NCBI RefSeq assembly: GCF_900111745.1
Contig: NZ_FOIJ01000004.1
Location: forward strand, 248,001-312,000
Direction of reading: 5' to 3'
Source: Stigmatella erecta
Lineage (GTDB): Bacteria > Myxococcota > Myxococcia > Myxococcales > Myxococcaceae
DNA: 64,000 nucleotides
Shown: positions 1-64,000 of the stretch, in pieces
Layout of the letters: every line of letters starts with the position of its first letter
How positions within the stretch are numbered: the first letter of the stretch is position 1
Notes under the pieces: model-generated
What the model was told of the DNA's origin: nothing
What the model saw: the letters and a program-made list of their open reading frames with translations, nothing else
The model's database searches: none
Position numbers and translations under genes: made by a program

Positions 1-1
1 G

Positions 2-451
2 GCGCGACAGTTCGGACAGGGCTCCGCGGGAAAGCCAGGGCAGGGCACCGGGCAGCGCGCGGGGGCCTCCCAAAAGGGCGCTTCGCCGGGTGAGGGCCAG
101 GGCGAGGGCGAGGGGCAGAGCGGACAGGCGGGGCACGCGAGCCGGTCCGTCCAGAAGGGCACGGGCACCGGGGTGGGGCGGGGCGGGGAGAGCCAGCCGC
201 TCGTCTTCGGGGACGAGGCTCAGATGGATCCGGACCGGCTGAAGTTCCAGCCCCTTCCGCCCGGCCAGGGCGGCGAGGCCGGCGAGCTGTGGGGACTTCG
301 GGCCGCGGAGCCCCGGAAGGACGGCGTCCCCGTGCCGCCCTCGGCCGTGCGCGGCACGGGCGCCCCGGGCGAGGCGGCGCCGGGGCATTCCACCGCCCCA
401 CTGCTGCCGCGCAACCGCGACCTCGTGAAGCGATACTTTGGTGGCGAATGA
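2..451 (+). CDS. C-terminal part of a Gly/Gln-rich protein (5' end outside window)
   Basis: An open frame enters from the left edge and stops at 449-451. The visible 149 residues are low-complexity, rich in Gly, Gln, Ser and Glu (roughly residues 1-60), and end in the tail PRNRDLVKRYFGGE. A 'preyrdLVkrYF'-like ending after a Gln/Gly-rich stretch is typical of the large DUF4175-like proteins found just upstream of moxR in MoxR/vWA operons, so I infer that kind of protein. The gene ends 18 bp before moxR and is probably the upstream member of that operon. No catalytic motif is visible in this fragment. Confidence 0.6.
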   Translation, partial: ARQFGQGSAGKPGQGTGQRAGASQKGASPGEGQGEGEGQSGQAGHASRSVQKGTGTGVGRGGESQPLVFGDEAQMDPDRLKFQPLPPGQGGEAGELWGLRAAEPRKDGVPVPPSAVRGTGAPGEAAPGHSTAPLLPRNRDLVKRYFGGE

Positions 452-469
452 GAAACGGAAGGTGCCGGC

Positions 470-1465
470 GTGTCTGAGCTCTTGAGCCCCGCCGAGGTGC
501 AGGGTGCGGCGGAGGTGGCGGCCCAGGTGAAGCAGGGGCTCGCCCAGGTGTTGCTCGATCAGGAGACGGTCGTCGAGCAGGTGGTGGTGGCTGTGCTCGC
601 GCGCGGGCACGTGCTCCTGGAGGGCTTGCCCGGCCTGGGGAAGACCGAGCTGTGCAAGGCGCTCGCGCGGCTCCTGGGCCTGCCCTTCCGCCGCATCCAG
701 TTCACCCCGGACCTGCTGCCGGGCGACATCACCGGCACCTACGTGCTGGAGGGCGAGGGCCGCCGCGAGTTCACCTTCCGCGAGGGGCCCCTGTTCGCCA
801 ACGTCGTCCTCGCCGATGAAATCAACCGCTCCAGCCCCAAGACGCAGTCGGCCCTGCTGGAGGCGATGCAGGAGCGCAGCGTGACGGTGCTGGGCCAGAC
901 GCGCCCCCTGCCCGAGCCCTTCTTCGTGCTTGCCACGCAGAACCCCATCGAGCTGGAGGGCACCTACCCCCTGCCCGAGGCCCAGCTCGACCGCTTCCTC
1001 TTCCGGGTGCAGGTGCCCCCCGTGGGCGCGCGCACGCTCACCACCCTGCTCACCACGCGCGTGCGCGGGGCGCCGCCCGTGTTGCCGCCGCTGCTCGACG
1101 CGGAGCGCCTGGCGCGGCTCTTCGCCGCCGTGGACCGCGTGCACCTGCCCGTGCCCGTGGCGGACTTCATCGGCCGGCTCGTGGAGGCCTCGGATCCGCG
1201 CCAGCCCCACGCCCCGGAGGCCGTGCGCCGCCTGGTGCGCTATGGCGCCTCGCCTCGCGCCGCGCTCGCGCTCGCCGCCGCGGGCCGGGCCCTGTCGCTG
1301 ATGCGCGGCAAGCCCAACGTGGGCTTCGACGAGGTGGTGGCCACGGCGCCCGCCATCCTCAACCACCGGCTCGTGCTCGCCTACGAGGCCTCGCTGGAGA
1401 AGGTGGCCGCCACCGACGTCATCCAGGCGCTGCTCCAGGCCGTGCCCGAGGTGCCGCGTGGGTAG
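470..1465 (+). CDS. MoxR family AAA+ ATPase
   Basis: 331-residue cytoplasmic AAA+ ATPase of the MoxR type, a chaperone-like ATPase normally acting with vWA-domain partners. The Walker A motif GLPGLGKT lies near residue 53. Walker B is VVLADEINRSSPKTQSALLE, followed by MQERSVT. The sensor region reads ATQNPIELEGTYPLPEAQLD, and a C-terminal lid domain follows. The start is GTG at 470 with GGAAGG at 457-462 about 7 nt upstream. It is the first complete gene of a compact plus-strand operon and overlaps the next gene by 8 bp. The DUF58 and BatA-like genes downstream are its usual partners. Confidence 0.95.
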   Translation: MSELLSPAEVQGAAEVAAQVKQGLAQVLLDQETVVEQVVVAVLARGHVLLEGLPGLGKTELCKALARLLGLPFRRIQFTPDLLPGDITGTYVLEGEGRREFTFREGPLFANVVLADEINRSSPKTQSALLEAMQERSVTVLGQTRPLPEPFFVLATQNPIELEGTYPLPEAQLDRFLFRVQVPPVGARTLTTLLTTRVRGAPPVLPPLLDAERLARLFAAVDRVHLPVPVADFIGRLVEASDPRQPHAPEAVRRLVRYGASPRAALALAAAGRALSLMRGKPNVGFDEVVATAPAILNHRLVLAYEASLEKVAATDVIQALLQAVPEVPRG

Positions 1466-3281
1466 CCTCGGCGTCCTCCTGGCCGCGCTGCTCCTGACGG
1501 CGCCCGTGGCGGCGGAGCCCCCTCCCGTGTCCGGAGACGCGGACACGGCCCTTCCGGAGGCCGCGGCGGAGGCGCCTCCGGCGGAGGCGGAGGCGGCGGC
1601 CCCGGTGATGGCGGCCGTGGCCGAGGTGGAGGCGCCGGTCCCGGCCCCGGTGGCGTACACGGATCTCGCGGGCACCCTGGAGAGCTTCGACGAGCTGGGC
1701 TGGCTGCGCGTGTCGGTGCGCAGCAGCTCGCTCCGGGCCCGGAGCGGCTACTCCCCCCTGGAGGTCATCCTCCACAGCACCGATGCCAGGCCGCACCCGG
1801 TGACGGTGGCGTTCCAGGGCCACAGCGCCGCCACGACGAGGGTCTCCCGGACGGTGGAGCTGGGGGCCCGGCAGCGGCTGGCCCTGTATCTGCTGGTACC
1901 CGCCTCGATGGCCGCGGGCTCCGTCAGCGTGACGGTGCCCGGCAATCCGCCAGTCAACGCCCACAGCGTGTACCTGTACCGGCCCGGCGGGCTCACGGCC
2001 CTGGTGATTGGAGACCGGAAGGGGTTCGAGGCGGGCACGTCCCTGCCCCTGTCCGAGGAGGAGCAGCCCGCCCACCTGAGCACCCTCTTCGTGCCGGCGC
2101 AGCAGGCCCCGCGCGAGCTGGCCGCCTACGTGGGCTTTGACGTGGTGATGGTGACGGAGGAGGTGGCGAGCCTGCCCCCGGACCTCTGGGCCACGCTCGA
2201 GCACCAGGCGGCCGCCGGGGGGGCCCTCCTGCTCATGCAGCCGCCCCGGGATCTCCTCCCGCGCTTGCCCCTGCTGTCCGCCGGGGACACCCTCGAGCCG
2301 TGGAGGGCCTATGGCCTGGGCCAGGTGGCGCTGTGCAGCCCATCCCCCACGGACTGCCAAGCCGCGCTCAGCACGCTCCCGGGGAGGCGCGGCTTGCCCA
2401 TCGCGCCCCGGGGCTTTGGCCGCGGGGACCTGGCCGACCGCTTCGCGTACCTCGGGCACAGCGAGACGCCGCTGTTGCCCAATGCCCTGGCGCCCCTGGG
2501 GCGCTTTCTGGTGCTCATCTTCCTGTTCACGCTGCTGGTAGGGCCCGGGGGGCTCTACCTGGCGCGGCGCCGGGGGCCGGTGGCGCTGCTGGTGGGCGTG
2601 CCGGCGGTGGCGCTGCTCACCTGTCTGCTCATCATCGCCGACTCCGTGCTGCGCGAGGGCTTCGTCACCCACGTGGCGCGCTACAGCTACAGCGTGCTGG
2701 ACCGGCCCCGGGACCGGCTCATCACCGCCGCCGTGGCGGGCTACTACGCCAACCTCTCCCCCCGGGCCCTGCAGGTGCCCGCGCAGGGGGTCCTCCTGGA
2801 AAGCGAGGAGGGGCCGGATCCGGAGCTCGAGCTGGACTGGAGCGCGGGGGGCATGCGGACGGAGGGTTTCCTGCCGTCGCGCACCTATGTGGAGTGGGGC
2901 GAGCTGGACGTGCTGCCCACGCGGGCCCGGCTCGTGGTCCGGCCCGAAGGCGACGCGGTGAAGGTGCAGAACGCGCTCGGCGCGCCGCTCCAGGCGGGCG
3001 TCGTGCGGCTGGGCGGCGTGGACTACCCGCTGGGCGCGGTGGACGAAGGGGGCCAGACCCTGGCCTCGCCCGCGCGGGAGGTGAAGCCGCTTTCGGAGCG
3101 CCTGCCGGTGGTCTCGCCGCTCCAGGGCCGCTCGCGGCCTTCCGGGTCCTTCTGGCGCCCGCTGGAGGACGGGGAGTTCGTGGTCCGCCTGGGCGGCGCG
3201 GGGTTCGGCTTCATGACGGCCCTGCCCGCGGAGCTCCACGAGGGGGTGCACTACATGCGCGGCACGGTGGACGGACCATGA
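1458..3281 (+). CDS. Secreted/membrane protein of unknown function in the MoxR operon
   Basis: 607 residues, GTG start inside the end of moxR. The N-terminus is a signal peptide (LLAALLLTAPVAAEPPP), followed by an Ala/Glu/Pro-rich linker to about residue 65 and a large presumably periplasmic region. Two adjacent hydrophobic segments at about residues 350-372 and 378-398 anchor it, with roughly 200 residues after them. The middle (VFDVVMV-like stretch, LLLMQPPRDLLP) recalls the Rossmann-like domain of GldG/DUF4350-type proteins, but I cannot identify a family with certainty. It sits between moxR and an ABC ATPase, with an ATGA overlap at its 3' end. This suggests it is a periplasmic accessory subunit of the ABC-2 transporter encoded downstream. 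Confidence 0.85.
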   Translation: MGSLGVLLAALLLTAPVAAEPPPVSGDADTALPEAAAEAPPAEAEAAAPVMAAVAEVEAPVPAPVAYTDLAGTLESFDELGWLRVSVRSSSLRARSGYSPLEVILHSTDARPHPVTVAFQGHSAATTRVSRTVELGARQRLALYLLVPASMAAGSVSVTVPGNPPVNAHSVYLYRPGGLTALVIGDRKGFEAGTSLPLSEEEQPAHLSTLFVPAQQAPRELAAYVGFDVVMVTEEVASLPPDLWATLEHQAAAGGALLLMQPPRDLLPRLPLLSAGDTLEPWRAYGLGQVALCSPSPTDCQAALSTLPGRRGLPIAPRGFGRGDLADRFAYLGHSETPLLPNALAPLGRFLVLIFLFTLLVGPGGLYLARRRGPVALLVGVPAVALLTCLLIIADSVLREGFVTHVARYSYSVLDRPRDRLITAAVAGYYANLSPRALQVPAQGVLLESEEGPDPELELDWSAGGMRTEGFLPSRTYVEWGELDVLPTRARLVVRPEGDAVKVQNALGAPLQAGVVRLGGVDYPLGAVDEGGQTLASPAREVKPLSERLPVVSPLQGRSRPSGSFWRPLEDGEFVVRLGGAGFGFMTALPAELHEGVHYMRGTVDGP

Positions 3282-4255
3282 GCTTGCTGGAGGTGAAGGG
3301 GCTGCGGCGGGACTACGGCCCCCTGCGCGCCGTGGATGACGTGTCCTTCGAGCTGGAGGCAGGCACCATCCTGGGCTTCATCGGGCCCAACGGTGCCGGC
3401 AAGAGCACCACGATGCGCATCCTCGCCACGCTGGATGCGCCCACCCGGGGCGAGGTGCTGCTGGATGGGCACTCGCTGGTGGATGCGCCGGACCGGGTCC
3501 GGCCGCTCATCGGCTACATGCCGGACCGCTACGGCACCTATGACGATGTCACCGTCTGGGAGTTCCTCGACTTCTTCGCGCGGGCCTACGGCCTGAAGGG
3601 CGCCGTGCGCCGGCAGCGCGTGGCGTCCGTAATGGAGTTCACGGGGCTGCACCCGCTGAAGGACAAGCTGACGAGCGCGCTCTCCAAGGGCATGAAGCAG
3701 CGGGTGGCGCTCGGGCGCACGCTCCTGCACGATCCGAAGCTGCTCATCCTCGACGAGCCGGCGGATGGCCTGGACCCCCGGGCGCGCATCGAGCTGCGCG
3801 AGCTGCTGCGGGCGCTGGCGGACCAGGGCAAGGCGGTCCTCATCTCCAGCCACATCCTCACGGAGCTGGCGGAGATCTGCGACACCTGCGCCATCATCGA
3901 GCAGGGGCGGCTCCTGGCCACGGGCAAGGTGGCGGAGCTGCTCGCGCGCAGCACGGGCACGGGCGCGGAGCTGGAGGTGCGGCTGGCGGCGGGGGCGGAG
4001 GGCGAGGCGGTGTATGCGCGCGCGGAGCGGCTGCTGCTGGAGCAGCCGGGCCTGAGCCAGGTGACGCACGAGGCGGGGGCGCTGCACGTGCGGCTGGCGC
4101 TGGAGCCTGGCACCACGCCGGCGCAGGTGGATGAGGCGGCGGCGCGGCTGCTGGCGGTGCTGGTGAGCGCGGGGGTGCCGGTCTGCGCGTTCAGCCACCG
4201 CCAGTTGAACCTCGAGGATGCGTTCATGTCGGTGACGAAGGGGAGGGTGGCGTGA
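3278..4255 (+). CDS. ABC-2 type transporter ATP-binding protein
   Basis: 325-residue ABC ATPase of the CcmA/GldA/NatA type. The Walker A is GPNGAGKST near residue 36; the signature is [16 protein letters not shown], in which the canonical LSGG is altered to LSKG, as is common in this subfamily. Walker B is [13 protein letters not shown] and the H-loop is ISSHILTEL. About 90 residues follow the core, ending with the typical subfamily tail [11 protein letters not shown]. The ATG at 3278 overlaps the previous stop (ATGA). The reading frame remains open far upstream, but the family N-terminus [14 protein letters not shown] fixes the start. It pairs with the permease that follows. Confidence 0.95.
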
Positions 4256-5736
4256 GCGAGGACGTGGTGGCGTTGCCCTCCCGGTGGGCCCGGCTGGCGG
4301 AGCGGCTGGGCGAGCGGCTCAACCCGCTGGTGGTGAAGGAGGTGCGCCAGGGGCTGCGCACCCGGCTGTTCTGGGTGTGCTTCGGGCTGATGTTGCTCGC
4401 GTGCCTGCTGGTGGCGCTGCTGGCGTATGGGGACATGCGCGGGGGCAGCTACCGGCCCAAGGGCCAGACGTACTTCTTCACCTTCTTCGTCTTCCTGGGG
4501 CTGGTGCACTTCTTCATCATCCCCTACAGCGCCTACCGCTCGCTGGCGCGCGAGCGCGAGGACGAGACGTGGGTGCTGCTGACGCTCACCGGCCTGGGCC
4601 CCCGGCGCATCCTGCGCGGCAAGGTGGCCAGCTTCCTCATCCAGGCGGGGCTGTATGCCTCCGCGGCGGGGCCGTTCCTGCTGTTCAGCTACTACCTCAA
4701 TGGCATCGAGCTGCCGAGCATCCTCGTGGTGCTGGGGCTGGGGGCGCTCTGGCTCGTCTTCCTGACGGTGCTGGGGGTGTGCGCGGCCACGCTGGCCGAG
4801 GGCCGGCTGGGGCGCGCCTTCATGCACTTCGTGGTGCTGGGCGTGCTGGCGGGCGGCGTGGCCCAGGGGCTGGGGGGAGCGTTCGCGCTGAGTTCGGGCG
4901 GTGCCCGGATGATGCGGGACAACGACTTCTTCGCCGTGGTGGGCGTGGCGATGTGGCTGATGGTGAGCTACGGCGTGCTGCTCTTCGAGACGGCCGTTTC
5001 CCGGCTGAGCCTGAGCACCGAGGACTACACGCGCGGCCCCCGGCGGGCGCTCCTCCTGCAGATGGTGCTGAGCTCGCTGGTGGTGATGGGCCTCTGGTGG
5101 CAGGAGTCCCAGGAGCAGGAGCTGGCCTTCGCCGGGGGCATCCTGGGCGGGCTTCATCTCACCCTGGCGGGCCTCTTCGTGGCCACCGATGTGGATGGGC
5201 AGGCCCGGCCGCTCCGGGCGAAGACCCGGGCCTGGTCCCTGCTGCGTCCCGGCGCCCTGCGGGGCTTCCGGTTCATCGTGGTGTTGTTGCTCGCGTGGAC
5301 GGTCTTCATCCTGTTGCTCCAGTGGGACTCGCCCAGCACCCGGACGAATCGCGAGACGCTGATGCTCGCCACCAGTGCCGGGACGGCCTACGCGCTGCTG
5401 TTCCTCTCGGTGGCGCTCCTGCTGGGGCGCATGCCGCGCTCGGACCGCTGGGCCTCGCCCGTGTCGGTGCGCCTGCTGTTCGTGGCGCTGGTGGGCCTGG
5501 GCTGCGTGGTGCCTCCCCTCGTGGCCCTGCTGCTGGGCCGGGAGTCGAATCACGGCCTGCTCAACCTGTTCAACCCCGTGGTGGGGACCGTCAACTTCGC
5601 CGCCTACGATTACATGGCGGAGCGGCCCCGGATGCCCGGTGAGCTGCTCCTCTTCCTGGGCGGGGTGGCGGTGCTGGCGGTCTTCGCCACGGACCGGGTG
5701 CTCGCCCGGCGCGAGCGGCAGGCGCACGAGGCGTGA
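4252..5736 (+). CDS. ABC-2 type transporter permease
   Basis: 494-residue polytopic membrane protein starting at a GTG that overlaps the ATPase stop (GTGA). The N-terminus has the ABC-2 permease hallmark NPLVVKEVRQGLRTRLFW, followed by the first membrane helix. About ten to twelve hydrophobic segments follow; an internal sequence around EREDETWVLLTLTGLGPRRI matches the coupling segment seen in ABC-2 permeases acting with NatA/GldA-type ATPases. The substrate cannot be read from the sequence. It lies in the same transcription unit as moxR and DUF58 and overlaps the DUF58 gene by 4 bp, so the transporter and the MoxR system are probably co-produced. Confidence 0.92.
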   Translation: MSEDVVALPSRWARLAERLGERLNPLVVKEVRQGLRTRLFWVCFGLMLLACLLVALLAYGDMRGGSYRPKGQTYFFTFFVFLGLVHFFIIPYSAYRSLAREREDETWVLLTLTGLGPRRILRGKVASFLIQAGLYASAAGPFLLFSYYLNGIELPSILVVLGLGALWLVFLTVLGVCAATLAEGRLGRAFMHFVVLGVLAGGVAQGLGGAFALSSGGARMMRDNDFFAVVGVAMWLMVSYGVLLFETAVSRLSLSTEDYTRGPRRALLLQMVLSSLVVMGLWWQESQEQELAFAGGILGGLHLTLAGLFVATDVDGQARPLRAKTRAWSLLRPGALRGFRFIVVLLLAWTVFILLLQWDSPSTRTNRETLMLATSAGTAYALLFLSVALLLGRMPRSDRWASPVSVRLLFVALVGLGCVVPPLVALLLGRESNHGLLNLFNPVVGTVNFAAYDYMAERPRMPGELLLFLGGVAVLAVFATDRVLARRERQAHEA

Positions 5737-6590
5737 GCGGGATGGATGGCAAGGCGGTGGCCCGGCTGGCCCCGGGGCTGACCCTGGCGCTGCCCCGCGT
5801 GCCCCACCGGGGCCGGGTGGGCGAGGTGCGCGCCAGCTCCGTGGGCGCCTCCATGGAACTGCACGACTTCCGCGCCTACCAGCCCGGGGATGACCTGCGG
5901 CAGGTGGACTGGAACGCGGTGGCGCGCACCGGGGAGATGGTGCTGCGCGTCCGCCAGGACGAGGTGTCCCCGCGCCTGGAGGTGCTGGTGGATGGCTCGC
6001 GCTCCATGGCGCTCAGCCCGGACAAGGAAGCTCGCGCGCGGGAGCTGGCGCTGCTGACGGTGGAGGTGGGGGCCCTGCAGGGGCTGGCGCCCACGGTGCT
6101 CACCTCGGGCACGCGGGCGGAGCGGACGCAGGGCCCTGCGTGCGGCGCGGCCGTGCGCGCCTCGGTGTTCGATGCGAGGGATGAGCTGCCGCGGGCCCTG
6201 GGCCGGCTGCCGCCGCTGAGGCCGTGCGGCCTGCGGGTGGTGGTGAGCGACTTCCTCTTCGAGGCGGACCTGGACGGCCTGGTGGCCCGGCTGGCGCGGG
6301 GCGCCGCGGCGCTCTTCCTGGTGCAGGTGCTGGACGCGGAGGACCTGGAGCCCTCGGGCGGCGAGGGGGCGCGGCTGGTGGATGCCGAGAGCGGCGCTGC
6401 GCTGGAGGAGCTGCTCACCGGGGAGGTGCTGGCCGCGTACGCGCGCCGCTTCGCGGAGCACCAGCGGATGCTGCGCGCCGCGGCGCTGCGGGCCCGGGCG
6501 GCCCTGGTGACGGCCCCCGCCCCGGAGCCGCTGGAGGCGCTGGTGCGAGGCCCCCTGCGCCCCCTCTTCCTGGCGGGAGGCGGCGCGTGA
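5733..6590 (+). CDS. DUF58 domain-containing protein
   Basis: 285 residues with the diagnostic DUF58 motif YQPGDDLRQVDWNAVART near residue 50. A vWA-like fold follows with an intact metal-binding start, VLVDGSRSM (DxSxS). DUF58 proteins are the usual partners of MoxR ATPases; the complex is thought to remodel or insert metals or cofactors into protein targets at the cell envelope. No membrane segment or signal peptide is visible, so it is probably cytoplasmic. Start is GTG at 5733, overlapping the permease stop by 4 bp; its own stop overlaps the next GTG start by 4 bp. Confidence 0.95.
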   Translation: MSGMDGKAVARLAPGLTLALPRVPHRGRVGEVRASSVGASMELHDFRAYQPGDDLRQVDWNAVARTGEMVLRVRQDEVSPRLEVLVDGSRSMALSPDKEARARELALLTVEVGALQGLAPTVLTSGTRAERTQGPACGAAVRASVFDARDELPRALGRLPPLRPCGLRVVVSDFLFEADLDGLVARLARGAAALFLVQVLDAEDLEPSGGEGARLVDAESGAALEELLTGEVLAAYARRFAEHQRMLRAAALRARAALVTAPAPEPLEALVRGPLRPLFLAGGGA

Positions 6591-8305
6591 GCTTCGGCTT
6601 TCCCTGGGGCTTGCTGGCGCTCGCGGCGTGGGGGCCGCTGGTGGCGGCGTACTTCCTGCGGCGGCGGCAGAAGCCCGTCACCGTGAGCGCCCTGTTCCTC
6701 TGGCGGACGCCGCGCCCCCGGGCGGAGGCCGGGCCGCGCTTCGAGCGCTTCACCCGCGAGGCCTCGCTCCTCCTGGAGGCGCTGGCGGTGCTGGCCGCGG
6801 CCCTCTTCCTGGCGGACGTGCGCTGGGGGGACGAGGCCCGGGGCCGCCACGTGGTGCTGGTGGTGGACGGCGGCCTCTCGCTCTCCGCGCGGGGGCCGGA
6901 CGGGGTGACGGTGCTGGAGCGCGTGCGCCGCGAGGCCGCCACGCGGCTGAACGCGGAGGGCGCCACGCGGGTGACGCTGCTCGCGAGCGGCCTGTCGCCC
7001 CAGGTGCTCGCGGGGCCGGAGGCGGAGCCCTCGCGGGCCCTGGCGGCGCTGGAGTCCTTCCAGGCGCTGGGGGCCGGGCACGACGTGACGCCCACCTTAT
7101 TATGGGCGCAGGAGCTGGCCGGGCCCGGCCGGCGGGTCCACTTCTTCACGGACGCGATGCCGGAGGAGGGCCTGGCGGTGCCGCCGCTCGTGCGGTGGAC
7201 GGCGCTGGGCGCGCCCCGGGACAACGTGGCGCTGGTGTCCGCGCAGCGGCGGGACGAGGGCCCGCTCGCGACGGTGACGCTGCGGGTGGCGCGCTTCGGG
7301 GGCCCGGAGCAGGTGGCGCTGCGCGTGCTCGCGAGGCCCGGGGTGGGCGCGAAGGAGGGCTCCGAGCGGAGCGAGCCCGTCACGCTGCCCGCCGAGGGCG
7401 CGGCGACGGTGCGGCTGACGTTCGAGAACGCGGGCGATGTGGAGGTGTCCCTGCCGCCGGATGCGCTGCCGGAGGATGGGCAGGCGCGGCTGGTGCCCTC
7501 CGCGGTGCGCCCGGTGCGCCTGGCCCTGGCCGAGGCGCTGGAGGCCCCCGCGCGCCAGGCCCTGGAGCGCTTCCTCTCGGTGGCGCCGGGCGTGGAGGTG
7601 GGTGCGGCGGAGGGCGCGCTCCTGTGGGGCCCGCCGGGCACGGACGCGCGGCTGACGGTGGGCGCCTCCGGCACGCTGCGCACCTTCGTGGGGCCCTTCT
7701 TCTCGGAGAAGGGCCACCCGCTGCTGGATGACGTGCAGCTGGGGGGCGTGCGCTGGACGGCCGGCAGCAACCCGCCCGGGCGCCCGCTGGTGACGGCGGA
7801 GGACACGGTGCTCCTGTCCGAGGAGGACGGGCGGGTGCACCTCAACCTGGCGCTGGCGCGCTCCAACCTCCAGCGCACCCCGGCCTGGCCGGTGCTGCTG
7901 GGCAACGTGGTGCGCGAGGCGCGGCGGGCCCAGGAGGGCTTCCCGCGCCACCAGCTCAACGTGGGCGAGCCCCTGCCCGTGGTGACGGAGGCCGGGGCCC
8001 GCTACGCGCTGGAGGGGCCGCTGGGCCCGAAGCCCCTCTTCGGGGCGGGGGCGCTCACCCTGCCCGCGCCGCCCGTGCCCGGCCGCTACACGCTGCTGCG
8101 CGAGGGCGATCCGGTGGACGTGGCGGACGTGCTGCCCCTGGATGCCCGGGAGTCGGAGCTGCGAGGCCGGAACTCGGGCGAGCGCCAGGCCTCGGCCGAG
8201 GCGCGGGACGCGGACGGGGCGGCCCCGGCGGGCCGGGCGCGCTGGCCGCTGGGGGTGCTGCTGGGGGCGCTGCTCCTGGACTTCTACGTGACGCGGCGGC
8301 CGTGA
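6587..8305 (+). CDS. BatA-like vWA membrane protein with altered MIDAS
   Basis: 572 residues. The N-terminus is the BatA-type membrane domain: a hydrophobic helix (WGLLALAAWGPLVAAYFL) followed at once by RRRQKPVTVSALFLW, a second helix near residues 60-80, and a vWA domain starting VVLVVDGGLSLS. The MIDAS consensus DxSxS is replaced by DGGLS, so metal binding may be weakened. A C-terminal helix (LGVLLGALLLDFYV) ends the protein. The GTG start at 6587 overlaps the DUF58 stop. This is the last gene of the operon and converges on the kinase gene with only 3 bp between stops. Function inferred: membrane partner of the MoxR/DUF58 pair. Confidence 0.9.
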   Translation: MSFGFPWGLLALAAWGPLVAAYFLRRRQKPVTVSALFLWRTPRPRAEAGPRFERFTREASLLLEALAVLAAALFLADVRWGDEARGRHVVLVVDGGLSLSARGPDGVTVLERVRREAATRLNAEGATRVTLLASGLSPQVLAGPEAEPSRALAALESFQALGAGHDVTPTLLWAQELAGPGRRVHFFTDAMPEEGLAVPPLVRWTALGAPRDNVALVSAQRRDEGPLATVTLRVARFGGPEQVALRVLARPGVGAKEGSERSEPVTLPAEGAATVRLTFENAGDVEVSLPPDALPEDGQARLVPSAVRPVRLALAEALEAPARQALERFLSVAPGVEVGAAEGALLWGPPGTDARLTVGASGTLRTFVGPFFSEKGHPLLDDVQLGGVRWTAGSNPPGRPLVTAEDTVLLSEEDGRVHLNLALARSNLQRTPAWPVLLGNVVREARRAQEGFPRHQLNVGEPLPVVTEAGARYALEGPLGPKPLFGAGALTLPAPPVPGRYTLLREGDPVDVADVLPLDARESELRGRNSGERQASAEARDADGAAPAGRARWPLGVLLGALLLDFYVTRRP

Positions 8306-8308
8306 GCG

Positions 8309-9913
8309 CTACGCGGCGCGATCGCCCAGGTCCGCCGTTATCAGCGTCTGGGTGCCGGACAGCTCCAGGGGGTTGTTGCGCACCAGGGTGGTCTCCAGGT
8401 CCGCGTCCTTCTGGGCGGCCCACCACTGCTCGGCCTCCAGCTCCGTCCAGGCCCGGGCGTGCACGCACTCCTCCAGCGCCGCGCGCAGCTCCCGGGCGCT
8501 GTTGAAGCGCGCCTCGGGCTGCTTCTCCAGACAGCGCAGGAGGATGTCACACAGGTCCGCGGGCAGCGCGTACCCCAGGCGGGCCTCCGGGTGCGTGGGC
8601 GGCGTGTTCACGTGGTGCGCGCAGATCTCCGAGGCGCTCTGCCCCTCGAAGACGTGGCGGCCCGTGAGCAGGGCATAGCCCACCGCGCCCAGCGAGTAGA
8701 GATCCGAGCGCGCGTCCACCTTGCCGGGGGAGGCGACCGTCTCGGGGGACAGGTAGAGCGGCGTGCCGGCCACCACGGTGCCCTCGGCCGGGCCGGGCTC
8801 CTCGGTGCTGCCCACCTGCTTCACCAGGCCGAAGTCGAGCACCTTCACCAGATCCGGGATGCCCCGGCGCCGGCACAGGAAGAGGTTCGCGGGCTTGATG
8901 TCCCGGTGGAGCATGCCCTGGCCGTGCGCCTCCTCCAGCGCGCCGCACACCTGGCTGAGGATGTGGATGACGCGCTCGGGCGGCTGGGGCCCCGCCATGG
9001 CGATGAGCTCCGCCAGGTCCATGCCCTCCAGGTACTCCATGGCGTAATAGAAGAGCCCGTCGGAGGTGCGGCCGTAGTCGTAGATGGCGATGGTGTTGGG
9101 GTGGGTGAGCTGGCTGGTGAGCTGCACCTCGCGCTCGAAGCGCTCCAGCTCCTGGCCCCCCGCGTCGGCGCGCAAGAGCTTGATGGCGGTATGGCGGCGC
9201 AGCAGCGCGTGGCTGGCCAGGAACACCTCGCCCATGGAGCCGGCGCCCAGCCGCTCCAGCAGCGTGTACTGGCCCAGCCTCCGCGCATCCCGCACCTCCT
9301 GGCGCAGCCCGTAGATGGTCTTGCAGATGAGGGTGGCCAGGGTGACGGTGATGGCGCTCCAGAGCACCGCGTCGAGCGTGGCCTGGACCACTTGCGGCGA
9401 GCCGCGCGCGGAGAGGCTCAGCGCCATGAGGGGCGCGTCCGGCAGGGCGCACGCCAGCGAGAGCCAGAACGCCCGGCGCACGGAGGTGGGAATGAAGACC
9501 GAGCGCGAGATGATGGCGCACGTGGTGCTCAGCAGCAGCCCGTAGGTGTCGCCCCCGGAGTACGAGCTGACCTTCAGCAGGTACAGCAGCCCCACCAGGG
9601 CCAGCCCCTCCAGCCACTTCAGGGCCCGGATGGAGAGCGACGCATTGCGGCACGTCAGCCAGCACGCCAGCGCGCCCAGGATGTTGAGCACGTGGGCCAC
9701 CGCGCCCGTGCTCAGGAGCACCGCCTCCCACGGCCGGTGGTTCAGGAGGATCGACCCCCCCGCGGTGGCCACGAAGAAGCTGGCCGACAGCGCGAAGAGC
9801 GTCTTGTACAGAAACACCAGGCGCTGCCGCAGGAATGCGCGCTCTTCCTGAAAGGAGAGCGAGCCTGCGCCCTGAACCGAGGGCAGAAGGTGTCCGTCTC
9901 GGATGGGGACCAT
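8309..9913 (-). CDS. Membrane-anchored Ser/Thr protein kinase (N-terminal membrane domain)
   Basis: 534 residues. Roughly residues 30-200 hold five to six hydrophobic segments. The kinase domain (about 215-490) is cytoplasmic and C-terminal to them, the reverse of the common bacterial layout. All catalytic motifs are present: GAGSMGEVF glycine loop, AIKLL lysine near 245, LHRDIKPANLF catalytic loop with Asp near 338, DFG near 360, and the activation segment GTPLYLSPE. It should therefore be active. I placed the start at ATG 9913-9911, which fits the hydrophilic N-terminus before the first helix; open frame continues upstream without membrane or domain features. It is divergent from the double-vWA gene. 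Confidence 0.92.
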   Translation of the reverse strand: MVPIRDGHLLPSVQGAGSLSFQEERAFLRQRLVFLYKTLFALSASFFVATAGGSILLNHRPWEAVLLSTGAVAHVLNILGALACWLTCRNASLSIRALKWLEGLALVGLLYLLKVSSYSGGDTYGLLLSTTCAIISRSVFIPTSVRRAFWLSLACALPDAPLMALSLSARGSPQVVQATLDAVLWSAITVTLATLICKTIYGLRQEVRDARRLGQYTLLERLGAGSMGEVFLASHALLRRHTAIKLLRADAGGQELERFEREVQLTSQLTHPNTIAIYDYGRTSDGLFYYAMEYLEGMDLAELIAMAGPQPPERVIHILSQVCGALEEAHGQGMLHRDIKPANLFLCRRRGIPDLVKVLDFGLVKQVGSTEEPGPAEGTVVAGTPLYLSPETVASPGKVDARSDLYSLGAVGYALLTGRHVFEGQSASEICAHHVNTPPTHPEARLGYALPADLCDILLRCLEKQPEARFNSARELRAALEECVHARAWTELEAEQWWAAQKDADLETTLVRNNPLELSGTQTLITADLGDRAA

Positions 9914-10028
9914 TCCGAAAGAAACTCTACACCAAACCCGTAGGGAAAGTTGACAGGGGGGCCCTGGGATTCGCGGGCGTCTTGGAGGCCCCGGGGGGCC
10001 CCGGGCGGCGCTAGAGTGGCCGCACTCC

Positions 10029-12773
10029 GTGAGCTTCTCCCTGCCACAGGCGCTGGTGCTGCTCGTCCCCCTGGGGCTGTTCCTCTGGAAGTGGGGGGGA
10101 AGGCCCGGTGTGCCCGGGGTGCTGCGGTGGGTGCTGCTGGGGCTCGCGGTGGGCGCGCTCGCCGGGCCCGAGCTGGTGCTGCGCCACGCGGGCAGCGACG
10201 TGGTGGTGGTGGTGGACCGCTCGCGCTCCATGCCGCTGGACGCGGACCGGGTGGCGCTGGAGGTGGTGAAGCTGCTGGAGGGCCAGCGGCGGACGGGGGA
10301 CCGGCTGGGCGTCATCGCCTTCGGGCGCGAGGCCCGGGTGGAGCAGCCCCTGAGCGCCGGGGGCACCTTCGGCGGCTTCTCCCGGCCGGTGGACGCGGAG
10401 GCCTCGGACCTGTCGGGGGCGCTGGACGCGGCCGAGGCCCTCATCCCACCGGAGCGGACCGGGCGGGTGCTGGTGGTGGCGGACGGACGGGCCACGGGGG
10501 CGGATGCGCGGGGAGCGGCCCGGCGGCTGGCGGCCCGGGGCATCGCCGTGGACTTCCGCCACGTGGCGCGCGAGGCGGTGCCGCTGGACCTGGCCGTCGT
10601 CGCGCTGGAGGTGCCCGCCGCGGTGGCCGCGCGCGAGCCGTTCCAGTTCTCCGCCGTGGTGGTGGCCTCCCAGGCGGTGACGGGCACGGTGCTCCTGGAG
10701 CGCGATGGCCAGCCGCTGGTGAAGGGGCCCTTCGAGTTCCGCCCGGGCGCCAACGTGCTGCCCTTCCGGGACCTGGTCGACAAGGAGGGGCTGGCCCGCT
10801 ACCGCCTCCAGGTGGAAGCGCCCGGGGACGGCGTGGTGGAGAACGACGAGGGCCGCGCGGTGCTGCGCGTGGAGGGCCCCCCGCGCGTGCTGCTGCTCAG
10901 CCGCCAGCCGGCCGGCACGCTGGCCCAGGCGCTGGGGGCCGCGGGCCTGCGGCTGGAGGTGCGCGAGCCCTTCCCGCTCTCGCTGGACGCGCTGGACGGG
11001 GTGGGCGCGGTGGTGCTGGAGAACGTGGACGCCAACGCGCTGGGCGAGCCGGGGCTCCAGGCCCTGGCGGCCTACGTGGAGCAGGCAGGCGGCGGGCTGG
11101 TGATGACGGGGGGCCGGGACAGCTTCGGCCAGGGCGGCTACCGGCGCTCGGTGCTGGAGCCCGTGCTGCCCGTGTCCCTGGAACTGCGCGAGGAGCAGCG
11201 CCGCACCTCGCTGGCCCTGAGCGTGCTGATGGACTGCAGCTGCTCGATGGGGGCCACGGTGCCCGATGGGCGCACGAAGATGGAGGTGGCCGCCGAGGGC
11301 GTGGTGGGCGCGCTCACCCTGCTCAACGGGCGGGACGATGCCTCCGTGCACATGGTGGACACCGAGCCGCATGAAATCTTTCCTTTGAGCCCGGTGGGGG
11401 AGGGGCTGCCCCTGAACAAGGTCGCCCGGGGCTTCAGCGGGGGCGGCGGCATCTTCGTGGGCGAGGCGCTGCGCGAGGGCAAGACGCAGATCCTCCGCAG
11501 CGAGAAGGCCACGCGGCACGTGCTGCTGTTCTCGGACGCGGCGGACTCGGAGGAGCCGGACGACTACCGCCAGACGCTGGCGGCGCTGCGGCGGCAGAAC
11601 GTGACGGTGTCGGTCATCGGCCTGGGCACGCCGATGGACCCGGACGCGAACCTGCTGCGCGAGGTGGCCCAGCTGGGCGGGGGCCGCATCTACTTCGCGG
11701 AGGACGCGATGAGCCTGCCGCGCATCTTCAGCCAGGAGACCCTCACGATCGCGCGCGCGGCCTTCGTGGACGTGCCCACCTCGGTGGAGGCGGCGCCGGA
11801 CCTGCCGTTGCTGGGCCGGCTGCCCTCGCTGGGGCTGCCCCAGGTGGGCGGCTACAACCTCACGTACCTGAAGCCCCAGGCGAACGTGGCGATGCGCACG
11901 CTGGACGAGAACGCCGCGCCGCTGCTGGCGCTGTGGCCCCGGGGCGCGGGCCGGGCGGTGGCCTTCATGGCGGAGGTGGATGGGCCCTTCACCGGAGGGG
12001 AGCTGCGGGCGTGGTCCGGGCTGCGCGCCACGCTGGAGGGCATGGTGCGCTGGTCCATGCAGGAGGGCCGTGCGGCGCAGGAGGCGGCGGTGGTGCGGGC
12101 CGAGCGCCGGGGCAACCTGCTGCGGGTGACGTTGGACCTGCCCCCGGGCGAGCCGCTGCCCACGGTGCTGCCCTCGCTGGTGGTGCTGCCCGGAGAGGGC
12201 GGGGGGCCGCCCGCGGAAGTGCGGATGCGGTGGGAGGACGAGGACCGGCTGGTGGGGGAGTACACGCTGCCGGGACGCGGCACGTGGCACCCGGTGGTGA
12301 AGCTGGGCGAGCGGGCCCTGCGGGCGCCGCCCGTGGCGTTTCCCTATGCGCCGGAGTTCGAGCCGGGCACCGCGGCGGAGGGGCTGGCGTTGCTGCGCTC
12401 GGTGGCCCAGGTGGGCGGTGGGGTGGAGCGGCTGTCCCTGGCGGACCTGTTCGCCGGGGCGCCCGTGTCCGAGGGCCGCGTGGCGCTGGCGCCGTGGCTG
12501 GTGGGCTTCGCGGTGCTGGTGCTGCTGGCCGAGGTGGTAGTGCGCCGCTTCTTCTCCGGCCCGCGCCTGCGCAAGCCGGCCGCTCGCCCCCTGGTGGCGA
12601 GCCCCGCGCGGGCGGGGGCCCCGGGCGCTGGGAGCACGGCGCCGCGCGACGCGCCTGCCCCGCCGGCGTCCTCGGAGCCCGCGGCAGCGCCCGAGCCCAA
12701 GGCGGCCGAAGGGGGCGTGGACTCGGCGCTGGAGGCGGCCCGGGCGCGGGCCCGCAAGAGGCTGGGGCGCTGA
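10029..12773 (+). CDS. Large double-vWA membrane protein (BatA/glutamine-amidotransferase-like)
   Basis: 914 residues. N-terminal hydrophobic segments (residues 1-55) precede a first vWA domain with MIDAS DRSRSM. Next comes a Rossmann-like segment resembling the glutamine-amidotransferase-like domain of such proteins (GAVVLENVDANAL ... GGGLVMTGG). A second vWA domain follows with MIDAS MDCSCSMG near residue 400 and an intact helper region. A C-terminal helix (WLVGFAVLVLLAEVVV) precedes an Ala/Pro-rich basic tail. GTG start at 10029. It belongs functionally to the MoxR/DUF58 group upstream but is transcribed from its own promoter region, divergent from the kinase. Confidence 0.93.
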   Translation: MSFSLPQALVLLVPLGLFLWKWGGRPGVPGVLRWVLLGLAVGALAGPELVLRHAGSDVVVVVDRSRSMPLDADRVALEVVKLLEGQRRTGDRLGVIAFGREARVEQPLSAGGTFGGFSRPVDAEASDLSGALDAAEALIPPERTGRVLVVADGRATGADARGAARRLAARGIAVDFRHVAREAVPLDLAVVALEVPAAVAAREPFQFSAVVVASQAVTGTVLLERDGQPLVKGPFEFRPGANVLPFRDLVDKEGLARYRLQVEAPGDGVVENDEGRAVLRVEGPPRVLLLSRQPAGTLAQALGAAGLRLEVREPFPLSLDALDGVGAVVLENVDANALGEPGLQALAAYVEQAGGGLVMTGGRDSFGQGGYRRSVLEPVLPVSLELREEQRRTSLALSVLMDCSCSMGATVPDGRTKMEVAAEGVVGALTLLNGRDDASVHMVDTEPHEIFPLSPVGEGLPLNKVARGFSGGGGIFVGEALREGKTQILRSEKATRHVLLFSDAADSEEPDDYRQTLAALRRQNVTVSVIGLGTPMDPDANLLREVAQLGGGRIYFAEDAMSLPRIFSQETLTIARAAFVDVPTSVEAAPDLPLLGRLPSLGLPQVGGYNLTYLKPQANVAMRTLDENAAPLLALWPRGAGRAVAFMAEVDGPFTGGELRAWSGLRATLEGMVRWSMQEGRAAQEAAVVRAERRGNLLRVTLDLPPGEPLPTVLPSLVVLPGEGGGPPAEVRMRWEDEDRLVGEYTLPGRGTWHPVVKLGERALRAPPVAFPYAPEFEPGTAAEGLALLRSVAQVGGGVERLSLADLFAGAPVSEGRVALAPWLVGFAVLVLLAEVVVRRFFSGPRLRKPAARPLVASPARAGAPGAGSTAPRDAPAPPASSEPAAAPEPKAAEGGVDSALEAARARARKRLGR

Positions 12774-12794
12774 GGCCGGAGAAGAGGACCACGG

Positions 12795-13388
12795 ATGGCA
12801 TTGAAGAAGACACCCGCTGGGGAGCTGCCGGTCATGGCCTTCGCGCACCCGCGCGCCTGGACGGCCTGGCTCGACGCCCACCATGCCTCCTCGAAGGGGG
12901 TGTGGCTGAAGCTCGCCAAGAAGGGCTCGGGCGTCGCGTCGGTCACCTACGCGGAGGCGCTGGAGGTGGCGCTCGCCTGGGGGTGGATCGACGGACAGCG
13001 GAAGGGGCATGACGAGGCCGCCTTCCTCCAGAAGTTCACCCCCCGGGGGCCCCGGAGCATCTGGTCGAAGATCAACCGGGAGAAGGTGCTGGCGCTCATC
13101 GAGGCCGGAGCGATGAAGCCCGCGGGCCTCGCGGCGGTGGAGCGGGCGAAGCAGGACGGCCGCTGGGAGGCCGCCTACGACTCGCCGAGCCGGGCGGTGG
13201 TCCCCGAGGACTTCCTGACGGCCCTGAACACGAACCCCAAGGCCCAGGCCTTCTTCCAGACGCTGAACGCGGCCAACCGCTACGCCATCTCCTTCCGGCT
13301 CCAGACGGCCAAGAAGGCCGAGACCCGGGCCCGGCGCATCGCCCTCTTCGTGGAGATGCTCGCCCGGCACGAAAAGCTCCACCCATGA
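12795..13388 (+). CDS. YdeI/OmpD-associated family protein
   Basis: 197 residues. The N-terminal half carries the family pattern AWTAWLDAHHASSKGVWLK, then YAEALEVALAWGWIDGQRK, FTPRGPRSIWSKINREK and GLAAVERAKQDGRW. The C-terminal half (FFQTLNAANRYAISFRLQT, KAETRARRIALFVEML) is the YdeI/bacteriocin-protection helical tail. Family members are small soluble proteins of poorly defined role; some are linked to peptide or bacteriocin resistance. ATG at 12795, with GAGAAGAGG at 12779-12787 upstream. Its stop overlaps the start of the next gene by 4 bp, so the two are probably co-translated, although no shared function is evident. Confidence 0.92.
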   Translation: MALKKTPAGELPVMAFAHPRAWTAWLDAHHASSKGVWLKLAKKGSGVASVTYAEALEVALAWGWIDGQRKGHDEAAFLQKFTPRGPRSIWSKINREKVLALIEAGAMKPAGLAAVERAKQDGRWEAAYDSPSRAVVPEDFLTALNTNPKAQAFFQTLNAANRYAISFRLQTAKKAETRARRIALFVEMLARHEKLHP

Positions 13389-15073
13389 GCCGGGCAGGGC
13401 GGTGGGCCGCGCTCCTGGGGCTCGCGGGCGCGTGGCTCGGGCTGACCGTTCAGGCCGCCCGGCTGGCGCTGCACAAGAGCTTCAGCATCGATGAGTTCCA
13501 GTACGCCCACGCCGCGTGGCTCGTGGCGCGGGGCCAGGTGCCCTACCGCGACTTCTTCGAGGTGCACCTGCCCCTCGTCTACCAGGTGCTCGCGCCCGTG
13601 TTCTGGTTCTCCGGGGACTCGCCGCTGAGCATCCTGGCCCTGCGCGCCGCCATGCTCGTGCCGCTCGTGGGCACCTGCGTGGCCGCCGCGAGCCTCAACC
13701 GCAAGCAGGGGCCCGTGGCCATGCTCCTGGCGCCGGTGCTGTTGCTGGCCACGCCGCCCTTCGTCACGCTCGCCACGGAAGTCCGGCCGGATCCGCTCGC
13801 CTTCGCGCTCTTCCTGGGCGCCCTGGCCCTGCTGGCCGGGAAGCCCTCGCTCCTGAAGGCGTTCGGCGCGGGGGCGTTGTGGGTGGCCGCCGTGTGGGGC
13901 TCGCAGAAAGTCCTCTTCTATGGAGGCCTCGTGGGCCTGGTGCTGGCCGGAGACCTGGTGCTGCGGCGAGGCCGGCGCCCCGCGCTTCTTTCCTTTCCCC
14001 GGGCCTTCTTCATGGGGGCGGCGGCCGTGCTCGCCGTCCTTGCGGTCTACCTCACGGTGACGCGCTCCTGGGGGGCGTGGTGGCAGTGGTGCTTCGCCTG
14101 GGCCGCGGATCACCAGCGCCACTACCCGGGGTTCTCCTGGCGCGTGTACCTGGCGCCCGTCTGGAAAGAGCACCCGTGGCTCTTCACCCTGGCGGCGCTG
14201 GGGCTGGCCTCGACGGCGCGGGAGGGCTGGCGCCGGGCCCGGTGGCAGGAGCCGGATCTTCTGCTGGGGGTGGCGCTGCCCGCCACGTTCGGCGCCTACG
14301 CGCTCCAGCAGGCCCCGTTCCCCTACAGCCTGTTGCCGTTCCTGGGCATCCTCGCCGTCTTCGCGGCCCGGGGCGTGGCGGTGGGGCTGGGCGCGGTGCC
14401 CTCCCCCGGGGGCAAGGCGGTGGGGGCCGCGGCGATCATCGCGCTGCTGGCGGTGGAGCTGCGCCGGCTGGAGCAGCGCCTCGCGCGGGACTCCAACGCG
14501 CGCCAGCGCGAGGTGCTCGCCCAGATCGGCACGCTGACCGCGCCGGACGACGTGGCCTACGACAACTCGGGGGGCTACGTGAGCCGCCCGCACGCGTACT
14601 TCTACTTCTACACGGATGCCTACCTGCGCGGCGCCATCGCCGGGACGCTCGCCCGCGAGGTGCCCGAGGCGCTGCTCGCCCGGGGGTGCGTGTTGCACCT
14701 GGAGGATCTGCGCAAGGAGGGGCTCCCCACCCCCCTGAAGCGCTTCCTGGCCGAGCACTACCAGCCCTTCGATGGCGACATCTCCCTGTGGGGGCAGCGC
14801 TACGAGGTGCCCGCCACGGGGCTCGCCGGGGCCCGCTTCCTCGCCGTCCGGGCGGACACCTACTTCATCGAGCCCGCGAGCGCGCTGGAGCAAGGCACCC
14901 TGTTCCTCGACGGCGCCCCCGTGACGGCCCCGGTGTTCACCCTGGGGAAAGGGACGCACACCGTGCGGTACGAGGGGCAGGCAAGCGCGTTCCACGTGCT
15001 CTGGCTGCCCGAGAGTGGCCAGCGGTGGAGCCCCCGGCGGGGACTCCCACCCACCTACTCGCGGCTGTTCTGA
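13385..15073 (+). CDS. GT-C fold glycosyltransferase-like integral membrane protein
   Basis: 562 residues with about ten membrane helices in residues 1-380 and a soluble C-terminal domain of about 180 residues. The first loop contains SFSIDEFQYAHAAWLVARG followed by VPYRDFFEVHLPL. An acidic pair (Asp36-Glu37) after the first helix is the catalytic hallmark of GT-C/PMT-type transferases that use polyprenyl-phosphate sugars, and the surrounding pattern matches GT39/ArnT-like hypothetical proteins. The acceptor is unknown. ATG at 13385 overlaps the previous stop (ATGA). Confidence 0.85.
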   Translation: MSRAGRWAALLGLAGAWLGLTVQAARLALHKSFSIDEFQYAHAAWLVARGQVPYRDFFEVHLPLVYQVLAPVFWFSGDSPLSILALRAAMLVPLVGTCVAAASLNRKQGPVAMLLAPVLLLATPPFVTLATEVRPDPLAFALFLGALALLAGKPSLLKAFGAGALWVAAVWGSQKVLFYGGLVGLVLAGDLVLRRGRRPALLSFPRAFFMGAAAVLAVLAVYLTVTRSWGAWWQWCFAWAADHQRHYPGFSWRVYLAPVWKEHPWLFTLAALGLASTAREGWRRARWQEPDLLLGVALPATFGAYALQQAPFPYSLLPFLGILAVFAARGVAVGLGAVPSPGGKAVGAAAIIALLAVELRRLEQRLARDSNARQREVLAQIGTLTAPDDVAYDNSGGYVSRPHAYFYFYTDAYLRGAIAGTLAREVPEALLARGCVLHLEDLRKEGLPTPLKRFLAEHYQPFDGDISLWGQRYEVPATGLAGARFLAVRADTYFIEPASALEQGTLFLDGAPVTAPVFTLGKGTHTVRYEGQASAFHVLWLPESGQRWSPRRGLPPTYSRLF

Positions 15074-15090
15074 GGGCGCGCCCGGTGGAA

Positions 15091-15096
15091 TAGACT
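15091..15096 (+). promoter_or_regulatory. Possible -10 element (TAGACT) of the coiled-coil gene
   Basis: TAGACT at 15091-15096 lies 25 bp before the ATG, with TTCTGA at 15069-15074 upstream (16-bp spacing) as a weak -35. The element falls between the upstream stop (15073) and the start at 15122. It fits the TAGACT-like -10 boxes common in myxobacteria but is not verified. Confidence 0.3.
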
Positions 15097-15121
15097 GGGC
15101 CCCTTTTCCGTCCGTGAGGCC

Positions 15122-15913
15122 ATGATGAACCGCTTCCTTGGATTTTCTTCTCTGGGCCTGGCCGCCCTGGCGCTCGTGGTGGCCCTGGCCAACTCGTCGC
15201 CGGTCATCGTGCCGCCCCCTCCGGTGGGAGAGTTCCCGGGGGCCGCCGCCGGCCCGGAGGTCCAGGCGCTGGAGAAGCGCGTCCAGGCGCTGGAGGGCAC
15301 CGTGCAACTGCTCTCCCAGCGGCTGCGGGAGGCCGAGCGGCGTCCTGGCACCGCCGCGGCGCCGGGCGAGGGCGCGCCCCCGGCGCTCGCCGCGGAGGTG
15401 GATCAGCTCAAGGATGAGATCCGCGGCCTGATGGCGGGCGAGGCGCTCAACTCCGAGGGCGGGCGCGAGTACCTCAAGGAGATGATGACCTCGGTCCAGG
15501 ACGAGATGCGCGACGCCCGGCGCAAGGAGCAGGAGCAGCGCTGGATGCAGGCGATGTCCCAGGTGCAGCTCGACCGCTCCGGGAACTGGAGGAAGTTCGT
15601 CTCCGAGGCGGGGCTGAACGCCAGCCAGGAGCAGCAGCTCATGCGCCGGCTGGAGGACGAGGACTCCCGCCGCAAGACGCTCATCGAGGAGGTGCGCGCG
15701 GGCACCAAGCAGCCCCGGGAGATGCAGCGCGAGCTGCGCGAGGCGCGCAAGCAGACGGACGAGGAGATGCAGAAGCTGCTCGGCGCGGACCAGCAGAAGA
15801 AGTACGTGGAGGCGCGGCGCGACGAGTGGCGGCAGGCGCGCGGCGTGGGCGGCCCGGGTGGCCCGGGCGGGCAGGGCGGCCGGCGGGAGGCCAACGGCGG
15901 CGGACGCCCGTAA
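15122..15913 (+). CDS. Secreted coiled-coil protein of unknown function
   Basis: 263 residues. Residues 1-24 form a signal anchor (GLAALALVVALANSS). A Pro-rich stretch leads to a short coiled coil (VQALEKRVQALEGTVQLLSQ), then a mainly helical charged region from about residue 95 to 240. In it, repeats such as SASQEQQLM-like, LIEEVRAGTKQPREMQRELR and LLGADQQKKYVEARRDEWRQ resemble the periplasmic helical CpxP/Spy- or LTXXQ-like layout, though no LTXXQ motif is clear. A Gly-rich tail (GVGGPGGPGGQGG) ends the protein. ATG ATG at 15122/15125. It is followed by a strong hairpin terminator. No function assigned. Confidence 0.85.
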   Translation: MMNRFLGFSSLGLAALALVVALANSSPVIVPPPPVGEFPGAAAGPEVQALEKRVQALEGTVQLLSQRLREAERRPGTAAAPGEGAPPALAAEVDQLKDEIRGLMAGEALNSEGGREYLKEMMTSVQDEMRDARRKEQEQRWMQAMSQVQLDRSGNWRKFVSEAGLNASQEQQLMRRLEDEDSRRKTLIEEVRAGTKQPREMQRELREARKQTDEEMQKLLGADQQKKYVEARRDEWRQARGVGGPGGPGGQGGRREANGGGRP

Positions 15914-15919
15914 CGACAA

Positions 15920-15947
15920 GGGGCGCCTCCCCGAAAGGAGACGCCCC
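15920..15947. terminator. Hairpin terminator between convergent genes
   Basis: An 11-bp stem (GGGGCGCCTCC at 15920-15930 and GGAGACGCCCC at 15937-15947, one mismatch) with a 6-nt loop CCGAAA lies 6 bp after the coiled-coil gene stop and 23 bp before the expansin stop on the other strand. It can serve both directions. Confidence 0.75.
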
Positions 15948-15970
15948 TGTCCGGCGCACGGCGGCAGGCG

Positions 15971-16693
15971 CTACTTGAACTGGGCCGCGCCGTCGAGCTG
16001 AACCCCGTCACTGCTGAAGGCGAAGTTCAGGGTGTCCTCCAACACCTCGCCCGTAGTGCCGGTGATGCGCACCTTGAGCGGCGGGGACCCCAGGGCATTG
16101 CCGACGAAGTAGTTGTAGTTCTCGCGCGTCAGGGTCTCCCAGCCCGTGGCCCGCATCACCTCCAGGCTCTTGATGGGCACCTTGTGGTTGCGCACCTGGA
16201 TCGCGAAGTAGGAGTAGGGGCCGCTGCCTTCCTTGATGTGGTAGCGCACGGGGCCATCCACCTTGCAGGCCACCAGCTTCCAGTTCATCGACACCTCGCC
16301 GCCGGAGGCGACCTTCGAGTAGGCCTCCTGGCTGAGCAACATCAGGTCGGGCGCGCACGCCGGGCAGACATCCACGATGCGGGCGATCACCTTGCCATTG
16401 GGGCCATCCACCTCGGCACAGGCGCCACAGACCGCTGCTCCCGAGAACTCGGTGGTGTTCAGCGCCGCGACGAGCTTCTCGCCCACGGGCACGCCGAAGC
16501 TGCAGCTGCCATCCCCCTCGGTCTCGTAGCTGTTGACCTTTCCAGGCTTGGGGTCCTTGCCCAGGCCCACGCCGTCGCCGCCGCCGCCCCCGCCGCCACC
16601 ATCACCGCCTTCGTCACTGTCAGAGCAAGCCGCCAAAGACAGCACTCCCGCCACGAGCAGCGCGCGCGCTGAAAAAGCCTTTCCAAATCGCAT
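15971..16693 (-). CDS. Bacterial expansin-like lipoprotein
   Basis: 240 residues. The signal peptide ends in lipobox LAAC (Cys23); a Ser/Asp/Gly-rich spacer of about 30 residues follows. The two-domain expansin fold comes next. Domain 1 is a six-stranded double-psi barrel with GACAEVDGPNGKVIARIVDV, then CPACAPDLMLLSQEAYSKVA, carrying the conserved Asp and aromatic/loop positions of EXLX1-type proteins. Domain 2 is a beta-sandwich (VRYHIKEGSGPYSYFAIQV onward, with conserved aromatics for polysaccharide binding). Expansins loosen polysaccharide networks without hydrolysis; here cell-surface attachment is inferred. A strong AGGAGGA site lies at 16701-16707. Divergent from a lysozyme-fold lipoprotein gene. 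Confidence 0.9.
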   Translation of the reverse strand: MRFGKAFSARALLVAGVLSLAACSDSDEGGDGGGGGGGGDGVGLGKDPKPGKVNSYETEGDGSCSFGVPVGEKLVAALNTTEFSGAAVCGACAEVDGPNGKVIARIVDVCPACAPDLMLLSQEAYSKVASGGEVSMNWKLVACKVDGPVRYHIKEGSGPYSYFAIQVRNHKVPIKSLEVMRATGWETLTRENYNYFVGNALGSPPLKVRITGTTGEVLEDTLNFAFSSDGVQLDGAAQFK

Positions 16694-16828
16694 GAAACAA
16701 TCCTCCTAGAGGGGCCCAAATCATACCGTGCTCATTGGCGAAGCATGTGGCCGGACGGAGGTGGCTCTTTGCGCACCTTGATCAGTACACCGTGAAGAAA
16801 ACAATCCGCCAAAGTCGAAAGAAAAGGA

Positions 16829-16857
16829 TTGTTTGAAACATACGAATCCCTTTAAGA
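16829..16857 (+). promoter_or_regulatory. Possible promoter of the lysozyme-fold lipoprotein gene
   Basis: In an AT-richer stretch (16780-16860) between the two divergent genes, TTGTTT (16829-16834) and TTAAGA (16852-16857) are 17 bp apart. A small palindrome, GTTTGAAAC (16831-16839), overlaps the -35 and could be an operator half-site. Weak evidence. Confidence 0.3.
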
Positions 16858-16872
16858 CGCGAACTTTCCGCC

Positions 16873-16891
16873 GCGGGCATCCGCTGCCCGC
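16873..16891 (+). other. Leader hairpin upstream of the lysozyme-fold gene
   Basis: Perfect 7-bp stem GCGGGCA / TGCCCGC with loop TCCGC, located 21 bp before the ATG at 16913 and just before the GGAGAG ribosome-binding site. It is not followed by a T-tract, so it is a leader structure rather than a terminator; it may affect mRNA stability or initiation. Confidence 0.4.
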
Positions 16892-16912
16892 GCTTCCCCT
16901 GGAGAGATCGTG

Positions 16913-17953
16913 ATGACGCTTCGTGCTTGCGTGCTCGTGATGCCCGTGCTGCTCGCGGTGGGCTGTGGCCCCACGGAAGAGCCGGTGGTGGATGAGTTGA
17001 CCGGCCAGGTGTTGATGGAGGCCACCACGAAGTACGACATGCACCGGCTGCTCGAGGATGCGGACATCTCCGGCGGGCAGTGGATCACCCCCACGCAGGT
17101 GCAGCAGTTCCTCCAGCAGAAGGGCAGCTACCTGGCGGGCTACACGGACCCTGCCTGGGGCAAGACGGGCGCCACGCTCATCGTCGAGCGCTCGCGCGCC
17201 TACGGCATCAGCCCGCTGTACATGCTGGCGCGCATCCAGACCGAGTCGAGCCTCATCACCAGCGGCACCTCCACCAACCTGGCCAAGGCCACCGGCTGCG
17301 GCTGTCCGGACACGGCGGGCTGTGACGTGTCCTACGCGGGCTTCGGCAACCAGGTGGAGTGCTCGGCGAAGAAGATCCGCGGCTACTTCAACGACCTGGA
17401 CGCGGGCCGCACCACCGTTTCTGGCTGGAAGGTGGGGCTCACCAAGCAGACGTCGGATCCGTGCTCGGTGAAGCCCGTGAACAAGGCCACCGCCGCGCTC
17501 TACACGTACACCCCGTGGGTGGGTGCTTACGCGATTCAGTGTGGGAAGACGACCGTGGGCGGCTCGTCGCTGGTGGCCAGCGTCTTCAACCGCTTCAAGG
17601 GCGAGTACGCGTGGGGCACCGGCGCGGGGGCCACGTGCTACTCGGGCACGGTGGACGCGGACGTGGCCCAGGGGGCGTGCGTGCAGAGCTCCTCGGACGC
17701 GCTCTGGCGGCAGTGCCTCTCGGGCGTCTTCACGGACGGCTCCACCGTGAAGCCCTCGAACTGCAGCGCCTCGTACCCGTTCTGTGCCTCGTCGACGCTG
17801 GGCCGCTCGGTGCCGATGCGCACCTGCGTGCAGTCGGCGGGCAACGGGGCCTGGCAGCAGTGCGCCTCGGGCGGGGCGTGGCTGGCCGCCCCCAGCGCCC
17901 CCATCTCCGGCGCGGGCCCGGCGGGCTCCTGCTTCGAGCTGTACGCGCTGTAG
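16913..17953 (+). CDS. Secreted lysozyme/transglycosylase-fold lipoprotein with two C-terminal Cys repeats
   Basis: 346 residues. The signal peptide ends at a likely lipoprotein Cys (LLAVGCGP). A domain of about 190 residues (40-235) has the layout of a lysozyme-fold peptidoglycan hydrolase: AYGISPLYMLARIQTESSLI supplies the Glu at the catalytic position, followed by SYAGFGNQVECSAKKIRGYF and ALYTYTPWVGA. Two copies of a short Cys module follow, ACVQSSSDALWRQCLSG and TCVQSAGNGAWQQCASG, a pattern found in secreted myxobacterial hydrolases. GGAGAG at 16901-16906 supports ATG 16913 over the GTG at 16910. Likely acts on cell walls outside the cell; substrate is inferred. Confidence 0.8.
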   Translation: MTLRACVLVMPVLLAVGCGPTEEPVVDELTGQVLMEATTKYDMHRLLEDADISGGQWITPTQVQQFLQQKGSYLAGYTDPAWGKTGATLIVERSRAYGISPLYMLARIQTESSLITSGTSTNLAKATGCGCPDTAGCDVSYAGFGNQVECSAKKIRGYFNDLDAGRTTVSGWKVGLTKQTSDPCSVKPVNKATAALYTYTPWVGAYAIQCGKTTVGGSSLVASVFNRFKGEYAWGTGAGATCYSGTVDADVAQGACVQSSSDALWRQCLSGVFTDGSTVKPSNCSASYPFCASSTLGRSVPMRTCVQSAGNGAWQQCASGGAWLAAPSAPISGAGPAGSCFELYAL

Positions 17954-17959
17954 CGCGCC

Positions 17960-20900
17960 TCAGTAGTCCTTGCTCCAGATGAGGTCCAACCCACCCGAGC
18001 GGGCGTCGCCGTAGTTGGCTTCGAGGCTCCAGCTCGGGTGGAACTGGTACTCGAAGCGCACGGCGTTGGAGTTCTGGCGCTCGTTGGCCACCTCGCCCAC
18101 GCGGCCGGTGTAGCCCACGTAGATCTTGTCCGAGATGTACTTGCCGACCTCCAGGCGCGTGCCCTGGAGGCCGCCGCTGTCGCCCGCCTCGATGGAGAAC
18201 ACGTCCAGGGGCAGCTCCGCCGACAGCGCCTGCTTGGCCTGGGAGGCCACCAGCGAGCCCACCACGGAGGCCGCCTGGGCGCCCGCGGACATGGACGCGC
18301 CCGAGTTGCGCTCCAGCGTGCTGCGGCCCGTGGCGAGCAGCGTGTAGATCTCCGTCTCCGACATGGGCGGCTCGCTGGTGGGCTCGATGGTGAAGTCCTT
18401 GCCCTGGCCGCGCACGTGGATGAAGATCTTCACGTTCTCGCGCTCGTTGTTGTGCTCGGCGGTGAGGTTCAGGTACGGCGCCAGCGGCGGGCCGCCGAAG
18501 CGCACCTCGCTGTTGCGCTGGATGTCCAGGCGCCGGCCCATGGCGTCTACCCGGCCGCCGATGACGCGGATGGTGCCGAAGATCTCCGCCTCGTTCTTAT
18601 AGGAGATATAGACGTCGTTGAGCGGCATGCCGACCTCTACGTTCACGTCCGAGCCGCGAACCCGGATGCGATTGGGCGCACGCACGTGCACCTCGTAGGT
18701 GCGCAGCGCCTCAGGCTTTTCCTCCTGCTCGTTCTCCTCGACGGTCCCCGCGGTGCCCGTGCCGCCCGTGCCGCCCGTGCCCGTCGTGGAGGACGGGGTG
18801 GCGGGCTTGCGCCGCTTGTTCACGAGCAGGCCGTTGCGCACGAGGACGATGTCCTGGGCCTTCTCCAGCGGCTGAAGGTCCTTGCGCTTGATCTCGGGCA
18901 GCTCAACGGTGGCCTCGGCGATGTTGAAGTCCCGGATGTTGACGAGCTGCTCCTGCAGCGTTCCTTTCAGGTCCGCCCTCATTGTGACGATGGCGAGCAG
19001 CTGGTCGTCGGAGACGACGGGGAAGTCCTTGAGGTGGGCCTTGCCGGTCAGCTCGAACGTGCCGCGCTGGGCCTTGGCATCGGCGGTGAGCTTCAGCTCG
19101 CCCGAGCCGCTGCGCGCGAACAGCTCCTGCAACTGGAGCCGCTCCTCGGTGACGTCCAGCGCCAGCCGGATGTCCCGGTACGAGCCGAACCCCATGAGCC
19201 CGATCTTTCCGTCCTTCCAGTTCACCTTGCCCTTCAGCGTGGGCGCGCCCAACTGGCCGGCGACGCGCGCATCCGCCTCGAGCTCCCCGCCCAGGTCCCG
19301 GACCATCTCGTGGAGCCCCCCGAGGAAGGCCAGGTCGAAGCGCCTCGCCCGGAGCGTCACGTCCAGGGGCACGGTGTTCATGTCGGGCGCCTGCTTCATG
19401 CCGTGCAGCGACAGGTCCAGGGGCACCTGGGTCTCGACGAGCAGGGTTCCCCCGGTGGGGGACGTCAGAAGCGCGTCCGCGTTGGAGCGGGCATTCGCGT
19501 AGGCATAGTGGAAGCGGGCCTGGCCGAGCGCCTTCTCATCGATGCCCAGATCCTGGAGGCCCGCGGTCAGGTCGATCTTGGGCGCCGCGGGAGTGCCCGC
19601 CGCGTTCAACTCCAGGGAGAGGAGGCCCTTCACCCGCTGCGGCAGGGGGCTGCCCTCGCCGGCCAGCCCTGGCAGATCGACCAGGGGGGTGGGGTGGATG
19701 CGGCCCTTCACCTGGAAGGGAACCCAGCCGATGACGTCCGGATCCTGAAGCGCGCCCAGCGGCGCGGAGACGACGGCGCTCAGGTCCATCAGCGGCCGCT
19801 TCTGGCCGTCCGGCGCGAGCTGCTGCGCCGTCAGCTCCATCCGGGTGTCCTTGCCCTCACCGCGCACGGTCAGCCGCGCATCCAGCGGGCGCTGGCCATT
19901 GAAGGCGGCCCCCTGGGCGCTCAGCTCCAGCTGGCCCTGGGGCACGAGCACCGAGCCGTTCAGCCCAAGCTTCAGGGACAGCGTGCCCTCCGTGCCCCGG
20001 CCGCGGAACCCCGCCACGCGGGCGAGCAGCCGCACGGGCACCTCGCTCAGCTGAGCCTCCAGGGCTACCACCGTGCGCATCACCTCATCCGCGGTGGGCG
20101 GCTTGGCGATGAGCTGCCCCAGCGTGAAGGGGGTGTCGAGCGTGACGAAGGCCTCCTTGCCCAGGTCGGTCACGTCGAGCCGCACGTCCAACGTGCCGTC
20201 CGAGGCCTGGGAGGCCGCCACCAGCTTGAAGCCGATCGGCTTCAGCGGCCGGCGGCCGGGCAGCATCTCGTTGGCCTCCAGCCCCTGGCCGTTCAGGGTG
20301 AACTCCAGCTTCGGATCCCGCGCGGAGCCCGTCACCTTCAGCAGGCCGGTGAGCTGCCCCTTCACGGGCTCGGGCCGGTTGGCCAGCTTCATCACCTCGG
20401 CCACATCCAGGCGCGACAGCTCCACCTGGAGGTTGAGCTCGTCCTTGCGGCGCTTGAGCACCGCCTGCACGGGCACCTTGAAGTCCGCGTTGAGCTGGGC
20501 GGCGGGCACCTGGGCGCTCAGCGTGCCCTGGGCCGTGTCCTTCACGTAGGTGCCCTTCAGCTCCAGCCCCAGGCCGGTGTACTGCTGGAAGCGCCCGTCG
20601 GCGAGCGACACGGCATACGTGGCATCCGGGCGCGACAGCGGGCCCTTGGCGCTCAGCTGCGCGGAGAGCGTGCCGCCCAGGCCCATGGACTCAGGCACGA
20701 AGGCCCGGGGCAGCCGCGACAGATCGAGCGCGCCCACGTCCACGCGCGCATCCACGCGCTCGCCCTGCATCAGCAACTGCACGGCCAGCCGCTGCGCGTC
20801 CGAGGCGAGGGTGAGGGTGGGCTTCACCTCGATGCGGCCGCCGCCGAAGCGCACGTGGCTGGGGCTCTGCAGCCGCCAGGTGGCCTCCGGGTAGGCCAGC

Positions 20901-22633
20901 GTCAGGGCGTTCACCGCCAGGCCCTGCTGGTCCGTGTCCACGAGGCCCGCCAGGCTGAGGTTCAGCTCCACCTCGCCCTGGGTGCTCACGCTGGCCTTCA
21001 GGTCCCGGTCCTGGGTGACGACGGTGGCCGAGAGGTTCTGGAAGGTGCGGCCCCCCGTGCTCAGCTCGCCCACCACCAGCGAGGCATCCACGGACAGGGG
21101 CTGGGTCACATCCGGCAGCGAGGCCTTGAGGTTGAAGTCCTTGAGGGCCGTGTCCGCGTAGGCCAGCGAGGAGAAGGTGCCCGAGGCCGTCATCGCCGGG
21201 GTGCGCAGCGGCCCCTTCACCTGGAAGTCCAGCGCGCCGCTGCCGGACAGGGGCAGCGCGGGGCCCGGGCCCAGCTTGCCCACCGTCTGCCCCAGCACGG
21301 CGAGATCCGAGGCGCTCAGGCTGCCCTTCAATTGAATGTTGTCGAGGGTGCCCTGGCCGCGCGCGTCCAGCGAGGCGCCCGGCACCAGCACCCGCAGGTG
21401 CGACAGCGTGTAATGGCCGTCCTTGGCGCTCGCGCGCAGGTCCACCGGGCCCAGGGGCTGCTCGCGGAACTTCGAGGGCGACACGGTCAGCTCCACGTCG
21501 CCGTCGAGCGTCTCCAGGCTCGTGCCGCCGCCGCGCGCGGACAGGTTCGCGACGATGGCGGTGGGCGGGCCGTTCTCCACCAGCTCCGACAGGTCGATGT
21601 CGCGCGCCTTCAGGGACACGCCGTCCGAGCGCATCGTCAGCAGGTTGAACGAGCCGTCCAGGTGCACCGAGGCCTTGCCCGCCTTCACCTCCAGGTTCGT
21701 CCGGGCTACGTCCCCCTGCTTCTGGCCGTTGCCCTGGAGCGTCACGGGGACGAGCAGCGGGTAGGTGGGCACGAAGGCGCGCGCGGTCTCCGGCGCCAGC
21801 GACACGCGCTGAATCTCCGCCCAGAGGTCGCTCATGCCGCGCATGCCGCCGCGGGCCACGGCCTCCAGGCCGGCGATGGTGAGGTTCACGTCCGCGGAGA
21901 GGTTCTCCTCCTCGCCCTGGCCCCGGAGCGACAGCTTCACCGGGCCGCTCACCGGGAGCGCCAGGCCGCCGGTGGCCTCCAGCCGCGCGTCGAAGGCCAC
22001 CTTGGCCGCCGCGTAGCTGGCGGCGCCCGAGGCGTCGAAGTCCTCCAGCCGCACGTGCTGGGCCTCGGCGCCCTCGGCGGCCTCGGCCTGGAAGTCGACG
22101 TAGCCGTCCTCCAGGCGGAAGTCCTTCACGGTCAGCCGCAGCGAGCCCCGGCCCGTGTCGGGCTCCTCGGGCTTCGGCTCGCGGGGCTCCAGCGCCCGCA
22201 GGAGGTTCAGGCCCCGCTCATCCTGCACGAGGTACAGGCGCGGGCGCTCCACGTGCGCCGAGCGCACCACGACGTGCTGGCCCACCAGCGGCAGCAGCGA
22301 CAGGTTCGCGTCCACCCGCGCCACCTCGGCCGCCAGCTCGCCCTCGGGCGTGTAGATTTTCACGTCCCGCAGGGTGACGCCCGTGAGCCGCAGGTCCACG
22401 GCGCCCGCCTCCAGCTTGCCCGTGAACTGCGCGTTGGCGATGGACAGGCCCTTCTGGAGGATCCACCCCTCTCCGGCCGGAGAGGTGGCATAGACGAGCA
22501 CCCCCGCCACGAGCAGCAGGACCACGGCCACCAGTCCCAGCACGCCCCACACCGAGCGTCGCACCCAGCGCCGCCAGCGCGCATGAGGAGGCCGGGAAGG
22601 GGAACGGGGAGAGGTGGGGGGAGCTTCCGTCAA
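17960..22633 (-). CDS. tamB: TamB-like translocation and assembly protein
   Basis: 1557 residues. One N-terminal helix (about residues 26-50, GVLGLVAVVLLLVAGVLVYA) anchors it in the inner membrane. A very long, low-complexity beta-rich body with AsmA-like repeats (LDLSRLPRAF, GTLSLKLGLNGS) follows. The C-terminal 350 residues match the DUF490/TamB domain: VRAPNRIRVRGSDVNVEVG, FGTIRVIGGRVDAMGRRLDI, SETEIYTLLATGRSTL and LSAELPLDVFSIEAGDSGG, ending YQFHPSWSLEANYGD. TamB-type proteins bridge the periplasm and help place outer-membrane proteins or lipids. It overlaps the upstream TamA/BamA-type gene by 4 bp, confirming the pair. Confidence 0.95.
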   Translation of the reverse strand: MTEAPPTSPRSPSRPPHARWRRWVRRSVWGVLGLVAVVLLLVAGVLVYATSPAGEGWILQKGLSIANAQFTGKLEAGAVDLRLTGVTLRDVKIYTPEGELAAEVARVDANLSLLPLVGQHVVVRSAHVERPRLYLVQDERGLNLLRALEPREPKPEEPDTGRGSLRLTVKDFRLEDGYVDFQAEAAEGAEAQHVRLEDFDASGAASYAAAKVAFDARLEATGGLALPVSGPVKLSLRGQGEEENLSADVNLTIAGLEAVARGGMRGMSDLWAEIQRVSLAPETARAFVPTYPLLVPVTLQGNGQKQGDVARTNLEVKAGKASVHLDGSFNLLTMRSDGVSLKARDIDLSELVENGPPTAIVANLSARGGGTSLETLDGDVELTVSPSKFREQPLGPVDLRASAKDGHYTLSHLRVLVPGASLDARGQGTLDNIQLKGSLSASDLAVLGQTVGKLGPGPALPLSGSGALDFQVKGPLRTPAMTASGTFSSLAYADTALKDFNLKASLPDVTQPLSVDASLVVGELSTGGRTFQNLSATVVTQDRDLKASVSTQGEVELNLSLAGLVDTDQQGLAVNALTLAYPEATWRLQSPSHVRFGGGRIEVKPTLTLASDAQRLAVQLLMQGERVDARVDVGALDLSRLPRAFVPESMGLGGTLSAQLSAKGPLSRPDATYAVSLADGRFQQYTGLGLELKGTYVKDTAQGTLSAQVPAAQLNADFKVPVQAVLKRRKDELNLQVELSRLDVAEVMKLANRPEPVKGQLTGLLKVTGSARDPKLEFTLNGQGLEANEMLPGRRPLKPIGFKLVAASQASDGTLDVRLDVTDLGKEAFVTLDTPFTLGQLIAKPPTADEVMRTVVALEAQLSEVPVRLLARVAGFRGRGTEGTLSLKLGLNGSVLVPQGQLELSAQGAAFNGQRPLDARLTVRGEGKDTRMELTAQQLAPDGQKRPLMDLSAVVSAPLGALQDPDVIGWVPFQVKGRIHPTPLVDLPGLAGEGSPLPQRVKGLLSLELNAAGTPAAPKIDLTAGLQDLGIDEKALGQARFHYAYANARSNADALLTSPTGGTLLVETQVPLDLSLHGMKQAPDMNTVPLDVTLRARRFDLAFLGGLHEMVRDLGGELEADARVAGQLGAPTLKGKVNWKDGKIGLMGFGSYRDIRLALDVTEERLQLQELFARSGSGELKLTADAKAQRGTFELTGKAHLKDFPVVSDDQLLAIVTMRADLKGTLQEQLVNIRDFNIAEATVELPEIKRKDLQPLEKAQDIVLVRNGLLVNKRRKPATPSSTTGTGGTGGTGTAGTVEENEQEEKPEALRTYEVHVRAPNRIRVRGSDVNVEVGMPLNDVYISYKNEAEIFGTIRVIGGRVDAMGRRLDIQRNSEVRFGGPPLAPYLNLTAEHNNERENVKIFIHVRGQGKDFTIEPTSEPPMSETEIYTLLATGRSTLERNSGASMSAGAQAASVVGSLVASQAKQALSAELPLDVFSIEAGDSGGLQGTRLEVGKYISDKIYVGYTGRVGEVANERQNSNAVRFEYQFHPSWSLEANYGDARSGGLDLIWSKDY

Positions 22634-24738
22634 AATGCTTCTCCAATGGACAGCTGAATCGTGCAGAGCCCGTCAGGGGCGCCCGCGTACTCACGTTTCT
22701 TACCGCCCAGGCCGAAACATGTTCCGGAACTGGGCAGGGTGTATGTGGAGCCGGAAGGCTCGATGGGCAAGGGGGGGCCGATATTCAACCGCCGGGCAAT
22801 GTCCACCCGGATGGGTCCTACCAATGTCAGGTAGCGCAACCCCAGGCCCAGCGCGTGGTACAGCCGGTTGTTGAGGGGGGAGTTGCGCCCGAAGGACAGG
22901 GAGTCCGTGCTCACCGAGCCCGTGTCCCAGAAGGTGGCCACCACCAGGCTCTCCGTCACCCGGTAGCGGAGTTCCAGGGAAGTCTCGAACAGGCTGTTGC
23001 CGCCCACGGGCACCGTCGTCGTCTCGGGATCATCCGGGTTCAGCGGGGTGAGCGGCGAGAGGCGCCGGCTGTTGAAGCCGCGCATGGACGAGCCACCGCC
23101 CGAGAAGAAGCGGTTGACGATGGAGCTCTGCCGCAAGCCTGTCTCCTCGTTCCTATAGGGAACGAGCGTGCCCAGGCGCAGCTTGCCCGCCACGGTGAGC
23201 CGCTGCTGCTCGCCGAAGGAGTAGTAGTAGCGCACGTCGGGCAGCAGGCGGATGTACGTGAAGTCGCCCTGGAGGGGCCCACCGCCCGCCTGGACGGACA
23301 GGGCCGCGTAGTAGCCGTTGCGCGGCTCGGTCCGGTCATCCCGCCGGTCCCACTCGATGGTGGTCTCCAGGTAGCTCAGGGAGATGTCGCACGAGGTGCT
23401 CCCGGAACTCCCCGAGTCCCGCTCGCGGCAGCCCAGGGTGATGGGGGGCACCGTCTCGTCGCCCTCCACGCGCCCCTGGAGCCGGAAGCGCTCGATGTTG
23501 TAGGCGGGGAAGATGGAGAGGTTCGGGTGAGGCTGCCAGATGACGCCCGCGCGCAGCCGTCCGCCGTAGAACGAGTACGCCTGCTCCAGGCCCTTCTCGC
23601 CGGTGACCGAGGCTTGCAGGCGCAGGTCCCGGAAGAGGAAGCGCGGCTGCTCGAACTCGGTGGTGAGGTCTCCCACCACGCCGCTCTTCACGTCATCGCC
23701 CGCATAGAAGGAGGGCAGGAAGGCGTAGCCCACGCGGCCCCGGACGGTGAGCCGGCGCAGCCCGCCGAAGGTGTTGCGGTTGGTCCACTCGGCCAGGGCG
23801 CGCGCCTCCTGGCGCGTGGCGTCGATGCCCAGACCGCCGCCCAGCCGCACCGAGCGCATGGGGGCCTCGCGCACGTCCACCACCACGGGCACCGTGACGG
23901 CTTCCTGGTCGGGCCCGCCCCGGTTGACCTTCACCGCGCCGAACACGCCCATGGCGAACACGCGGGCCTGGGCCTCGGCGAGCGCCGACTCGCTGAACCA
24001 CGCGCCCTTGCGGATGGCGCCTTGCGCCTGCTCGATGATGCGCTTGGGGCTCACCTGGGGGTTGGGGTCCGTGGAGATGAACACGTTGCCGAAGCGGTAG
24101 CGCGGGCCCAGGGCCACCCGCAGCTCCACCGTGGCCAGCTGCGTGGCGACGTCCACCTGGGTCTCGCCCGTCACCTCCGCCTCGGCGTAGCCCACTTCCC
24201 GCAGCCGCCCCTGGATGAGCTCCTTCACCCCGTTCCAGTTGTCCTCCTGGAAGATGTCGCCCTTCTTCAGGGGCAGCGCCTCCGTGGCGAGCTTGCGGTG
24301 CTCCGCGCTCAGGGGCTCCAGGCCGGTGATGTGGATGGCCTCGATGCGCGTGGGCTCGCCCTCGCGCACCGTGACCTGGACCTTCACCGCGTCCTTACCC
24401 TCGGGCTTTATCTCCTCCTCGGTCTCCGAGGTGATGCGGGCCTGGTAGTACCCCTTCGATTGGTAGTAGCGCTCGATGCGCCGCCGGTCCGCTTCCCACG
24501 CGATGGGATCGAAGTAGGAGGGGCCCTTGTCGAAGGGCCACAGCGGCTCCCACCACGGCGTGTCCGTGGTGAGGATCTTCGACTTGATGCTGCCCTCGCT
24601 GACCTGTTTGGTGCCCTTGATTTCAAGGTCATCGACCTTGAGGGCATCGGGCCGGGGCTTCTTTCCGGCACAGGCGCTGGCCAGCAGCAGGGAAACGGCG
24701 AGCAGCAGAAAACGGAGATGGGGACGGGCGGCTTCCAC
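22630..24738 (-). CDS. tamA: TamA/BamA family outer membrane protein (Omp85)
   Basis: 702 residues. The signal sequence ends in a lipobox-like LASAC, unusual for an Omp85 protein. POTRA domains occupy about residues 35-285 (LKVDDLEIKGTKQVSEGSIK; YYQSKGYYQARI; VKVQVTVREGEPTRIEAIHI). The 16-stranded barrel follows, with the Omp85 loop-6 hallmark GGGSSMRGFNSRRLSP and the closing strand motif GPIRVDIARRLN. In the family the loop-6 RGF/RGY motif is needed for barrel function. It is the first gene of the tamA-tamB pair. The divergent neighbour is a small lipoprotein. Confidence 0.95.
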   Translation of the reverse strand: MEAARPHLRFLLLAVSLLLASACAGKKPRPDALKVDDLEIKGTKQVSEGSIKSKILTTDTPWWEPLWPFDKGPSYFDPIAWEADRRRIERYYQSKGYYQARITSETEEEIKPEGKDAVKVQVTVREGEPTRIEAIHITGLEPLSAEHRKLATEALPLKKGDIFQEDNWNGVKELIQGRLREVGYAEAEVTGETQVDVATQLATVELRVALGPRYRFGNVFISTDPNPQVSPKRIIEQAQGAIRKGAWFSESALAEAQARVFAMGVFGAVKVNRGGPDQEAVTVPVVVDVREAPMRSVRLGGGLGIDATRQEARALAEWTNRNTFGGLRRLTVRGRVGYAFLPSFYAGDDVKSGVVGDLTTEFEQPRFLFRDLRLQASVTGEKGLEQAYSFYGGRLRAGVIWQPHPNLSIFPAYNIERFRLQGRVEGDETVPPITLGCRERDSGSSGSTSCDISLSYLETTIEWDRRDDRTEPRNGYYAALSVQAGGGPLQGDFTYIRLLPDVRYYYSFGEQQRLTVAGKLRLGTLVPYRNEETGLRQSSIVNRFFSGGGSSMRGFNSRRLSPLTPLNPDDPETTTVPVGGNSLFETSLELRYRVTESLVVATFWDTGSVSTDSLSFGRNSPLNNRLYHALGLGLRYLTLVGPIRVDIARRLNIGPPLPIEPSGSTYTLPSSGTCFGLGGKKREYAGAPDGLCTIQLSIGEAF

Positions 24739-24893
24739 GGTTCCCGGTCATATCCATTCAAAGTGCGATTGCCTCGCCCGGGATGCGACAAGTCCCCGCC
24801 TTTGTCACGTTTCCTTCGGAGAAGGGCGGATGGCGGACACTCGGAACGCGGAAGCGTGCAAGCCAGCGCGCCCTGCGCCAGAGTGGGGCCGTC

Positions 24894-25220
24894 ATGACAT
24901 GGCGAATGCGCGGCGTGCTCGGCGTGGCCCTGGCGGGAGTGATGCTCTCCTGCGGGCCGAGTGAAGACGAGGCGATGAAGCTCAAGGAAGGCAGCACCCT
25001 GGACGACGTCGTCGAGTGCCCGTACCTGTACTGCGGGTACGACAACCAGGGGGAGTTCCTGCTGTGCGCGGAGCTCCTCTTCGAGTACGGCCGGTCCCCG
25101 CCGCTGTGTGTGGACTCGCGCATCTGCGAGCGGCTGGACTGCCTGAAGCCGGGGCGCCGGTGCGTCGCCTTCGACGGCATCCCGTATCAGATTCGCTGCA
25201 TCAAGGATGACGACGACTAG
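24894..25220 (+). CDS. Small Cys-rich lipoprotein of unknown function
   Basis: 108 residues. The start at ATG 24894 gives a short signal peptide (MTWRMRGVLGVALAGVMLSC) with Cys20 as probable lipid site. The mature part has eight further Cys in pairs (CPYLYCGYDNQ, LLCAEL, PPLCVDSRICERLDC, RRCVAF, IRCIK), suggesting disulfide bonds in the periplasm or at the surface. The open frame continues 111 bp further upstream but without signal-peptide features. Divergent from tamA; converges on malQ across a terminator. No homologous family recognised. Confidence 0.75.
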   Translation: MTWRMRGVLGVALAGVMLSCGPSEDEAMKLKEGSTLDDVVECPYLYCGYDNQGEFLLCAELLFEYGRSPPLCVDSRICERLDCLKPGRRCVAFDGIPYQIRCIKDDDD

Positions 25221-25227
25221 CCACGGG

Positions 25228-25251
25228 GGCGGGGCCCGGACAGGCCCCGCC
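25228..25251. terminator. Bidirectional hairpin terminator
   Basis: Perfect 9-bp stem GGCGGGGCC (25228-25236) / GGCCCCGCC (25243-25251) with loop CGGACA, between the stops of the small lipoprotein gene and malQ, which converge here. Confidence 0.7.
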
Positions 25252-25262
25252 TCGGGCAGGCT

Positions 25263-26813
25263 TCAGCGGCGCGCGGAGGCGGTGAGCCAGGCCAGGCGCT
25301 CGGCCGAGGCGCGCGACTGCGGGTCCTCCAGCAGCTCCTCCACGTTCTGGGAGATGCGGTAGGCCCAGTTGCTGTCGCTCATGGTGCCCGGCAGGTTGAT
25401 GCGGTCGCGCGTGCCCAGGATGTCCTGCCAGGGCAGCACGCACAGGTTGCTGCTGGAGTTGAGCGCGGCGGCCAGCATGGCCCGGTGGATCTCCGCGTTG
25501 AACTTGGGGGAGACCTCCACGCCCTGGAACTCCGGCCAGGTGCGGGCCACCGCGGCCCGCTCGTCGTCCCGGGCGGCCTCCCACCAGTCGGCCATGGGCT
25601 CCGTGTCGTGGGTGCCCGTGGTGACCAGCGACACGGCCGGGTACTGGTGCGGGTGGCGGTACGTCATGTCGTCCCGCTCCCAGCGCATTACCCGGTAGCC
25701 GGGCAGGCCCAGGGTGGCGAGGATCTGGCGCACGAAGGGCGGAATCACGCCCAGGTCCTCGGCGACGATGCCGGCATCCTGGGACAGCAGGCGGAAGAGC
25801 TTCTCGCCCAGGCGCTTGTGGCTCTCCTCGTCCGGGGGGATGAAGCGCCCGGTGGGCGTCTGCTCGTCGCGGATCCACTGGCGGAAGTAGCCCACCGCGT
25901 GGTCCACCCGGCGCAAGTCGTAGTAGCTGGCGGCCTTGACGGCGCGCGACTTGAGCCAGCGGTAGTCGTCCTTCTCCATCGCGGCGAAGTCGAAGTAGGG
26001 CAGGCCCCAGTCCTGGCCGGTGGCGGAGAAGTCATCGGGCGGCACGCCCAGGCGCGCATCGCGGCGCAGGATGTCCGGGTGGGCCCACACATCCGAGCTG
26101 TCCTGGCCGATGATGAACGGCTCGTCGCCGCACAGCAGGATGCCGCGCGCCTTGGCGTCCTCGCGCACCGCGTTCCACTGCTGCTCGGCCACCCACTGCA
26201 GCCAGGCGTGGTAGCGCACGCGGCGCTCCAGCCGGGCGCTCTCGGCCCGGATGGCCTCGGGCTGGCGCGTGCGCAGGGGCTCGGGCCACTCCCACCAGGC
26301 CCGGCGCTGCTGGTCCTCGGAGATGGCGGTGAACAGCGCGTAGCTCTCCACCCACTCGCCCTGGGCCTCGCGCCACGCCTGGAACTGCTGGGCCCGCGGG
26401 CTCTTGGCGGCCCACTCCTTCTGCTCGAAGTGCTCGAAGGCCCGGGCGAACGCGGCGTCCTTGAGCGGGAACACCAAGTCATAGCGCACGCGCGGGGCGG
26501 CACGGGCCTCGGCGAGCTGGCGCTTCTGCTCGTCCGTCAGCGCGTTCTCGCCGCCGGTGGCCTGGAACTCCGGCAGGGCCTTCAGGTCGATGAAGAGCGG
26601 GTTGAGGCCGAACGCCGAGCGCGTGGCGTAAGGGCTGGGGTCGCCGGGCGCGGTGGGCAGCAGCGGCAGCACCATCAGGATTTTCTGACGGGCCTCGTTC
26701 ATCCATTTGAACAGGCCAGGCATCGCGCCGAAGTCGCCAATGCCGAAGTCAGTGCGCGAGCGGAACGAAAAAACGGGCAGCAGAAGGCCGGAGAGCCGAC
26801 CGGTAGGGAGCAT
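25263..26813 (-). CDS. malQ: 4-alpha-glucanotransferase (amylomaltase)
   Basis: 516 residues, GH77. It transfers alpha-1,4-glucan segments between maltodextrins in the cytoplasm, in glycogen/maltodextrin use. Landmarks in order: GIGDFGAMPGLFKWMNEARQ, PLLPTAPGDPSPYATRSAF (donor/acceptor site loop), SATGQDWGLPYFDF, the nucleophile region YYDLRRVDHAVGYFRQW, the acid-base region GIVAEDLGVIPP, and the stabiliser VTTGTHDTEPMADWW. All three catalytic carboxylates are therefore present. I chose ATG at 26813: a TTG 48 bp further upstream would add 16 residues but gives no family similarity. A single gene, not in a mal operon here. Confidence 0.95.
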   Translation of the reverse strand: MLPTGRLSGLLLPVFSFRSRTDFGIGDFGAMPGLFKWMNEARQKILMVLPLLPTAPGDPSPYATRSAFGLNPLFIDLKALPEFQATGGENALTDEQKRQLAEARAAPRVRYDLVFPLKDAAFARAFEHFEQKEWAAKSPRAQQFQAWREAQGEWVESYALFTAISEDQQRRAWWEWPEPLRTRQPEAIRAESARLERRVRYHAWLQWVAEQQWNAVREDAKARGILLCGDEPFIIGQDSSDVWAHPDILRRDARLGVPPDDFSATGQDWGLPYFDFAAMEKDDYRWLKSRAVKAASYYDLRRVDHAVGYFRQWIRDEQTPTGRFIPPDEESHKRLGEKLFRLLSQDAGIVAEDLGVIPPFVRQILATLGLPGYRVMRWERDDMTYRHPHQYPAVSLVTTGTHDTEPMADWWEAARDDERAAVARTWPEFQGVEVSPKFNAEIHRAMLAAALNSSSNLCVLPWQDILGTRDRINLPGTMSDSNWAYRISQNVEELLEDPQSRASAERLAWLTASARR

Positions 26814-26982
26814 GCGCGCAATCTGCCCCAGCAACCCGCCGGTGTGAACTGCTTGGAGCAACAGTCCGCGCGTTTATCCGCTGGGAAACCGACAGGCCGG
26901 GCGGGGCGAATGGAACCCGAGTCCAATGGCCGTCACTGAGCGCGTGCAGCCGTTCTTCCCTGGGGTCTGCATTGTTAGTGGT

Positions 26983-27615
26983 TCAACACTCCAGGGCCGT
27001 GCCGAGCCCGGTGAGGAGGCAGCGCAACCCGAAGGCGAAGCGGGCCTCGAGGTCCGGGTCCAGCGTGGCCTCCAGCGTGGCCAGGACGTGGGGAAAGCGC
27101 GGGGCGAAGGCGGCGAACTCCTCGCGGCGCTGGGGCAGCCCCACCCCGTCCGGGTTCCACCGCGGGTCCAGCGCCTGCTCCTCCATGGCGAAGCCGAGCA
27201 CGTAATAGAGGAGGGAGAAGCACCCCCAGGACGCGCTCTGGGAGGAAGCCCCCGCGCCCCGCAGGGCCCCCATCAGGACGTCGCTCACGCGCAGCACGTT
27301 CTCCGTGACGGCGTAGATGCCCGCGAAGACCTGCGCGCCATCCCGGCGTGCCGTCAGCGCCCGCCGCAGCTCGGTGGCCACCGTGGTGGCCACCTCTTCC
27401 CAGCGCGCCTGGGGCGCCACGGTGCGCGCCACCGGCGCGATGAGCGCATCCGCCATGCCCTCCAGCAGCGCCTGCTTGCTGGCGAAGTGCCAGTAGAGCG
27501 ACGGGGCCTGGATGTTCAGCCGCTGCGCCAGCTTGCGCATGGTGACCCCTTCGAGGCCCGCCTCGTCCAGCAGCTTGAGCGCGGCCTGCACCACCTGGTC
27601 TCTCTGGATGCGCAT
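26983..27615 (-). CDS. TetR family transcriptional regulator
   Basis: 210 residues. The N-terminal helix-turn-helix spans about residues 24-45 (GVTMRKLAQRLNIQAPSLYW). The C-terminal part resembles the TetR_C class (tetracycline-repressor type), with long helices around WEEVATTVATELRRALTAR and RFAFGLRCLLTGLG. Its start faces a FAD monooxygenase gene, and the 77 bp between them hold two palindromes that are obvious candidate operators. By family precedent it would repress the monooxygenase and itself until a small molecule binds. Confidence 0.95.
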   Translation of the reverse strand: MRIQRDQVVQAALKLLDEAGLEGVTMRKLAQRLNIQAPSLYWHFASKQALLEGMADALIAPVARTVAPQARWEEVATTVATELRRALTARRDGAQVFAGIYAVTENVLRVSDVLMGALRGAGASSQSASWGCFSLLYYVLGFAMEEQALDPRWNPDGVGLPQRREEFAAFAPRFPHVLATLEATLDPDLEARFAFGLRCLLTGLGTALEC

Positions 27616-27644
27616 GTCCCGGCTCCCGGCTCCGGATTGACAGC

Positions 27645-27676
27645 CTAACAGTGTTAGTTGAAACTAACGATGTTAG
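27645..27676. promoter_or_regulatory. Twin palindromic operator for the TetR regulator
   Basis: Two near-identical 13-bp palindromes: CTAACAGTGTTAG at 27645-27657 and CTAACGATGTTAG at 27664-27676. Their centres are 19 bp apart. They lie between the divergent tetR-type and monooxygenase genes. Each has CTAAC/GTTAG arms around a 3-bp core, the form expected for tandem TetR-family dimer sites. The right copy ends 16 bp before the monooxygenase ATG and so would also block its promoter or initiation. Confidence 0.8.
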
Positions 27677-27692
27677 ATTGACGGAGGAGCCG

Positions 27693-29150
27693 ATGCGGAA
27701 AGAGCGGGTGGACGTGGCCATCGTGGGGGGCGGTCCGGTGGGGTTGCTGCTGGCGTGCGAGCTGGCGATCGCCGGGGTGACGGTCTCCGTGTTCGAGCGC
27801 CGCACGGAGCGCGTGGCCCAGTCCCGGGCCCTGTCGCTGCACCCGCGCAGCCTGGAGGTGCTGGCGCTGCGGGGGCTCACGGACCGGTTCCTGGCGCGGG
27901 GGCAGCCCCTGCCCACGGGGCACTACGCCGCGCTGGAGACCCGGCTGGACTTCTCGGTGCTCGACACGGCGTTTCCCTTCTCGCTGTTCATCCCCCAGGC
28001 CGTCACGGAGAGGCTCCTGGAGGAGCGGGCCCTGGAACTGGGGGTGGCCCTGCACCGGGGGCACCCCGTCACGGGGCTTCAGCAGCTTCCGGACGAGGTG
28101 CGGCTCGAAGGAACAGGCGGTGGCGGGACGTTCCACACGGCGGCCCGCTACGTGGTGGGCGCCGATGGGGCCCGCAGTGCCGTGCGGACGCTGGCGGGCA
28201 TCGGGTTTCCGGGCACGGAGGCGACGATGAGCATCATGCTGGGGGACTTCGTGCTCACGGAGCCGCTGCCACGGCCGGCGCTCACCGTCTCGAACCCGAG
28301 AGGCCTGCTGATGGTGGCGCCCCTGGGGGATGGCCTCCACCACCGCCTCGTGGTGATGGACGCGGACCGGAGGCAGGTGCCCCTGTCCGAGCCCGTCACG
28401 GTGGAGGAACTGGAGCGCTCGGCGCGGCGCATCGCGGGCACCGCTTTCGGGCTGAAGTCCCCGCTCTGGCTGTCCCGCTTCGGCAACGAGACCCGGCAGG
28501 CGGTGGCCTACCGGAAAGGCCGCGTGTTCCTGGCGGGAGATGCCGCCCATGTCCACCTGCCCGCGGGCGGACAGGGGCTCAACGTGGGCCTCCAGGATGC
28601 GATGAACCTCGGCTGGAAGCTGGTGGGGGTGCTGCGGGGGTTGGCCCCCGAGCCGCTCCTCGACACCTACCAGCACGAGCGCCACCCGGTGGGGGCGGAC
28701 CTCCTCCAGAACACGCTGAGCCAGACGGCCCTGCTGGACGCGGCCCACCCCGAGGGCCAGGCCCTCCGGGCGGCGATGTCGCGGCTCCTGAGGCTGCCCG
28801 CCGCCAACCGCCTGCTCGCCGAGCAGATCTCCGCCTTCGATGTGGCCTATCCGGATCCCGTGCTGCCCGCCCCGCCCGGAATGGAGGCCCCGGCCGGCTG
28901 GGTGGGGACGCGGCTGCCCGATGTGCCCCTGCGCTGCGAGGATGGCGTCACCCGGCCGCTCTACTCGCTGATGCATGAAGGAAAGTGGCTCCTGCTCCGG
29001 CGCCCCGCGTCCCCGTCTCCGGAGGTGCCCTGGGCGGGTTGGATCTCCACCGTCACCGCCGAGCCGGAAGGGGGACCGGAGGGGCTGCGGCAGGGGGCCT
29101 CCGTGCTGCTCCGCCCGGATGGACGGGTGGGCTACGTGGCGCGCGCCTGA
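27693..29150 (+). CDS. FAD-dependent aromatic monooxygenase (class A)
   Basis: 485 residues. Class A flavoprotein hydroxylase motifs are complete: Rossmann VAIVGGGPVGLLLACELAIAG at residues 7-27, the DG motif YVVGADGARSAVRTLAG, and the GD motif GRVFLAGDAAHVHLPAGG followed by QGLNVGLQDAMNLGWKL. The PheA/TfdB-type C-terminal thioredoxin-like region is short. Relatives in this group hydroxylate phenolic or polyketide aromatics, or inactivate antibiotics such as rifampicin or tetracycline; the substrate here is unknown. GGAGG at 27683-27687 fixes ATG 27693. Control by the divergent TetR protein suggests detoxification or catabolism of an aromatic inducer. Confidence 0.93.
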   Translation: MRKERVDVAIVGGGPVGLLLACELAIAGVTVSVFERRTERVAQSRALSLHPRSLEVLALRGLTDRFLARGQPLPTGHYAALETRLDFSVLDTAFPFSLFIPQAVTERLLEERALELGVALHRGHPVTGLQQLPDEVRLEGTGGGGTFHTAARYVVGADGARSAVRTLAGIGFPGTEATMSIMLGDFVLTEPLPRPALTVSNPRGLLMVAPLGDGLHHRLVVMDADRRQVPLSEPVTVEELERSARRIAGTAFGLKSPLWLSRFGNETRQAVAYRKGRVFLAGDAAHVHLPAGGQGLNVGLQDAMNLGWKLVGVLRGLAPEPLLDTYQHERHPVGADLLQNTLSQTALLDAAHPEGQALRAAMSRLLRLPAANRLLAEQISAFDVAYPDPVLPAPPGMEAPAGWVGTRLPDVPLRCEDGVTRPLYSLMHEGKWLLLRRPASPSPEVPWAGWISTVTAEPEGGPEGLRQGASVLLRPDGRVGYVARA

Positions 29151-29191
29151 GCCGGGATGGGGGCGCGGGGGCCAGGGGTTGTGGTGTCCCG

Positions 29192-29773
29192 ATGCGCCTG
29201 CCCGTCTCCTTTTATGAGCGTCCCGCCCTCACCGTCGCCCGCGAGCTTTTGGGCACCCACCTGGTGCTGGAGGAGGGGGGCGTGCGGCGCGTGGGCCGCA
29301 TCGTCGAGACGGAGGCCTATATCGGCGAGTTCGACCTGGCGTGCCATGCCGCCAAGGGGCGCACCGCGCGCACCGAGGTCCTCTTCGGCCCGCCGGGGCG
29401 CGCCTACGTCTACTTCATCTATGGCATGCACCACTGCTTCAACGTGGTGACGGAGACCGACGGGCTGGCCGGGGCGGTGCTGGTGCGCGGGGTGGAGCCG
29501 GTGGAGGGGCTGCCCCCGGAGCGCCGCACGGATGGGCCGGGCCGGCTCTGCAGCGCCTTTGGCATCACCCTGGCCCACAACCGCGCGGACCTCCAGACGT
29601 CCGGGCTCACCCTCACCCCGGGGGTGCCCGTGCCCGACACGCGCGTGGCCCAGGGGCCCCGGGTGGGGGTGGACTATGCGGGGGTGTGGGCCCAGGCGCC
29701 CTTCCGGCTGTGGATCCGCGACAGTGTCCATGTGAGCAAGGGGCCCGCCCAGCGGGGGCGTTGCCGTCCTTGA
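29192..29773 (+). CDS. DNA-3-methyladenine glycosylase (Aag/MPG family)
   Basis: 193 residues. It excises alkylated or deaminated purines from DNA to start base excision repair. Family signatures in order: SFYERPALTVARELLGTHLV, the catalytic segment GRIVETEAYIGEFDLACHAA with the water-activating Glu, KGRTARTEVLFGPPGRAYVY, FIYGMHHCFNVVTE and GAVLVRGVEPVEG, then DGPGRLCSAFGI for base binding. ATG at 29192 matches the family N-terminus; the frame is open further upstream into the monooxygenase gene but without similarity. A perfect 7-bp hairpin (29762-29778) spans its stop codon. Confidence 0.95.
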   Translation: MRLPVSFYERPALTVARELLGTHLVLEEGGVRRVGRIVETEAYIGEFDLACHAAKGRTARTEVLFGPPGRAYVYFIYGMHHCFNVVTETDGLAGAVLVRGVEPVEGLPPERRTDGPGRLCSAFGITLAHNRADLQTSGLTLTPGVPVPDTRVAQGPRVGVDYAGVWAQAPFRLWIRDSVHVSKGPAQRGRCRP

Positions 29774-29808
29774 CGGCAGACCCCATGACTGGGAGGTTGA
29801 GCCCCGAC

Positions 29809-30426
29809 ATGCCCGACGAGGTTGCCCCACCCCCAGAAGACCGCCAGTTGCTGTCGCGCGCGCAGGCCGGAGACATGGCCGCGTTCGAGGCGCTGGTGGA
29901 GTCCCATCGGGACAAAGTCTTCGGGCTGGCGCTCAGAATGACGCGTTCCGAGGCGGATGCCGCGGAAATCTCCCAGGACACCTTCCTGTCCGCCTACCAA
30001 CACCTCAAGGACTTCCGCGGCGACGCGGCGTTCAGCTCCTGGGTCTACCGCATCGCGGCGAACCATGCGCTGATGCGGCTGCGCCACCGCCGCGTGGTGC
30101 AGGCGGCCGAGGAGGAGCTCAAGGGCCCGGAGTTCACCGAGCGGGGCTCCCTGGCCGCCTACCCCGAGCAGGACTGGAGCCGGGACGCCGAGGAGAAGGC
30201 CCTGGACGCGGAGACCGGGCTGGCCATCCAGCAGGCGACCGACCGGTTGCCCGAGGGCTACCGCGAAGTCTTTCTCTTGAAAGACGTCGAGGGGCTCAGT
30301 TACGAACAGATCGCGGAGGTGACGGGGGATTCGGTCCCCGCCATCAAGAGCCGGTTGCATCGTGCCCGGCTCGCGCTGCGGGAGGCGATTGACCAGTTCT
30401 ATAACCGGGACAATCGTGCAGTGTGA
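29809..30426 (+). CDS. ECF-type RNA polymerase sigma factor
   Basis: 205 residues. Region 2 covers about residues 20-95: GDMAAFEALVESHRDKVFGL, then DTFLSAYQHLKDFRGDAAFS and SWVYRIAANHALMRLRHRR, the -10 and core-binding parts. A charged linker of about 50 residues precedes region 4: RLPEGYREVFLLKDVEGLSY, EQIAEVTGDSVPAIKSRLHR (-35 helix-turn-helix). It is of the RpoE/SigW kind. Two ATGs are possible; 29809 is preferred because GGGAGG at 29791-29796 precedes it, though 29785 would add 8 residues. A zinc-finger anti-sigma gene follows after 70 bp. Confidence 0.93.
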   Translation: MPDEVAPPPEDRQLLSRAQAGDMAAFEALVESHRDKVFGLALRMTRSEADAAEISQDTFLSAYQHLKDFRGDAAFSSWVYRIAANHALMRLRHRRVVQAAEEELKGPEFTERGSLAAYPEQDWSRDAEEKALDAETGLAIQQATDRLPEGYREVFLLKDVEGLSYEQIAEVTGDSVPAIKSRLHRARLALREAIDQFYNRDNRAV

Positions 30427-30496
30427 AACCCTCCGGCGTCCTCAGCATCTTCGATAGGGAGCACGGATTCGAGGAAGGCTGCGGTCGAGGCTCTGG

Positions 30497-30736
30497 ATGT
30501 ATACCTGTAAAGATTCCATCAACCTCCTGATGAACTTCCTCGACGGCGAGCTGTCGCAGGAGGAGACCCAGCACCTGCGTGAACACCTGCAAGGGTGTTC
30601 CCCGTGCGTGGACTTCCTGCGCACCTACCGGGCCACGCCGGGGCTGTGCAAGCGGGCGCTGGCCGCGCGCATGCCCCAGGAAGTCTCCGCGAAGCTGACC
30701 GAGTACCTCCGCTCCAAAATCAAGTCCGCCTCGTGA
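30497..30736 (+). CDS. Zinc-finger (zf-HC2) anti-sigma factor
   Basis: 79 residues, entirely cytoplasmic with no membrane segment. The anti-sigma zinc-binding motif HX3CX2C is present (HLQGCSPC, near residues 30-37), preceded by NLLMNFLDGELSQEETQHLR. Such short ZAS-domain proteins hold the cognate ECF sigma factor inactive and often sense redox state through the zinc site. The gene lies 70 bp after the sigma gene, the normal arrangement, and its stop overlaps the GTG start of the RlmN/Cfr-family gene, so the three are probably one unit. Confidence 0.9.
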   Translation: MYTCKDSINLLMNFLDGELSQEETQHLREHLQGCSPCVDFLRTYRATPGLCKRALAARMPQEVSAKLTEYLRSKIKSAS

Positions 30737-31812
30737 ACCTGAAGCAATTGTCACTGCCGGAGCTCGGCGAGGCCCTGGCCCCCCTGTCGCCCACCCCCAC
30801 GGCGGTGCGCAAGGTGTTCGCGGCCGTCTTCGCCCACGGGGCCCAGACGGTGGAAGAGGTGTGCTCCGCCCCCCAGGTGCCCCGCCGGGTGGCGGACCAC
30901 CTGCGTGCCCACGGCCAGATGCCCCGGCTGGAAGTCGTGGAGCGGCGCCAGGCGGACGACGGCTTCGTGAAGTACCTCTTCGGCTCGCCCCTGGGCGGGC
31001 GCGTGGAGGCGGTGCGCATCCCCATCTTCGACGAGAAGTACATCGTCTGCGTGTCCAGCCAGGTGGGCTGCGCGCTGGCGTGCGACTTCTGCATGACGGG
31101 CAAGCTCGGCTTCCAGCGCAACCTGAAGACGTGGGAGATCCTCGACCAGGTGCTCCAGGTGCGCGAGGAGGCGGACCGCCCCGTGCGCGGCGTGGTGTTC
31201 ATGGGCATGGGCGAGCCGCTGCTGAACTACACGGAGACCCTCCGCGCCGCGCAGATCCTCTCCAACCCCGCGGGCTTCGCCATCTCCGGCACGGCCATCA
31301 CCTTCTCCACCGCGGGCATGGTGCCCGCCATCCGCCGCTACACGAGCGAGGGGCACCCGTACCGGCTGGCCTTCTCGGTGACGAGCGCCATCCCGGAGAA
31401 GCGGCTGAAGGTGCTGCCCATCGAGAAGGGGCACCCGCTGCCGGAGCTGGTGGAGGCCATCCGCGAGTACACGCAGGTGCGCCGCGAGCGGGCCATGATT
31501 GCCTACGTGGCCATCTCCGGCTTCAACCTGGGCCTGGAGGATGCCCAGGCGCTGAAGGACACCTTCGAGGGCATCCCCATCAAGGTGGACCTCATCGACG
31601 TGACGGACCCCACGGGCAAGTACCTGCCGCCGGGGCCCGAGGAGCTGAAGGCCTTCCGGGACCACCTGCAGATCCTCAAGGCGCCCATCGCCCGGCGCTA
31701 CTCGGGCGGCAAGGACATCGGCGCGGCCTGCGGCACGCTGGAGGCCAGCCAGTACGGCGGCACCGTGCTGCCCCCGCCCCCGGTGGCCCCCGAGCGCGTG
31801 CGCGAGGGCTGA
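30733..31812 (+). CDS. rlmN: RlmN/Cfr family radical SAM methyltransferase
   Basis: 359 residues. The radical SAM cluster motif CALACDFCMTG is preceded by the methyl-carrying Cys segment VCVSSQVG, and the second Cys occurs in GAACGTLEA near the C-terminus. The SAM-binding GMGEP (VVFMGMGEPLLNY) is intact. RlmN methylates C2 of A2503 in 23S rRNA and A37 of some tRNAs. The segment AYVAISGFNLGLEDAQAL departs from the usual GVNDSxEDA of RlmN, so a divergent specificity is possible. The GTG at 30733 overlaps the anti-sigma stop (GTGA), placing it under the ECF regulon promoter. Confidence 0.88.
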   Translation: MNLKQLSLPELGEALAPLSPTPTAVRKVFAAVFAHGAQTVEEVCSAPQVPRRVADHLRAHGQMPRLEVVERRQADDGFVKYLFGSPLGGRVEAVRIPIFDEKYIVCVSSQVGCALACDFCMTGKLGFQRNLKTWEILDQVLQVREEADRPVRGVVFMGMGEPLLNYTETLRAAQILSNPAGFAISGTAITFSTAGMVPAIRRYTSEGHPYRLAFSVTSAIPEKRLKVLPIEKGHPLPELVEAIREYTQVRRERAMIAYVAISGFNLGLEDAQALKDTFEGIPIKVDLIDVTDPTGKYLPPGPEELKAFRDHLQILKAPIARRYSGGKDIGAACGTLEASQYGGTVLPPPPVAPERVREG

Positions 31813-31822
31813 GCGCCCGCGG

Positions 31823-33538
31823 CTACACCCACCGCAGGGGGGGCTTGAGCTGCACGCGGAACAGGATGCCGCGGCCGGGCTCGAACTGCGTGGAGACCTC
31901 GGCGTCGTTGCGGCGCAGCATCTGGTACGTCAGCGCCAGCGAGATGTTGAGGCGCATCGTCCGGCCCCCGCTGTCCAGCTCCACGCGCGGATCGAAGATG
32001 CGGCGCTGCTCCTCCTCGGTGAGCACCAAGTCCCGGTTGAGAATGGACAGCCAGGGCTTGCCCTCCGAGGTCCCCGTCTGGATGACGAGCGTGCGCGCCT
32101 CGGAGGCGGGCCCGCCCGTGGGTGCGCGCAGGAACGTCAGCATGTGCATCAGCGCGAAGCGCAGGTCCTCCCGGCCGATGAGCGCCAGGCACAGCCGCGG
32201 GTGGAACTGAATCTCCAGGGCCCCGGTGTTGCCCGCCTCGGACAGCGCGTCGAGGCACTCGCGGATGACGGCGTTGACGTCCACCGGCTCGGGGTGGGCG
32301 GCCGTCTGCGGCTCGGCGAGCCGCGCGAAGCCGGAGACGAGCTCGGCGATGCGCTTGACGCCATCGAGCGTGTCGGTGATGACCTCGTCGATCTCCCGCA
32401 TCAGCTGCTCGGTCTGCTCCTCGCTGCCTGCGGGCGCGCGCAGAATCTGCGCGTGCCGCCGGGACTCCGGCAGGTCCAGGCCGTGCAGGTAGTGCGCCGC
32501 ATCCTTCGCGGCCAGCCACATCCCGCTCACCATCGTGGCGTAGCCGTTCATGGCGCTGAGGTTCGCCAGGACGAAGGACAGGGGGTTGTTGACTTCGTGG
32601 GCCACGGCGCCCGCGAGCTGGCCTGCGAGCCCCACCTTCTCCGCGTGGACGAGCTGCTCGCGCGTCCGGACGAGCTCGGACACCTTCTGGGCCAGCGCGT
32701 CGTAGAGCCGCGCGTTGTCCAGGGAGATGGCCAGCTGGCTGGCGAACACCGTGCCCTTCTGGAGCTCCGAGGAGGCGAACTCCAGCGAGTTGCCCCGGCG
32801 CAGCGCCACCAGGGCGCCCAGCACCTGGTCGCGCGCCACCAGCGGGTAGGCCAGCGCCGAGGAGTAGATGTGGGCCTCGGCCGGCGAGGCGTGGGGGTGG
32901 ATGTCGAGCGCCGACAGCCGCAGCGCGCCGCCCACCCGGGCCACGCGCTCGGCCAGCGCCAGCAGCAGCGGCTCCGAGGGGAGCACGTCGTGCACCAGCC
33001 GGTGGATGCTGAAGTCCCGGTCCTCGCTGCGCCAGAGCAAGAGCCCGATGTCATCGGCGCGCAGCACGCGCTGGGCCAGCGTCACCACGAGCTGGACCAG
33101 GTCCGCGTGCTTGAGCGTCGTCATCAGCGCGCGGCTCGCCTCGTAGAGCGCCACCACGCTCTGCAGGTGGCTCTTCTGCCGGGCGCGCTCCAGCAGCAGC
33201 TTCAGCTCGGCGACGTCGTAGGGCTTCTGGATGTAGTCGTAGGCCCCGTGCTTCATGCAGGCGACGGCCGTCTCCACGCTCGCGTAGCCCGTGGCGACAA
33301 TCACCTCGATGTCCGGGTCCAGCGCGCGCAGCGCCTCCACGGTCTCCACCCCGTCCATGCCGGGCATCTTGAGGTCGGTGATGGCCAGGTCGAACTTGCG
33401 GCGCCGGAGCGTCTCCACGGCGGCCATGCCGTTCTCGGCCGTCTCGACGTCGAAGCCTTCTTGAGACAGCTCGTAGGAGAGCATGTCCCGGATGCCGGGC
33501 TCATCGTCGATGACGAGGACCGAAGCGCGCGTTCTCAT
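31823..33538 (-). CDS. Receiver-GAF-histidine kinase-like protein with degenerate ATPase domain
   Basis: 571 residues. Receiver domain at 1-120 with intact DDE (11-13), phosphoacceptor Asp55 (LAITDLKMPG) and Lys105. A GAF-like domain follows at about 130-285. The dimerisation helix has the His box AVAHEVNNPLSFV (His314). The ATP-binding domain (about 440-565) has lost its motifs: the N-box position reads FALMHMLTFL, the DxGxG position reads LSILNRDLV, and GTGLGL is replaced by RTMRLNISLAL. It probably cannot bind ATP normally. It is the last gene of a minus-strand operon, overlapping the upstream receiver gene by 4 bp. I infer a signal integrator or scaffold rather than an autonomous kinase. 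Confidence 0.88.
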   Translation of the reverse strand: MRTRASVLVIDDEPGIRDMLSYELSQEGFDVETAENGMAAVETLRRRKFDLAITDLKMPGMDGVETVEALRALDPDIEVIVATGYASVETAVACMKHGAYDYIQKPYDVAELKLLLERARQKSHLQSVVALYEASRALMTTLKHADLVQLVVTLAQRVLRADDIGLLLWRSEDRDFSIHRLVHDVLPSEPLLLALAERVARVGGALRLSALDIHPHASPAEAHIYSSALAYPLVARDQVLGALVALRRGNSLEFASSELQKGTVFASQLAISLDNARLYDALAQKVSELVRTREQLVHAEKVGLAGQLAGAVAHEVNNPLSFVLANLSAMNGYATMVSGMWLAAKDAAHYLHGLDLPESRRHAQILRAPAGSEEQTEQLMREIDEVITDTLDGVKRIAELVSGFARLAEPQTAAHPEPVDVNAVIRECLDALSEAGNTGALEIQFHPRLCLALIGREDLRFALMHMLTFLRAPTGGPASEARTLVIQTGTSEGKPWLSILNRDLVLTEEEQRRIFDPRVELDSGGRTMRLNISLALTYQMLRRNDAEVSTQFEPGRGILFRVQLKPPLRWV

Positions 33539-33930
33539 GCGGCGTGTCCCTCCTCGGACAGGGCCCGGTCGATGGCGCCGAGCAGCTCATCGAGCTCCAC
33601 GGGCTTGTACAAACAGGCGGAGGCGCCGTATTCGGACACCCGCTGCTCGAAGGCGTGGCTGGCATCCGAGCTGCTGCTCACCACCAGCACCCGCTGCGTG
33701 GGCCGCAGCGCGCGAATCTTCACGAGCACCTCGGGGCCGCTCAGCCGGGGCATGTGGACATCCAGGATGACGAGATCGAAGGGCCGCGCCTGGAACGCCT
33801 CGAACGCCTCCCACCCGTCGGTGGCCGTGACGACCTCGACGCCGAGGGGCTCCAGGGTGAATCGAAAGAGGTCACGGATGCCTTCTTCATCATCGGCGAT
33901 CAGAATGCACTTGCCGGGCAGGCTCTTCAT
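33535..33930 (-). CDS. Single-domain response regulator (CheY-like)
   Basis: 131 residues, one receiver domain: acidic cluster ADDEEG, phosphoacceptor Asp in LVILDVHMPRLSG, Thr/Ser position SSSSDAS, and Lys in CLYKPVELDEL. There is no output domain, so it likely passes phosphate or signal to another protein. It overlaps both neighbours by 4 bp, between a complete histidine kinase and the receiver-kinase-like protein, and may act as a phosphate relay or sink between them. Confidence 0.93.
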   Translation of the reverse strand: MKSLPGKCILIADDEEGIRDLFRFTLEPLGVEVVTATDGWEAFEAFQARPFDLVILDVHMPRLSGPEVLVKIRALRPTQRVLVVSSSSDASHAFEQRVSEYGASACLYKPVELDELLGAIDRALSEEGHAA

Positions 33931-35438
33931 GCGCTTGCGGTGCCTCCCGTGTGGGCGGGAAGCCGGACCCGCATGGTGGTTCCCACACCGGTTTGGCTCT
34001 CTACCTCGATTTGCCCCCGGTGCTGCTGAACGATTTCATAGACGAGGCTCAGGCCCAAGCCCGTCCCTTCTCCCACCGGCTTGGTGGTGAAAAAGGGGTC
34101 GAAGATGCGGGAGCGGACCTCCTCGGGAATTCCGCTGCCGGTGTCCGTGACTTCCAGGCACACGCTGCCGGGCGCCTGGAGGAAGGTGCGCACCGTGAGG
34201 GTGCCGCCCTTCTTCATCACGTCGAGCGCGTTGGTGCCCAGGTTCACGAGCACCTGCTGGAGCTGGGTCTTGTTGCCCTGGAGAATGGGCAGCCCGCCTT
34301 CGAAGTCCGGGACGATTTTCACCTCCTGGGTGCGCGCCCGCGCCTCGACGAGCACGAGCGTGGAGCGCACCAGGGCGTTGAGGTCCACGGACTCCACGGT
34401 CTTCTTGCCGACGCGCGAGAACGTCAGCAGCTCCTGCACCAGGTTCTTGCACCGCAGCGCCTCGCGGACGATGGAGCGCACGGGCAGGCTCAGCGGGTCC
34501 TTCTCCGGCACCCGGCGCTCCATGCCCTGGGCGAAGCCGAGGATGACCGCCAGCGGGTTGTTGATTTCGTGCGCCACGCCGCCTGCCAGCTGCCCCACGG
34601 CGGCCATCTTCCCGGTCTGCACGAGCTGCTCCTGGGCCTCGGCCAGCTGGCGCAGGCGCAGCGCCAGCTCCGCGTTGGCCTGCTGCAGGGCCTGGGTGCG
34701 CTCCTCCACGCGCGCCTCCAGCTGGGACTGGTGCTCGTGCTCCTGCTCCAGCAGCCGCTGGAAGGCGCGGGCCAGCGTCCCGGACTCGTCCGGCCGGTTG
34801 GAGGGAAGCTGGGAGACGGCGATGCGGTCCCCCCGGGCGATCGCGTCCGCGATGGCCGTCATGGCGCGGATGGGCTGGACGATGCCGGTGGCGACGAGCA
34901 CGCCCAGCAGAATCATGATGGGCAGCAGCACCCCCGAGGTGAGCAGCGCCGACTGGATGATGGCCGCGCGCTGGTTCTCCTGCTCGGCGCGCGAGAAGGC
35001 GACGACCAGCGAGCTGTGGAGCGTGTCCCCCACGGGCACCGCCGCCTGCAGCTGGTGGGCCTCCACCTGGGTGGTGGCCAGCAGCACGGGCAGCAGGAAG
35101 GGGGAGGCCCTGGGCACCTCGCCCCACTGGGCCAGCAGGGTGCCGTCCGGGGCGTAGATGGCCGCGTAGAGGGCGTCCGGGCTCTTGGACAGGGCGCTCA
35201 GGCGCTCGGTGGCGGCCTCCGTGTGCTCGAACTCGATGGCGGGCGAGACGAGCGTCGCCATCACCGTGGCCAGGCTCTTGGCGCGCTCGTGGAGCGGCCC
35301 CTCCGTGCTGGCCGTGAGGGTGGCGGTGAGCGACACCGAGAGGCTCAGCACGGTGATGACGATGACGGCGGACAGGAGCCCCACGAGCTTGACGGTGAGC
35401 GGCCAGGGGCGGGCCAGGGGCGGGGCGGGGGCCTTCAT
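33927..35438 (-). CDS. Sensor histidine kinase (HAMP-HisKA-HATPase)
   Basis: 503 residues. Membrane helices at about 17-38 and 161-185 flank a periplasmic sensor of about 120 residues; HAMP (186-240), a coiled coil, then the His box GGVAHEINNPLAVILGFAQG (His290). The ATPase domain is complete: N-box QVLVNLGTNALDVM, DTGSGIPEE, FFTTKPVGEGTGLGLSLV. NtrB-like class. The true start is ATG 35438-35436, four bases into the end of the YfiR-like gene; the frame is open farther upstream but in YfiR coding DNA. It is expected to phosphorylate the adjacent receiver and, perhaps, Asp55 of the third protein. Confidence 0.95.
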   Translation of the reverse strand: MKAPAPPLARPWPLTVKLVGLLSAVIVITVLSLSVSLTATLTASTEGPLHERAKSLATVMATLVSPAIEFEHTEAATERLSALSKSPDALYAAIYAPDGTLLAQWGEVPRASPFLLPVLLATTQVEAHQLQAAVPVGDTLHSSLVVAFSRAEQENQRAAIIQSALLTSGVLLPIMILLGVLVATGIVQPIRAMTAIADAIARGDRIAVSQLPSNRPDESGTLARAFQRLLEQEHEHQSQLEARVEERTQALQQANAELALRLRQLAEAQEQLVQTGKMAAVGQLAGGVAHEINNPLAVILGFAQGMERRVPEKDPLSLPVRSIVREALRCKNLVQELLTFSRVGKKTVESVDLNALVRSTLVLVEARARTQEVKIVPDFEGGLPILQGNKTQLQQVLVNLGTNALDVMKKGGTLTVRTFLQAPGSVCLEVTDTGSGIPEEVRSRIFDPFFTTKPVGEGTGLGLSLVYEIVQQHRGQIEVESQTGVGTTMRVRLPAHTGGTASA

Positions 35439-36016
35439 CGGATGATCTCGCTGAGGGCCAGCAGCTCCGGCTCCAGGTCCGCGCCCTCGGCCAACGCGGT
35501 CCGGAGGTTCACCACGAGCGCCGGCCGCGTGCCCCGCCGCAGCAGCCCGATGCTGGCGTTCTCCCGGAGGTCGGCCTCCCGGCCGGAGAAGGAGAGGACC
35601 TTGTAGCTCCGGGTGGTCTCGGAGATGGACTCGATGACGTCGTTCAGCCCGGGGCACAGGTAGAGCGCGGCGGCGCGGTTCTGTCCGATGATCGCCTCGA
35701 ACTCCTCGGGGCTGGAGTAGCCGATGCTGAGCACGCGCACCGGCAGGTTGCGCGGGCGCACCGTGCGCGCCAGGTCCTTCAAGGCCATGGCCACATCGAG
35801 CGCGTAGGTCTCGGACTTCAAATTTCGCTCGCGGTACACCACGGCGATGGTGAGCGTGTCCGTCACCCGCTGCGGGAAGTTGCGGTCATAGGGCAGCACG
35901 CGCAGCAGGAGCGCGGCCTGCTTGCTGGGGGCCAGGTCATCGGCCGCGAAGGCGCTGAGGCTGTGGCCCAGCAGGACCAGCAGGAACGTGAGCGCGCGAA
36001 GAGGGGGCGGGGTCAT
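35435..36016 (-). CDS. YfiR/DUF4154-like periplasmic protein
   Basis: 193 residues. The signal peptide (ALTFLLVLLGHSLSAFA) is followed by the DUF4154 layout: AALLLRVLPYDRNFPQRV, LTIAVVYRERNLKSE, ALYLCPGLNDVIESISETTR, YKVLSFSGREADLRENASIG and LVVNLRTALAEGADLEPELL. In Pseudomonas, YfiR is a periplasmic inhibitor that senses redox or envelope stress and controls a membrane signalling enzyme. Here the overlap with a histidine kinase gene suggests it acts on that kinase's periplasmic sensor. I set the start at ATG 36016, giving a normal signal peptide. Confidence 0.88.
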   Translation of the reverse strand: MTPPPLRALTFLLVLLGHSLSAFAADDLAPSKQAALLLRVLPYDRNFPQRVTDTLTIAVVYRERNLKSETYALDVAMALKDLARTVRPRNLPVRVLSIGYSSPEEFEAIIGQNRAAALYLCPGLNDVIESISETTRSYKVLSFSGREADLRENASIGLLRRGTRPALVVNLRTALAEGADLEPELLALSEIIR

Positions 36017-36032
36017 CGTCGTCTCGGGGGCG

Positions 36033-37361
36033 CTAGAAGCCGACGGCCAGCTGGAGGATGAAGACATGCTGCGCGGGCCGCGCTCCGTCCGGGACGGTGA
36101 CGCGGTAGATGGCCTTGGTGAGCGCCGTGGGGATCTGGTTCGGGAAGGGGAAGTAGAGCAGGCCGCCCCAGTAGGAGCGCCCGCTCACGGAGAAGCTCTG
36201 GCCATCGAAGGGCGGGGGCAGCTCGCCCACCTCGGCCTCGTCCACGGCGAGCACGGCCTCGGCCTGGGTGTGGAGGCGGTAGGCCCCGATGGCCGAGTAG
36301 CCCCACTTCTCGAGCGCCCCGCCGGTGATGGCCTGGTGGGCGAAGGCCGCCTCCAGCTCGAGCGAGAGCGGGCCGCGGATGAAGTTCGCATCGAGCCCGA
36401 AGATGTTCAGCCGCCGCCCGCCGTCCCGGGTGTAGGCGCCCGTGTAGCCCGAGGCCCCGACCGTCAGCCCCTCGGCGAGCTGCGCGCTGAGCCGGGCCCC
36501 GAAGGACTTGCTGGTGTTGCGGATGTCCACGTACGAGGGCGTGAAGAAGGCGATGGAGCCGCCTTCATCCGGCCCGTCGTCGCTTGGGTCGAGCGGGTTG
36601 TTGACGTCGAACTGCTCCATGCCGTTGGTGACGAAGAGCGCGTAGTTGAACGCCCGGCCGGGGGCCCACTCCCAGGTGCCCGTGAGCTGGACGCCCAGCT
36701 CCTGCCAGGGGCTGGGGATGATCTCCCGGAAGAGCGTGGGCCGCTCGGGCAGCTTCGAGATGAAGGCCGGGAAGGTCGTCGTGTTGTAGGTGCCGAAGGG
36801 AATCAGGAACAGGCCGGCGCGCAGGACCAGCAGCTCCTTGTGGAGGCGCAAGTCCAGCTGCGCGTACCGCAGGCGCAGGCCCGTGTTGAACTCGAAAGAG
36901 TTGAAGGTGGGCTCGAGCTCCAGGAACACCTCGGGGACGATGAGGTCCAGGATGTCGGCGCCGAAGTAGAGGTTGGCATCCCGGAGCTCGAAGGTGTTGT
37001 GGTGGGGCACGTTGCCGTGGCGCCGCTCCCACTGCCAGAGGTCCGCGGTGATGACGCCGTGCACGTACGGGGTGATGCCGTAGCGGCGCAGGCGGTAGCC
37101 GAACGAGCCCACCGAGGCGGAGGTGACCTCCTCCTGGAGCAGATCCTCCAGGCTGGCCTTCTCCGGAGCCGGGGGCGCCTCGGGAGGCTCCGGCGGCTCC
37201 GGGGCCTCGGGCGGCGCCACGGCGGCGGGCGGCTCGGGCGATTCAGGTGACTCCTGGGCGGTGGCGGGCAGCGCCAGGAGCATCCAGAGGGTGAGTAACC
37301 CTTGCCCGAGACGGGCCCAGCCGATGGCCGGCAACACAGGGAGAGGCGTACCTCGAAACAT
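36033..37361 (-). CDS. Outer membrane porin-like beta-barrel protein
   Basis: 442 residues. The signal peptide (ARLGQGLLTLWMLLALPATAQ) is followed by a Pro/Glu-rich segment (about residues 36-70), then a barrel of about 360 residues made of alternating amphipathic strands, ending in aromatic VFILQLAVGF, with Phe as last residue, the classic outer-membrane signal. Strand pattern (YVHGVITADLWQWERRHGNV, ELRDANLYFGADI) resembles phosphate-selective OprO/OprP-type porins, though selectivity cannot be assigned. Start ATG 37361. It is first in the signalling operon (17 bp before the YfiR-like gene), so uptake or sensing of its solute may be what the operon reports. Confidence 0.85.
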   Translation of the reverse strand: MFRGTPLPVLPAIGWARLGQGLLTLWMLLALPATAQESPESPEPPAAVAPPEAPEPPEPPEAPPAPEKASLEDLLQEEVTSASVGSFGYRLRRYGITPYVHGVITADLWQWERRHGNVPHHNTFELRDANLYFGADILDLIVPEVFLELEPTFNSFEFNTGLRLRYAQLDLRLHKELLVLRAGLFLIPFGTYNTTTFPAFISKLPERPTLFREIIPSPWQELGVQLTGTWEWAPGRAFNYALFVTNGMEQFDVNNPLDPSDDGPDEGGSIAFFTPSYVDIRNTSKSFGARLSAQLAEGLTVGASGYTGAYTRDGGRRLNIFGLDANFIRGPLSLELEAAFAHQAITGGALEKWGYSAIGAYRLHTQAEAVLAVDEAEVGELPPPFDGQSFSVSGRSYWGGLLYFPFPNQIPTALTKAIYRVTVPDGARPAQHVFILQLAVGF

Positions 37362-37405
37362 GATCACCGTATTGGGTTGATGTATTGTTACAGTATCGTT
37401 TACCG
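37362..37405 (-). promoter_or_regulatory. AT-rich promoter region of the porin/signalling operon
   Basis: Directly upstream of the porin ATG is a 44-bp stretch much richer in A/T than the surroundings. It contains GATACTGTAACAATAC (minus-strand reading, about 37381-37398), an imperfect dyad around TGTAACA, and a second AATAC nearer the start. The start codon lies only about 20 bp away, so any -10 is close to it. Interpreted as promoter plus possible regulator site; not certain. Confidence 0.35.
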
Positions 37406-37591
37406 CTCTCAAGTGCGGGTCCGCTCCAGGGCGGCCCGGCTCCGGGTTCCGGGGAGGGTGCCGGCGGAAGGCTTGCTGCGCTTGGGTGTCCTCCACCTTA
37501 CGGCCCAGCGGGGCCGCCGCCAATCGAGCTTGCAGGGGCGGGCGGGACGGCCCAGATGAAGCGGGCAGGTTCCGGAAGGCGGGTAGCGCGG

Positions 37592-38206
37592 ATGGTGGAA
37601 TTCCTCGACAACCTCATCAGGGCGCTGGGGATGGCGGGGGTGCTGCTCCTGGGCCTCGCGGCGATGCTGGAGTACCTGGTGCCGCCCTTTCCCGGCGACA
37701 CCATCACCCTGCTCGGGGGCGTGTACGCGGTGCGGGGCTCCCACCCGTGGCCCCTGGTCTTCCTGGTGGTGACGGCCGGCAGCGTGGCGGGCGCGGCCAT
37801 CAATTACTGGTTCGGCACGTGGCTGGCCCGGCGCTTCGAGGCCAAGCCCGATGCGAGCTTCCTGGGCCTCACGCATGCCCGGCTGGCCACGGTCCAGGCG
37901 AAGATGCGGCGCGGGGGGCCCTGGCTGCTCTTGGCCAACCGGTTCCTGCCCGGAATCCGGGGCGTCATCTTCATCGCGGCGGGGGCCGCGCGCATGCCCC
38001 GGAGCAATGCCCTGTTTCTGGGCGCGCTGTCCGCGATGGCCCACAACGCGCTGGTGCTCTCGGTGGGCCGGGCGGTGGGCGGGAACCTCGAGCGCCTGGA
38101 GGGGCTGATGGCGCGCTACCAGCTGGCGGTGGTGGTGCTGGTGGTCATCGGCGTGCTGGCGGTGCTCATCCGGACGCTGGCGCGGCGGCGGAGTCCCGCT
38201 ACCTGA
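37592..38206 (+). CDS. DedA family membrane protein
   Basis: 204 residues with five to six membrane segments. DedA (SNARE-associated) hallmarks: EYLVPPFPGDTITLLGG near residue 29, GSVAGAAINYWFGTWLARRF, and the conserved basic motif LANRFLPGIRGVIFIAAGAA. These proteins act in undecaprenyl-phosphate or phospholipid recycling and envelope homeostasis. ATG 37592 gives the usual length; ATG 37556 would add 12 basic residues. It is divergent from the porin operon and precedes an unrelated lipoprotein. Confidence 0.93.
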   Translation: MVEFLDNLIRALGMAGVLLLGLAAMLEYLVPPFPGDTITLLGGVYAVRGSHPWPLVFLVVTAGSVAGAAINYWFGTWLARRFEAKPDASFLGLTHARLATVQAKMRRGGPWLLLANRFLPGIRGVIFIAAGAARMPRSNALFLGALSAMAHNALVLSVGRAVGGNLERLEGLMARYQLAVVVLVVIGVLAVLIRTLARRRSPAT

Positions 38207-38261
38207 CACCTGGGCGCCGCTTCCCCTTCAGGGGGGGGCCCGAAGCTGGTTAAGTCCGCCC

Positions 38262-40316
38262 ATGCTTCGCACACGGCCCTGGTTCCTGTTTCTCGTGGCG
38301 CTCGTGTTCTCCGGTGGCTGCCGGTGTGAGGGCCCCGGGCTCGGCACCTCGCGCGGGGACTTCCGGCCCCAGGAGACGGAGGTGAACTTCGGCCGGGTGC
38401 TGGAGGGCACCCAGGCCCGCAGGACGGTGACCCTGCTGGGCACCGGCCGCTCCGAGGCGCGCGTGACGGCGTCGGCCGGGGCCCCCTTCGCCGTGGTGCC
38501 CGAGGCGGTGTCCGTGCCCGGCGGCGGCTCCGTGGAGTTGGAGGTGGTGTTCACCGGGGGCAACGGGGGGGCGCAGGGCACGCTGACGCTCGTGGCCGGC
38601 AGCCGCGTGGAGGCCGTGGCGCTGCGGGGCGAAGGGGTGCGGCCCCTGGCCTGTGTGCCCTCGGCGCAGTGCCGGGAGTCCCGCTTCGAGCTGGAGCCGG
38701 GCGCGTGCGTGGAGACGCTGGCGCCGAACGGGACGGACTGCATTCCGGACAGCCGGTGCCAGGAGCGGGGCCGGTGCCGGGCGGGCGAGTGCGTGGGCAC
38801 GCCGCGCACGTGTGATGACGACAACCCGTGCACGGTGGATGCGTGCTCGCCCACCGAGGGGTGCGTGACGTCGAACGTGGTGTGCCCGCAGCCAGCGAAC
38901 CCCTGCAAGGTGGGCGTGTGCCGCCGCGACGAGGGCTGCGGCGAGACGGATGCCGCCGACTACGCGGTGTGCGGCCCCACGGACTGCAAGACGGCGAACC
39001 TGTGCTTCCTGGGAAGCTGCCGCACCGTGCCCACGCCGGAGGGGTTCCTGTGCGCGCCGGGGACGCCGTGCCAGGACGAGGGCCGGTGCCGCGGCGGCGA
39101 GTGTGCCCGGCCGCCCCCGGGAGAGCTGGTGGCCCAGTTCTCCGCGCCGCTGGGCGGCACGCCCGTGGCGGAGGACGGCGGGCCCGTGGTGCTGTCCCAG
39201 GACGGGGCGCTCTTCGCCTCGGTGTGCGACGCGGATGCGGGGTGCCGGCTCGTCTCCTTCACGGGCAATGGCTTGCAGCGCTTCGAGGCGCCCTACCCGG
39301 ATGGCGGGGCGCGCACGTTGCTGGCCGTGTCCGGCGCGGGGGTGCTGGTGCAGGAGCCCGGGAGCCTGGAGCGCTACGCCCTGGCCAGCCCCGGCGAGCG
39401 GCTGTGGCGTGCCCCGCTGGGCGAGGCGCTGGATGGGGGCGTGCCGTCCACGGGCGTGGGCCGCACGGCGGTGAGTGCCGGGGAGGAGGTGGTGGCGCTC
39501 GTGGACGGCGTGCCGCCGGCGCTCGTGCGGCTCGGCCTGGATGGCGGGGTGCTCCAGGCGGGCCCCGTGGAGGGGTTTGGAGGGCCGGGGGCCCGGGTGG
39601 CCCTCGACGAGCAGGGCCGGGTGGTGCTGAGCGCCGAGGGCGGGGGGCGCGTGGTGTTCGCGGAGCCGGAGGATGCCGGCCCGGGCTTCGTCACCGTGCC
39701 CGTGCTGGAGCAGGCCGGGGATGCGGGCTCGTCCCTGGCGGTGGCCGGGGGCTGGCTGTTCGCGGGGGCGCGGACCTTCGCCGGCACCGACGGCGGGGCC
39801 CCGGTGCCCGTGCCGTGGGAGGAGCGGCTGCCCCTCGGCGAGCCCACGCTCCTGCTGGATGGCACCGGCTATGCGCTCGCGACGGCCTGCGACGGAGGGG
39901 CCCCGCCGTGCGCGCCGGGCACGGCGCAGCTCGTGCTGCGCGCGCTGAGCGCCGAGGATGGGGGCTCGCGCTGGGAGGTGCCCGTGTCGGCGCCGGGCGC
40001 GGAGGTCCTCCTGCACGAGGCCTCGCTGGTGAGCGGGAGCGCGGTGGGCACGCTCAGTGACATCACCCCGGATGGCGGCCCCACCCGCACCTATTTCCAG
40101 CTGTTCGCCCGGGGGCGTGAGCAGGCGGTGTGCCCGCTGGCCGGAGCGCCGCGCGTCGCGGGGGCCACGCACGTGGGCAACTTCCTCTATGTGCTGCTGG
40201 AGCGGGAGGGCACCTGGCGGCTGGAGGCGTTCGGCCTGGGGCTCCAGGGCGTGGCCGAGACGCGCGGGTGGCCCCAGCGGCATGGGCTCGCGGGCACCCG
40301 GCGGGCCCAGCCCTGA
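38262..40316 (+). CDS. Cys-rich surface lipoprotein with HYDIN-like and propeller-like regions
   Basis: 684 residues. Signal peptide with probable lipid Cys (VFSGGCRC). Residues about 35-125 form an Ig-like HYDIN/choice-of-anchor-D domain (VNFGRVLEGTQARRTVTLLG ... VEAVALRGEG). Residues 130-285 hold some twenty Cys in Dickkopf-like repeats (CTVDACSPTEGC, CKVGVCRRDEGC, CKTANLCFLGSC, CQDEGRCRGGEC). The rest (290-684) is a repetitive WD/PQQ-like beta region with recurring DGG motifs. This domain order is common in secreted myxobacterial proteins. The final function is unknown; adhesion or structural display is a guess. Confidence 0.8.
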   Translation: MLRTRPWFLFLVALVFSGGCRCEGPGLGTSRGDFRPQETEVNFGRVLEGTQARRTVTLLGTGRSEARVTASAGAPFAVVPEAVSVPGGGSVELEVVFTGGNGGAQGTLTLVAGSRVEAVALRGEGVRPLACVPSAQCRESRFELEPGACVETLAPNGTDCIPDSRCQERGRCRAGECVGTPRTCDDDNPCTVDACSPTEGCVTSNVVCPQPANPCKVGVCRRDEGCGETDAADYAVCGPTDCKTANLCFLGSCRTVPTPEGFLCAPGTPCQDEGRCRGGECARPPPGELVAQFSAPLGGTPVAEDGGPVVLSQDGALFASVCDADAGCRLVSFTGNGLQRFEAPYPDGGARTLLAVSGAGVLVQEPGSLERYALASPGERLWRAPLGEALDGGVPSTGVGRTAVSAGEEVVALVDGVPPALVRLGLDGGVLQAGPVEGFGGPGARVALDEQGRVVLSAEGGGRVVFAEPEDAGPGFVTVPVLEQAGDAGSSLAVAGGWLFAGARTFAGTDGGAPVPVPWEERLPLGEPTLLLDGTGYALATACDGGAPPCAPGTAQLVLRALSAEDGGSRWEVPVSAPGAEVLLHEASLVSGSAVGTLSDITPDGGPTRTYFQLFARGREQAVCPLAGAPRVAGATHVGNFLYVLLEREGTWRLEAFGLGLQGVAETRGWPQRHGLAGTRRAQP

Positions 40317-40322
40317 GGCGGG

Positions 40323-43300
40323 CTACCGGCGCCCGTCGGAGTCCAGCCACAGGTCCTCGAAGCGCACCTGGGGCGGCGTCATGTGCAGCCGCAGCCCCTG
40401 CACCGGGGCGCTCGCCACCGCGTAGATGCGGTCGTGGTACAGGGGGATGAGCGGGCAGTCCTGGTCGAAGAGGGCCTCGGCGCGCAGGTAGAGCTGGTGG
40501 CGCAGGTCCGGATCAATGGACACCCGGGCCTCGGACGTCAGCCGGTCCAGCGCCGGGTTGTGGTAGCCCAGCGGGTAGATGTTCTGGGCGTTCGAGTTCA
40601 GCAGGAAGTAGAGGAAGTTGTCCGGGTCCGGGTAGTCGGCGATCCACAGCGTGCGGAAGGCGGGGATGCGCCCGGCGCGCAGCCGGGCGGTGTAGTCCTG
40701 CGAGGGCAGCTCCACGTGGCGCAGCTCCAGGAGCCCCGCCTCGACGAGCGGCCGGAACAGCACCGCGTCCTCCTCGGAGGTGTCCCGGCCCGCGGGGTAG
40801 TAGAGCGTCAGCGGCACCGTGCGCACGCCGGCCTCGCGCAGCAGCGCCCCGGCCCGCTCCACGTCCGGGGCGGGCAGGGGGCCCGGCTCCAGCCCCTGGA
40901 GCAGCTCCGGGGGCGTGAGCGTCCGGGCGATGCGCGCCCCCGGGTGGAACTGCTCCACCAGGGTGGGGATGTCCAGCCCCGCGCGGATGGCCCGGCGCAC
41001 GCGCATGTCGTCATAGAGCGACTCGCGCAGGTTGAGGCCCACGAACGCGGTGGAGGGCGTGGAGCTGGCCACCGTCTGGAGCTCCTCGATGCCGGGAGAC
41101 TGGGCCTGCTGCGCGTAGAGAAAGGAGACGAACTGCACCTGGCCGTCCTGGAGCCGCTCGAGCGCCTCCTGCCGCGACTCCAGCAGCTGGAACTCGAGCC
41201 GGTCCACCCACGGCATGCCGGGGCGGAAGTAGGTGGGGTTGCGCTCCATGTGGATGTGGTCCGCCTCGAACTGCTCCAGGCGGTAGGGCCCCGTGCCGTG
41301 GAGCTTTCCTTCCGAGTCCAGCCGGGCCACCGCCGTGGGCGTCAGCGCCAGCAGGTGGAGGAAGAAGGCCTTGGGCTCCGTCAGGCGGATCTCCAGCGTC
41401 CCCTCGTTGAGCACGCGCAGGCCGTTCACGTCGCGCGTGGTGCCCGCGGTGAAGGCCTGGGCCCCCTCGATGTCCTCCAGGAGCGAGCGGTCCGGCGAGC
41501 GCACCATGGGGTCCAGCAGCCGCTCGAAGTGGCGCTTCACGTCGTACGCCGTCAGCGCCGTGCCGTCATGGAAGGAGACGCCCCGGCGCAGGGAGAAGCG
41601 GAAGATGCGCGCCGAGGCATCCATGTCCCACCGCTCGGCCAGGTCCGGCACGAGCACGCCGTCCTCCAGCCGCAGCAGGTTGGAGAAGACGCACGCGCAC
41701 AGCTCCGCCAGCTGGTTCTCCACGGCGAAGAGCGGATCCAACGTCAGGCGGGCGCGCAGGGCGGCGGCCTGGTGGATGCCCACGCGCAGCGTGCCCCCGG
41801 CGCGCGGCTGGGGCAGGCGGAAGCGGAACACCTCGGACTCCAGGCTCACCGTCTCGTGGCCGAGCTGGTCCACCGTGCGGCTCAGCTCGTCGCCGCTGCG
41901 GATGACCCGCCGCGCATCCTCCCGGACGCGGCTCACCTCGTCCCGGATGGACACCTCCCCCCGGGTGAGCACCGCGTGCGCCTTGCGGATGCTGTCGATG
42001 GCGGCGGTCAGCCGCACCACCGCCTCGGACAGCATGTTGCCGGCGCGCGCCTGGCCCTCCACCTTCTCCGAGGCATCGCGCGCCAGGCGCGCCATCTCCC
42101 CCGTCTTGCGCACCAGCTCCCGCGCCTGCCCCGCGTGCTCGATGGCGGCCCGGGTGACGTCGTCCACCCGCGAGGCCACGCGCTGGCTGGCGGCAATCAC
42201 CGTGGAGCCCTGCTGCTCCAGGCGCCGGGTCTCCTCCACCGTGGACTCCACCGCCGTGAAGGTGCGCTGGGTGATGGTGCGGATCTCCACCAGCGCGGTG
42301 GCCGCCCGGTCGCCGAGCTGGGCGCCCTCGGTGGCCAGCTCCCGGCCCTCCTTCACGAGCGCCACCGCGGTGTCCACCTCGCCGCGCACGCCCGTCACCA
42401 GGGAGGAGATTTCGCGCGTGGAGCGCGCGGAGCGCTCGGCGAGCCCCCGGATTTCGTTGGCCACCACGCCGAAGGGCCGGCCGTACTCGCCCGACTGGGC
42501 GGCGATGATGGCGGCGTTGAGCGCCAGGAGGTTCGTCTGGTCGGCGATCTCCTGGATGACATCCACGATGCGGCCAATCTCCCGCGAGCGCGTGCCCAGC
42601 GAGTCGACGATTTCGGCGGCCCGGCGCACCGTCTCCTTCACCCGGTACATGCCCTTGACGCTGTCGTTGACCAGCTCCTCGCCGCGCTGGGCGGTGGCGG
42701 TGACGGCCTGCGCCAGCGCGTTCGTCTCGTTGGCGCGGCGGCGCACCGCCTCGATGCCCGCGCCCACCACGGACACGAAGCGCTCGGCCTCATTGGCGAA
42801 CAGCGCCAGCTCGTCCCCCGCGGCGGCGATGTTGTCCAGCCGCTCGCTCATCACCTGCACCAGCTCGCTGGTGTGGTGGGCGAACTCATCCAGGCTGGTG
42901 AGCGCGAAGCCCACCTGCTGCAGCCGCTCGGTCATCTCCACCAGCGCGTTGGTGGTGTCGTGGGCGAAGGTGTCCATCTGCGCCACGCGCTGGCCGGCGC
43001 CCTGGAGGCTCTCGCCCATATGGGACACCGCCTCCAGCGAGTGGTCCACCGCCTGGCCCTGGCGCCGCGCGGCCTCCAGCAGCATCCGCACCTGCTCGGA
43101 GACGCTCGTGCTGGTGCGGTGCATGTTCGCCGTCACCCGCTGCACCTGGGAGATGGCGCGGCGCAGGGACGAGAGCAGGCGGCGCACATCCTCCCGGCCC
43201 TCGAACTCGGACGGGGTGGCGATGGCCAGGTCCCCCTCGGCCAGCTGGGTGATGACGCGCCGGCGCACCCGGCCCCGGTACCCCGCCCAGGTGAACCAGC

Positions 43301-43469
43301 TCAGCCACCCGCCCAAGAGGTAGAGCAGCGGCGTGGCGATGAGCAGCCACAGCCAGCCCCCCGTCCCCAGCTCCACGTTCGCCAGGGTGCGCAGCACCGT
43401 GCCAAGCAGGAGCGCGGAGACAAGCCCCCCGACAAGTCCGAAGCCGAAGAGGTACCGTTTGGCTCCCAT
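40323..43469 (-). CDS. Chemoreceptor (MCP) fused to a family-5 solute-binding domain
   Basis: 1048 residues. Two membrane helices (about 7-29 and 38-60) separated by only about 10 residues. A long MCP coiled-coil hairpin spans about 95-545, with its tip at 298-350: [20 protein letters not shown], then [20 protein letters not shown] and [19 protein letters not shown] complete SBP_bac_5 (oligopeptide-binding type) domain follows at about 567-1045: [50 protein letters not shown], ... [16 protein letters not shown]. With so short a periplasmic loop, both the MCP and the solute-binding domain should be cytoplasmic. The normal NAAIEAARAGE reads [11 protein letters not shown]. See findings. Confidence 0.93.
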
Positions 43470-44562
43470 GCGCGGAACCGACGCTAGCCTGCCTTGCCGC
43501 CCCGTTCCTCAAATCCTTGCGCGCCTGGGCGCCGGGCTGGGCCTCTTTTGCGCCCTGCTCCTGCCCCTACCTGCCACGTCCGCCCCTCCGAGGGGGGGAG
43601 GGTCCCCCGTGCCCCAGGAGGGGGAGGACGCCATGAGTTACCTCTTCGCCTGGCGCGGGGTGCCCGTGGGGCGGGTGACGCTGAGGCGGTCCGCGGGGCG
43701 CTTCACCTATGGGTCGCGCCACCTGCACACGCGCGCGGGCCAGGTGGGCGAGCGCCAGCGGGAGGTGACGCTGCGGCTGGACGCGCAAGGCCAGGTGGAG
43801 GGCTCGCGGAGCGTGCCCCAGGCGCTGTGGCTGTGGCGGGGGCCGCCGCGTCACGGGTGTGTCACGGGCCGCGAGGAGCTGACGGGCCGCGAAGGGCCGC
43901 ACTGCCTCACCGCCACGAACGGCCCCGAGGCGGAGGGCACGCTGCTGGGGGCCCCCTTCCGGGCGCGCTACGACGCGCGGGGGTGGCTCCAGGAGCTGGA
44001 GGTGGGCGAGTCCCGCTTCACGCGCGCGGCGCCCGGGGAGAAGCTGCGGCCTCCGCCGGAGCTGTTCGCGGACGGCGTCCCCGTGGAGGGGCGCGCGGGG
44101 GCGCTCGCCTTCGTGCCCGCGTGGCCGGTGCCCGCGCGGCTGCCCGCGATGACGGCGTGGGAGGCCGGCGCGGCGCGGGCCCTGTCGGCGCAGGTGCATG
44201 CGGCCTTTCCGGAGAAGGGGCCGGGGGCGGCGGACTGGCGCGAGGGGGGCGAGGGCGAGGCGGGCGGGTGCCTGGCCCACGCGCTGCGCTTCGCGGCGGA
44301 GGCCCGGGCGCGCGGGCACCACGTGGCGCTGGTGCACGGCCTGCTGGCGGTGGAGGGGGGCCCGGCGCGGCCGCACGCGTGGGTGCGCGTGGCCCTGGCC
44401 GGCGGGGAGCTCCTGGAGTTGGATCCCACCTCGCTGGACGCGGTGCGCCCGGAGACGCACCTGCCGCTGGCGCTGGTGGACCCCCAGGGCTCGCCGCGCG
44501 AGGCGGGCGAGCGGTGGCTGGAGCTGCTGCGGGGCACGCACCGGGTGGTGCGGCGGCCCTGA
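43468..44562 (+). CDS. Secreted transglutaminase-like protein
   Basis: 364 residues. A signal sequence ([20 protein letters not shown], after a basic lead) is followed by a beta-rich domain of about 190 residues and a C-terminal transglutaminase-like core. The Cys-His-Asp triad is visible as [20 protein letters not shown], then [10 protein letters not shown], then [12 protein letters not shown]. Such cores act as proteases or cross-linkers. ATG 43468 shares two bases with the start codon of the divergent chemoreceptor gene (CATG), leaving no room for a leader; a later non-ATG start before the hydrophobic segment is possible. Confidence 0.75.
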
Positions 44563-44574
44563 GCGCGCGGGCGG

Positions 44575-45600
44575 CTACTCGAAGGGGATGACGGACAGCT
44601 TGGCGCCGGCGGGCGCGCCGAGCACTTCCTTGGCCTTGGCGGGCAGGAAGATGAGCTGGTTGTCCAGGCGCGCCTGGGTGCGCACCGAGCGGAAGCGGTT
44701 GCGGCCGGACTCCCACTCGAAGCCGACGAGCACGTCATCGCCCTCCCGCTCGAAGTCCTCCGGGGCGAGCTTCACCGTGCGGAAGCGGCGCACGAGGGTG
44801 ACCTCCGAGACGTCGGCCTCGAAGTGGGGCCCGCCGTCGAACGGATCGATGCGCTCCACGTACCGGAAGCCGATGCGCTCCAGCATCCGCTGCACGCCGC
44901 GCGTCTGGGGGCCCACCTCGCCGAGCACCTTCTGCACGCGCGCGGGAAAGAGCGCCGCGTGGATGTCGGACGCGGGGAACAGCTCCTTGATGAACTCCTT
45001 GTTCTGGCGGCTGAGCCGGTCGGCGTCCTGATAGGACAGGCCGGTGAACTTCCGGCCGCACGCCTCCCACAACAGGCTGCGCCCGTCGGGCATCAGCGGC
45101 GGCAGCAGCTCGGCGAGCACGCGCGGGCGGAACAGGCGCCGGTGCATGGCGATGAAGAGGAAGCGCACGTAGGACAGCTGCTTGCCGGGCTTGTCCGGCG
45201 TGGCGCGGTAGGGCGGATCCACCACCAGGCCGCCAATCTCCGTGGGGCCCTCGTAGTTGTACGCGATGGAGAGCACCTTGTGCCGGATGTGCCGGTCGAT
45301 GGAGGCCGAGTAGTGCTCGCGCTCGCTCACCTCGTAATAGATGTGCGGCGCGTCGTACGTGCCGTGCTGCGCGATGACCATCGAGGTGCCGATGAGGGTG
45401 CCGTTGCGCGCATCCTCGAGCACGAAGAGGTACTCGCGCTCCAACGGGTTCTTCACCCTGCCGGCGAAGCTCTTCACCGACTTGTCGATGATGGCCGACA
45501 GCGTCTCCTCGTTGTTGGGGAGGTTGACGGTGTTGAGCACCGCGGCGAGGCGCTTGAGGCCAGGAAGATCGCTTTTCTGGACGTCGCGCAGGACAAGCAT
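44575..45600 (-). CDS. astA: Arginine N-succinyltransferase
   Basis: 341 residues. It transfers succinyl from succinyl-CoA to arginine, first step of the ammonia-producing AST pathway. AstA landmarks: MLVLRDVQKSDLPGLKRLA, LPNNEETLSAIIDKSVKSFA, EREYLFVLEDARNGTLIGTS, HIYYEVSEREHYSASI, LVVDPPYRATPDKPGKQLSY, ERIGFRYVERIDPFDGGPHF. GNAT-like fold, soluble. The other ast genes (astB-E) are not adjacent. ATG at 45600. Converges on the transglutaminase-like gene with 12 bp between stops. Confidence 0.94.
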   Translation of the reverse strand: MLVLRDVQKSDLPGLKRLAAVLNTVNLPNNEETLSAIIDKSVKSFAGRVKNPLEREYLFVLEDARNGTLIGTSMVIAQHGTYDAPHIYYEVSEREHYSASIDRHIRHKVLSIAYNYEGPTEIGGLVVDPPYRATPDKPGKQLSYVRFLFIAMHRRLFRPRVLAELLPPLMPDGRSLLWEACGRKFTGLSYQDADRLSRQNKEFIKELFPASDIHAALFPARVQKVLGEVGPQTRGVQRMLERIGFRYVERIDPFDGGPHFEADVSEVTLVRRFRTVKLAPEDFEREGDDVLVGFEWESGRNRFRSVRTQARLDNQLIFLPAKAKEVLGAPAGAKLSVIPFE

Positions 45601-45846
45601 GGGTCACCCGGGATGCCCCCGGATGGGGCACCGCGAAGGGGGGGACGGACCATACACCAGGCCAGGGGTTCGTCAGCCCCTTGCCCGTCCGCCCGTGTTG
45701 GAAGCGGACGGTGCCAGAAGGCGCTCTTCTGGCCGCACGGAAGGCGTGGCGCGTCATGAATGCCTTGAAACATGTTTCACAACGGCCGGGCCCTTGACCG
45801 GTTCCACGCTCTGGAGCCGAGGGGGCGGCGCAGATGTGTGACAGGA

Positions 45847-46905
45847 ATGAAACGTGATTTTGAGTTAGGGTGCCCGGATTCGTTGGCGGACATACAAATC
45901 TTGAGGAATCAATTCTTGAGACTTCACATTGGGTGGCTCGCGGTGATCCTGGTGTCTGGACCGGCGCTGGCGGGCGTCGTCTGGCGAGGGGACTTCGAGA
46001 CGGGCGACCACTCGCAGTACTCGGGCGCGCAGATGGTCCGCGCGGACCGGCTGGCGGTGGTGACGTCGCCGGTGGGCGAGGGGCAGTATGCCCTCAAGGC
46101 CACGGTGAAGCAGGGCGATGACCCCATCGACGCCAGCGGCAACCGCAACGAGCTGGTGTACCTGAGCAACGAGCAGGTGGGCTCGGAGTACTACTACCGG
46201 TGGAAGGTGATGTTCGCCCCGGACTTTCCCAGCGTGAAGACGTGGCAGGTCTTCACCCAGTGGCACCACGACGGGTGCTGCGGCTCGCCGCCGGTGGAGT
46301 TCTTCGTCTACGGCGAGGAGATGCGGCTGACGCTGACCGACAGCATCACCCCGTGGAAGGCGCCCCTCACGCGCGGCGTCTGGCACGAGTTCGTCTTCCA
46401 CGTGAAGTGGTCGCCGGAGCCGAAGGAGGGCTTCGTGGAGCTGTGGCACAACGGCCAGCTGGCGCTGAAGAAGCAAACCCTGGCGACGATGTACAAGGGG
46501 ATGAAGAGCTACATGAAGCTGGGGCTGTACCGCAGCGACACCATCAAGGAGACCGGCGTCGTCTACCACGATGGCTTCATCCAGGCGACGGCGCTCGAGG
46601 ACGTGATGCCGCCGCCGCCGCCGCCCGCCCCCGCGCCGGAAGAGGATCCGAAGCCCGAGCCGCCCAAGCCCGAGGTGCCGCCGGTGGTCCAGGTGCCGGA
46701 GACGGCGCCCGGCGAGGGCCTGCCTGCGGAGGAGACTTCCCCCGGCGTGACGCCGGGCCTGCCGGGGACGGTGAGCCCCTCGGTGCCGGGAATCTCGGAG
46801 GAGATGACCTCCACCCACGGCTGCTCCACCCCGGGGGGCCCGCTGACGGCGCTCGTGGCGCTGCTGGGGTTGCTGGGCCGCGGCCGCTCCCGCCGCCGGC
46901 GCTGA
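45847..46905 (+). CDS. Polysaccharide lyase-like secreted protein with MYXO-CTERM-type tail
   Basis: 352 residues from ATG 45847. Residues about 20-42 form a signal sequence (LRLHIGWLAVILVSGPALA). The catalytic-like jelly-roll domain (about 45-250) matches the heparin-lyase-like family PF14099: FETGDHSQYSG, YYYRWKVMFAPDFPSVKTW, QVFTQWHHDGCCGSPPVEFF, VWHEFVFHVKWSPEPKEGFV. A Pro/Glu-rich linker of about 70 residues leads to a C-terminal sorting signal: GCS, a hydrophobic stretch (LTALVALLGLLG), then RGRSRRRR. That is the MYXO-CTERM arrangement. TTG codons at 45901 and 45916 are alternative starts giving a more typical signal peptide. Confidence 0.85.
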   Translation: MKRDFELGCPDSLADIQILRNQFLRLHIGWLAVILVSGPALAGVVWRGDFETGDHSQYSGAQMVRADRLAVVTSPVGEGQYALKATVKQGDDPIDASGNRNELVYLSNEQVGSEYYYRWKVMFAPDFPSVKTWQVFTQWHHDGCCGSPPVEFFVYGEEMRLTLTDSITPWKAPLTRGVWHEFVFHVKWSPEPKEGFVELWHNGQLALKKQTLATMYKGMKSYMKLGLYRSDTIKETGVVYHDGFIQATALEDVMPPPPPPAPAPEEDPKPEPPKPEVPPVVQVPETAPGEGLPAEETSPGVTPGLPGTVSPSVPGISEEMTSTHGCSTPGGPLTALVALLGLLGRGRSRRRR

Positions 46906-47331
46906 TCCGCGCGCGAGGTGCCCCGCGGGGCGGTGGGTGGCCCTGCTCCAGGAGGGACGGCAGGAGGCTCCTGGTCTACAGGGGCACCGATGTGCGCGGG
47001 GCCGGAGGCCTTGGATCCGGAAGGGCCCAGGCCGCGCGTTTCCCGCGGGCCGTGCCCGTCTCCCGGCCCCGGTGGGTTTTCGCCGCGCGGCGCGCCCGCC
47101 AGGGGCCTTCCCGGCCCCGGACGCACGCCGCCGCGGACCGCCCAAACCGCTGAAGGCCGCCGGTGAGGAAGGCTTCCCGCGCACCCGAGGCTCCGGAGGT
47201 GGGAGCGACTCCCACGGGCGAGGCACCCCGGGTAAGACATTCACCCAGGCGCGGCGGGACCGCGCCCGGTGCGGGGGCTCCAGCGGCTCACCCCGGAAGG
47301 GACGGGCCGCGAGCACCCCGGGAAGCGGGCA
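46906..47331. other. 426-bp intergenic region without a recognisable gene
   Basis: Between two convergent genes. It contains GCCCCGCGGGGC (self-complementary, about 46920-46931), which could terminate the lyase gene, and a perfect hairpin GTGGGAG-CGA-CTCCCAC at 47199-47215. GC-rich open frames exist but lack plausible starts, codon preference or recognisable domains. No tRNA-like T-loop seen. Confidence 0.5.
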
Positions 47332-47709
47332 CTACTCCTCCGAGGAGAACTCCATCTTCGGGCGGTTCATGCTCATGTTGAAGGAGGTGCTCACGAAGGA
47401 CATGAGGGACATCTTCATGAGGTCGCGCAGGGCTTCCTGCTCGGCGGTCCCCGGGGCGCCACCGGCGGCGGTGTTGGCCTCGGCGTTCGCGGTCATCGCC
47501 TGGGTGTAGGGGGCGCCGAAGCCCGCGCCGGGGGTGCCCTGGGCGGAGATGGTCTTCGAGAGGATGTTCGTCCCGGTGGGGGCCGAGGGGGACGCCACGG
47601 ACGTGCTGCCCGTCACGAGCGCGCCGAAGCTGGAGCGGGCAGGGGCGGCGGGGCGGTTCAGGGCGGCCGTCGCGGCACCCTTGGGTCCACCCAGGTTGTT
47701 GATGTGCAT
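47332..47709 (-). CDS. Small hypothetical protein (125 aa)
   Basis: 125 residues, MHINNLGGPKGAATAALNRP start, rich in Ala, Gly, Ser, Thr and Pro to about residue 85, then a Met-rich amphipathic C-terminus (LMKMSLMSFVSTSFNMSMNR). There is no classical signal peptide. A strong ribosome-binding site (GGAGGAG directly upstream of ATG 47709) and good codon use argue that it is real. The extended N-terminus and helical tail recall small secretion-system or appendage proteins, but no family is recognised. Divergent from the radical SAM gene. Confidence 0.65.
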   Translation of the reverse strand: MHINNLGGPKGAATAALNRPAAPARSSFGALVTGSTSVASPSAPTGTNILSKTISAQGTPGAGFGAPYTQAMTANAEANTAAGGAPGTAEQEALRDLMKMSLMSFVSTSFNMSMNRPKMEFSSEE

Positions 47710-47855
47710 GGCTCCTCCAGGGACAGACCCGGCGCTGGATCACGAATCGGGTTCCCAGACCATTATCGCCCAGGTGGGCGCGAAGTTGCTTCCCTCCTTT
47801 TTTCAGGGGGTTGCCCGGCTGCCACCCTGGCCGCGTATGGCATCATCGGGGGCGC

Positions 47856-49151
47856 ATGGACTCTCCCCAGAAGGTCGCGCTCGTCCTGAGCTACCAGTAC
47901 CCGGGCAAGTACGCCTTCACGGTGCTGGCGGGGGCCGTCGAGGCGGACCCGTTCCTGGCGGACGTCTCCCTCCACTTTCCCCGGGACCGGGAGACCCTGC
48001 TGGCCACCGTGCGCGCGTGCGCCGACGCGGGCGACACGGTGGTGGCCGCCTGGTCCTTCTACTCGGCGAGCTTTGGCCCCGCCGTCGAAGAGCTGCATTG
48101 GGTCCGGGAGCGGCTGGAGGGCCGCCGCGTCCTCTGTCTCGCCGGGGGCGTGCACGCCACGGCGGAGACGGAGCAGACGCTCCGGGCGGGCTTCGACCTG
48201 GTGGCCGTGGGCGAGGGCGAGCACCTGCTGCGCGAGCTGCTGGGCCGGTTGCGCCGGGGCGAGGACCCCCGGGCCACCCGGGGCCTGGCGCGGCTGGAGG
48301 CGGGCCGGGTGGTCCTCAACGGCCGGGGCGAGGGCGTGGTGGACCTGGACGCCTTTCCCCCCTTCGCGGCCAGGCAGGCGAAGTTCGGCGCCGTCGAAAT
48401 CACCCGGGGCTGCATCTACGCGTGCCGCTTCTGCCAGACGCCCTTCCTGAACAAGGCGCGCTTCCGCCACCGGAGCGTGCGCAATGTGGCCGAGTGGGCC
48501 CGCGTGCTGCGCGCCTCGGGCCGGCGGGACATCCGCTTCATCACCCCCACGTCCCTGTCCTACGGCTCGGCGGACGAGGCGGTGAACCTGGAGGCGGTGG
48601 AGGAGTTGCTCGCGGCGCTGCGCGAGGCGATGGCGCCCGAGGGGCGCATCTTCTTCGGCACCTTCCCCTCGGAGGTCCGCCCGGAGCACGTGACGCCCGA
48701 GGCGCTGGCGGTGCTCAAGCGGTACGTGGCCAACGACAACCTCATCATCGGCGGGCAGTCCGGCTCCGAGCGCATCCTGCGCAGCAGCCACCGGGGCCAC
48801 GACACGGAGGCGGTGGTGCGCGCGGCGCGGGTGGCGCTGGAGGGCGGCTTCCTGCCGAACGTGGACTTCATCCTGGGGCTGCCCGGAGAGGGGCCCGAGG
48901 ACATCGACGCCACGGTGCGGATGATGGAGACGCTGTCCGCGCTGGGCGCCCGGGTGCACGGGCACACGTTCATGCCGCTGCCGGGCACGCCCTTCCGGGA
49001 CGCGCCGCCCGGGCGGGTGGACCCCGACACGGCGCGCCGGCTGGATGAGCTGGCCTCCCAGGGGCGGCTGTACGGGCACTGGAAGCAGCAGGTCTCGCTC
49101 GCCGAGGAGATCGCCCAGCGAAGAGAGCCACGCGCGCGGCGCGGCGCTTGA
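47856..49151 (+). CDS. B12-binding/radical SAM protein (TIGR04013-like)
   Basis: 431 residues. N-terminal cobalamin-binding-like Rossmann domain (about 1-150: LVLSYQYPGKYAFTVLAGAV, ADAGDTVVAAWSFYSASF, VLCLAGGVHATAETEQTLRA). The radical SAM domain has its cluster motif in EITRGCIYACRFCQTPFLNK, SAM-binding elements ITPTSLSYGS, and the strand NVDFILGLPGEGPEDIDATV. The arrangement matches the uncharacterised TIGR04013 (MJ_1487) family. The family His of the B12 base-off motif is not obvious, so cobalamin may bind base-on or not at all. The stop overlaps a TTG of the next frame. Confidence 0.9.
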   Translation: MDSPQKVALVLSYQYPGKYAFTVLAGAVEADPFLADVSLHFPRDRETLLATVRACADAGDTVVAAWSFYSASFGPAVEELHWVRERLEGRRVLCLAGGVHATAETEQTLRAGFDLVAVGEGEHLLRELLGRLRRGEDPRATRGLARLEAGRVVLNGRGEGVVDLDAFPPFAARQAKFGAVEITRGCIYACRFCQTPFLNKARFRHRSVRNVAEWARVLRASGRRDIRFITPTSLSYGSADEAVNLEAVEELLAALREAMAPEGRIFFGTFPSEVRPEHVTPEALAVLKRYVANDNLIIGGQSGSERILRSSHRGHDTEAVVRAARVALEGGFLPNVDFILGLPGEGPEDIDATVRMMETLSALGARVHGHTFMPLPGTPFRDAPPGRVDPDTARRLDELASQGRLYGHWKQQVSLAEEIAQRREPRARRGA

Positions 49152-49165
49152 TTAGGATGAAGGCG

Positions 49166-49501
49166 ATGGATGACGCCCCCCCGTACTGGACCCTCCTGTC
49201 GGTCCTCTTCAGCACCCAGCCCCTCACGCCCACGCTGGCGATGACGCTGCACCAGGCCGCGTACGACTTGTACCGGAAGGGGGACTCGGTGGGGCAGGTG
49301 GCCGGAGACCTCATCTCGGGCAAGGTGCACAACCTGCGCAAGGACGTGCACCTGGGTGGCATCACCGGCCCCGCGTTCGAGGCGGAAATCGACACCGAGC
49401 GGGGCTCCGGCGTGGTGCGCTTCCTCCTGACGCGGCAAGGGCTGGAGATGATGGAGGCCCGTCCTCCGCCCCCGAAGACCCGGCCCCCGCTGCTGAACTG
49501 A
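49166..49501 (+). CDS. Hypothetical protein (111 aa)
   Basis: 111 residues, soluble. Sequence: MDDAPPYWTLLSVLFSTQPL, a helical middle (LHQAAYDLYRKGDSVGQVAG), then GFITG-like strand region (VHLGGITGPAFEAEIDTERG) and a Pro-rich tail. ATG 49166 has AGGA 8 nt upstream (49154-49157); ATG 49157 is an alternative. It follows the radical SAM gene by 14 bp and is probably co-transcribed. No family recognised. Confidence 0.65.
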   Translation: MDDAPPYWTLLSVLFSTQPLTPTLAMTLHQAAYDLYRKGDSVGQVAGDLISGKVHNLRKDVHLGGITGPAFEAEIDTERGSGVVRFLLTRQGLEMMEARPPPPKTRPPLLN

Positions 49502-49586
49502 GCAAGCGGGCAGGCGGGCACAGGCTGCTCCCCGGCGATCCATCCCCATCTTTGGGGAAGAAGTTGCACGCGAGAGGAGCGAGCCA

Positions 49587-49832
49587 ATGGATCCCAAGGA
49601 GTGGATGAACCGCAACGTGGGCATCCCCGTTGATCCTGCGAAGCAGAAGGATCCGGACGAGGATGGGGACCGGGTGCCCGCCGAGGGGCGCAAGGAACAC
49701 CTGAACGACATCACCGAGCAGCACGGCGGGCAGCGCACCGAGGTGGGTCCGCCCTACGATGGCTCGGGAGACCGCCAGACGGGCCAGTGGGACAAGTACA
49801 GCGACCGGGACGACCTGGAAGAGCACAAGTAG
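49587..49832 (+). CDS. Small hydrophilic protein (81 aa)
   Basis: 81 residues, almost without hydrophobic residues: Asp, Glu, Lys, Arg, Gly and Gln dominate (DPDEDGDRVPAEGRKEHLND, GQRTEVGPPYDGSGDRQTGQ). Predicted disordered and similar in composition to small stress/hydrophilin proteins. GAGAGGAG at 49572-49579 gives a strong ribosome-binding site 7 nt before ATG 49587. It may be expressed in stationary phase or stress; inference from composition only. Confidence 0.7.
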   Translation: MDPKEWMNRNVGIPVDPAKQKDPDEDGDRVPAEGRKEHLNDITEQHGGQRTEVGPPYDGSGDRQTGQWDKYSDRDDLEEHK

Positions 49833-49856
49833 CCGTCCCGCCGTCTGCCAAAACAA

Positions 49857-49903
49857 CGCGGCGCCCGTCCACCGGGGGGGAACCCGGCGGGCGAGGCGCC
49901 GCG
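49857..49903. terminator. Hairpin between the hydrophilic-protein gene and aceA
   Basis: Perfect 9-bp inverted repeat CGCGGCGCC (49857-49865) / GGCGCCGCG (49895-49903), with further GC pairing inside (CCGGGG...CCCGG). It separates two convergent genes and lies 11 bp after the aceA stop in the minus direction. Confidence 0.6.
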
Positions 49904-49913
49904 AGCCCTTGGC

Positions 49914-51200
<1,287 letters not shown>

Positions 51201-51231
51201 GCTCAACTCCTCGCGTGTGAGAGTGGGAACG

Positions 51232-52851
51232 TCAGGACTGCGGGCTCAGGGCCTCGTAGGCCGGCAGGGTGAGGAAGTCCTCGAAGGTGGGCGCGGTGGA
51301 CAGCCGCTCGAAGAGCTCGCGCGCCTGGGTGGCGGGGCCGCTCTTGGGCAGGGCGCCCTGCTGCTCCAGGCGGCCCATCTCCTCGGCGTACACCTGCCGG
51401 AACAGCTCCGGGGTGAGCTTGCGCCCATCCTCCAGGGTGGCCCCGTGGTGGATCCACTGCCACACCTGGGCGCGGGAGATCTCCGCCGTGGCCGCGTCCT
51501 CCATGAGGTTGTAGAGCGGCACGCAGCCCGAGCCGCCCATCCAGGCGGCCATGTACTGCACGCCCACGCGGATGTTGTGGCGCAGGCCCTCCTCGGTGCG
51601 GGTGCCCGGGGGCACGGCGAGCAGCTCCTTCTCGCCCACCTGCGCGTCCGGGCGCGCGGTGCCGAGCTGGTTGGGGCCCTTCATGTGCGCGTCGAACACC
51701 TCGCGCGCCACGGCCACCAGGCCGGGGTGGGCCACCCACGTGCCGTCATGGCCGTTCGTCACCTCGCGCAGCTTGTCGGCGCGCACCTTGGCGAGCACCG
51801 CGTCGTTGGCGGCCGCGTCCCCCTTGATGGGGATGAACGCCGCCATGCCGCCCATGGCGTGCACGCCCCGGCGGTGGCACGTCTGGATGAGCCGCCGCGA
51901 GTAGGCATCCAGGAACGCCTTGTCCATGGTCACCTGCCCCCGGTCGGGCAGCAGGAAGGCCGGGTCCGCCTGGAGCTTCTTGATGAAGCTGAAGATGTAG
52001 TCCCAGCGCCCGCAGTTGAGCCCCGCCGAGTGCTCGCGCAGCTCGTAGAGGATCTCATCCATCTCGAAGGCCGCCGGCAGCGTCTCGATGAGCACGGTGG
52101 CTTTAATGGTGCCCGGGGGCAGGCCCAGCTCCCGCTGCGCCAGGAGGAACACGTCGTTCCACAGCCGGGCCTCGCGGTGGCTCTCCAGCTTGGGCAGGTA
52201 GAAGTAGGGGCCGGTGCCGCGCTCGAGCTGCGCCTTCGCGTTGTGGAAGAAGAAGAGGCCGAAGTCGAACAGGGAGCCCGGCACGGGCTGGCCGTCCACC
52301 TCCAGGTGGCGCTCCGGCAGGTGCCAGCCGCGCGGGCGGACGAAGAGCACCGCGGGCTTCTCGTTCAGGGCGTAGTGCTTCCCGTTCTCCGCCGTGTAGG
52401 TGATGGTGCCGCGCACGGCGTCCATCAGGTTGAGCTGGCCGCGCACCCCGTTGTCCCAGGTGGGGCTGTTGGAGTCCTCGAAGTCCGCCATGAAGACGTT
52501 GGCGCCCGAGTTGAGGGCGTTGATGATCATCTTCCGGTCCACCGGGCCGGTGATCTCCACGCGCCGGTCCAGGAGGTCCTTGGGCAGGGGCGCGGCCTTC
52601 CAGTCCCCCTCGCGGATGGCCTTCGTCTCGGGGAGGAAGTGGGGCCGCTCGCCGCGCTGGAAGGCCTTCTGGCGCTCCTGGCGCTGGGCGAGGAGGGCCT
52701 CCCGCGTCTTCCCGAAGGCGCGCACGAGCGTGGCCACGAACGCCACCGCTTCGGGCGTCAGCACCGGGGCGTAGTCAGGCAACCAGGCGCCGCGCAGAAC
52801 CACACCGGCCCCAAAGGTAGGAGGCTTGGGAGAGGACACCGGGTCGCGCAT
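51232..52851 (-). CDS. aceB: Malate synthase A
   Basis: 539 residues. It condenses glyoxylate with acetyl-CoA to malate, second enzyme of the bypass. The family signature [16 protein letters not shown] is intact; other landmarks: [110 protein letters not shown] lies 8 nt before ATG 52851. First gene of aceB-aceA. Confidence 0.97.
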
Positions 52852-53000
52852 TGTGAAACTCCTGACAGGATGCGTTGTAAATTCAGCCGACGACCTGAAG
52901 AGTGCAGCCGCCCAGAGCGTTCAGGAAGGGGGGCGGTGAAAGGTGCCTGCCTGCTAGGTAAGCCTGTTAACAGCGTGTGCATTAAATTTGTAAACGGCAA
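52852..53000 (-). promoter_or_regulatory. Putative promoter/control region of aceBA
   Basis: The 149 bp upstream of aceB contain an AT-rich segment. On the minus strand TTTACA (52994-52989) and TTAACA (52970-52965) are 18 bp apart, a plausible sigma-70-type pair. TTGTAAATTC near 52875 and AAATTTGTAAAC near 52984-52995 share a TTGTAAA core and could be binding sites for an acetate/carbon regulator. No known operator recognised. Confidence 0.35.
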
Positions 53001-53116
53001 GGCGTCCCCCGGGGACAGCGGCGGGAGGCGCGGCCGGCAATGGGTTGGCCCGGAAGACGTAGGGAAAAAGGAGGAGGCCCTGGGGTGGGACCGAGGGGCC
53101 TGTGAAAGGAGCAGTC

Positions 53117-53482
53117 GTGGACACGGTGAACCGCTGCGGAAGCTGCCAGATGGAGCTGCGAGGCGACGGGGCCCGGTGCTGGAACTGCAGCACCTGGCGG
53201 CCGGGCGCGGAGCCCCTTCACCGGGGCGGCGAGGGCTGGAAACTGTTCGGTGTCAGCCGGGCGGTGGCGCGGCGGTTGGGGCTGGACGTGGCCCTGGTGC
53301 GCGTGGCGTTCCTGATCGCCCTGGCCTTCACGGGCGGCTCGGCGCTGCTCGTGTACTTCGTGCTGTGGGCCTTCACGCCCCCGTCGGCGATGGGCAAGAG
53401 CCCCGCGCAGCGGGTGATGGACGCCTTCAGCCCGCCGCAGAATGCCCGCTCGCCCGGGTCGCGCATCGAGCGCCGCATCTGA
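53117..53482 (+). CDS. Zinc-ribbon PspC domain membrane protein
   Basis: 121 residues. Residues about 6-28 form a zinc ribbon (CGSCQMELRGDGARCWNCST, four Cys). A PspC domain follows (about 45-92): LFGVSRAVARRLGLDVALVR, then the membrane segment VAFLIALAFTGGSALLVYFV, LWAFTP. PspC proteins respond to envelope stress. GTG 53117 is set by AAAGGAG at 53105-53111, spacing 5. A second GTG 15 bp upstream is less well placed. Confidence 0.9.
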   Translation: MDTVNRCGSCQMELRGDGARCWNCSTWRPGAEPLHRGGEGWKLFGVSRAVARRLGLDVALVRVAFLIALAFTGGSALLVYFVLWAFTPPSAMGKSPAQRVMDAFSPPQNARSPGSRIERRI

Positions 53483-53556
53483 CGCCGGGCGCGCACCTGC
53501 CCTGAGGGGTTGTCGAGATTCTTGAAGACGTGATGGGTAGGGGGCATGCTGGCGGC

Positions 53557-54093
53557 ATGTCCGATGACTCGCCGTTCCTTCCGTCCCCCCGCCCTCTTCC
53601 GGTGGAGGAGATCCTCGGAGGCATTCCGGTCCTCCTTCCCCCACCGGGGCCGCTGCAAGTCCAGACGCAGGGGCGGCTCCTCGAGGTGCTCTCCCAAGGG
53701 GGGCTCGCGGGCAAAGCCGGGGCCTGGGTCCTGCGGAAGGACGTGACCTTGCACCTCGACGAGGACCGTGTGGTGCCTGACCTCGTGGGTTGGCGCCGGG
53801 AGCGATGGACGGAGCCTGGGCCGGGCGCGGGGGTGACGCTGACGCCGGACTGGACCTGTGAGGTGCTCTCCGACGAGACGGAGCCCTGGGACCGGGGGCA
53901 CAAGATGCTGGCGTACGGCCTGGGGCGCGTGGGCCATGTGTGGCTGGTGCACCCCGGGATGCGGACGCTGGAGGTCTACCTCTTCGAGGGGTTCTCCTGG
54001 TCGCTGCTCGACGTGTGGGAAGGGCAAGGCCCGGTGAAGGCGGCGCCGTTCGAGGCGCTGGCGTGGGACCTGAGCGCCTTGTGGGCCGGATAG
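53557..54093 (+). CDS. Uma2 family (DUF820) endonuclease-like protein
   Basis: 178 residues. PD-(D/E)XK-type layout of Uma2 proteins: RVVPDLVGWR (Asp75), LTPDWTCEVLSDETEPWDRG (Glu102), HKMLAYGLGRVGHVWLVHPG (Lys116), then TLEVYLFEG. All expected catalytic positions are occupied. Uma2 proteins are abundant in myxobacteria and cyanobacteria; few have a known substrate. ATG 53557. The next gene, a Ser/Thr kinase, starts 13 bp before its stop, so the pair is translationally linked. Confidence 0.9.
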   Translation: MSDDSPFLPSPRPLPVEEILGGIPVLLPPPGPLQVQTQGRLLEVLSQGGLAGKAGAWVLRKDVTLHLDEDRVVPDLVGWRRERWTEPGPGAGVTLTPDWTCEVLSDETEPWDRGHKMLAYGLGRVGHVWLVHPGMRTLEVYLFEGFSWSLLDVWEGQGPVKAAPFEALAWDLSALWAG

Positions 54094-55640
54094 GGCCGTA
54101 CCCTCCGGAGCTGAACCCCGCGGCGCTCCCCCCGGGGACGCAGGTGGAGCGCTGGCGGGTAGTGGGCTTTCGAGGGCGGGGCGCCTACGGCGCCGTCTAC
54201 CGGGCCGAGCGGGTGGGGCACGAAGAGGCCGGGCCCGTGGCGCTCAAGCTCGCCCTGCACCCGAGGGATCCGCGCTTCGCGCGGGAGGTGGCGCTGCTCT
54301 CGCGCTTGAAGCATCCCAACGTGCCCGCGCTGCACGCGCAGGGTGTGTGGGCCCTGGGAGACCGCCTCCATCCGTTTCTCGTCATGCAGTGGGTGGAGGG
54401 GACGCCGCTGTACGACTGGTCCTCGGCACGCAATCCCACCTCGCGGCAGGTGATGCGGTTGCTGGCACAGGTGGCCCGGGCGGTGGCGGCCACCCATGCG
54501 GCGGGAGGGGTCCACCGGGATGTGAAAGGGGACAACATCCTGGTGCGCCCGGAAGATGGCCGGGCGTTCCTGGTGGACTTCGGCTCCAGCCTCACGGCGA
54601 GAGCGGCCCCCCTGACCTGGCACAGCTTCCCGCCCGGTACGGCGGCCTACCGCAGCCCGGAGGCCTGGCAGTTCGCCCTGAGCCACCGTTCGCCAGACCG
54701 CTACGTCTCACGGCCACCGGATGACATCTTCGCGCTGGGGATGACCGCTTACCGGTTGGTCACGGACGCATATCCTCCGCCGGTGGATCCGAGATTGGAC
54801 AAGTCAGGCCTCTGGCGGGGAAGCGGGCCGGAACCTCCGCAGGCGCGCAACCCGCGCTTGGAGGGACAGCTCGGCGCTATCATCGCGCGCATGCTCTCTG
54901 TCCGTCCGCAAGCCCGTGGCACCGCTGGAGAACTGGCCGAGGAACTGGAACACCTGAAGGAGCATGCAGGCGCAATGGCGGATCAGCGGCTCTTCCTGTG
55001 GGAGACGGAGCCACCCACGTGGTGGACGCCGGAGGAGACCAGGATGGCCGACGTGCTCGGTCATCGCCGGTGCCGAAGGCCCCAGGAGCGGGCACGCGCC
55101 GTTGAGAAGCAGGACGCCGAGGCCAAGGCCGAGGCAGAGCGAAGGGAGGCTCAGGAACTGTCCCTTGCGAATGCACTCACAGAGCACGTTCCGCATCCGT
55201 GGACGCCACTATCGAGGTGGTTGCTTGGGAGTGCCGCCGTTGCCGCATGCCTCACGCTGGCGTTGGCGGTGACGCAAGAGGGGCAGCGCTCATGGTCCCA
55301 GCCGGAATCCGTCCGAAGCACCGCCGACGATGGCGGGACGGCAGGATTGGCGGATTCGGTGTTTGCGGACCCGGTACAGAGAGCCGTTGTTCCGCAGTCA
55401 TTGTCTGGCTTGAAGCTGGACATGCCGAAACGGCCCTTCCCAGGACAACTCCGGCCAGACAGTGGTGGGAAGTGCAGTAGTAAAGGACAGGTACCCATCA
55501 ACGGAGGTTGTTGGTTTCAGGTCGCGAACGTCGAACCTCCCTGTGAAAAGGCGGGATATGAGTGGAAGGGGGGCTGTTACTACCCCATCTATGATGCGCC
55601 GAGAGCTCCCACATCGGGTTTGCCATCGAGAGAGGGTTAA
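54081..55640 (+). CDS. Ser/Thr protein kinase with single membrane helix and Cys-rich C-terminus
   Basis: 519 residues from GTG 54081. Kinase domain about 25-295: glycine loop GRGAYGAVY, Lys56 (VALKLAL), catalytic loop GGVHRDVKGDNILV (His145-Asp147), DFG 166-168, PPGTAAYRSPEAW. Catalytic residues are all there. A charged Lys/Glu/Ala linker leads to one membrane helix (about 380-397, LLGSAAVAACLTLALAV). The outside part ends in a Cys motif set: KCSSKGQVPINGGCWFQVAN, then CEKAGYEWKGGCYYPIYDAP. The four-Cys module recurs at the C-termini of myxobacterial kinases. GC content drops toward the 3' end. Confidence 0.9.
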   Translation: MGRIGPYPPELNPAALPPGTQVERWRVVGFRGRGAYGAVYRAERVGHEEAGPVALKLALHPRDPRFAREVALLSRLKHPNVPALHAQGVWALGDRLHPFLVMQWVEGTPLYDWSSARNPTSRQVMRLLAQVARAVAATHAAGGVHRDVKGDNILVRPEDGRAFLVDFGSSLTARAAPLTWHSFPPGTAAYRSPEAWQFALSHRSPDRYVSRPPDDIFALGMTAYRLVTDAYPPPVDPRLDKSGLWRGSGPEPPQARNPRLEGQLGAIIARMLSVRPQARGTAGELAEELEHLKEHAGAMADQRLFLWETEPPTWWTPEETRMADVLGHRRCRRPQERARAVEKQDAEAKAEAERREAQELSLANALTEHVPHPWTPLSRWLLGSAAVAACLTLALAVTQEGQRSWSQPESVRSTADDGGTAGLADSVFADPVQRAVVPQSLSGLKLDMPKRPFPGQLRPDSGGKCSSKGQVPINGGCWFQVANVEPPCEKAGYEWKGGCYYPIYDAPRAPTSGLPSREG

Positions 55641-55811
55641 GATTGAGAGCATGCCTTCGATAGGAATCTTTACCGGTTTTATTCAGGAAGGCAGCCTGCG
55701 AAGGATCGAGTCAAAGGTATTGCAGCTATAGTGCTAAGCTAAAAGATGTGGCTGTTGTGAGGGAGCGCCTCGTGCGCAGGTTGGAAGTGGCGTCTGCACA
55801 TAAAAGGTCTC

Positions 55812-55840
55812 TTGAACGAATTTAGTTTTCCTGACTTAGT
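55812..55840 (+). promoter_or_regulatory. Possible promoter of the collagen-like gene
   Basis: TTGAAC (55812-55817) and CTTAGT (55835-55840) are 17 bp apart in an AT-rich intergenic stretch (55641-55874), 34 bp before the preferred start. The same stretch also has TATAGT near 55728. Either could serve the AT-rich gene that follows. Confidence 0.35.
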
Positions 55841-55874
55841 GGTGGCGTAAGTCTCGAAGATGGGAGTTGATCAG

Positions 55875-56846
55875 GTGGCTCGCTATTCTTTCCTTGAGGG
55901 GATGTACTCTAATGTCCTTGCTATTGGTGGTCTGTTGAGTTGCTTGCTTGTGTCTGCGTCGGCATACGGCCAATCCAATCCGCAGCAAATGGTTGTTACT
56001 AATGTTGATTACGATACCGCCGCAAAGACATTTTTTATCTACGGTCGCAACTTTGGTGCTGTCAGCCCAGTAGTTACCCTTGCTGGAGAATTATCGCTGA
56101 TCGTCCGGCAAAATCAGAATACATCGATAGTTGCCGCTCTTCCTTCGTTTGTTAGTCTTCCGTCTGGTTCGTATTTGTTGACCGTTTCTGTTGGCTCTGA
56201 GGTTTATCAAAATGACTCGTTTGATATTACTTTGGGGGCAGTGGGACCCCAAGGCCCAAAAGGGGAATCTGGCCCAATGGGACCGCAGGGCGAGAAAGGT
56301 GAGAGAGGTGATTCAGGGCCGATTGGGCCTCAGGGTGAGAAGGGTGAGAAGGGTGAGCCCGGCATGGCGGGGTCCCAGGGGCCAGTTGGATTGTCTGTGT
56401 TGGCAAAGACCACTCATGAGGCTGCAGGGGGGAACTGTGCTACCAGTGGGACGAAGGTCGAGGTGGGCGTGGATGTCAACCGTAATGCTATACTTGAGAT
56501 TTCGGAGGTGAATTCCTCGCTCACTCGGTATGTATGCAACGGCGCGGTAGGCCCAGCAGGCGACCAAGGCGTTCCGGGTCCTCAAGGGGCCCAGGGTCCA
56601 AAGGGCGACCAAGGCGTTCCAGGAACTCCTAAAAGTTTTACTTGTAAAATGGTCACGGGAGTCAGTGGAAAAGGATCTTCAGCTGCCTGTGAATCTCCCT
56701 GGTATCTTACAGGTGGCGGATGCAATCCGGGAGGAAACATGTACGTGACACATGCCTCATGGATAACGGGAAACATGTACAGTTGTGCGTCTCACGCAAC
56801 TACTGCCATGTTGCAAGCTCAGGCGATTTGCTGTTTGATGCAGTAG
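55875..56846 (+). CDS. Secreted collagen-like protein with DUF7151-like domain, atypical low GC
   Basis: 323 residues from GTG 55875 (GGGAG at 55862-55866, spacing 8; ATG 55860 and ATG 55902 are alternatives). The signal peptide ends SASAYGQS. An IPT/TIG-like domain follows (VTNVDYDTAAKTFFIYGRNF), then Gly-X-Y repeats (VGPQGPKGESGPMGPQGEKG onward), a DUF7151-like Cys domain (GGNCATSGTKVEVGVDVNRN, AILEISEVNSSLTRYVCNG), a second Gly-X-Y block and a Cys-containing tail. Codon use is strikingly AT-biased (TTT, ATT, AAT, TCT frequent) compared with every other gene here, indicating recent acquisition. Probably an adhesive or structural surface protein. Confidence 0.88.
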   Translation: MARYSFLEGMYSNVLAIGGLLSCLLVSASAYGQSNPQQMVVTNVDYDTAAKTFFIYGRNFGAVSPVVTLAGELSLIVRQNQNTSIVAALPSFVSLPSGSYLLTVSVGSEVYQNDSFDITLGAVGPQGPKGESGPMGPQGEKGERGDSGPIGPQGEKGEKGEPGMAGSQGPVGLSVLAKTTHEAAGGNCATSGTKVEVGVDVNRNAILEISEVNSSLTRYVCNGAVGPAGDQGVPGPQGAQGPKGDQGVPGTPKSFTCKMVTGVSGKGSSAACESPWYLTGGGCNPGGNMYVTHASWITGNMYSCASHATTAMLQAQAICCLMQ

Positions 56847-57175
56847 TCTTTAGTGGCTGTTCACTGCCTCAGATAGCGTTCGCGAGATGAAGCGTGTTTA
56901 CGATGGGCAATAGCGAGAGCGCTGGAGTATCGCGTCGGTGAGCATGCAGCGTGGCTGTCAGAAAGCTTAAGTACGCCGCGTCGTTGTGGCTCGAGAGCCG
57001 TACTAGTCGTTCTGCGTGGCGAGTATCTTGGGCTGTGCGTCTAGACTGAAGTCTTCCTACGCATGACGGCGTTACGAAGGCATTCCAACGTACAAGCAAT
57101 TCATGGCCGCTGAGGGAAGGGCTCCTCGTGAGGTACGAGAACGCCTGAACGAGGAGCCCCAACGGCAGCGGGACG
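56847..57175. other. 329-bp intergenic stretch, no convincing gene
   Basis: Intermediate GC content, shifting from the AT-rich collagen-like gene back to host composition. A minus-strand reading frame of 122 codons exists but has no good ribosome-binding site, codon bias or domain. A strong hairpin is present at 57119-57159 (listed separately). Confidence 0.5.
57119..57159 (-). terminator. Hairpin terminator after the truncated repeat copy
   Basis: Perfect 11-bp inverted repeat GGGCTCCTCGT (57119-57129) / ACGAGGAGCCC (57149-57159), 17 bp beyond the stop of the minus-strand truncated repeat copy. It shares no sequence with the terminator of the full-length gene at 60113-60155. Confidence 0.6.
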
Positions 57176-57418
57176 TTAGGGGACGTAGCAGGACTTGGCG
57201 ACGCCGAAAGCTGCCGCCGTACATGGCGGCGTACCACTCGTGAAGATTTTGTACACGAAGGCGCCGTTGGCCCCGGTCGTTTGAGCGCTGAGGGCGCAGG
57301 TGCTTTTCTTCACTGCGCATAACGTCCCGAATCCAGCATGCGCCCCGGTCGGGGAGTAACACGTCTTTGCGGTGCCGAAGAGCGGTGCCACTCCGAACGA
57401 GCCGCTGTTGCAGACCGT
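57176..57418 (-). pseudogene. Truncated copy of the glycosidase C-terminal Cys repeats
   Basis: 80 codons plus stop closely resemble the 3' end of the GH78-like gene at 60242-63121. Half of repeat 3 (VCNSGSFGVAPLFGTAKTCY against VCNSGSFGVDPLFGTAKACY) and all of repeat 4 (GANGAFVYKIFTSGTPPC; AKSCYVP then stop) are recognisable at both DNA and protein level. The copy has lost about 20 bp (the GADPLYN segment) and parts of the SGQKTVAYGANG region, with substitutions throughout. Upstream of 57418 the similarity stops abruptly and there is no signal peptide or enzyme domain. I read it as a decayed duplicate; a short product from an upstream ATG near 57511 cannot be excluded. Confidence 0.75.
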
Positions 57419-57528
57419 GCCAAGCATTCGTGGAATGAGGAGATGCTCGCAGCGTGCGAAGCGGCCAGGAACCGCATGCGCGCATGGCGTATCCCCCAGG
57501 GGATGTGTCATCTCGAACTGCGAGAGGT

Positions 57529-57621
57529 TGAGAACGCCATGTGCAACGGGTGACTCTGGCCCGCGCTTCTCAGCTGATGCTGCGGGATGAGCCCTTCTCG
57601 GCGCTCGACCGGCAGTTGCTG
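57529..57621 (+). pseudogene. Fragment of an ABC transporter ATPase gene
   Basis: The plus-strand frame reads QRVTLARAS then QLMLRDEPFSALDRQLL. This matches the end of the signature motif (...QRVALARAL) and Walker B/D-loop (LLLLDEPFSALD) of importer-type ABC ATPases, with the 5-8 residues normally between them deleted and Leu replaced by Arg before DEP. An in-frame stop (TGA 57529-57531) lies just before it, no Walker A is found upstream, and the frame downstream has no ABC sequence. A relic, not a gene. Confidence 0.6.
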
Positions 57622-57636
57622 CTCCCCTGGGAGGAA

Positions 57637-57677
57637 GAGAGGGGGGACCTGAGGTCATTCCAGGTCCCCCTCCTCTC
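57637..57677 (-). terminator. Hairpin terminator of the CotH-family gene
   Basis: Stem formed by GAGAGGGGGGACCTG (57637-57651) and CAGGTCCCCCTCCTCTC (57661-57677), nearly perfect with a two-base bulge and a 9-nt loop. Located 44 bp past the stop of the minus-strand CotH-family gene. Confidence 0.65.
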
Positions 57678-57720
57678 TCCCCAGACGTCCGCTGAGGTCT
57701 GTGCTTCGGCGACGGGCCTT

Positions 57721-59580
57721 CTACGGGCCCTGCTGGGGACCGAAGGTCTCCGCTCCTCGCGGCAGCCGCCCGTAGGCCTCACCCGGCTTCAGCGGCGCCA
57801 ACCACAGCAGATCCAGGGCCGTCAGCCCGTCCGCCGAGTAGAGCGAGAGCTCGGGAGCCTTGGGGTCCAACGTCGCGCCCAGTGGCATCTCGCCCACGCC
57901 CACGGCGCCCTGGCGGAAGGTGATGACCTGTCCGGGCGGCAGGGAGAACTCCGGCAGCCTCCACTGCTCGGGCACCCGGGAGAGGCCCGAGAGCTGGAGG
58001 CCTCCAAGGGATACGGGCACCGAGCTCCGGTTGTAGATCTGCACCCAGAAGGCCCCCGAGGCGTCGCGGCCCACCCGGTCGATGACGAGCGCGTTGGCCC
58101 CATGGAACTCGATGTCCTTCAGGTGCTCGAGGAGCCAGGCGCGGCGCTCGCGCACGAACCGGTGCAGGTACTCGGCGCTGCGCTCGGCGTGCGCGGTGCT
58201 GACATAGGGATCCTTCGCCTGGCCGTCCGGACCCGGCAGGATGGAGGGCGCGAGCAGCGCGTGCATGGCGTCGATGCGCGGCCCGAGGTTCTCCTCGGTG
58301 AACCACGTGTCGAGCAGTTTCCTCAGCCGGGCGGCGTAGCGGGCGCGCAGGACCGGGTCATCGTAGATGCGCGTGGAGAGCGTGCTCCACCCCAGCTTCA
58401 AGCCCTCCATGCCCTCGAAGACGCGGCGCTCCGCGTACAGCTCGTAGACCTTCGGGTCATAGGGGGTGAAGCTGAAGAGCGGGCGCGTCTTCTTCACGCC
58501 CTGGACGACGGCGTTGGTGCGGTTGTAGAGCGACAGCGCGTTGTTGAGATCCCACGGAACGTGAGACCACTTCTCCGTCTCCCGGTCGTAGACGAAGTAG
58601 CTGCGCGCGTCGCCCTGCATGGTGTGGGCGATGAGCGCCTCCATGGCCAGCCAGGTGATGTAGTCCTCTACCTCCAGGTTCTTCTCCAAGAAGGCCGGGA
58701 AGGCGTGCGGCGGCGTGCGGTTGAGGCCCTCCAGGAAGCTCCACAGCTCCGTCCAGGGGGCGTCCTCGTTCGTCTTCTTCTCCCAGGGCTCCTGGTAGTG
58801 CTCCTTGGGTGGCGGGCGCAGTTCGCCATCATGCATGCCGGCGCGGTAGAGGTCGCTGTCGCTGTCGAAGCCGTGCGCCTTGAGGAAGTCCTTGTTGATG
58901 GACTCCAGCTCGGTGAAGACCCCCTCGTAGCGTGTGATGACGGAGCCGTCCGGCTGCTTCAAGTGCAGCTTCACGTGCGCATAGCGGGCGTCCGGCACGC
59001 GCAGCCCGAGGCTCGCCGCCATGTCGTACCAGAGCTTCTCGGTGAGGTAGCCGCTGTCCTTCCACGCGGCCAGCAGCTCCATGCTCTTCTTCTTGCCCTC
59101 GAAGCGATCTTGCTTGTCGAAGCGCACGTCCCAGGACTTCTTCACGACGCGCGGGTCCGTCTTGGTGGAGCGCCCGCGGAAGCTCAGCTCCACCGCGTAC
59201 GTGCGGCCCTGGAGCGCGAACTGCCCCAGGACGCTGAAGTCCTTCGAGGGAGGATCATTGATGTGAGCATGGAGCGCCTGGTAGTCCGCCTGGCTCAAGG
59301 TCAGCTCGTAGACGGGGATGGATGTCTGCAGCGCGGGCCAGCGGGGCTGGTCGGGCGAGGGCCGCGGCGTCTGGGGTCCTGGGCCCTGGGGCGGCGGCTC
59401 CCCCGGCGGGCCCGGTTCGGGCGGTTGGATCTCCGGCGGTTGGGGGGCCGGTGGCGTGGGGGCATTGCCATCCCCCGGGCCCACGTGAACGGGAGGAGGG
59501 TCTTGCGTGATGCCGGGCTCGGTCAGCCCCCCGCACGCAATCACCAACAAAGGAAGTCCAAGGAGGATCGCGATTCTCAT
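57721..59580 (-). CDS. CotH kinase family lipoprotein
   Basis: 619 residues. Lipoprotein signal (LLGLPLLVIACGG, Cys16), a Pro-rich stalk (to about residue 85), then a CotH domain (about 85-470): VELSFRGRSTKTDPRVVKKS, MELLAAWKDSGYLTEKLWYD, the ATP-binding-like GVFTELESINKDFLKAHGF, and SYFVYDRETEKWSHVPWDLN (the family WDLN/WDxD motif). A lamin-tail-like beta domain closes it (NALVIDRVGRDASGAFWVQI, YNRSS). CotH proteins are atypical protein kinases in spore coats and secreted systems. Here it should be displayed on the cell surface; a role in spore or matrix protein phosphorylation is an inference. Confidence 0.92.
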   Translation of the reverse strand: MRIAILLGLPLLVIACGGLTEPGITQDPPPVHVGPGDGNAPTPPAPQPPEIQPPEPGPPGEPPPQGPGPQTPRPSPDQPRWPALQTSIPVYELTLSQADYQALHAHINDPPSKDFSVLGQFALQGRTYAVELSFRGRSTKTDPRVVKKSWDVRFDKQDRFEGKKKSMELLAAWKDSGYLTEKLWYDMAASLGLRVPDARYAHVKLHLKQPDGSVITRYEGVFTELESINKDFLKAHGFDSDSDLYRAGMHDGELRPPPKEHYQEPWEKKTNEDAPWTELWSFLEGLNRTPPHAFPAFLEKNLEVEDYITWLAMEALIAHTMQGDARSYFVYDRETEKWSHVPWDLNNALSLYNRTNAVVQGVKKTRPLFSFTPYDPKVYELYAERRVFEGMEGLKLGWSTLSTRIYDDPVLRARYAARLRKLLDTWFTEENLGPRIDAMHALLAPSILPGPDGQAKDPYVSTAHAERSAEYLHRFVRERRAWLLEHLKDIEFHGANALVIDRVGRDASGAFWVQIYNRSSVPVSLGGLQLSGLSRVPEQWRLPEFSLPPGQVITFRQGAVGVGEMPLGATLDPKAPELSLYSADGLTALDLLWLAPLKPGEAYGRLPRGAETFGPQQGP

Positions 59581-59952
59581 GACCCTCCCACCCAGAGCAA
59601 GCCCTACGCCAGGGTGAAAACACTGGTGGCTGGAGTGAGCGGGGCAACCCTCGGGAACGGGATGGGAAATGAATTACCCAAGCAGGGCGCACACTGCCTA
59701 CATCCACGCCTCACGCTACCGTCGTTGAAGCGCCTTGCGGCCACGTCGGGGCACGCCGGTGCCCGGGCTCGCTTCGCAGGTCCGCCCCCAGGGCTCATGC
59801 AGGTGACCGTCGCCGCCACCGTGCCGTCCTGTGCGGTGCTCCCGTGTTGGGCGGAGGGTCTCTCCTGGGCCCCGCCGTAGCCGCTGGAGGCGCGTCAGGT
59901 GAGAGAGCCGCTCAGGGGGGCCGAATGCAGAGCAGTCGAGGATGGCTGAAGA

Positions 59953-60103
59953 CTGAGCGGGGTGGTGGCCGTGGCGGCGGGCGCCTCCCACGCGTTGGTA
60001 TTGCGTGCGGAAGGCACCGTGTGGGGGGGACAACGGGAGGGGCCAGCGCTGCGATGGCGGACCAACGGACTTCGCGGACACTCCCGTTCTGTCTTTGCCG
60101 TAT
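59953..60103 (+). pseudogene. Frameshifted relic of an RCC1-repeat protein
   Basis: In one plus-strand frame: LSG, VVAVAAGASHALVLRAEG, TVWG, the start of an RCC1 repeat as found in large myxobacterial RCC1 proteins. After about 60027 the similarity moves to another frame: GDNGRGQRCDGGPTDFAD then TPVLSLPY, which matches the following half-repeat (GDNGxGQLGDGxxTDxxTPV). One frameshift, a stop just upstream (59947-59949) and a stop after SLPY show it is broken. Only about one repeat remains. Confidence 0.55.
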
Positions 60104-60112
60104 TGAAGGAAG

Positions 60113-60155
60113 GCCCCCCGGCCGTTTGCGCAAGGCTCCGGATAGGCCGGGGGGC
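60113..60155 (-). terminator. Hairpin terminator of the GH78-like gene
   Basis: Perfect 11-bp inverted repeat GCCCCCCGGCC (60113-60123) / GGCCGGGGGGC (60145-60155) with a 21-nt loop, 87 bp past the stop of the minus-strand glycosidase gene. Confidence 0.6.
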
Positions 60156-60241
60156 TGTGCATTCAGGAGGGGGGACGGAGGCGAGGTGACGATGCGCTTG
60201 TGATGTGTGAGGCCGTCCAGGCAATGCACGAAGGTCTGGAG

Positions 60242-63121
60242 TCAGGGCACGTAGCAGGACTTGGCGACGTTGTAGAGCGGGTCGGCTCCGCCGAAAGCGG
60301 CCGAGGTGCAGGGGGTGCCACCCGTGAAGGTCTTGTACACGAAGGCGCCGTTGGCCCCGTAGGCCACGGTCTTCTGGCCGCTGAAGGCGCAGGTGCCCTT
60401 CTCCGCCGCGCACAGCGTCCCGAATCCAGCAGGCGCCCCGGCCGGGTAATAACAAGCCTTCGCGGTGCCGAAGAGGGGGTCCACCCCGAACGAGCCACTG
60501 TTGCAGACGGTGGTTCCGGTGGAAACGCCGCCCCAGAAGGAGCCGTTGGCCCCGAAAGCCAGCGGCTGTCCATTGGGCACCGTGCACGAGTTGTCCTCGA
60601 TGGCGCACCGGCTCCAGCTCCCAGGCGGAGGGGCATTGGCGGGAGCGACGTAGCAGCCCTTGGGAGCGTTCGGCAGCGGGTCCGTGCCGAAGGCTTCGTT
60701 GGTGCACGCCACGCTGCCGTTGGCGACCTGGAAGCGGAACGCCCCGTTGCGCCCGTAGGCGACCTGCCGCATGCCCGAGAAGGTGCAGGTGCCCTCCTCC
60801 TCGGCGCACGCGGTGAAGCCCACGGGCCCTCCCGCCGGGGCCAGGTAGCAGGACTTCAGCAGGTTGTAGGCCGGGTCTTTCCCTCCGAAGGAGGCGGTGG
60901 TGCACGGGGTGGGGCCGCTGGCGAGCCGGTAGGCATAGGTGCCAGCGCCGTAGGCCATCACCTGGGTGCCGCTGGGCGTGCAGGTTTCTCCCTCGGCCGC
61001 GCACAGGGTGTAGCCGGGTGGCAGCTGGTTGGGCAGCACCGAGACGGTGAAGGGCACGGGGGCCACCACGCCGCTGCCCACCACGGTGTACGTGCCGGGG
61101 GCCACGCCGGTCAGATAGATGTAGCGCCCATCGCTGGAGCCACCGCCGATGCCGGGAACGCTCCGGAAGGCGCCGCCCGTCCACGCGGCCGCGCCGTTCA
61201 CGGTGACGCTCACGTTGGAGGCGCCGTAGGTGGGAATGCCGATCGTGCCGCTGGAGCCGGCGGGGCTGGTCAGCCGCGCGGTGAAGGTGCCCGCCGCGCC
61301 GGAGTAATCCCAGGAACCGGAGACGAGGCCCTGGGGCAGGGTGAGGGTGCCCTCGACGTGGGTGAGGTCTCCCCGGTGGGGGATGAACTGGTAGCGCCCG
61401 TCCGGCCCCAGGGGCATGAGGCCCAGGACATGGAAGGTGAGGGCGAGCGTGGGGCCCGCGGCCCACCCGTGCGCGGCGCTCACGAAGGAGCCGTTGTACG
61501 CGGGGTCGAGCGAGCCGTGGTAGTCCATGCCCTCCCAGAAGGTGCTGGCCGTGCCGATGGGGCTGCTGAGCATGTGGCCCCACTCGCGCCGCATGAGGAT
61601 GAGCGCGTTGACGTCCTCGCCCGCGATCAGGTGGGCCTGGAGCTCCATCGAGCCCGGGAAGGTGCCGATCTTCCCGCCGTCATTCTTCTCCGGGGTGAGG
61701 GCGCCGATGTGGTTCCAGCGCGCGGTGAGGGCGCGCACGATGCTCGCGTCCTTCTGGGGGCTGTCGGTGAGCTTGAACCAGACGGCCATCGAGTTGCCGT
61801 CCTGCGGGTACACGGTGCTGGTGGGGTTGTCCCGGTACAGGCCCACGGCGGGGTTCCAGAGCCGGGCGTTGGCCGCCGACTTGAGCGTGGCGGCGCGGGC
61901 GCGCCAAGCGGAGGCGAGCGCGGCGTCATTCTCCACCTCCGCGAGCTGCGCGCCCCCGAGCAGCGTGGCGTAAAGAATGGCATTCGCCGCGATGTTCTCG
62001 CCCACGGGCTTCACCCGGGCCCAGTCCTCGCTGTAGGCGCTGGGAATGCTGAGCAAGCCATTGCCGCCCACCTGCGAGAGGACGAAGTTCATCGTGGCCT
62101 TGTACTTGGCCCAGATGGAATCCACCCACGCCTTGTCCCCCGAGTACGTGTAGTAGGACGCGGTGCCGATCAGGGCCCACATGTTGTACGTGGTGGAGCC
62201 CCAGAGGTTGAAGGGCGAGCCGCCCCACTGCAGCTCTCCGGAGGGCCGCTGGGCCTGGAAGAGCATCGCGATGGCGTTGCGCGTGGAAAGCGTGTCGTTG
62301 GTGGACACGTACTGGGCGGGCAGCGCGATGCCCAGGTCTCCCGCCCACACGGTCCGGTCCCGCTTCGCGCCATCGACGAGCACGGTGGCGCCCACGCCCA
62401 CGGTGGCGTTGTTCTGCCAGCCGCTGGACGGCGGCCCCCAGACGCGGCCCTGGTTCGAGCCGATGGTGTTCATCTGCACCGTGTACGCGCCCGCGTACCA
62501 AAGCTTGTCGAGCAGCGGGTCGTTGGAGGCGAAGTAATTGGCGTAGTCCTGGGGGTTCGCCTTGCCGGGCGCGGGGGTGAAGTTCAGGGAGATGCCCGTG
62601 AGGTCCACCCACCCGGAGGTCGTCAGAAACAGGGTGAGGTAGCGGAAGCCGCCGCGGAGCTTGTCGGCGGGCATCGTGTACGTGCCCGCCCCCGACACGG
62701 TGGCGTAGAGCGCGCCGTCGGGGCTTCCGCCGCCGCTGCTCTGGTCGCTGTTCCTCCCGATGTAGAGGGAGGACTCGGAGAAGGCGAGGCCGAGCTGCTG
62801 GCCCGCGCCGCTCGCGCCCGAGAAGCGCAGCGTCACCAGCCCGCCGACTTCCTTTCCAAAGTCATACACCACCAGGGCACTGGTGCCGGACAGCCGGGTG
62901 GCCGCGCCGGAGAGCACGTTCTGGGGCGAGCTGACCGAGCCTTCCGTGCTGTGCACCCGGACCGGGGCCAAGGTGCGCGAGGCGGGCGAGTAACTGGAGG
63001 GAGAGCTTCGCGCGAGCGCTCCGGCGGGAGCGGCCAAGGCGGCCAAGGCCACCAGGCTCCACAGGGCCGTGGCCCGGGCGTAGCCCCGCAGGCGGGTTCC
63101 TCTCAGAGACTGTGTTGCCAT
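60242..63121 (-). CDS. Secreted GH78-like (alpha-L-rhamnosidase-type) glycosidase with four C-terminal Cys repeats
   Basis: 959 residues. Signal peptide (LWSLVALAALAAPAGALA), an N-terminal beta domain (about 40-185: ALVVYDFGKEVGGLVTLRFS), then a six-hairpin (alpha/alpha)6 catalytic domain (about 190-570) with NTIGSNQGRVWGPPSSGWQN, the catalytic-site segment KRDRTVWAGDLGIALPAQY and SSPIGTASTFWEGMDYHGSL. A beta-sandwich follows (about 570-700). The C-terminus is four tandem repeats of about 62-66 residues, each with paired Cys and a YGANGAF-like core. Expected to remove rhamnose or similar sugars from polysaccharides outside the cell; sugar specificity is inferred from family only. Confidence 0.9.
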   Translation of the reverse strand: MATQSLRGTRLRGYARATALWSLVALAALAAPAGALARSSPSSYSPASRTLAPVRVHSTEGSVSSPQNVLSGAATRLSGTSALVVYDFGKEVGGLVTLRFSGASGAGQQLGLAFSESSLYIGRNSDQSSGGGSPDGALYATVSGAGTYTMPADKLRGGFRYLTLFLTTSGWVDLTGISLNFTPAPGKANPQDYANYFASNDPLLDKLWYAGAYTVQMNTIGSNQGRVWGPPSSGWQNNATVGVGATVLVDGAKRDRTVWAGDLGIALPAQYVSTNDTLSTRNAIAMLFQAQRPSGELQWGGSPFNLWGSTTYNMWALIGTASYYTYSGDKAWVDSIWAKYKATMNFVLSQVGGNGLLSIPSAYSEDWARVKPVGENIAANAILYATLLGGAQLAEVENDAALASAWRARAATLKSAANARLWNPAVGLYRDNPTSTVYPQDGNSMAVWFKLTDSPQKDASIVRALTARWNHIGALTPEKNDGGKIGTFPGSMELQAHLIAGEDVNALILMRREWGHMLSSPIGTASTFWEGMDYHGSLDPAYNGSFVSAAHGWAAGPTLALTFHVLGLMPLGPDGRYQFIPHRGDLTHVEGTLTLPQGLVSGSWDYSGAAGTFTARLTSPAGSSGTIGIPTYGASNVSVTVNGAAAWTGGAFRSVPGIGGGSSDGRYIYLTGVAPGTYTVVGSGVVAPVPFTVSVLPNQLPPGYTLCAAEGETCTPSGTQVMAYGAGTYAYRLASGPTPCTTASFGGKDPAYNLLKSCYLAPAGGPVGFTACAEEEGTCTFSGMRQVAYGRNGAFRFQVANGSVACTNEAFGTDPLPNAPKGCYVAPANAPPPGSWSRCAIEDNSCTVPNGQPLAFGANGSFWGGVSTGTTVCNSGSFGVDPLFGTAKACYYPAGAPAGFGTLCAAEKGTCAFSGQKTVAYGANGAFVYKTFTGGTPCTSAAFGGADPLYNVAKSCYVP
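60245..61021 (-). repeat. Four tandem Cys-containing protein repeats
   Basis: In coding order the copies are 61021-60827, 60826-60629, 60628-60431 and 60430-60245 (65, 66, 66 and 62 residues). Shared pattern: (P)xGFTxCAxExGTC, FSGxxxVAYGANGAF, a short variable loop, CTxxxFGxDPLxxxxKSCYV, so four Cys per copy, likely two disulfides. The last copy and half of the third also occur, decayed, at 57176-57418. Confidence 0.85.
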
Positions 63122-63190
63122 GGACCGTCCTCCAGGAAAGTGGTGCCCCAGCCCGAGATCTCCTGAAGTTATTCCGCTTTGTCAAGTTAA

Positions 63191-63421
63191 GTTGCTTTTT
63201 CTGTTTTTGTCTTCGTGTTTTCACAGGCGGTGGCGCAGCTTCCCTGTGTGCAGGGCGAGACGTCTGTGGTGTGCCACTGCAAGCAAGGATTGGTCAGTGC
63301 TTGCGAAGCTTTGCGCCAGACGAATCCAGGCCGGGCTGTCGAGATCGAGAAGGCCTTGCAGGCCGTGAAGTTGGACGAAGAGCTTCGACGGAAAAGGATG
63401 GCCACAATCGGCCCGAGATGA
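63191..63421 (+). pseudogene. Headless C-terminal fragment of a SitA-type toxin
   Basis: The frame is open from 63191 (stop TAA at 63188) to TGA 63421. From a possible GTG at 63215 it gives 68 residues: AVAQLPCVQGETSVVCHCKQ, GLVSACEALRQTNPGRAVEI, EKALQAVKLDEELRRKR. No signal peptide, lipobox or N-terminal delivery domain precedes it. A Cys-rich C-terminal piece (CVxGE..VVCHCK) directly upstream of a double-CXXCG immunity gene is the expected position of a SitA6-type lipoprotein toxin. I conclude it is the toxin tail without its delivery part. Identification rests on context and recalled family sequence, not on a search. Confidence 0.55.

Positions 63422-64000
<579 letters not shown>

Follow-up and report, generated by a model that had tools for sequence, protein, structure and literature searches.

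Solute-binding domains are the textbook outside-facing nutrient catchers, yet the window (the whole 64,000-nucleotide stretch of Stigmatella erecta DNA analysed here) encodes one behind the signalling hairpin of a chemoreceptor, raising the questions of whether the fusion is real, on which side of the membrane it senses, and to which kinase it reports. The gene is on the minus strand, with its ATG at 43469 and its stop codon ending at 40323 (Table 1). Pfam detected MCPsignal and SBP_bac_5 (residues 606-961, 1.9e-59) in the encoded protein, and a third match, DUF948, was under its cut-off; the first two domains were both detected in all 20 members of alignment set A2. The frame, Pfam and the hydropathy scan bore out the architecture described in the earlier note, namely a single frame of 1048 codons in which two N-terminal helices are followed by an MCP hairpin and then by an entire SBP_bac_5 domain. 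The eight neighbouring genes were assigned as YfiR-like, VTT, lipoprotein-like, transglutaminase-like (just under the cut-off), AstA, polysaccharide lyase and radical SAM, and one had no Pfam match; neither an ABC importer gene nor a che gene was found among these eight.

Table 1. Window positions of the mcpK orthologue and its features.
Feature	Residues	Window positions	Strand	Evidence
mcpK orthologue, MCP signalling hairpin and SBP_bac_5	1048 aa	40323..43469	-	One frame, Pfam, orthologues
Predicted TM helix 1	about 8-26	43392..43448	-	Hydropathy scan; helix in AF2 model
Predicted TM helix 2, followed by basic residues	about 34-62	43284..43370	-	Hydropathy scan; AF2 model
Degenerate HAMP-like segment	66-116	43122..43274	-	hhalign probability 92.8; no Pfam detection
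Long antiparallel coiled-coil hairpin	93-552	41814..43193	-	Gap-free alignment to McpJ; low-confidence full-length model
MCPsignal domain	252-437	42159..42716	-	Pfam 6.1e-33
Hairpin tip, 11 residues, with NAAIIAAQ	318-328	42486..42518	-	Alignment; common to McpJ
Junction EVFRFRLP, where the McpJ-like receptor ends and the added domain begins	546-553	41811..41834	-	234 residues from tip, 33/33
Complete OppA/DppA-type solute-binding domain	558-1043	40341..41798	-	Pfam; PDB profile; AF2; Foldseek/VIA-align
R939..W942..D945, aligned with the OppA ARAGWCAD stretch	939-945	40635..40655	-	Profile alignment

A sequencing error that joined two separate genes would explain the unusual architecture trivially, and one genome of the family (G116) does show a frame broken in the linker. 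The window frame is open, however, and in group f1, the family to which the window belongs, 88 of 96 genomes gave a match that reaches the solute-binding domain, mostly at 50-97% identity across nearly the full length; the other eight are G069, G106, G110, G142-G145 and G152. Five of the 88 matches are fragments (G064, G067, G072, G147 and G154), and in G071, G107, G149 and G151 one stop each was counted within the aligned stretch. Beyond the family, matches were found in G155 (47%), in G057 and G163 (36-37%) and, on two contigs, in G164; the stop counted in G057 is the natural end of the gene. Among the named genomes, a set that overlaps with the family genomes, 49 of 53 loci have a single frame that runs across the junction. 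Since the matches recur so widely, the fusion is no artefact, neither of chance nor of a chimera, and the two-gene error that the earlier note had named as a possible refutation is scarcely credible, while the domain order that the note proposed to search for does recur across genomes. Sixteen stretches of viral contigs matched a pattern, and none of them encoded a relative. For the residue comparisons below we used alignment A3, which comprises the window protein and 32 of the 53 named-genome loci; it omits 8 truncated loci and another 11 that are full-length but for the most part near-duplicates. L104 and L106 were also omitted, because they match as simple solute-binding proteins (Bosea and Mesorhizobium records); they served only to deepen the solute-binding model (A4).

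The window protein is 67% identical to its counterpart in Myxococcus xanthus AM003 (L098), and the group shares its architecture, forms a single clade and is syntenic. The M. xanthus protein McpK (MXAN_6456) has the same length of 1048 residues and the same domains according to PMC3945109, and the neighbouring genes are also the same. By sequence and synteny, the window gene is the orthologue of mcpK. The combination of MCP and SBP_bac_5 is not new, as McpK was already tabulated with its solute-binding domain in that 2014 paper. In the text available to us, the paper gives neither a ligand nor a mechanism for McpK, mentions mcpK in connection with neither the mutants affected in S-motility nor the defect-free ones, and does not include McpK-GFP among ten clearly localised fusions, which does not inform on its topology. 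We found no functional study of McpK or of such a receptor in the open-access literature. According to the part of PMC7390727 available, receptors that carry a ligand domain at the C-terminus form an established but poorly characterised group. Those with a C-terminal CZB or similar domain resemble McpK in placing the sensor after the signalling hairpin, although the domain differs from SBP_bac_5; 17 domain types are given there, and SBP_bac_5 may be among them. What is new here is the kinship with McpJ, the position of the junction at the McpJ end, the HAMP-like segment, the shared tip, the rejection of the DifA link, the co-occurrence with McpJ, the frequent absence of CheA7 and the lack of enrichment of the methylation motif.

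We then considered on which side of the membrane the solute-binding domain lies. The two predicted N-terminal helices are separated by 7 residues in both the hydropathy scan and the AF2 model, so that the loop is as short as the earlier note had stated (about 10 residues), and the net charge is +2 before the first helix and +4 after the second; the MCP part, moreover, has to face CheA/CheW. No convincing membrane segment was found between the MCP and solute-binding parts in 36 sequences by hydropathy, including the extra helix that the earlier note had named as evidence against its topology; the scan takes the two best early segments of each sequence (adjacent ones in L051) and cannot count helices. 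Therefore, the visible sensor module appears to be internal. Both termini are predicted to be cytoplasmic, which supports, as a prediction, the earlier proposals that the C-terminal domain is cytoplasmic and that sensing is internal, the solute-binding domain being the sole visible sensor module. When we compared residues 66-116 with the HAMP regions of the S. erecta McpJ and 11 M. xanthus MCPs, hhalign gave a probability of 92.8. Since this degenerate HAMP-like segment follows the second helix, the solute-binding domain should lie near the membrane, on the inside. This placement draws on hairpin geometry; the full-length AlphaFold model is poor (pLDDT 64) and was used only for helix order.

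An external position of the domain deserves consideration here, because the 2014 table (PMC3945109, seen in part) lists three TMHMM helices for M. xanthus McpK, and an odd number does not allow a cytoplasmic C-terminal domain. With three helices, the domain would be periplasmic and receive its ligand from outside, as SBP_bac_5 proteins are normally extracytoplasmic. However, MCPsignal must be cytoplasmic, only about 5 residues separate the end of the hairpin (552) from the start of the solute-binding domain (558), and the 36 sequences gave no convincing segment in between. Residues 353-372 of the hairpin are fairly hydrophobic, with Kyte-Doolittle values of up to 2.13 (L059) and of 1.43 in M. 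xanthus, and this stretch is possibly the source of the published third helix. We regard a periplasmic domain as very improbable.

The solute-binding domain itself is well preserved. It matched the PDB profile 8upi at 1e-72, and its AF2 model is complete, with a pLDDT of 88.6. The modelled two-lobed fold reached Z values of up to 34 against structures of AgaA, GbpA, DppA and OppA, and it is nearer several ligand-bound forms than open ones. In comparison with OppA, DppA and MppA (PDB 8upi, 1b52, 1dpp and 3o9p), the whole modelled fold is alike (Z 32.7-33.5 across 461-482 residues, with 21-24% identity), but the McpK domain is fused to a receptor, is preceded by no export signal or convincing membrane segment, is predicted to be cytoplasmic rather than extracytoplasmic, and has no importer gene among its eight neighbours. 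Arg939 and Trp942 are conserved in 33 of 33 sequences of A3, and Asp945 in 32 of 33. These residues align with the ARAGWCAD stretch of OppA, which has a role in that protein. Based on this fold and on the conservation of the aligned stretch, we suggest that a peptide-like ligand is plausible. Of the two ligands offered in the earlier note, the peptide is thereby retained, while the sugar-phosphate has nothing beyond the analogy with SgrR. In the available part of PMC13060122, the SgrR/DsvR transcription factors likewise use SBP_bac_5 as a cytoplasmic sensor, although their output is DNA binding and that of McpK would be control of a kinase; the window protein matched the SgrR-type model NF010149 weakly (E 3.4e-6, residues 586-675).

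Two other roles of this domain should be weighed against ligand sensing. First, it might have lost ligand binding and act at the base of the hairpin, close to the membrane, as a spacer or as a docking site for other proteins, touching, for example, another receptor or an importer, so that McpK would sense through its partners or its anchor. The surfaces of solute-binding domains serve as docking faces, the eight neighbouring genes include no ABC importer, and the sister receptor McpJ has no such domain, all of which favours docking; the entire two-lobed fold is nevertheless retained, the ARAGWCAD-aligned stretch is nearly invariant, and conservation of the domain matches that of the coil (mean pairwise identity among the aligned orthologues 0.61 and 0.58, respectively, and 0.70 for the hairpin core). 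We consider a pure docking role unlikely. Second, McpK could read transport, with the cytoplasmic domain reporting flux through contact with a peptidase complex in the cytoplasm or with a peptide importer on its inner side. The putative membrane-proximal place would suit this role, and the genome has just 4 SBP_bac_5 places, McpK included, which implies limited import through such systems that could be monitored; since the neighbours examined showed no conserved association with a permease gene, a flux sensor seems quite improbable.

The receptor part proved to be closely related to McpJ. We built a tree from 21 M. xanthus MCPs, 4 MCPs of S. erecta and 5 distant McpK sequences, in which the AM003 proteins were named by matching reading-frame lengths to the published table (some frames fit several lengths), and McpJ, McpK, Mcp5 and McpF/M, without a length match, by relationship or elimination. 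McpK was sister to McpJ with support of 94/85, on a branch that was not starred, and McpJ, Mcp7 and McpK grouped with 96/93. The alignment of McpK with the S. erecta McpJ scored 528, compared with a mean of 74.5 (sd 13) for 200 shuffles. The distance from the tip to the junction is 234 residues in 33 of 33 aligned McpK sequences as well as in McpJ of both S. erecta and M. xanthus, and the EVRRFRV that closes McpJ is as far from the tip as the McpK junction; the corresponding arm has 166 residues in DifA, 150 in Mcp4 and 437 in Mcp7. As far as the alignment tells, McpK is a McpJ-like receptor to which a solute-binding domain was added exactly at the end of McpJ. McpJ (that of M. xanthus and the S. 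erecta orthologue, L107/L154) shares the gap-free hairpin and the IIAAQ tip with McpK, but it has a HAMP domain, two transmembrane helices with a longer part between them and enriched methylation motifs, and lacks the solute-binding domain. Compared with 20 MCPs of S. erecta, the McpK tip, which is conserved like that of MCPs in general, carries changes of Glu to Ile and of Arg to Gln. All 33 aligned orthologues carry these changes, and McpJ, which has the same NAAIIAAQ, shares them, so the change from NAAIEAA to NAAIIAA, which the earlier note thought might alter contact with the kinase or coupling protein, is not peculiar to this protein.

This kinship bears on the partner kinase. In the 2014 study (PMC3945109, in the part available), class 44H has DifA and McpK as its only members and the two are suggested to interact, so that McpK would signal with DifA through the Dif system. 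Here McpK groups with McpJ and Mcp7 instead; a grouping of DifA with McpK was rejected (p-AU 0.009), the length from the tip to the natural end is 166 in DifA and 234 in McpK/McpJ, and the DifA tip reads NATIEAAR. McpK is thus neither closest to DifA nor equal to it in hairpin length, and the proposed Dif link, which was drawn from the hairpin length class, is doubtful. We also considered the Che7 system, given that McpK is most closely related to McpJ and Mcp7. CheA7 (E <= 1e-100) was present in 46 of the 85 family genomes with McpK, a count of those unlisted as lacking it which assumes that the McpJ and CheA7 searches share the same 189 genomes. It is missing in the remaining 39, including the single-contig genomes G119, G128, G130 and G093, which rules out Che7 as an obligate partner. 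McpJ is present in 83 of 85 family genomes with McpK and absent in 6 of 8 without it, in a comparison that omits G072, G141 and G154, contains the fragmentary G067, and was assessed by Fisher tests that ignore kinship. No MCP gene was found on the contig that carries the che8 cluster of S. erecta.

Based on these observations, we lean somewhat towards McpK being a receptor that reads an intracellular peptide-like ligand and, as a member of a McpJ-type array, sets CheA activity. The two-helix anchor, with almost nothing between its helices, would hold McpK in the membrane, and the solute-binding domain would sit just under it, where the C-terminal end of the hairpin meets the HAMP-like segment. 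Closure of the domain on the ligand would alter packing at that end of the hairpin and hence the state of the tip, and the tip, with the unusual NAAIIAAQ of McpJ, would join McpJ in a receptor array and set the activity of a CheA kinase.

How such a receptor adapts may differ from McpJ. With a loose methylation motif, the hairpin of the window McpK gave 0 matches (shuffled mean 1.3, P 0.28, not significant) and that of M. xanthus McpK gave 1 (shuffled 1.5), compared with 8 in McpJ (2.1, P about 0.001). Over 33 McpK orthologues the mean was 0.85, with at least one match in 17. Of the other 20 M. xanthus receptors, 11 lack the strict motif, FrzCD being one of them, and we therefore do not regard a loss of methylation sites as established. 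Since the motifs are not enriched, there is a weak hint that McpK may adapt poorly and report a level rather than a gradient. A more speculative and on the whole unlikely extension is a membrane-proximal peptide gauge facing the cytoplasm, in which the captured importer binding protein, on closing around intracellular peptides, would lock a receptor that adapts poorly into a single state within a mixed McpJ/McpK array, and the kinase of a cluster without its own receptor, such as Che8, would read internal nutrients and couple them to multicellular development. More generally, a conserved receptor with a solute-binding domain inside the cell, on an array-type hairpin, would offer direct access to the way in which predatory myxobacteria gauge their internal nutrient state in choosing between feeding and fruiting. 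McpK and McpJ also offer a natural comparison in receptor evolution, with matched hairpins and the same unusual tip, with and without a C-terminal sensor. In the available part of PMC3945109, deletion of McpJ in M. xanthus gave no phenotype, and a McpJ-GFP fusion formed clusters in the cells.

The earlier note had described an MCP signalling part followed in one frame by an SBP_bac_5 domain, and this architecture is real and conserved: the S. erecta frame carries both Pfam domains (see the table) and recurs across genomes. In NCBIfam, the middle of the protein resembles chemoreceptors and its C-terminal half resembles transport proteins that bind peptides or nickel (NF007287 best, with Opp4A and OppA next), every match lying below the curated cut-off and marking family resemblance only. 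When a profile of the SBP part was compared with solved structures, peptide-binding proteins were matched, the best being 8upi (1e-72), followed by OppA structures. The orthologue in Myxococcus xanthus AM003 (L098) also has 1048 aa and shares 67% identity with the window protein. The table of Moine et al. (2014) lists McpK (MXAN_6456) as an orphan receptor of 1048 aa with an MCP domain at 246-463 and a 'Bacterial extracellular solute-binding proteins domain' (PMC3945109); the architecture is already catalogued in M. xanthus. A search of the open-access literature found no other paper on this receptor, and the other papers listed under the name McpK concern Pseudomonas aeruginosa.

Position of the mcpK orthologue in the window and of the domains in its product
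Feature	Position	Strand	Remark
mcpK orthologue	43469..40323	-	single frame, 1048 aa
MCPsignal	residues 252-437	-	Pfam
SBP_bac_5	residues 606-961	-	Pfam

Matches at E <= 1e-30 were obtained in 136 of the 195 phylum genomes, many covering the MCP part alone. The window belongs to family f1, which we infer from its named relatives to be Myxococcaceae; in 88 of the 96 f1 genomes a match reached the SBP part, and some of these matches are fragments. The eight f1 genomes searched that gave no SBP-reaching match were G069, G106, G110, G142-G145 and G152, among which G143-G145 are genomes of 2-3 Mb. Outside this family, such matches occurred in four genomes, from families f7 (G155), f6 (G057) and f10 (G163 and G164, the latter on two contigs). 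A scan of named genomes, whose patterns were derived from the mcpK family itself, so that unrelated MCP+SBP_bac_5 fusions may exist elsewhere, returned 53 loci. The junction was crossed by one frame in 49 of them, from Myxococcus, Corallococcus, Pyxidicoccus, Archangium, Hyalangium, Citreicoccus and uncultured relatives; L104 and L106 match as solute-binding proteins with no receptor hit, and L101 and L105 are end fragments. Genome G116 has an interrupted frame in the linker that joins the hairpin to the SBP part (L053 10130-10160); the break seems to come from a short deletion when compared with the window, and is either a real split or an assembly error. An mcpK locus with 66% identity to that of the window also occurs in a record named Comamonas sp. 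KCTC 72670 (L069), which is probably mislabelled or contaminated. Two Archangium genomes have two mcpK matches apiece (L072/L090 and L071/L074).

The order VTT-domain protein, lipoprotein-like protein, mcpK, divergent transglutaminase-like protein and AstA protein was kept in 11 of 20 f1 loci, M. xanthus among them, and in part in 8; the second Archangium lansinium copy (L042/L090) has no conserved neighbours. Of three loci outside f1, L050 keeps no neighbour, L051 the VTT protein only and L052 AstA only. None of the eight mcpK neighbours examined is a chemosensory or importer gene. The AstA (arginine succinyltransferase) gene, at window 44575-45600, is no more than about 7 kb from mcpK even after gene-order change (L039, L045, L046, L047, L052). 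The CATG at window 43467-43470 is common to the mcpK start codon (minus strand) and the neighbour's ATG (plus strand, 43468), the first that leaves the divergent transglutaminase-like gene its signal peptide; if both starts are correct, this overlap would place the promoter of either gene within its neighbour.

An MCP-domain tree was built from 21 M. xanthus receptors, four S. erecta receptors and five distant McpKs. The seven McpK rows formed one clade (support 100/100), with McpJ, a receptor without an SBP domain, as its sister (94/85, not starred) and Mcp7 next (96/93). The 2014 assignment places McpK and DifA in class 44H and suggests the Dif system (PMC3945109). In our tree, DifA and McpB fall outside McpK/McpJ/Mcp7, and a McpK + DifA grouping was rejected (p-AU 0.0088); McpK + Mcp7 was not (p-AU 0.119).

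McpJ of both S. erecta and M. xanthus has 234 residues from the hairpin tip to its end, and the tip-to-EVFRFRL distance of McpK is the same in all 33 aligned sequences, with the SBP domain starting thereafter; the corresponding arms measure 166 residues in DifA, 150 in Mcp4 and 437 in Mcp7. When McpK 75-552 was aligned with S. erecta McpJ, gaps were confined to the HAMP region and the score was 528, against a mean of 74.5 (sd 13, maximum 125) over 200 shuffles, the N-terminal arms differing by 5 residues (243 vs 248). A HAMP-like segment past TM2, missed by Pfam, was recovered by profile comparison (probability 92.8). Since residue 552 comes to lie beside about residue 100, in the end of this segment, the SBP domain should hang, by hairpin geometry, at the membrane-proximal end of the hairpin. 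This placement is a geometric one; the full-length structure prediction is low in confidence, with a pLDDT of 64.

At the tip (residues 318-328), McpK carries NAAIIAAQ in place of the commoner NAA(I/V)EAAR, whose E and R are trimer contacts in E. coli Tsr. I321, I322 and Q325 are invariant in the 33 orthologues and the McpJ tip is identical, so the change is long-standing in the McpJ/McpK pair and not a peculiarity of the window protein. A McpJ fusion is described in the same 2014 paper as forming clusters in cells (PMC3945109).

The predicted model of residues 556-1048 (pLDDT 88.6, pTM 0.84) matched AgaA, GbpA, DppA, 8upi, MppA and OppA in VIA-align (Z 34.1 to 32.7). With Foldseek, several ligand-bound forms (1b52, 1dpp, 3m8u) reached TM 0.79, above the open forms 1dpe (0.64) and 4toz (0.69-0.71); the two groups overlap (unliganded 8azb 0.73, liganded 8ay0 0.70-0.75), and the better fit to bound forms may be a mere habit of such predictions. 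In the alignment, 93 of 483 SBP columns are invariant and mean pairwise identity is 0.61, compared with 0.58 in the coil and 0.70 in the hairpin core. R939, W942 and D945 align with the R, W and D of ARAGWCAD in OppA, where these residues touch the peptide.

A hydropathy scan of the 33 aligned sequences and three from outside f1 takes two early windows by construction, and the two most hydrophobic were 0-15 residues apart, touching in L051. Net charge past the second was positive in all but five of the 36 (0 in L072, L087, L097, L051 and L052). Beyond residue 85, the top hydrophobic 19-residue windows belong either to signalling helices or to the SBP domain, and one of them, at residue 353 of L059, has 2.13 on the Kyte-Doolittle scale. 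The cytoplasmic SBP domain of the earlier note is sustained in part: the short inter-helix gap, the mostly positive charge after TM2 and the place of the later hydrophobic windows fit a predicted N-in/C-in topology with MCP and SBP parts both cytoplasmic, whereas the TMHMM count of three TM helices tabulated for McpK (PMC3945109) speaks, as it stands, against it. The best reading of McpK is that of an internal sensor with a putative ligand.

Loose and strict forms of a methylation consensus were counted. For the loose motif, M. xanthus McpJ has 8 occurrences against a shuffled mean of 2.1 (P about 0.001), whereas M. xanthus McpK has one (shuffled 1.5) and the window hairpin none (shuffled 1.3); among the 33 McpK orthologues, 16 have none, 10 have one and 7 have two to four. 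All 20 other M. xanthus receptors have at least one loose match, and 11, FrzCD and DifA included, have no strict match. McpK thus shows no motif enrichment, unlike its sister McpJ, which may hint at poor adaptation.

McpJ is present in 83 of the 85 f1 genomes with McpK and absent from 6 of the 8 without it (Fisher p 1e-6, kinship ignored), and is wider than McpK (128 of 189 genomes, E <= 1e-100). Of 189 genomes, 50 have CheA7, as do 46 of the 85 f1 genomes with McpK, so Che7 is ruled out as a general partner; Che7 is reported to be necessary for coupling aggregation with sporulation (PMC9040617). The S. erecta che8 cluster has two CheWs and one CheA. No MCP was found on its contig, and the 2014 table enters none for che8 (PMC3945109); being without an MCP, Che8 is a candidate partner that would depend on orphan receptors. 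Fruiting defects are recorded in the same source for at least 13 M. xanthus mcp deletions (PMC3945109), and McpK might, hypothetically, be linked to development. In the S. erecta che8 cluster (L155, C7), a 690-aa HEAT-repeat protein (4022-6094) lies between a CheR-length frame and the first CheW.
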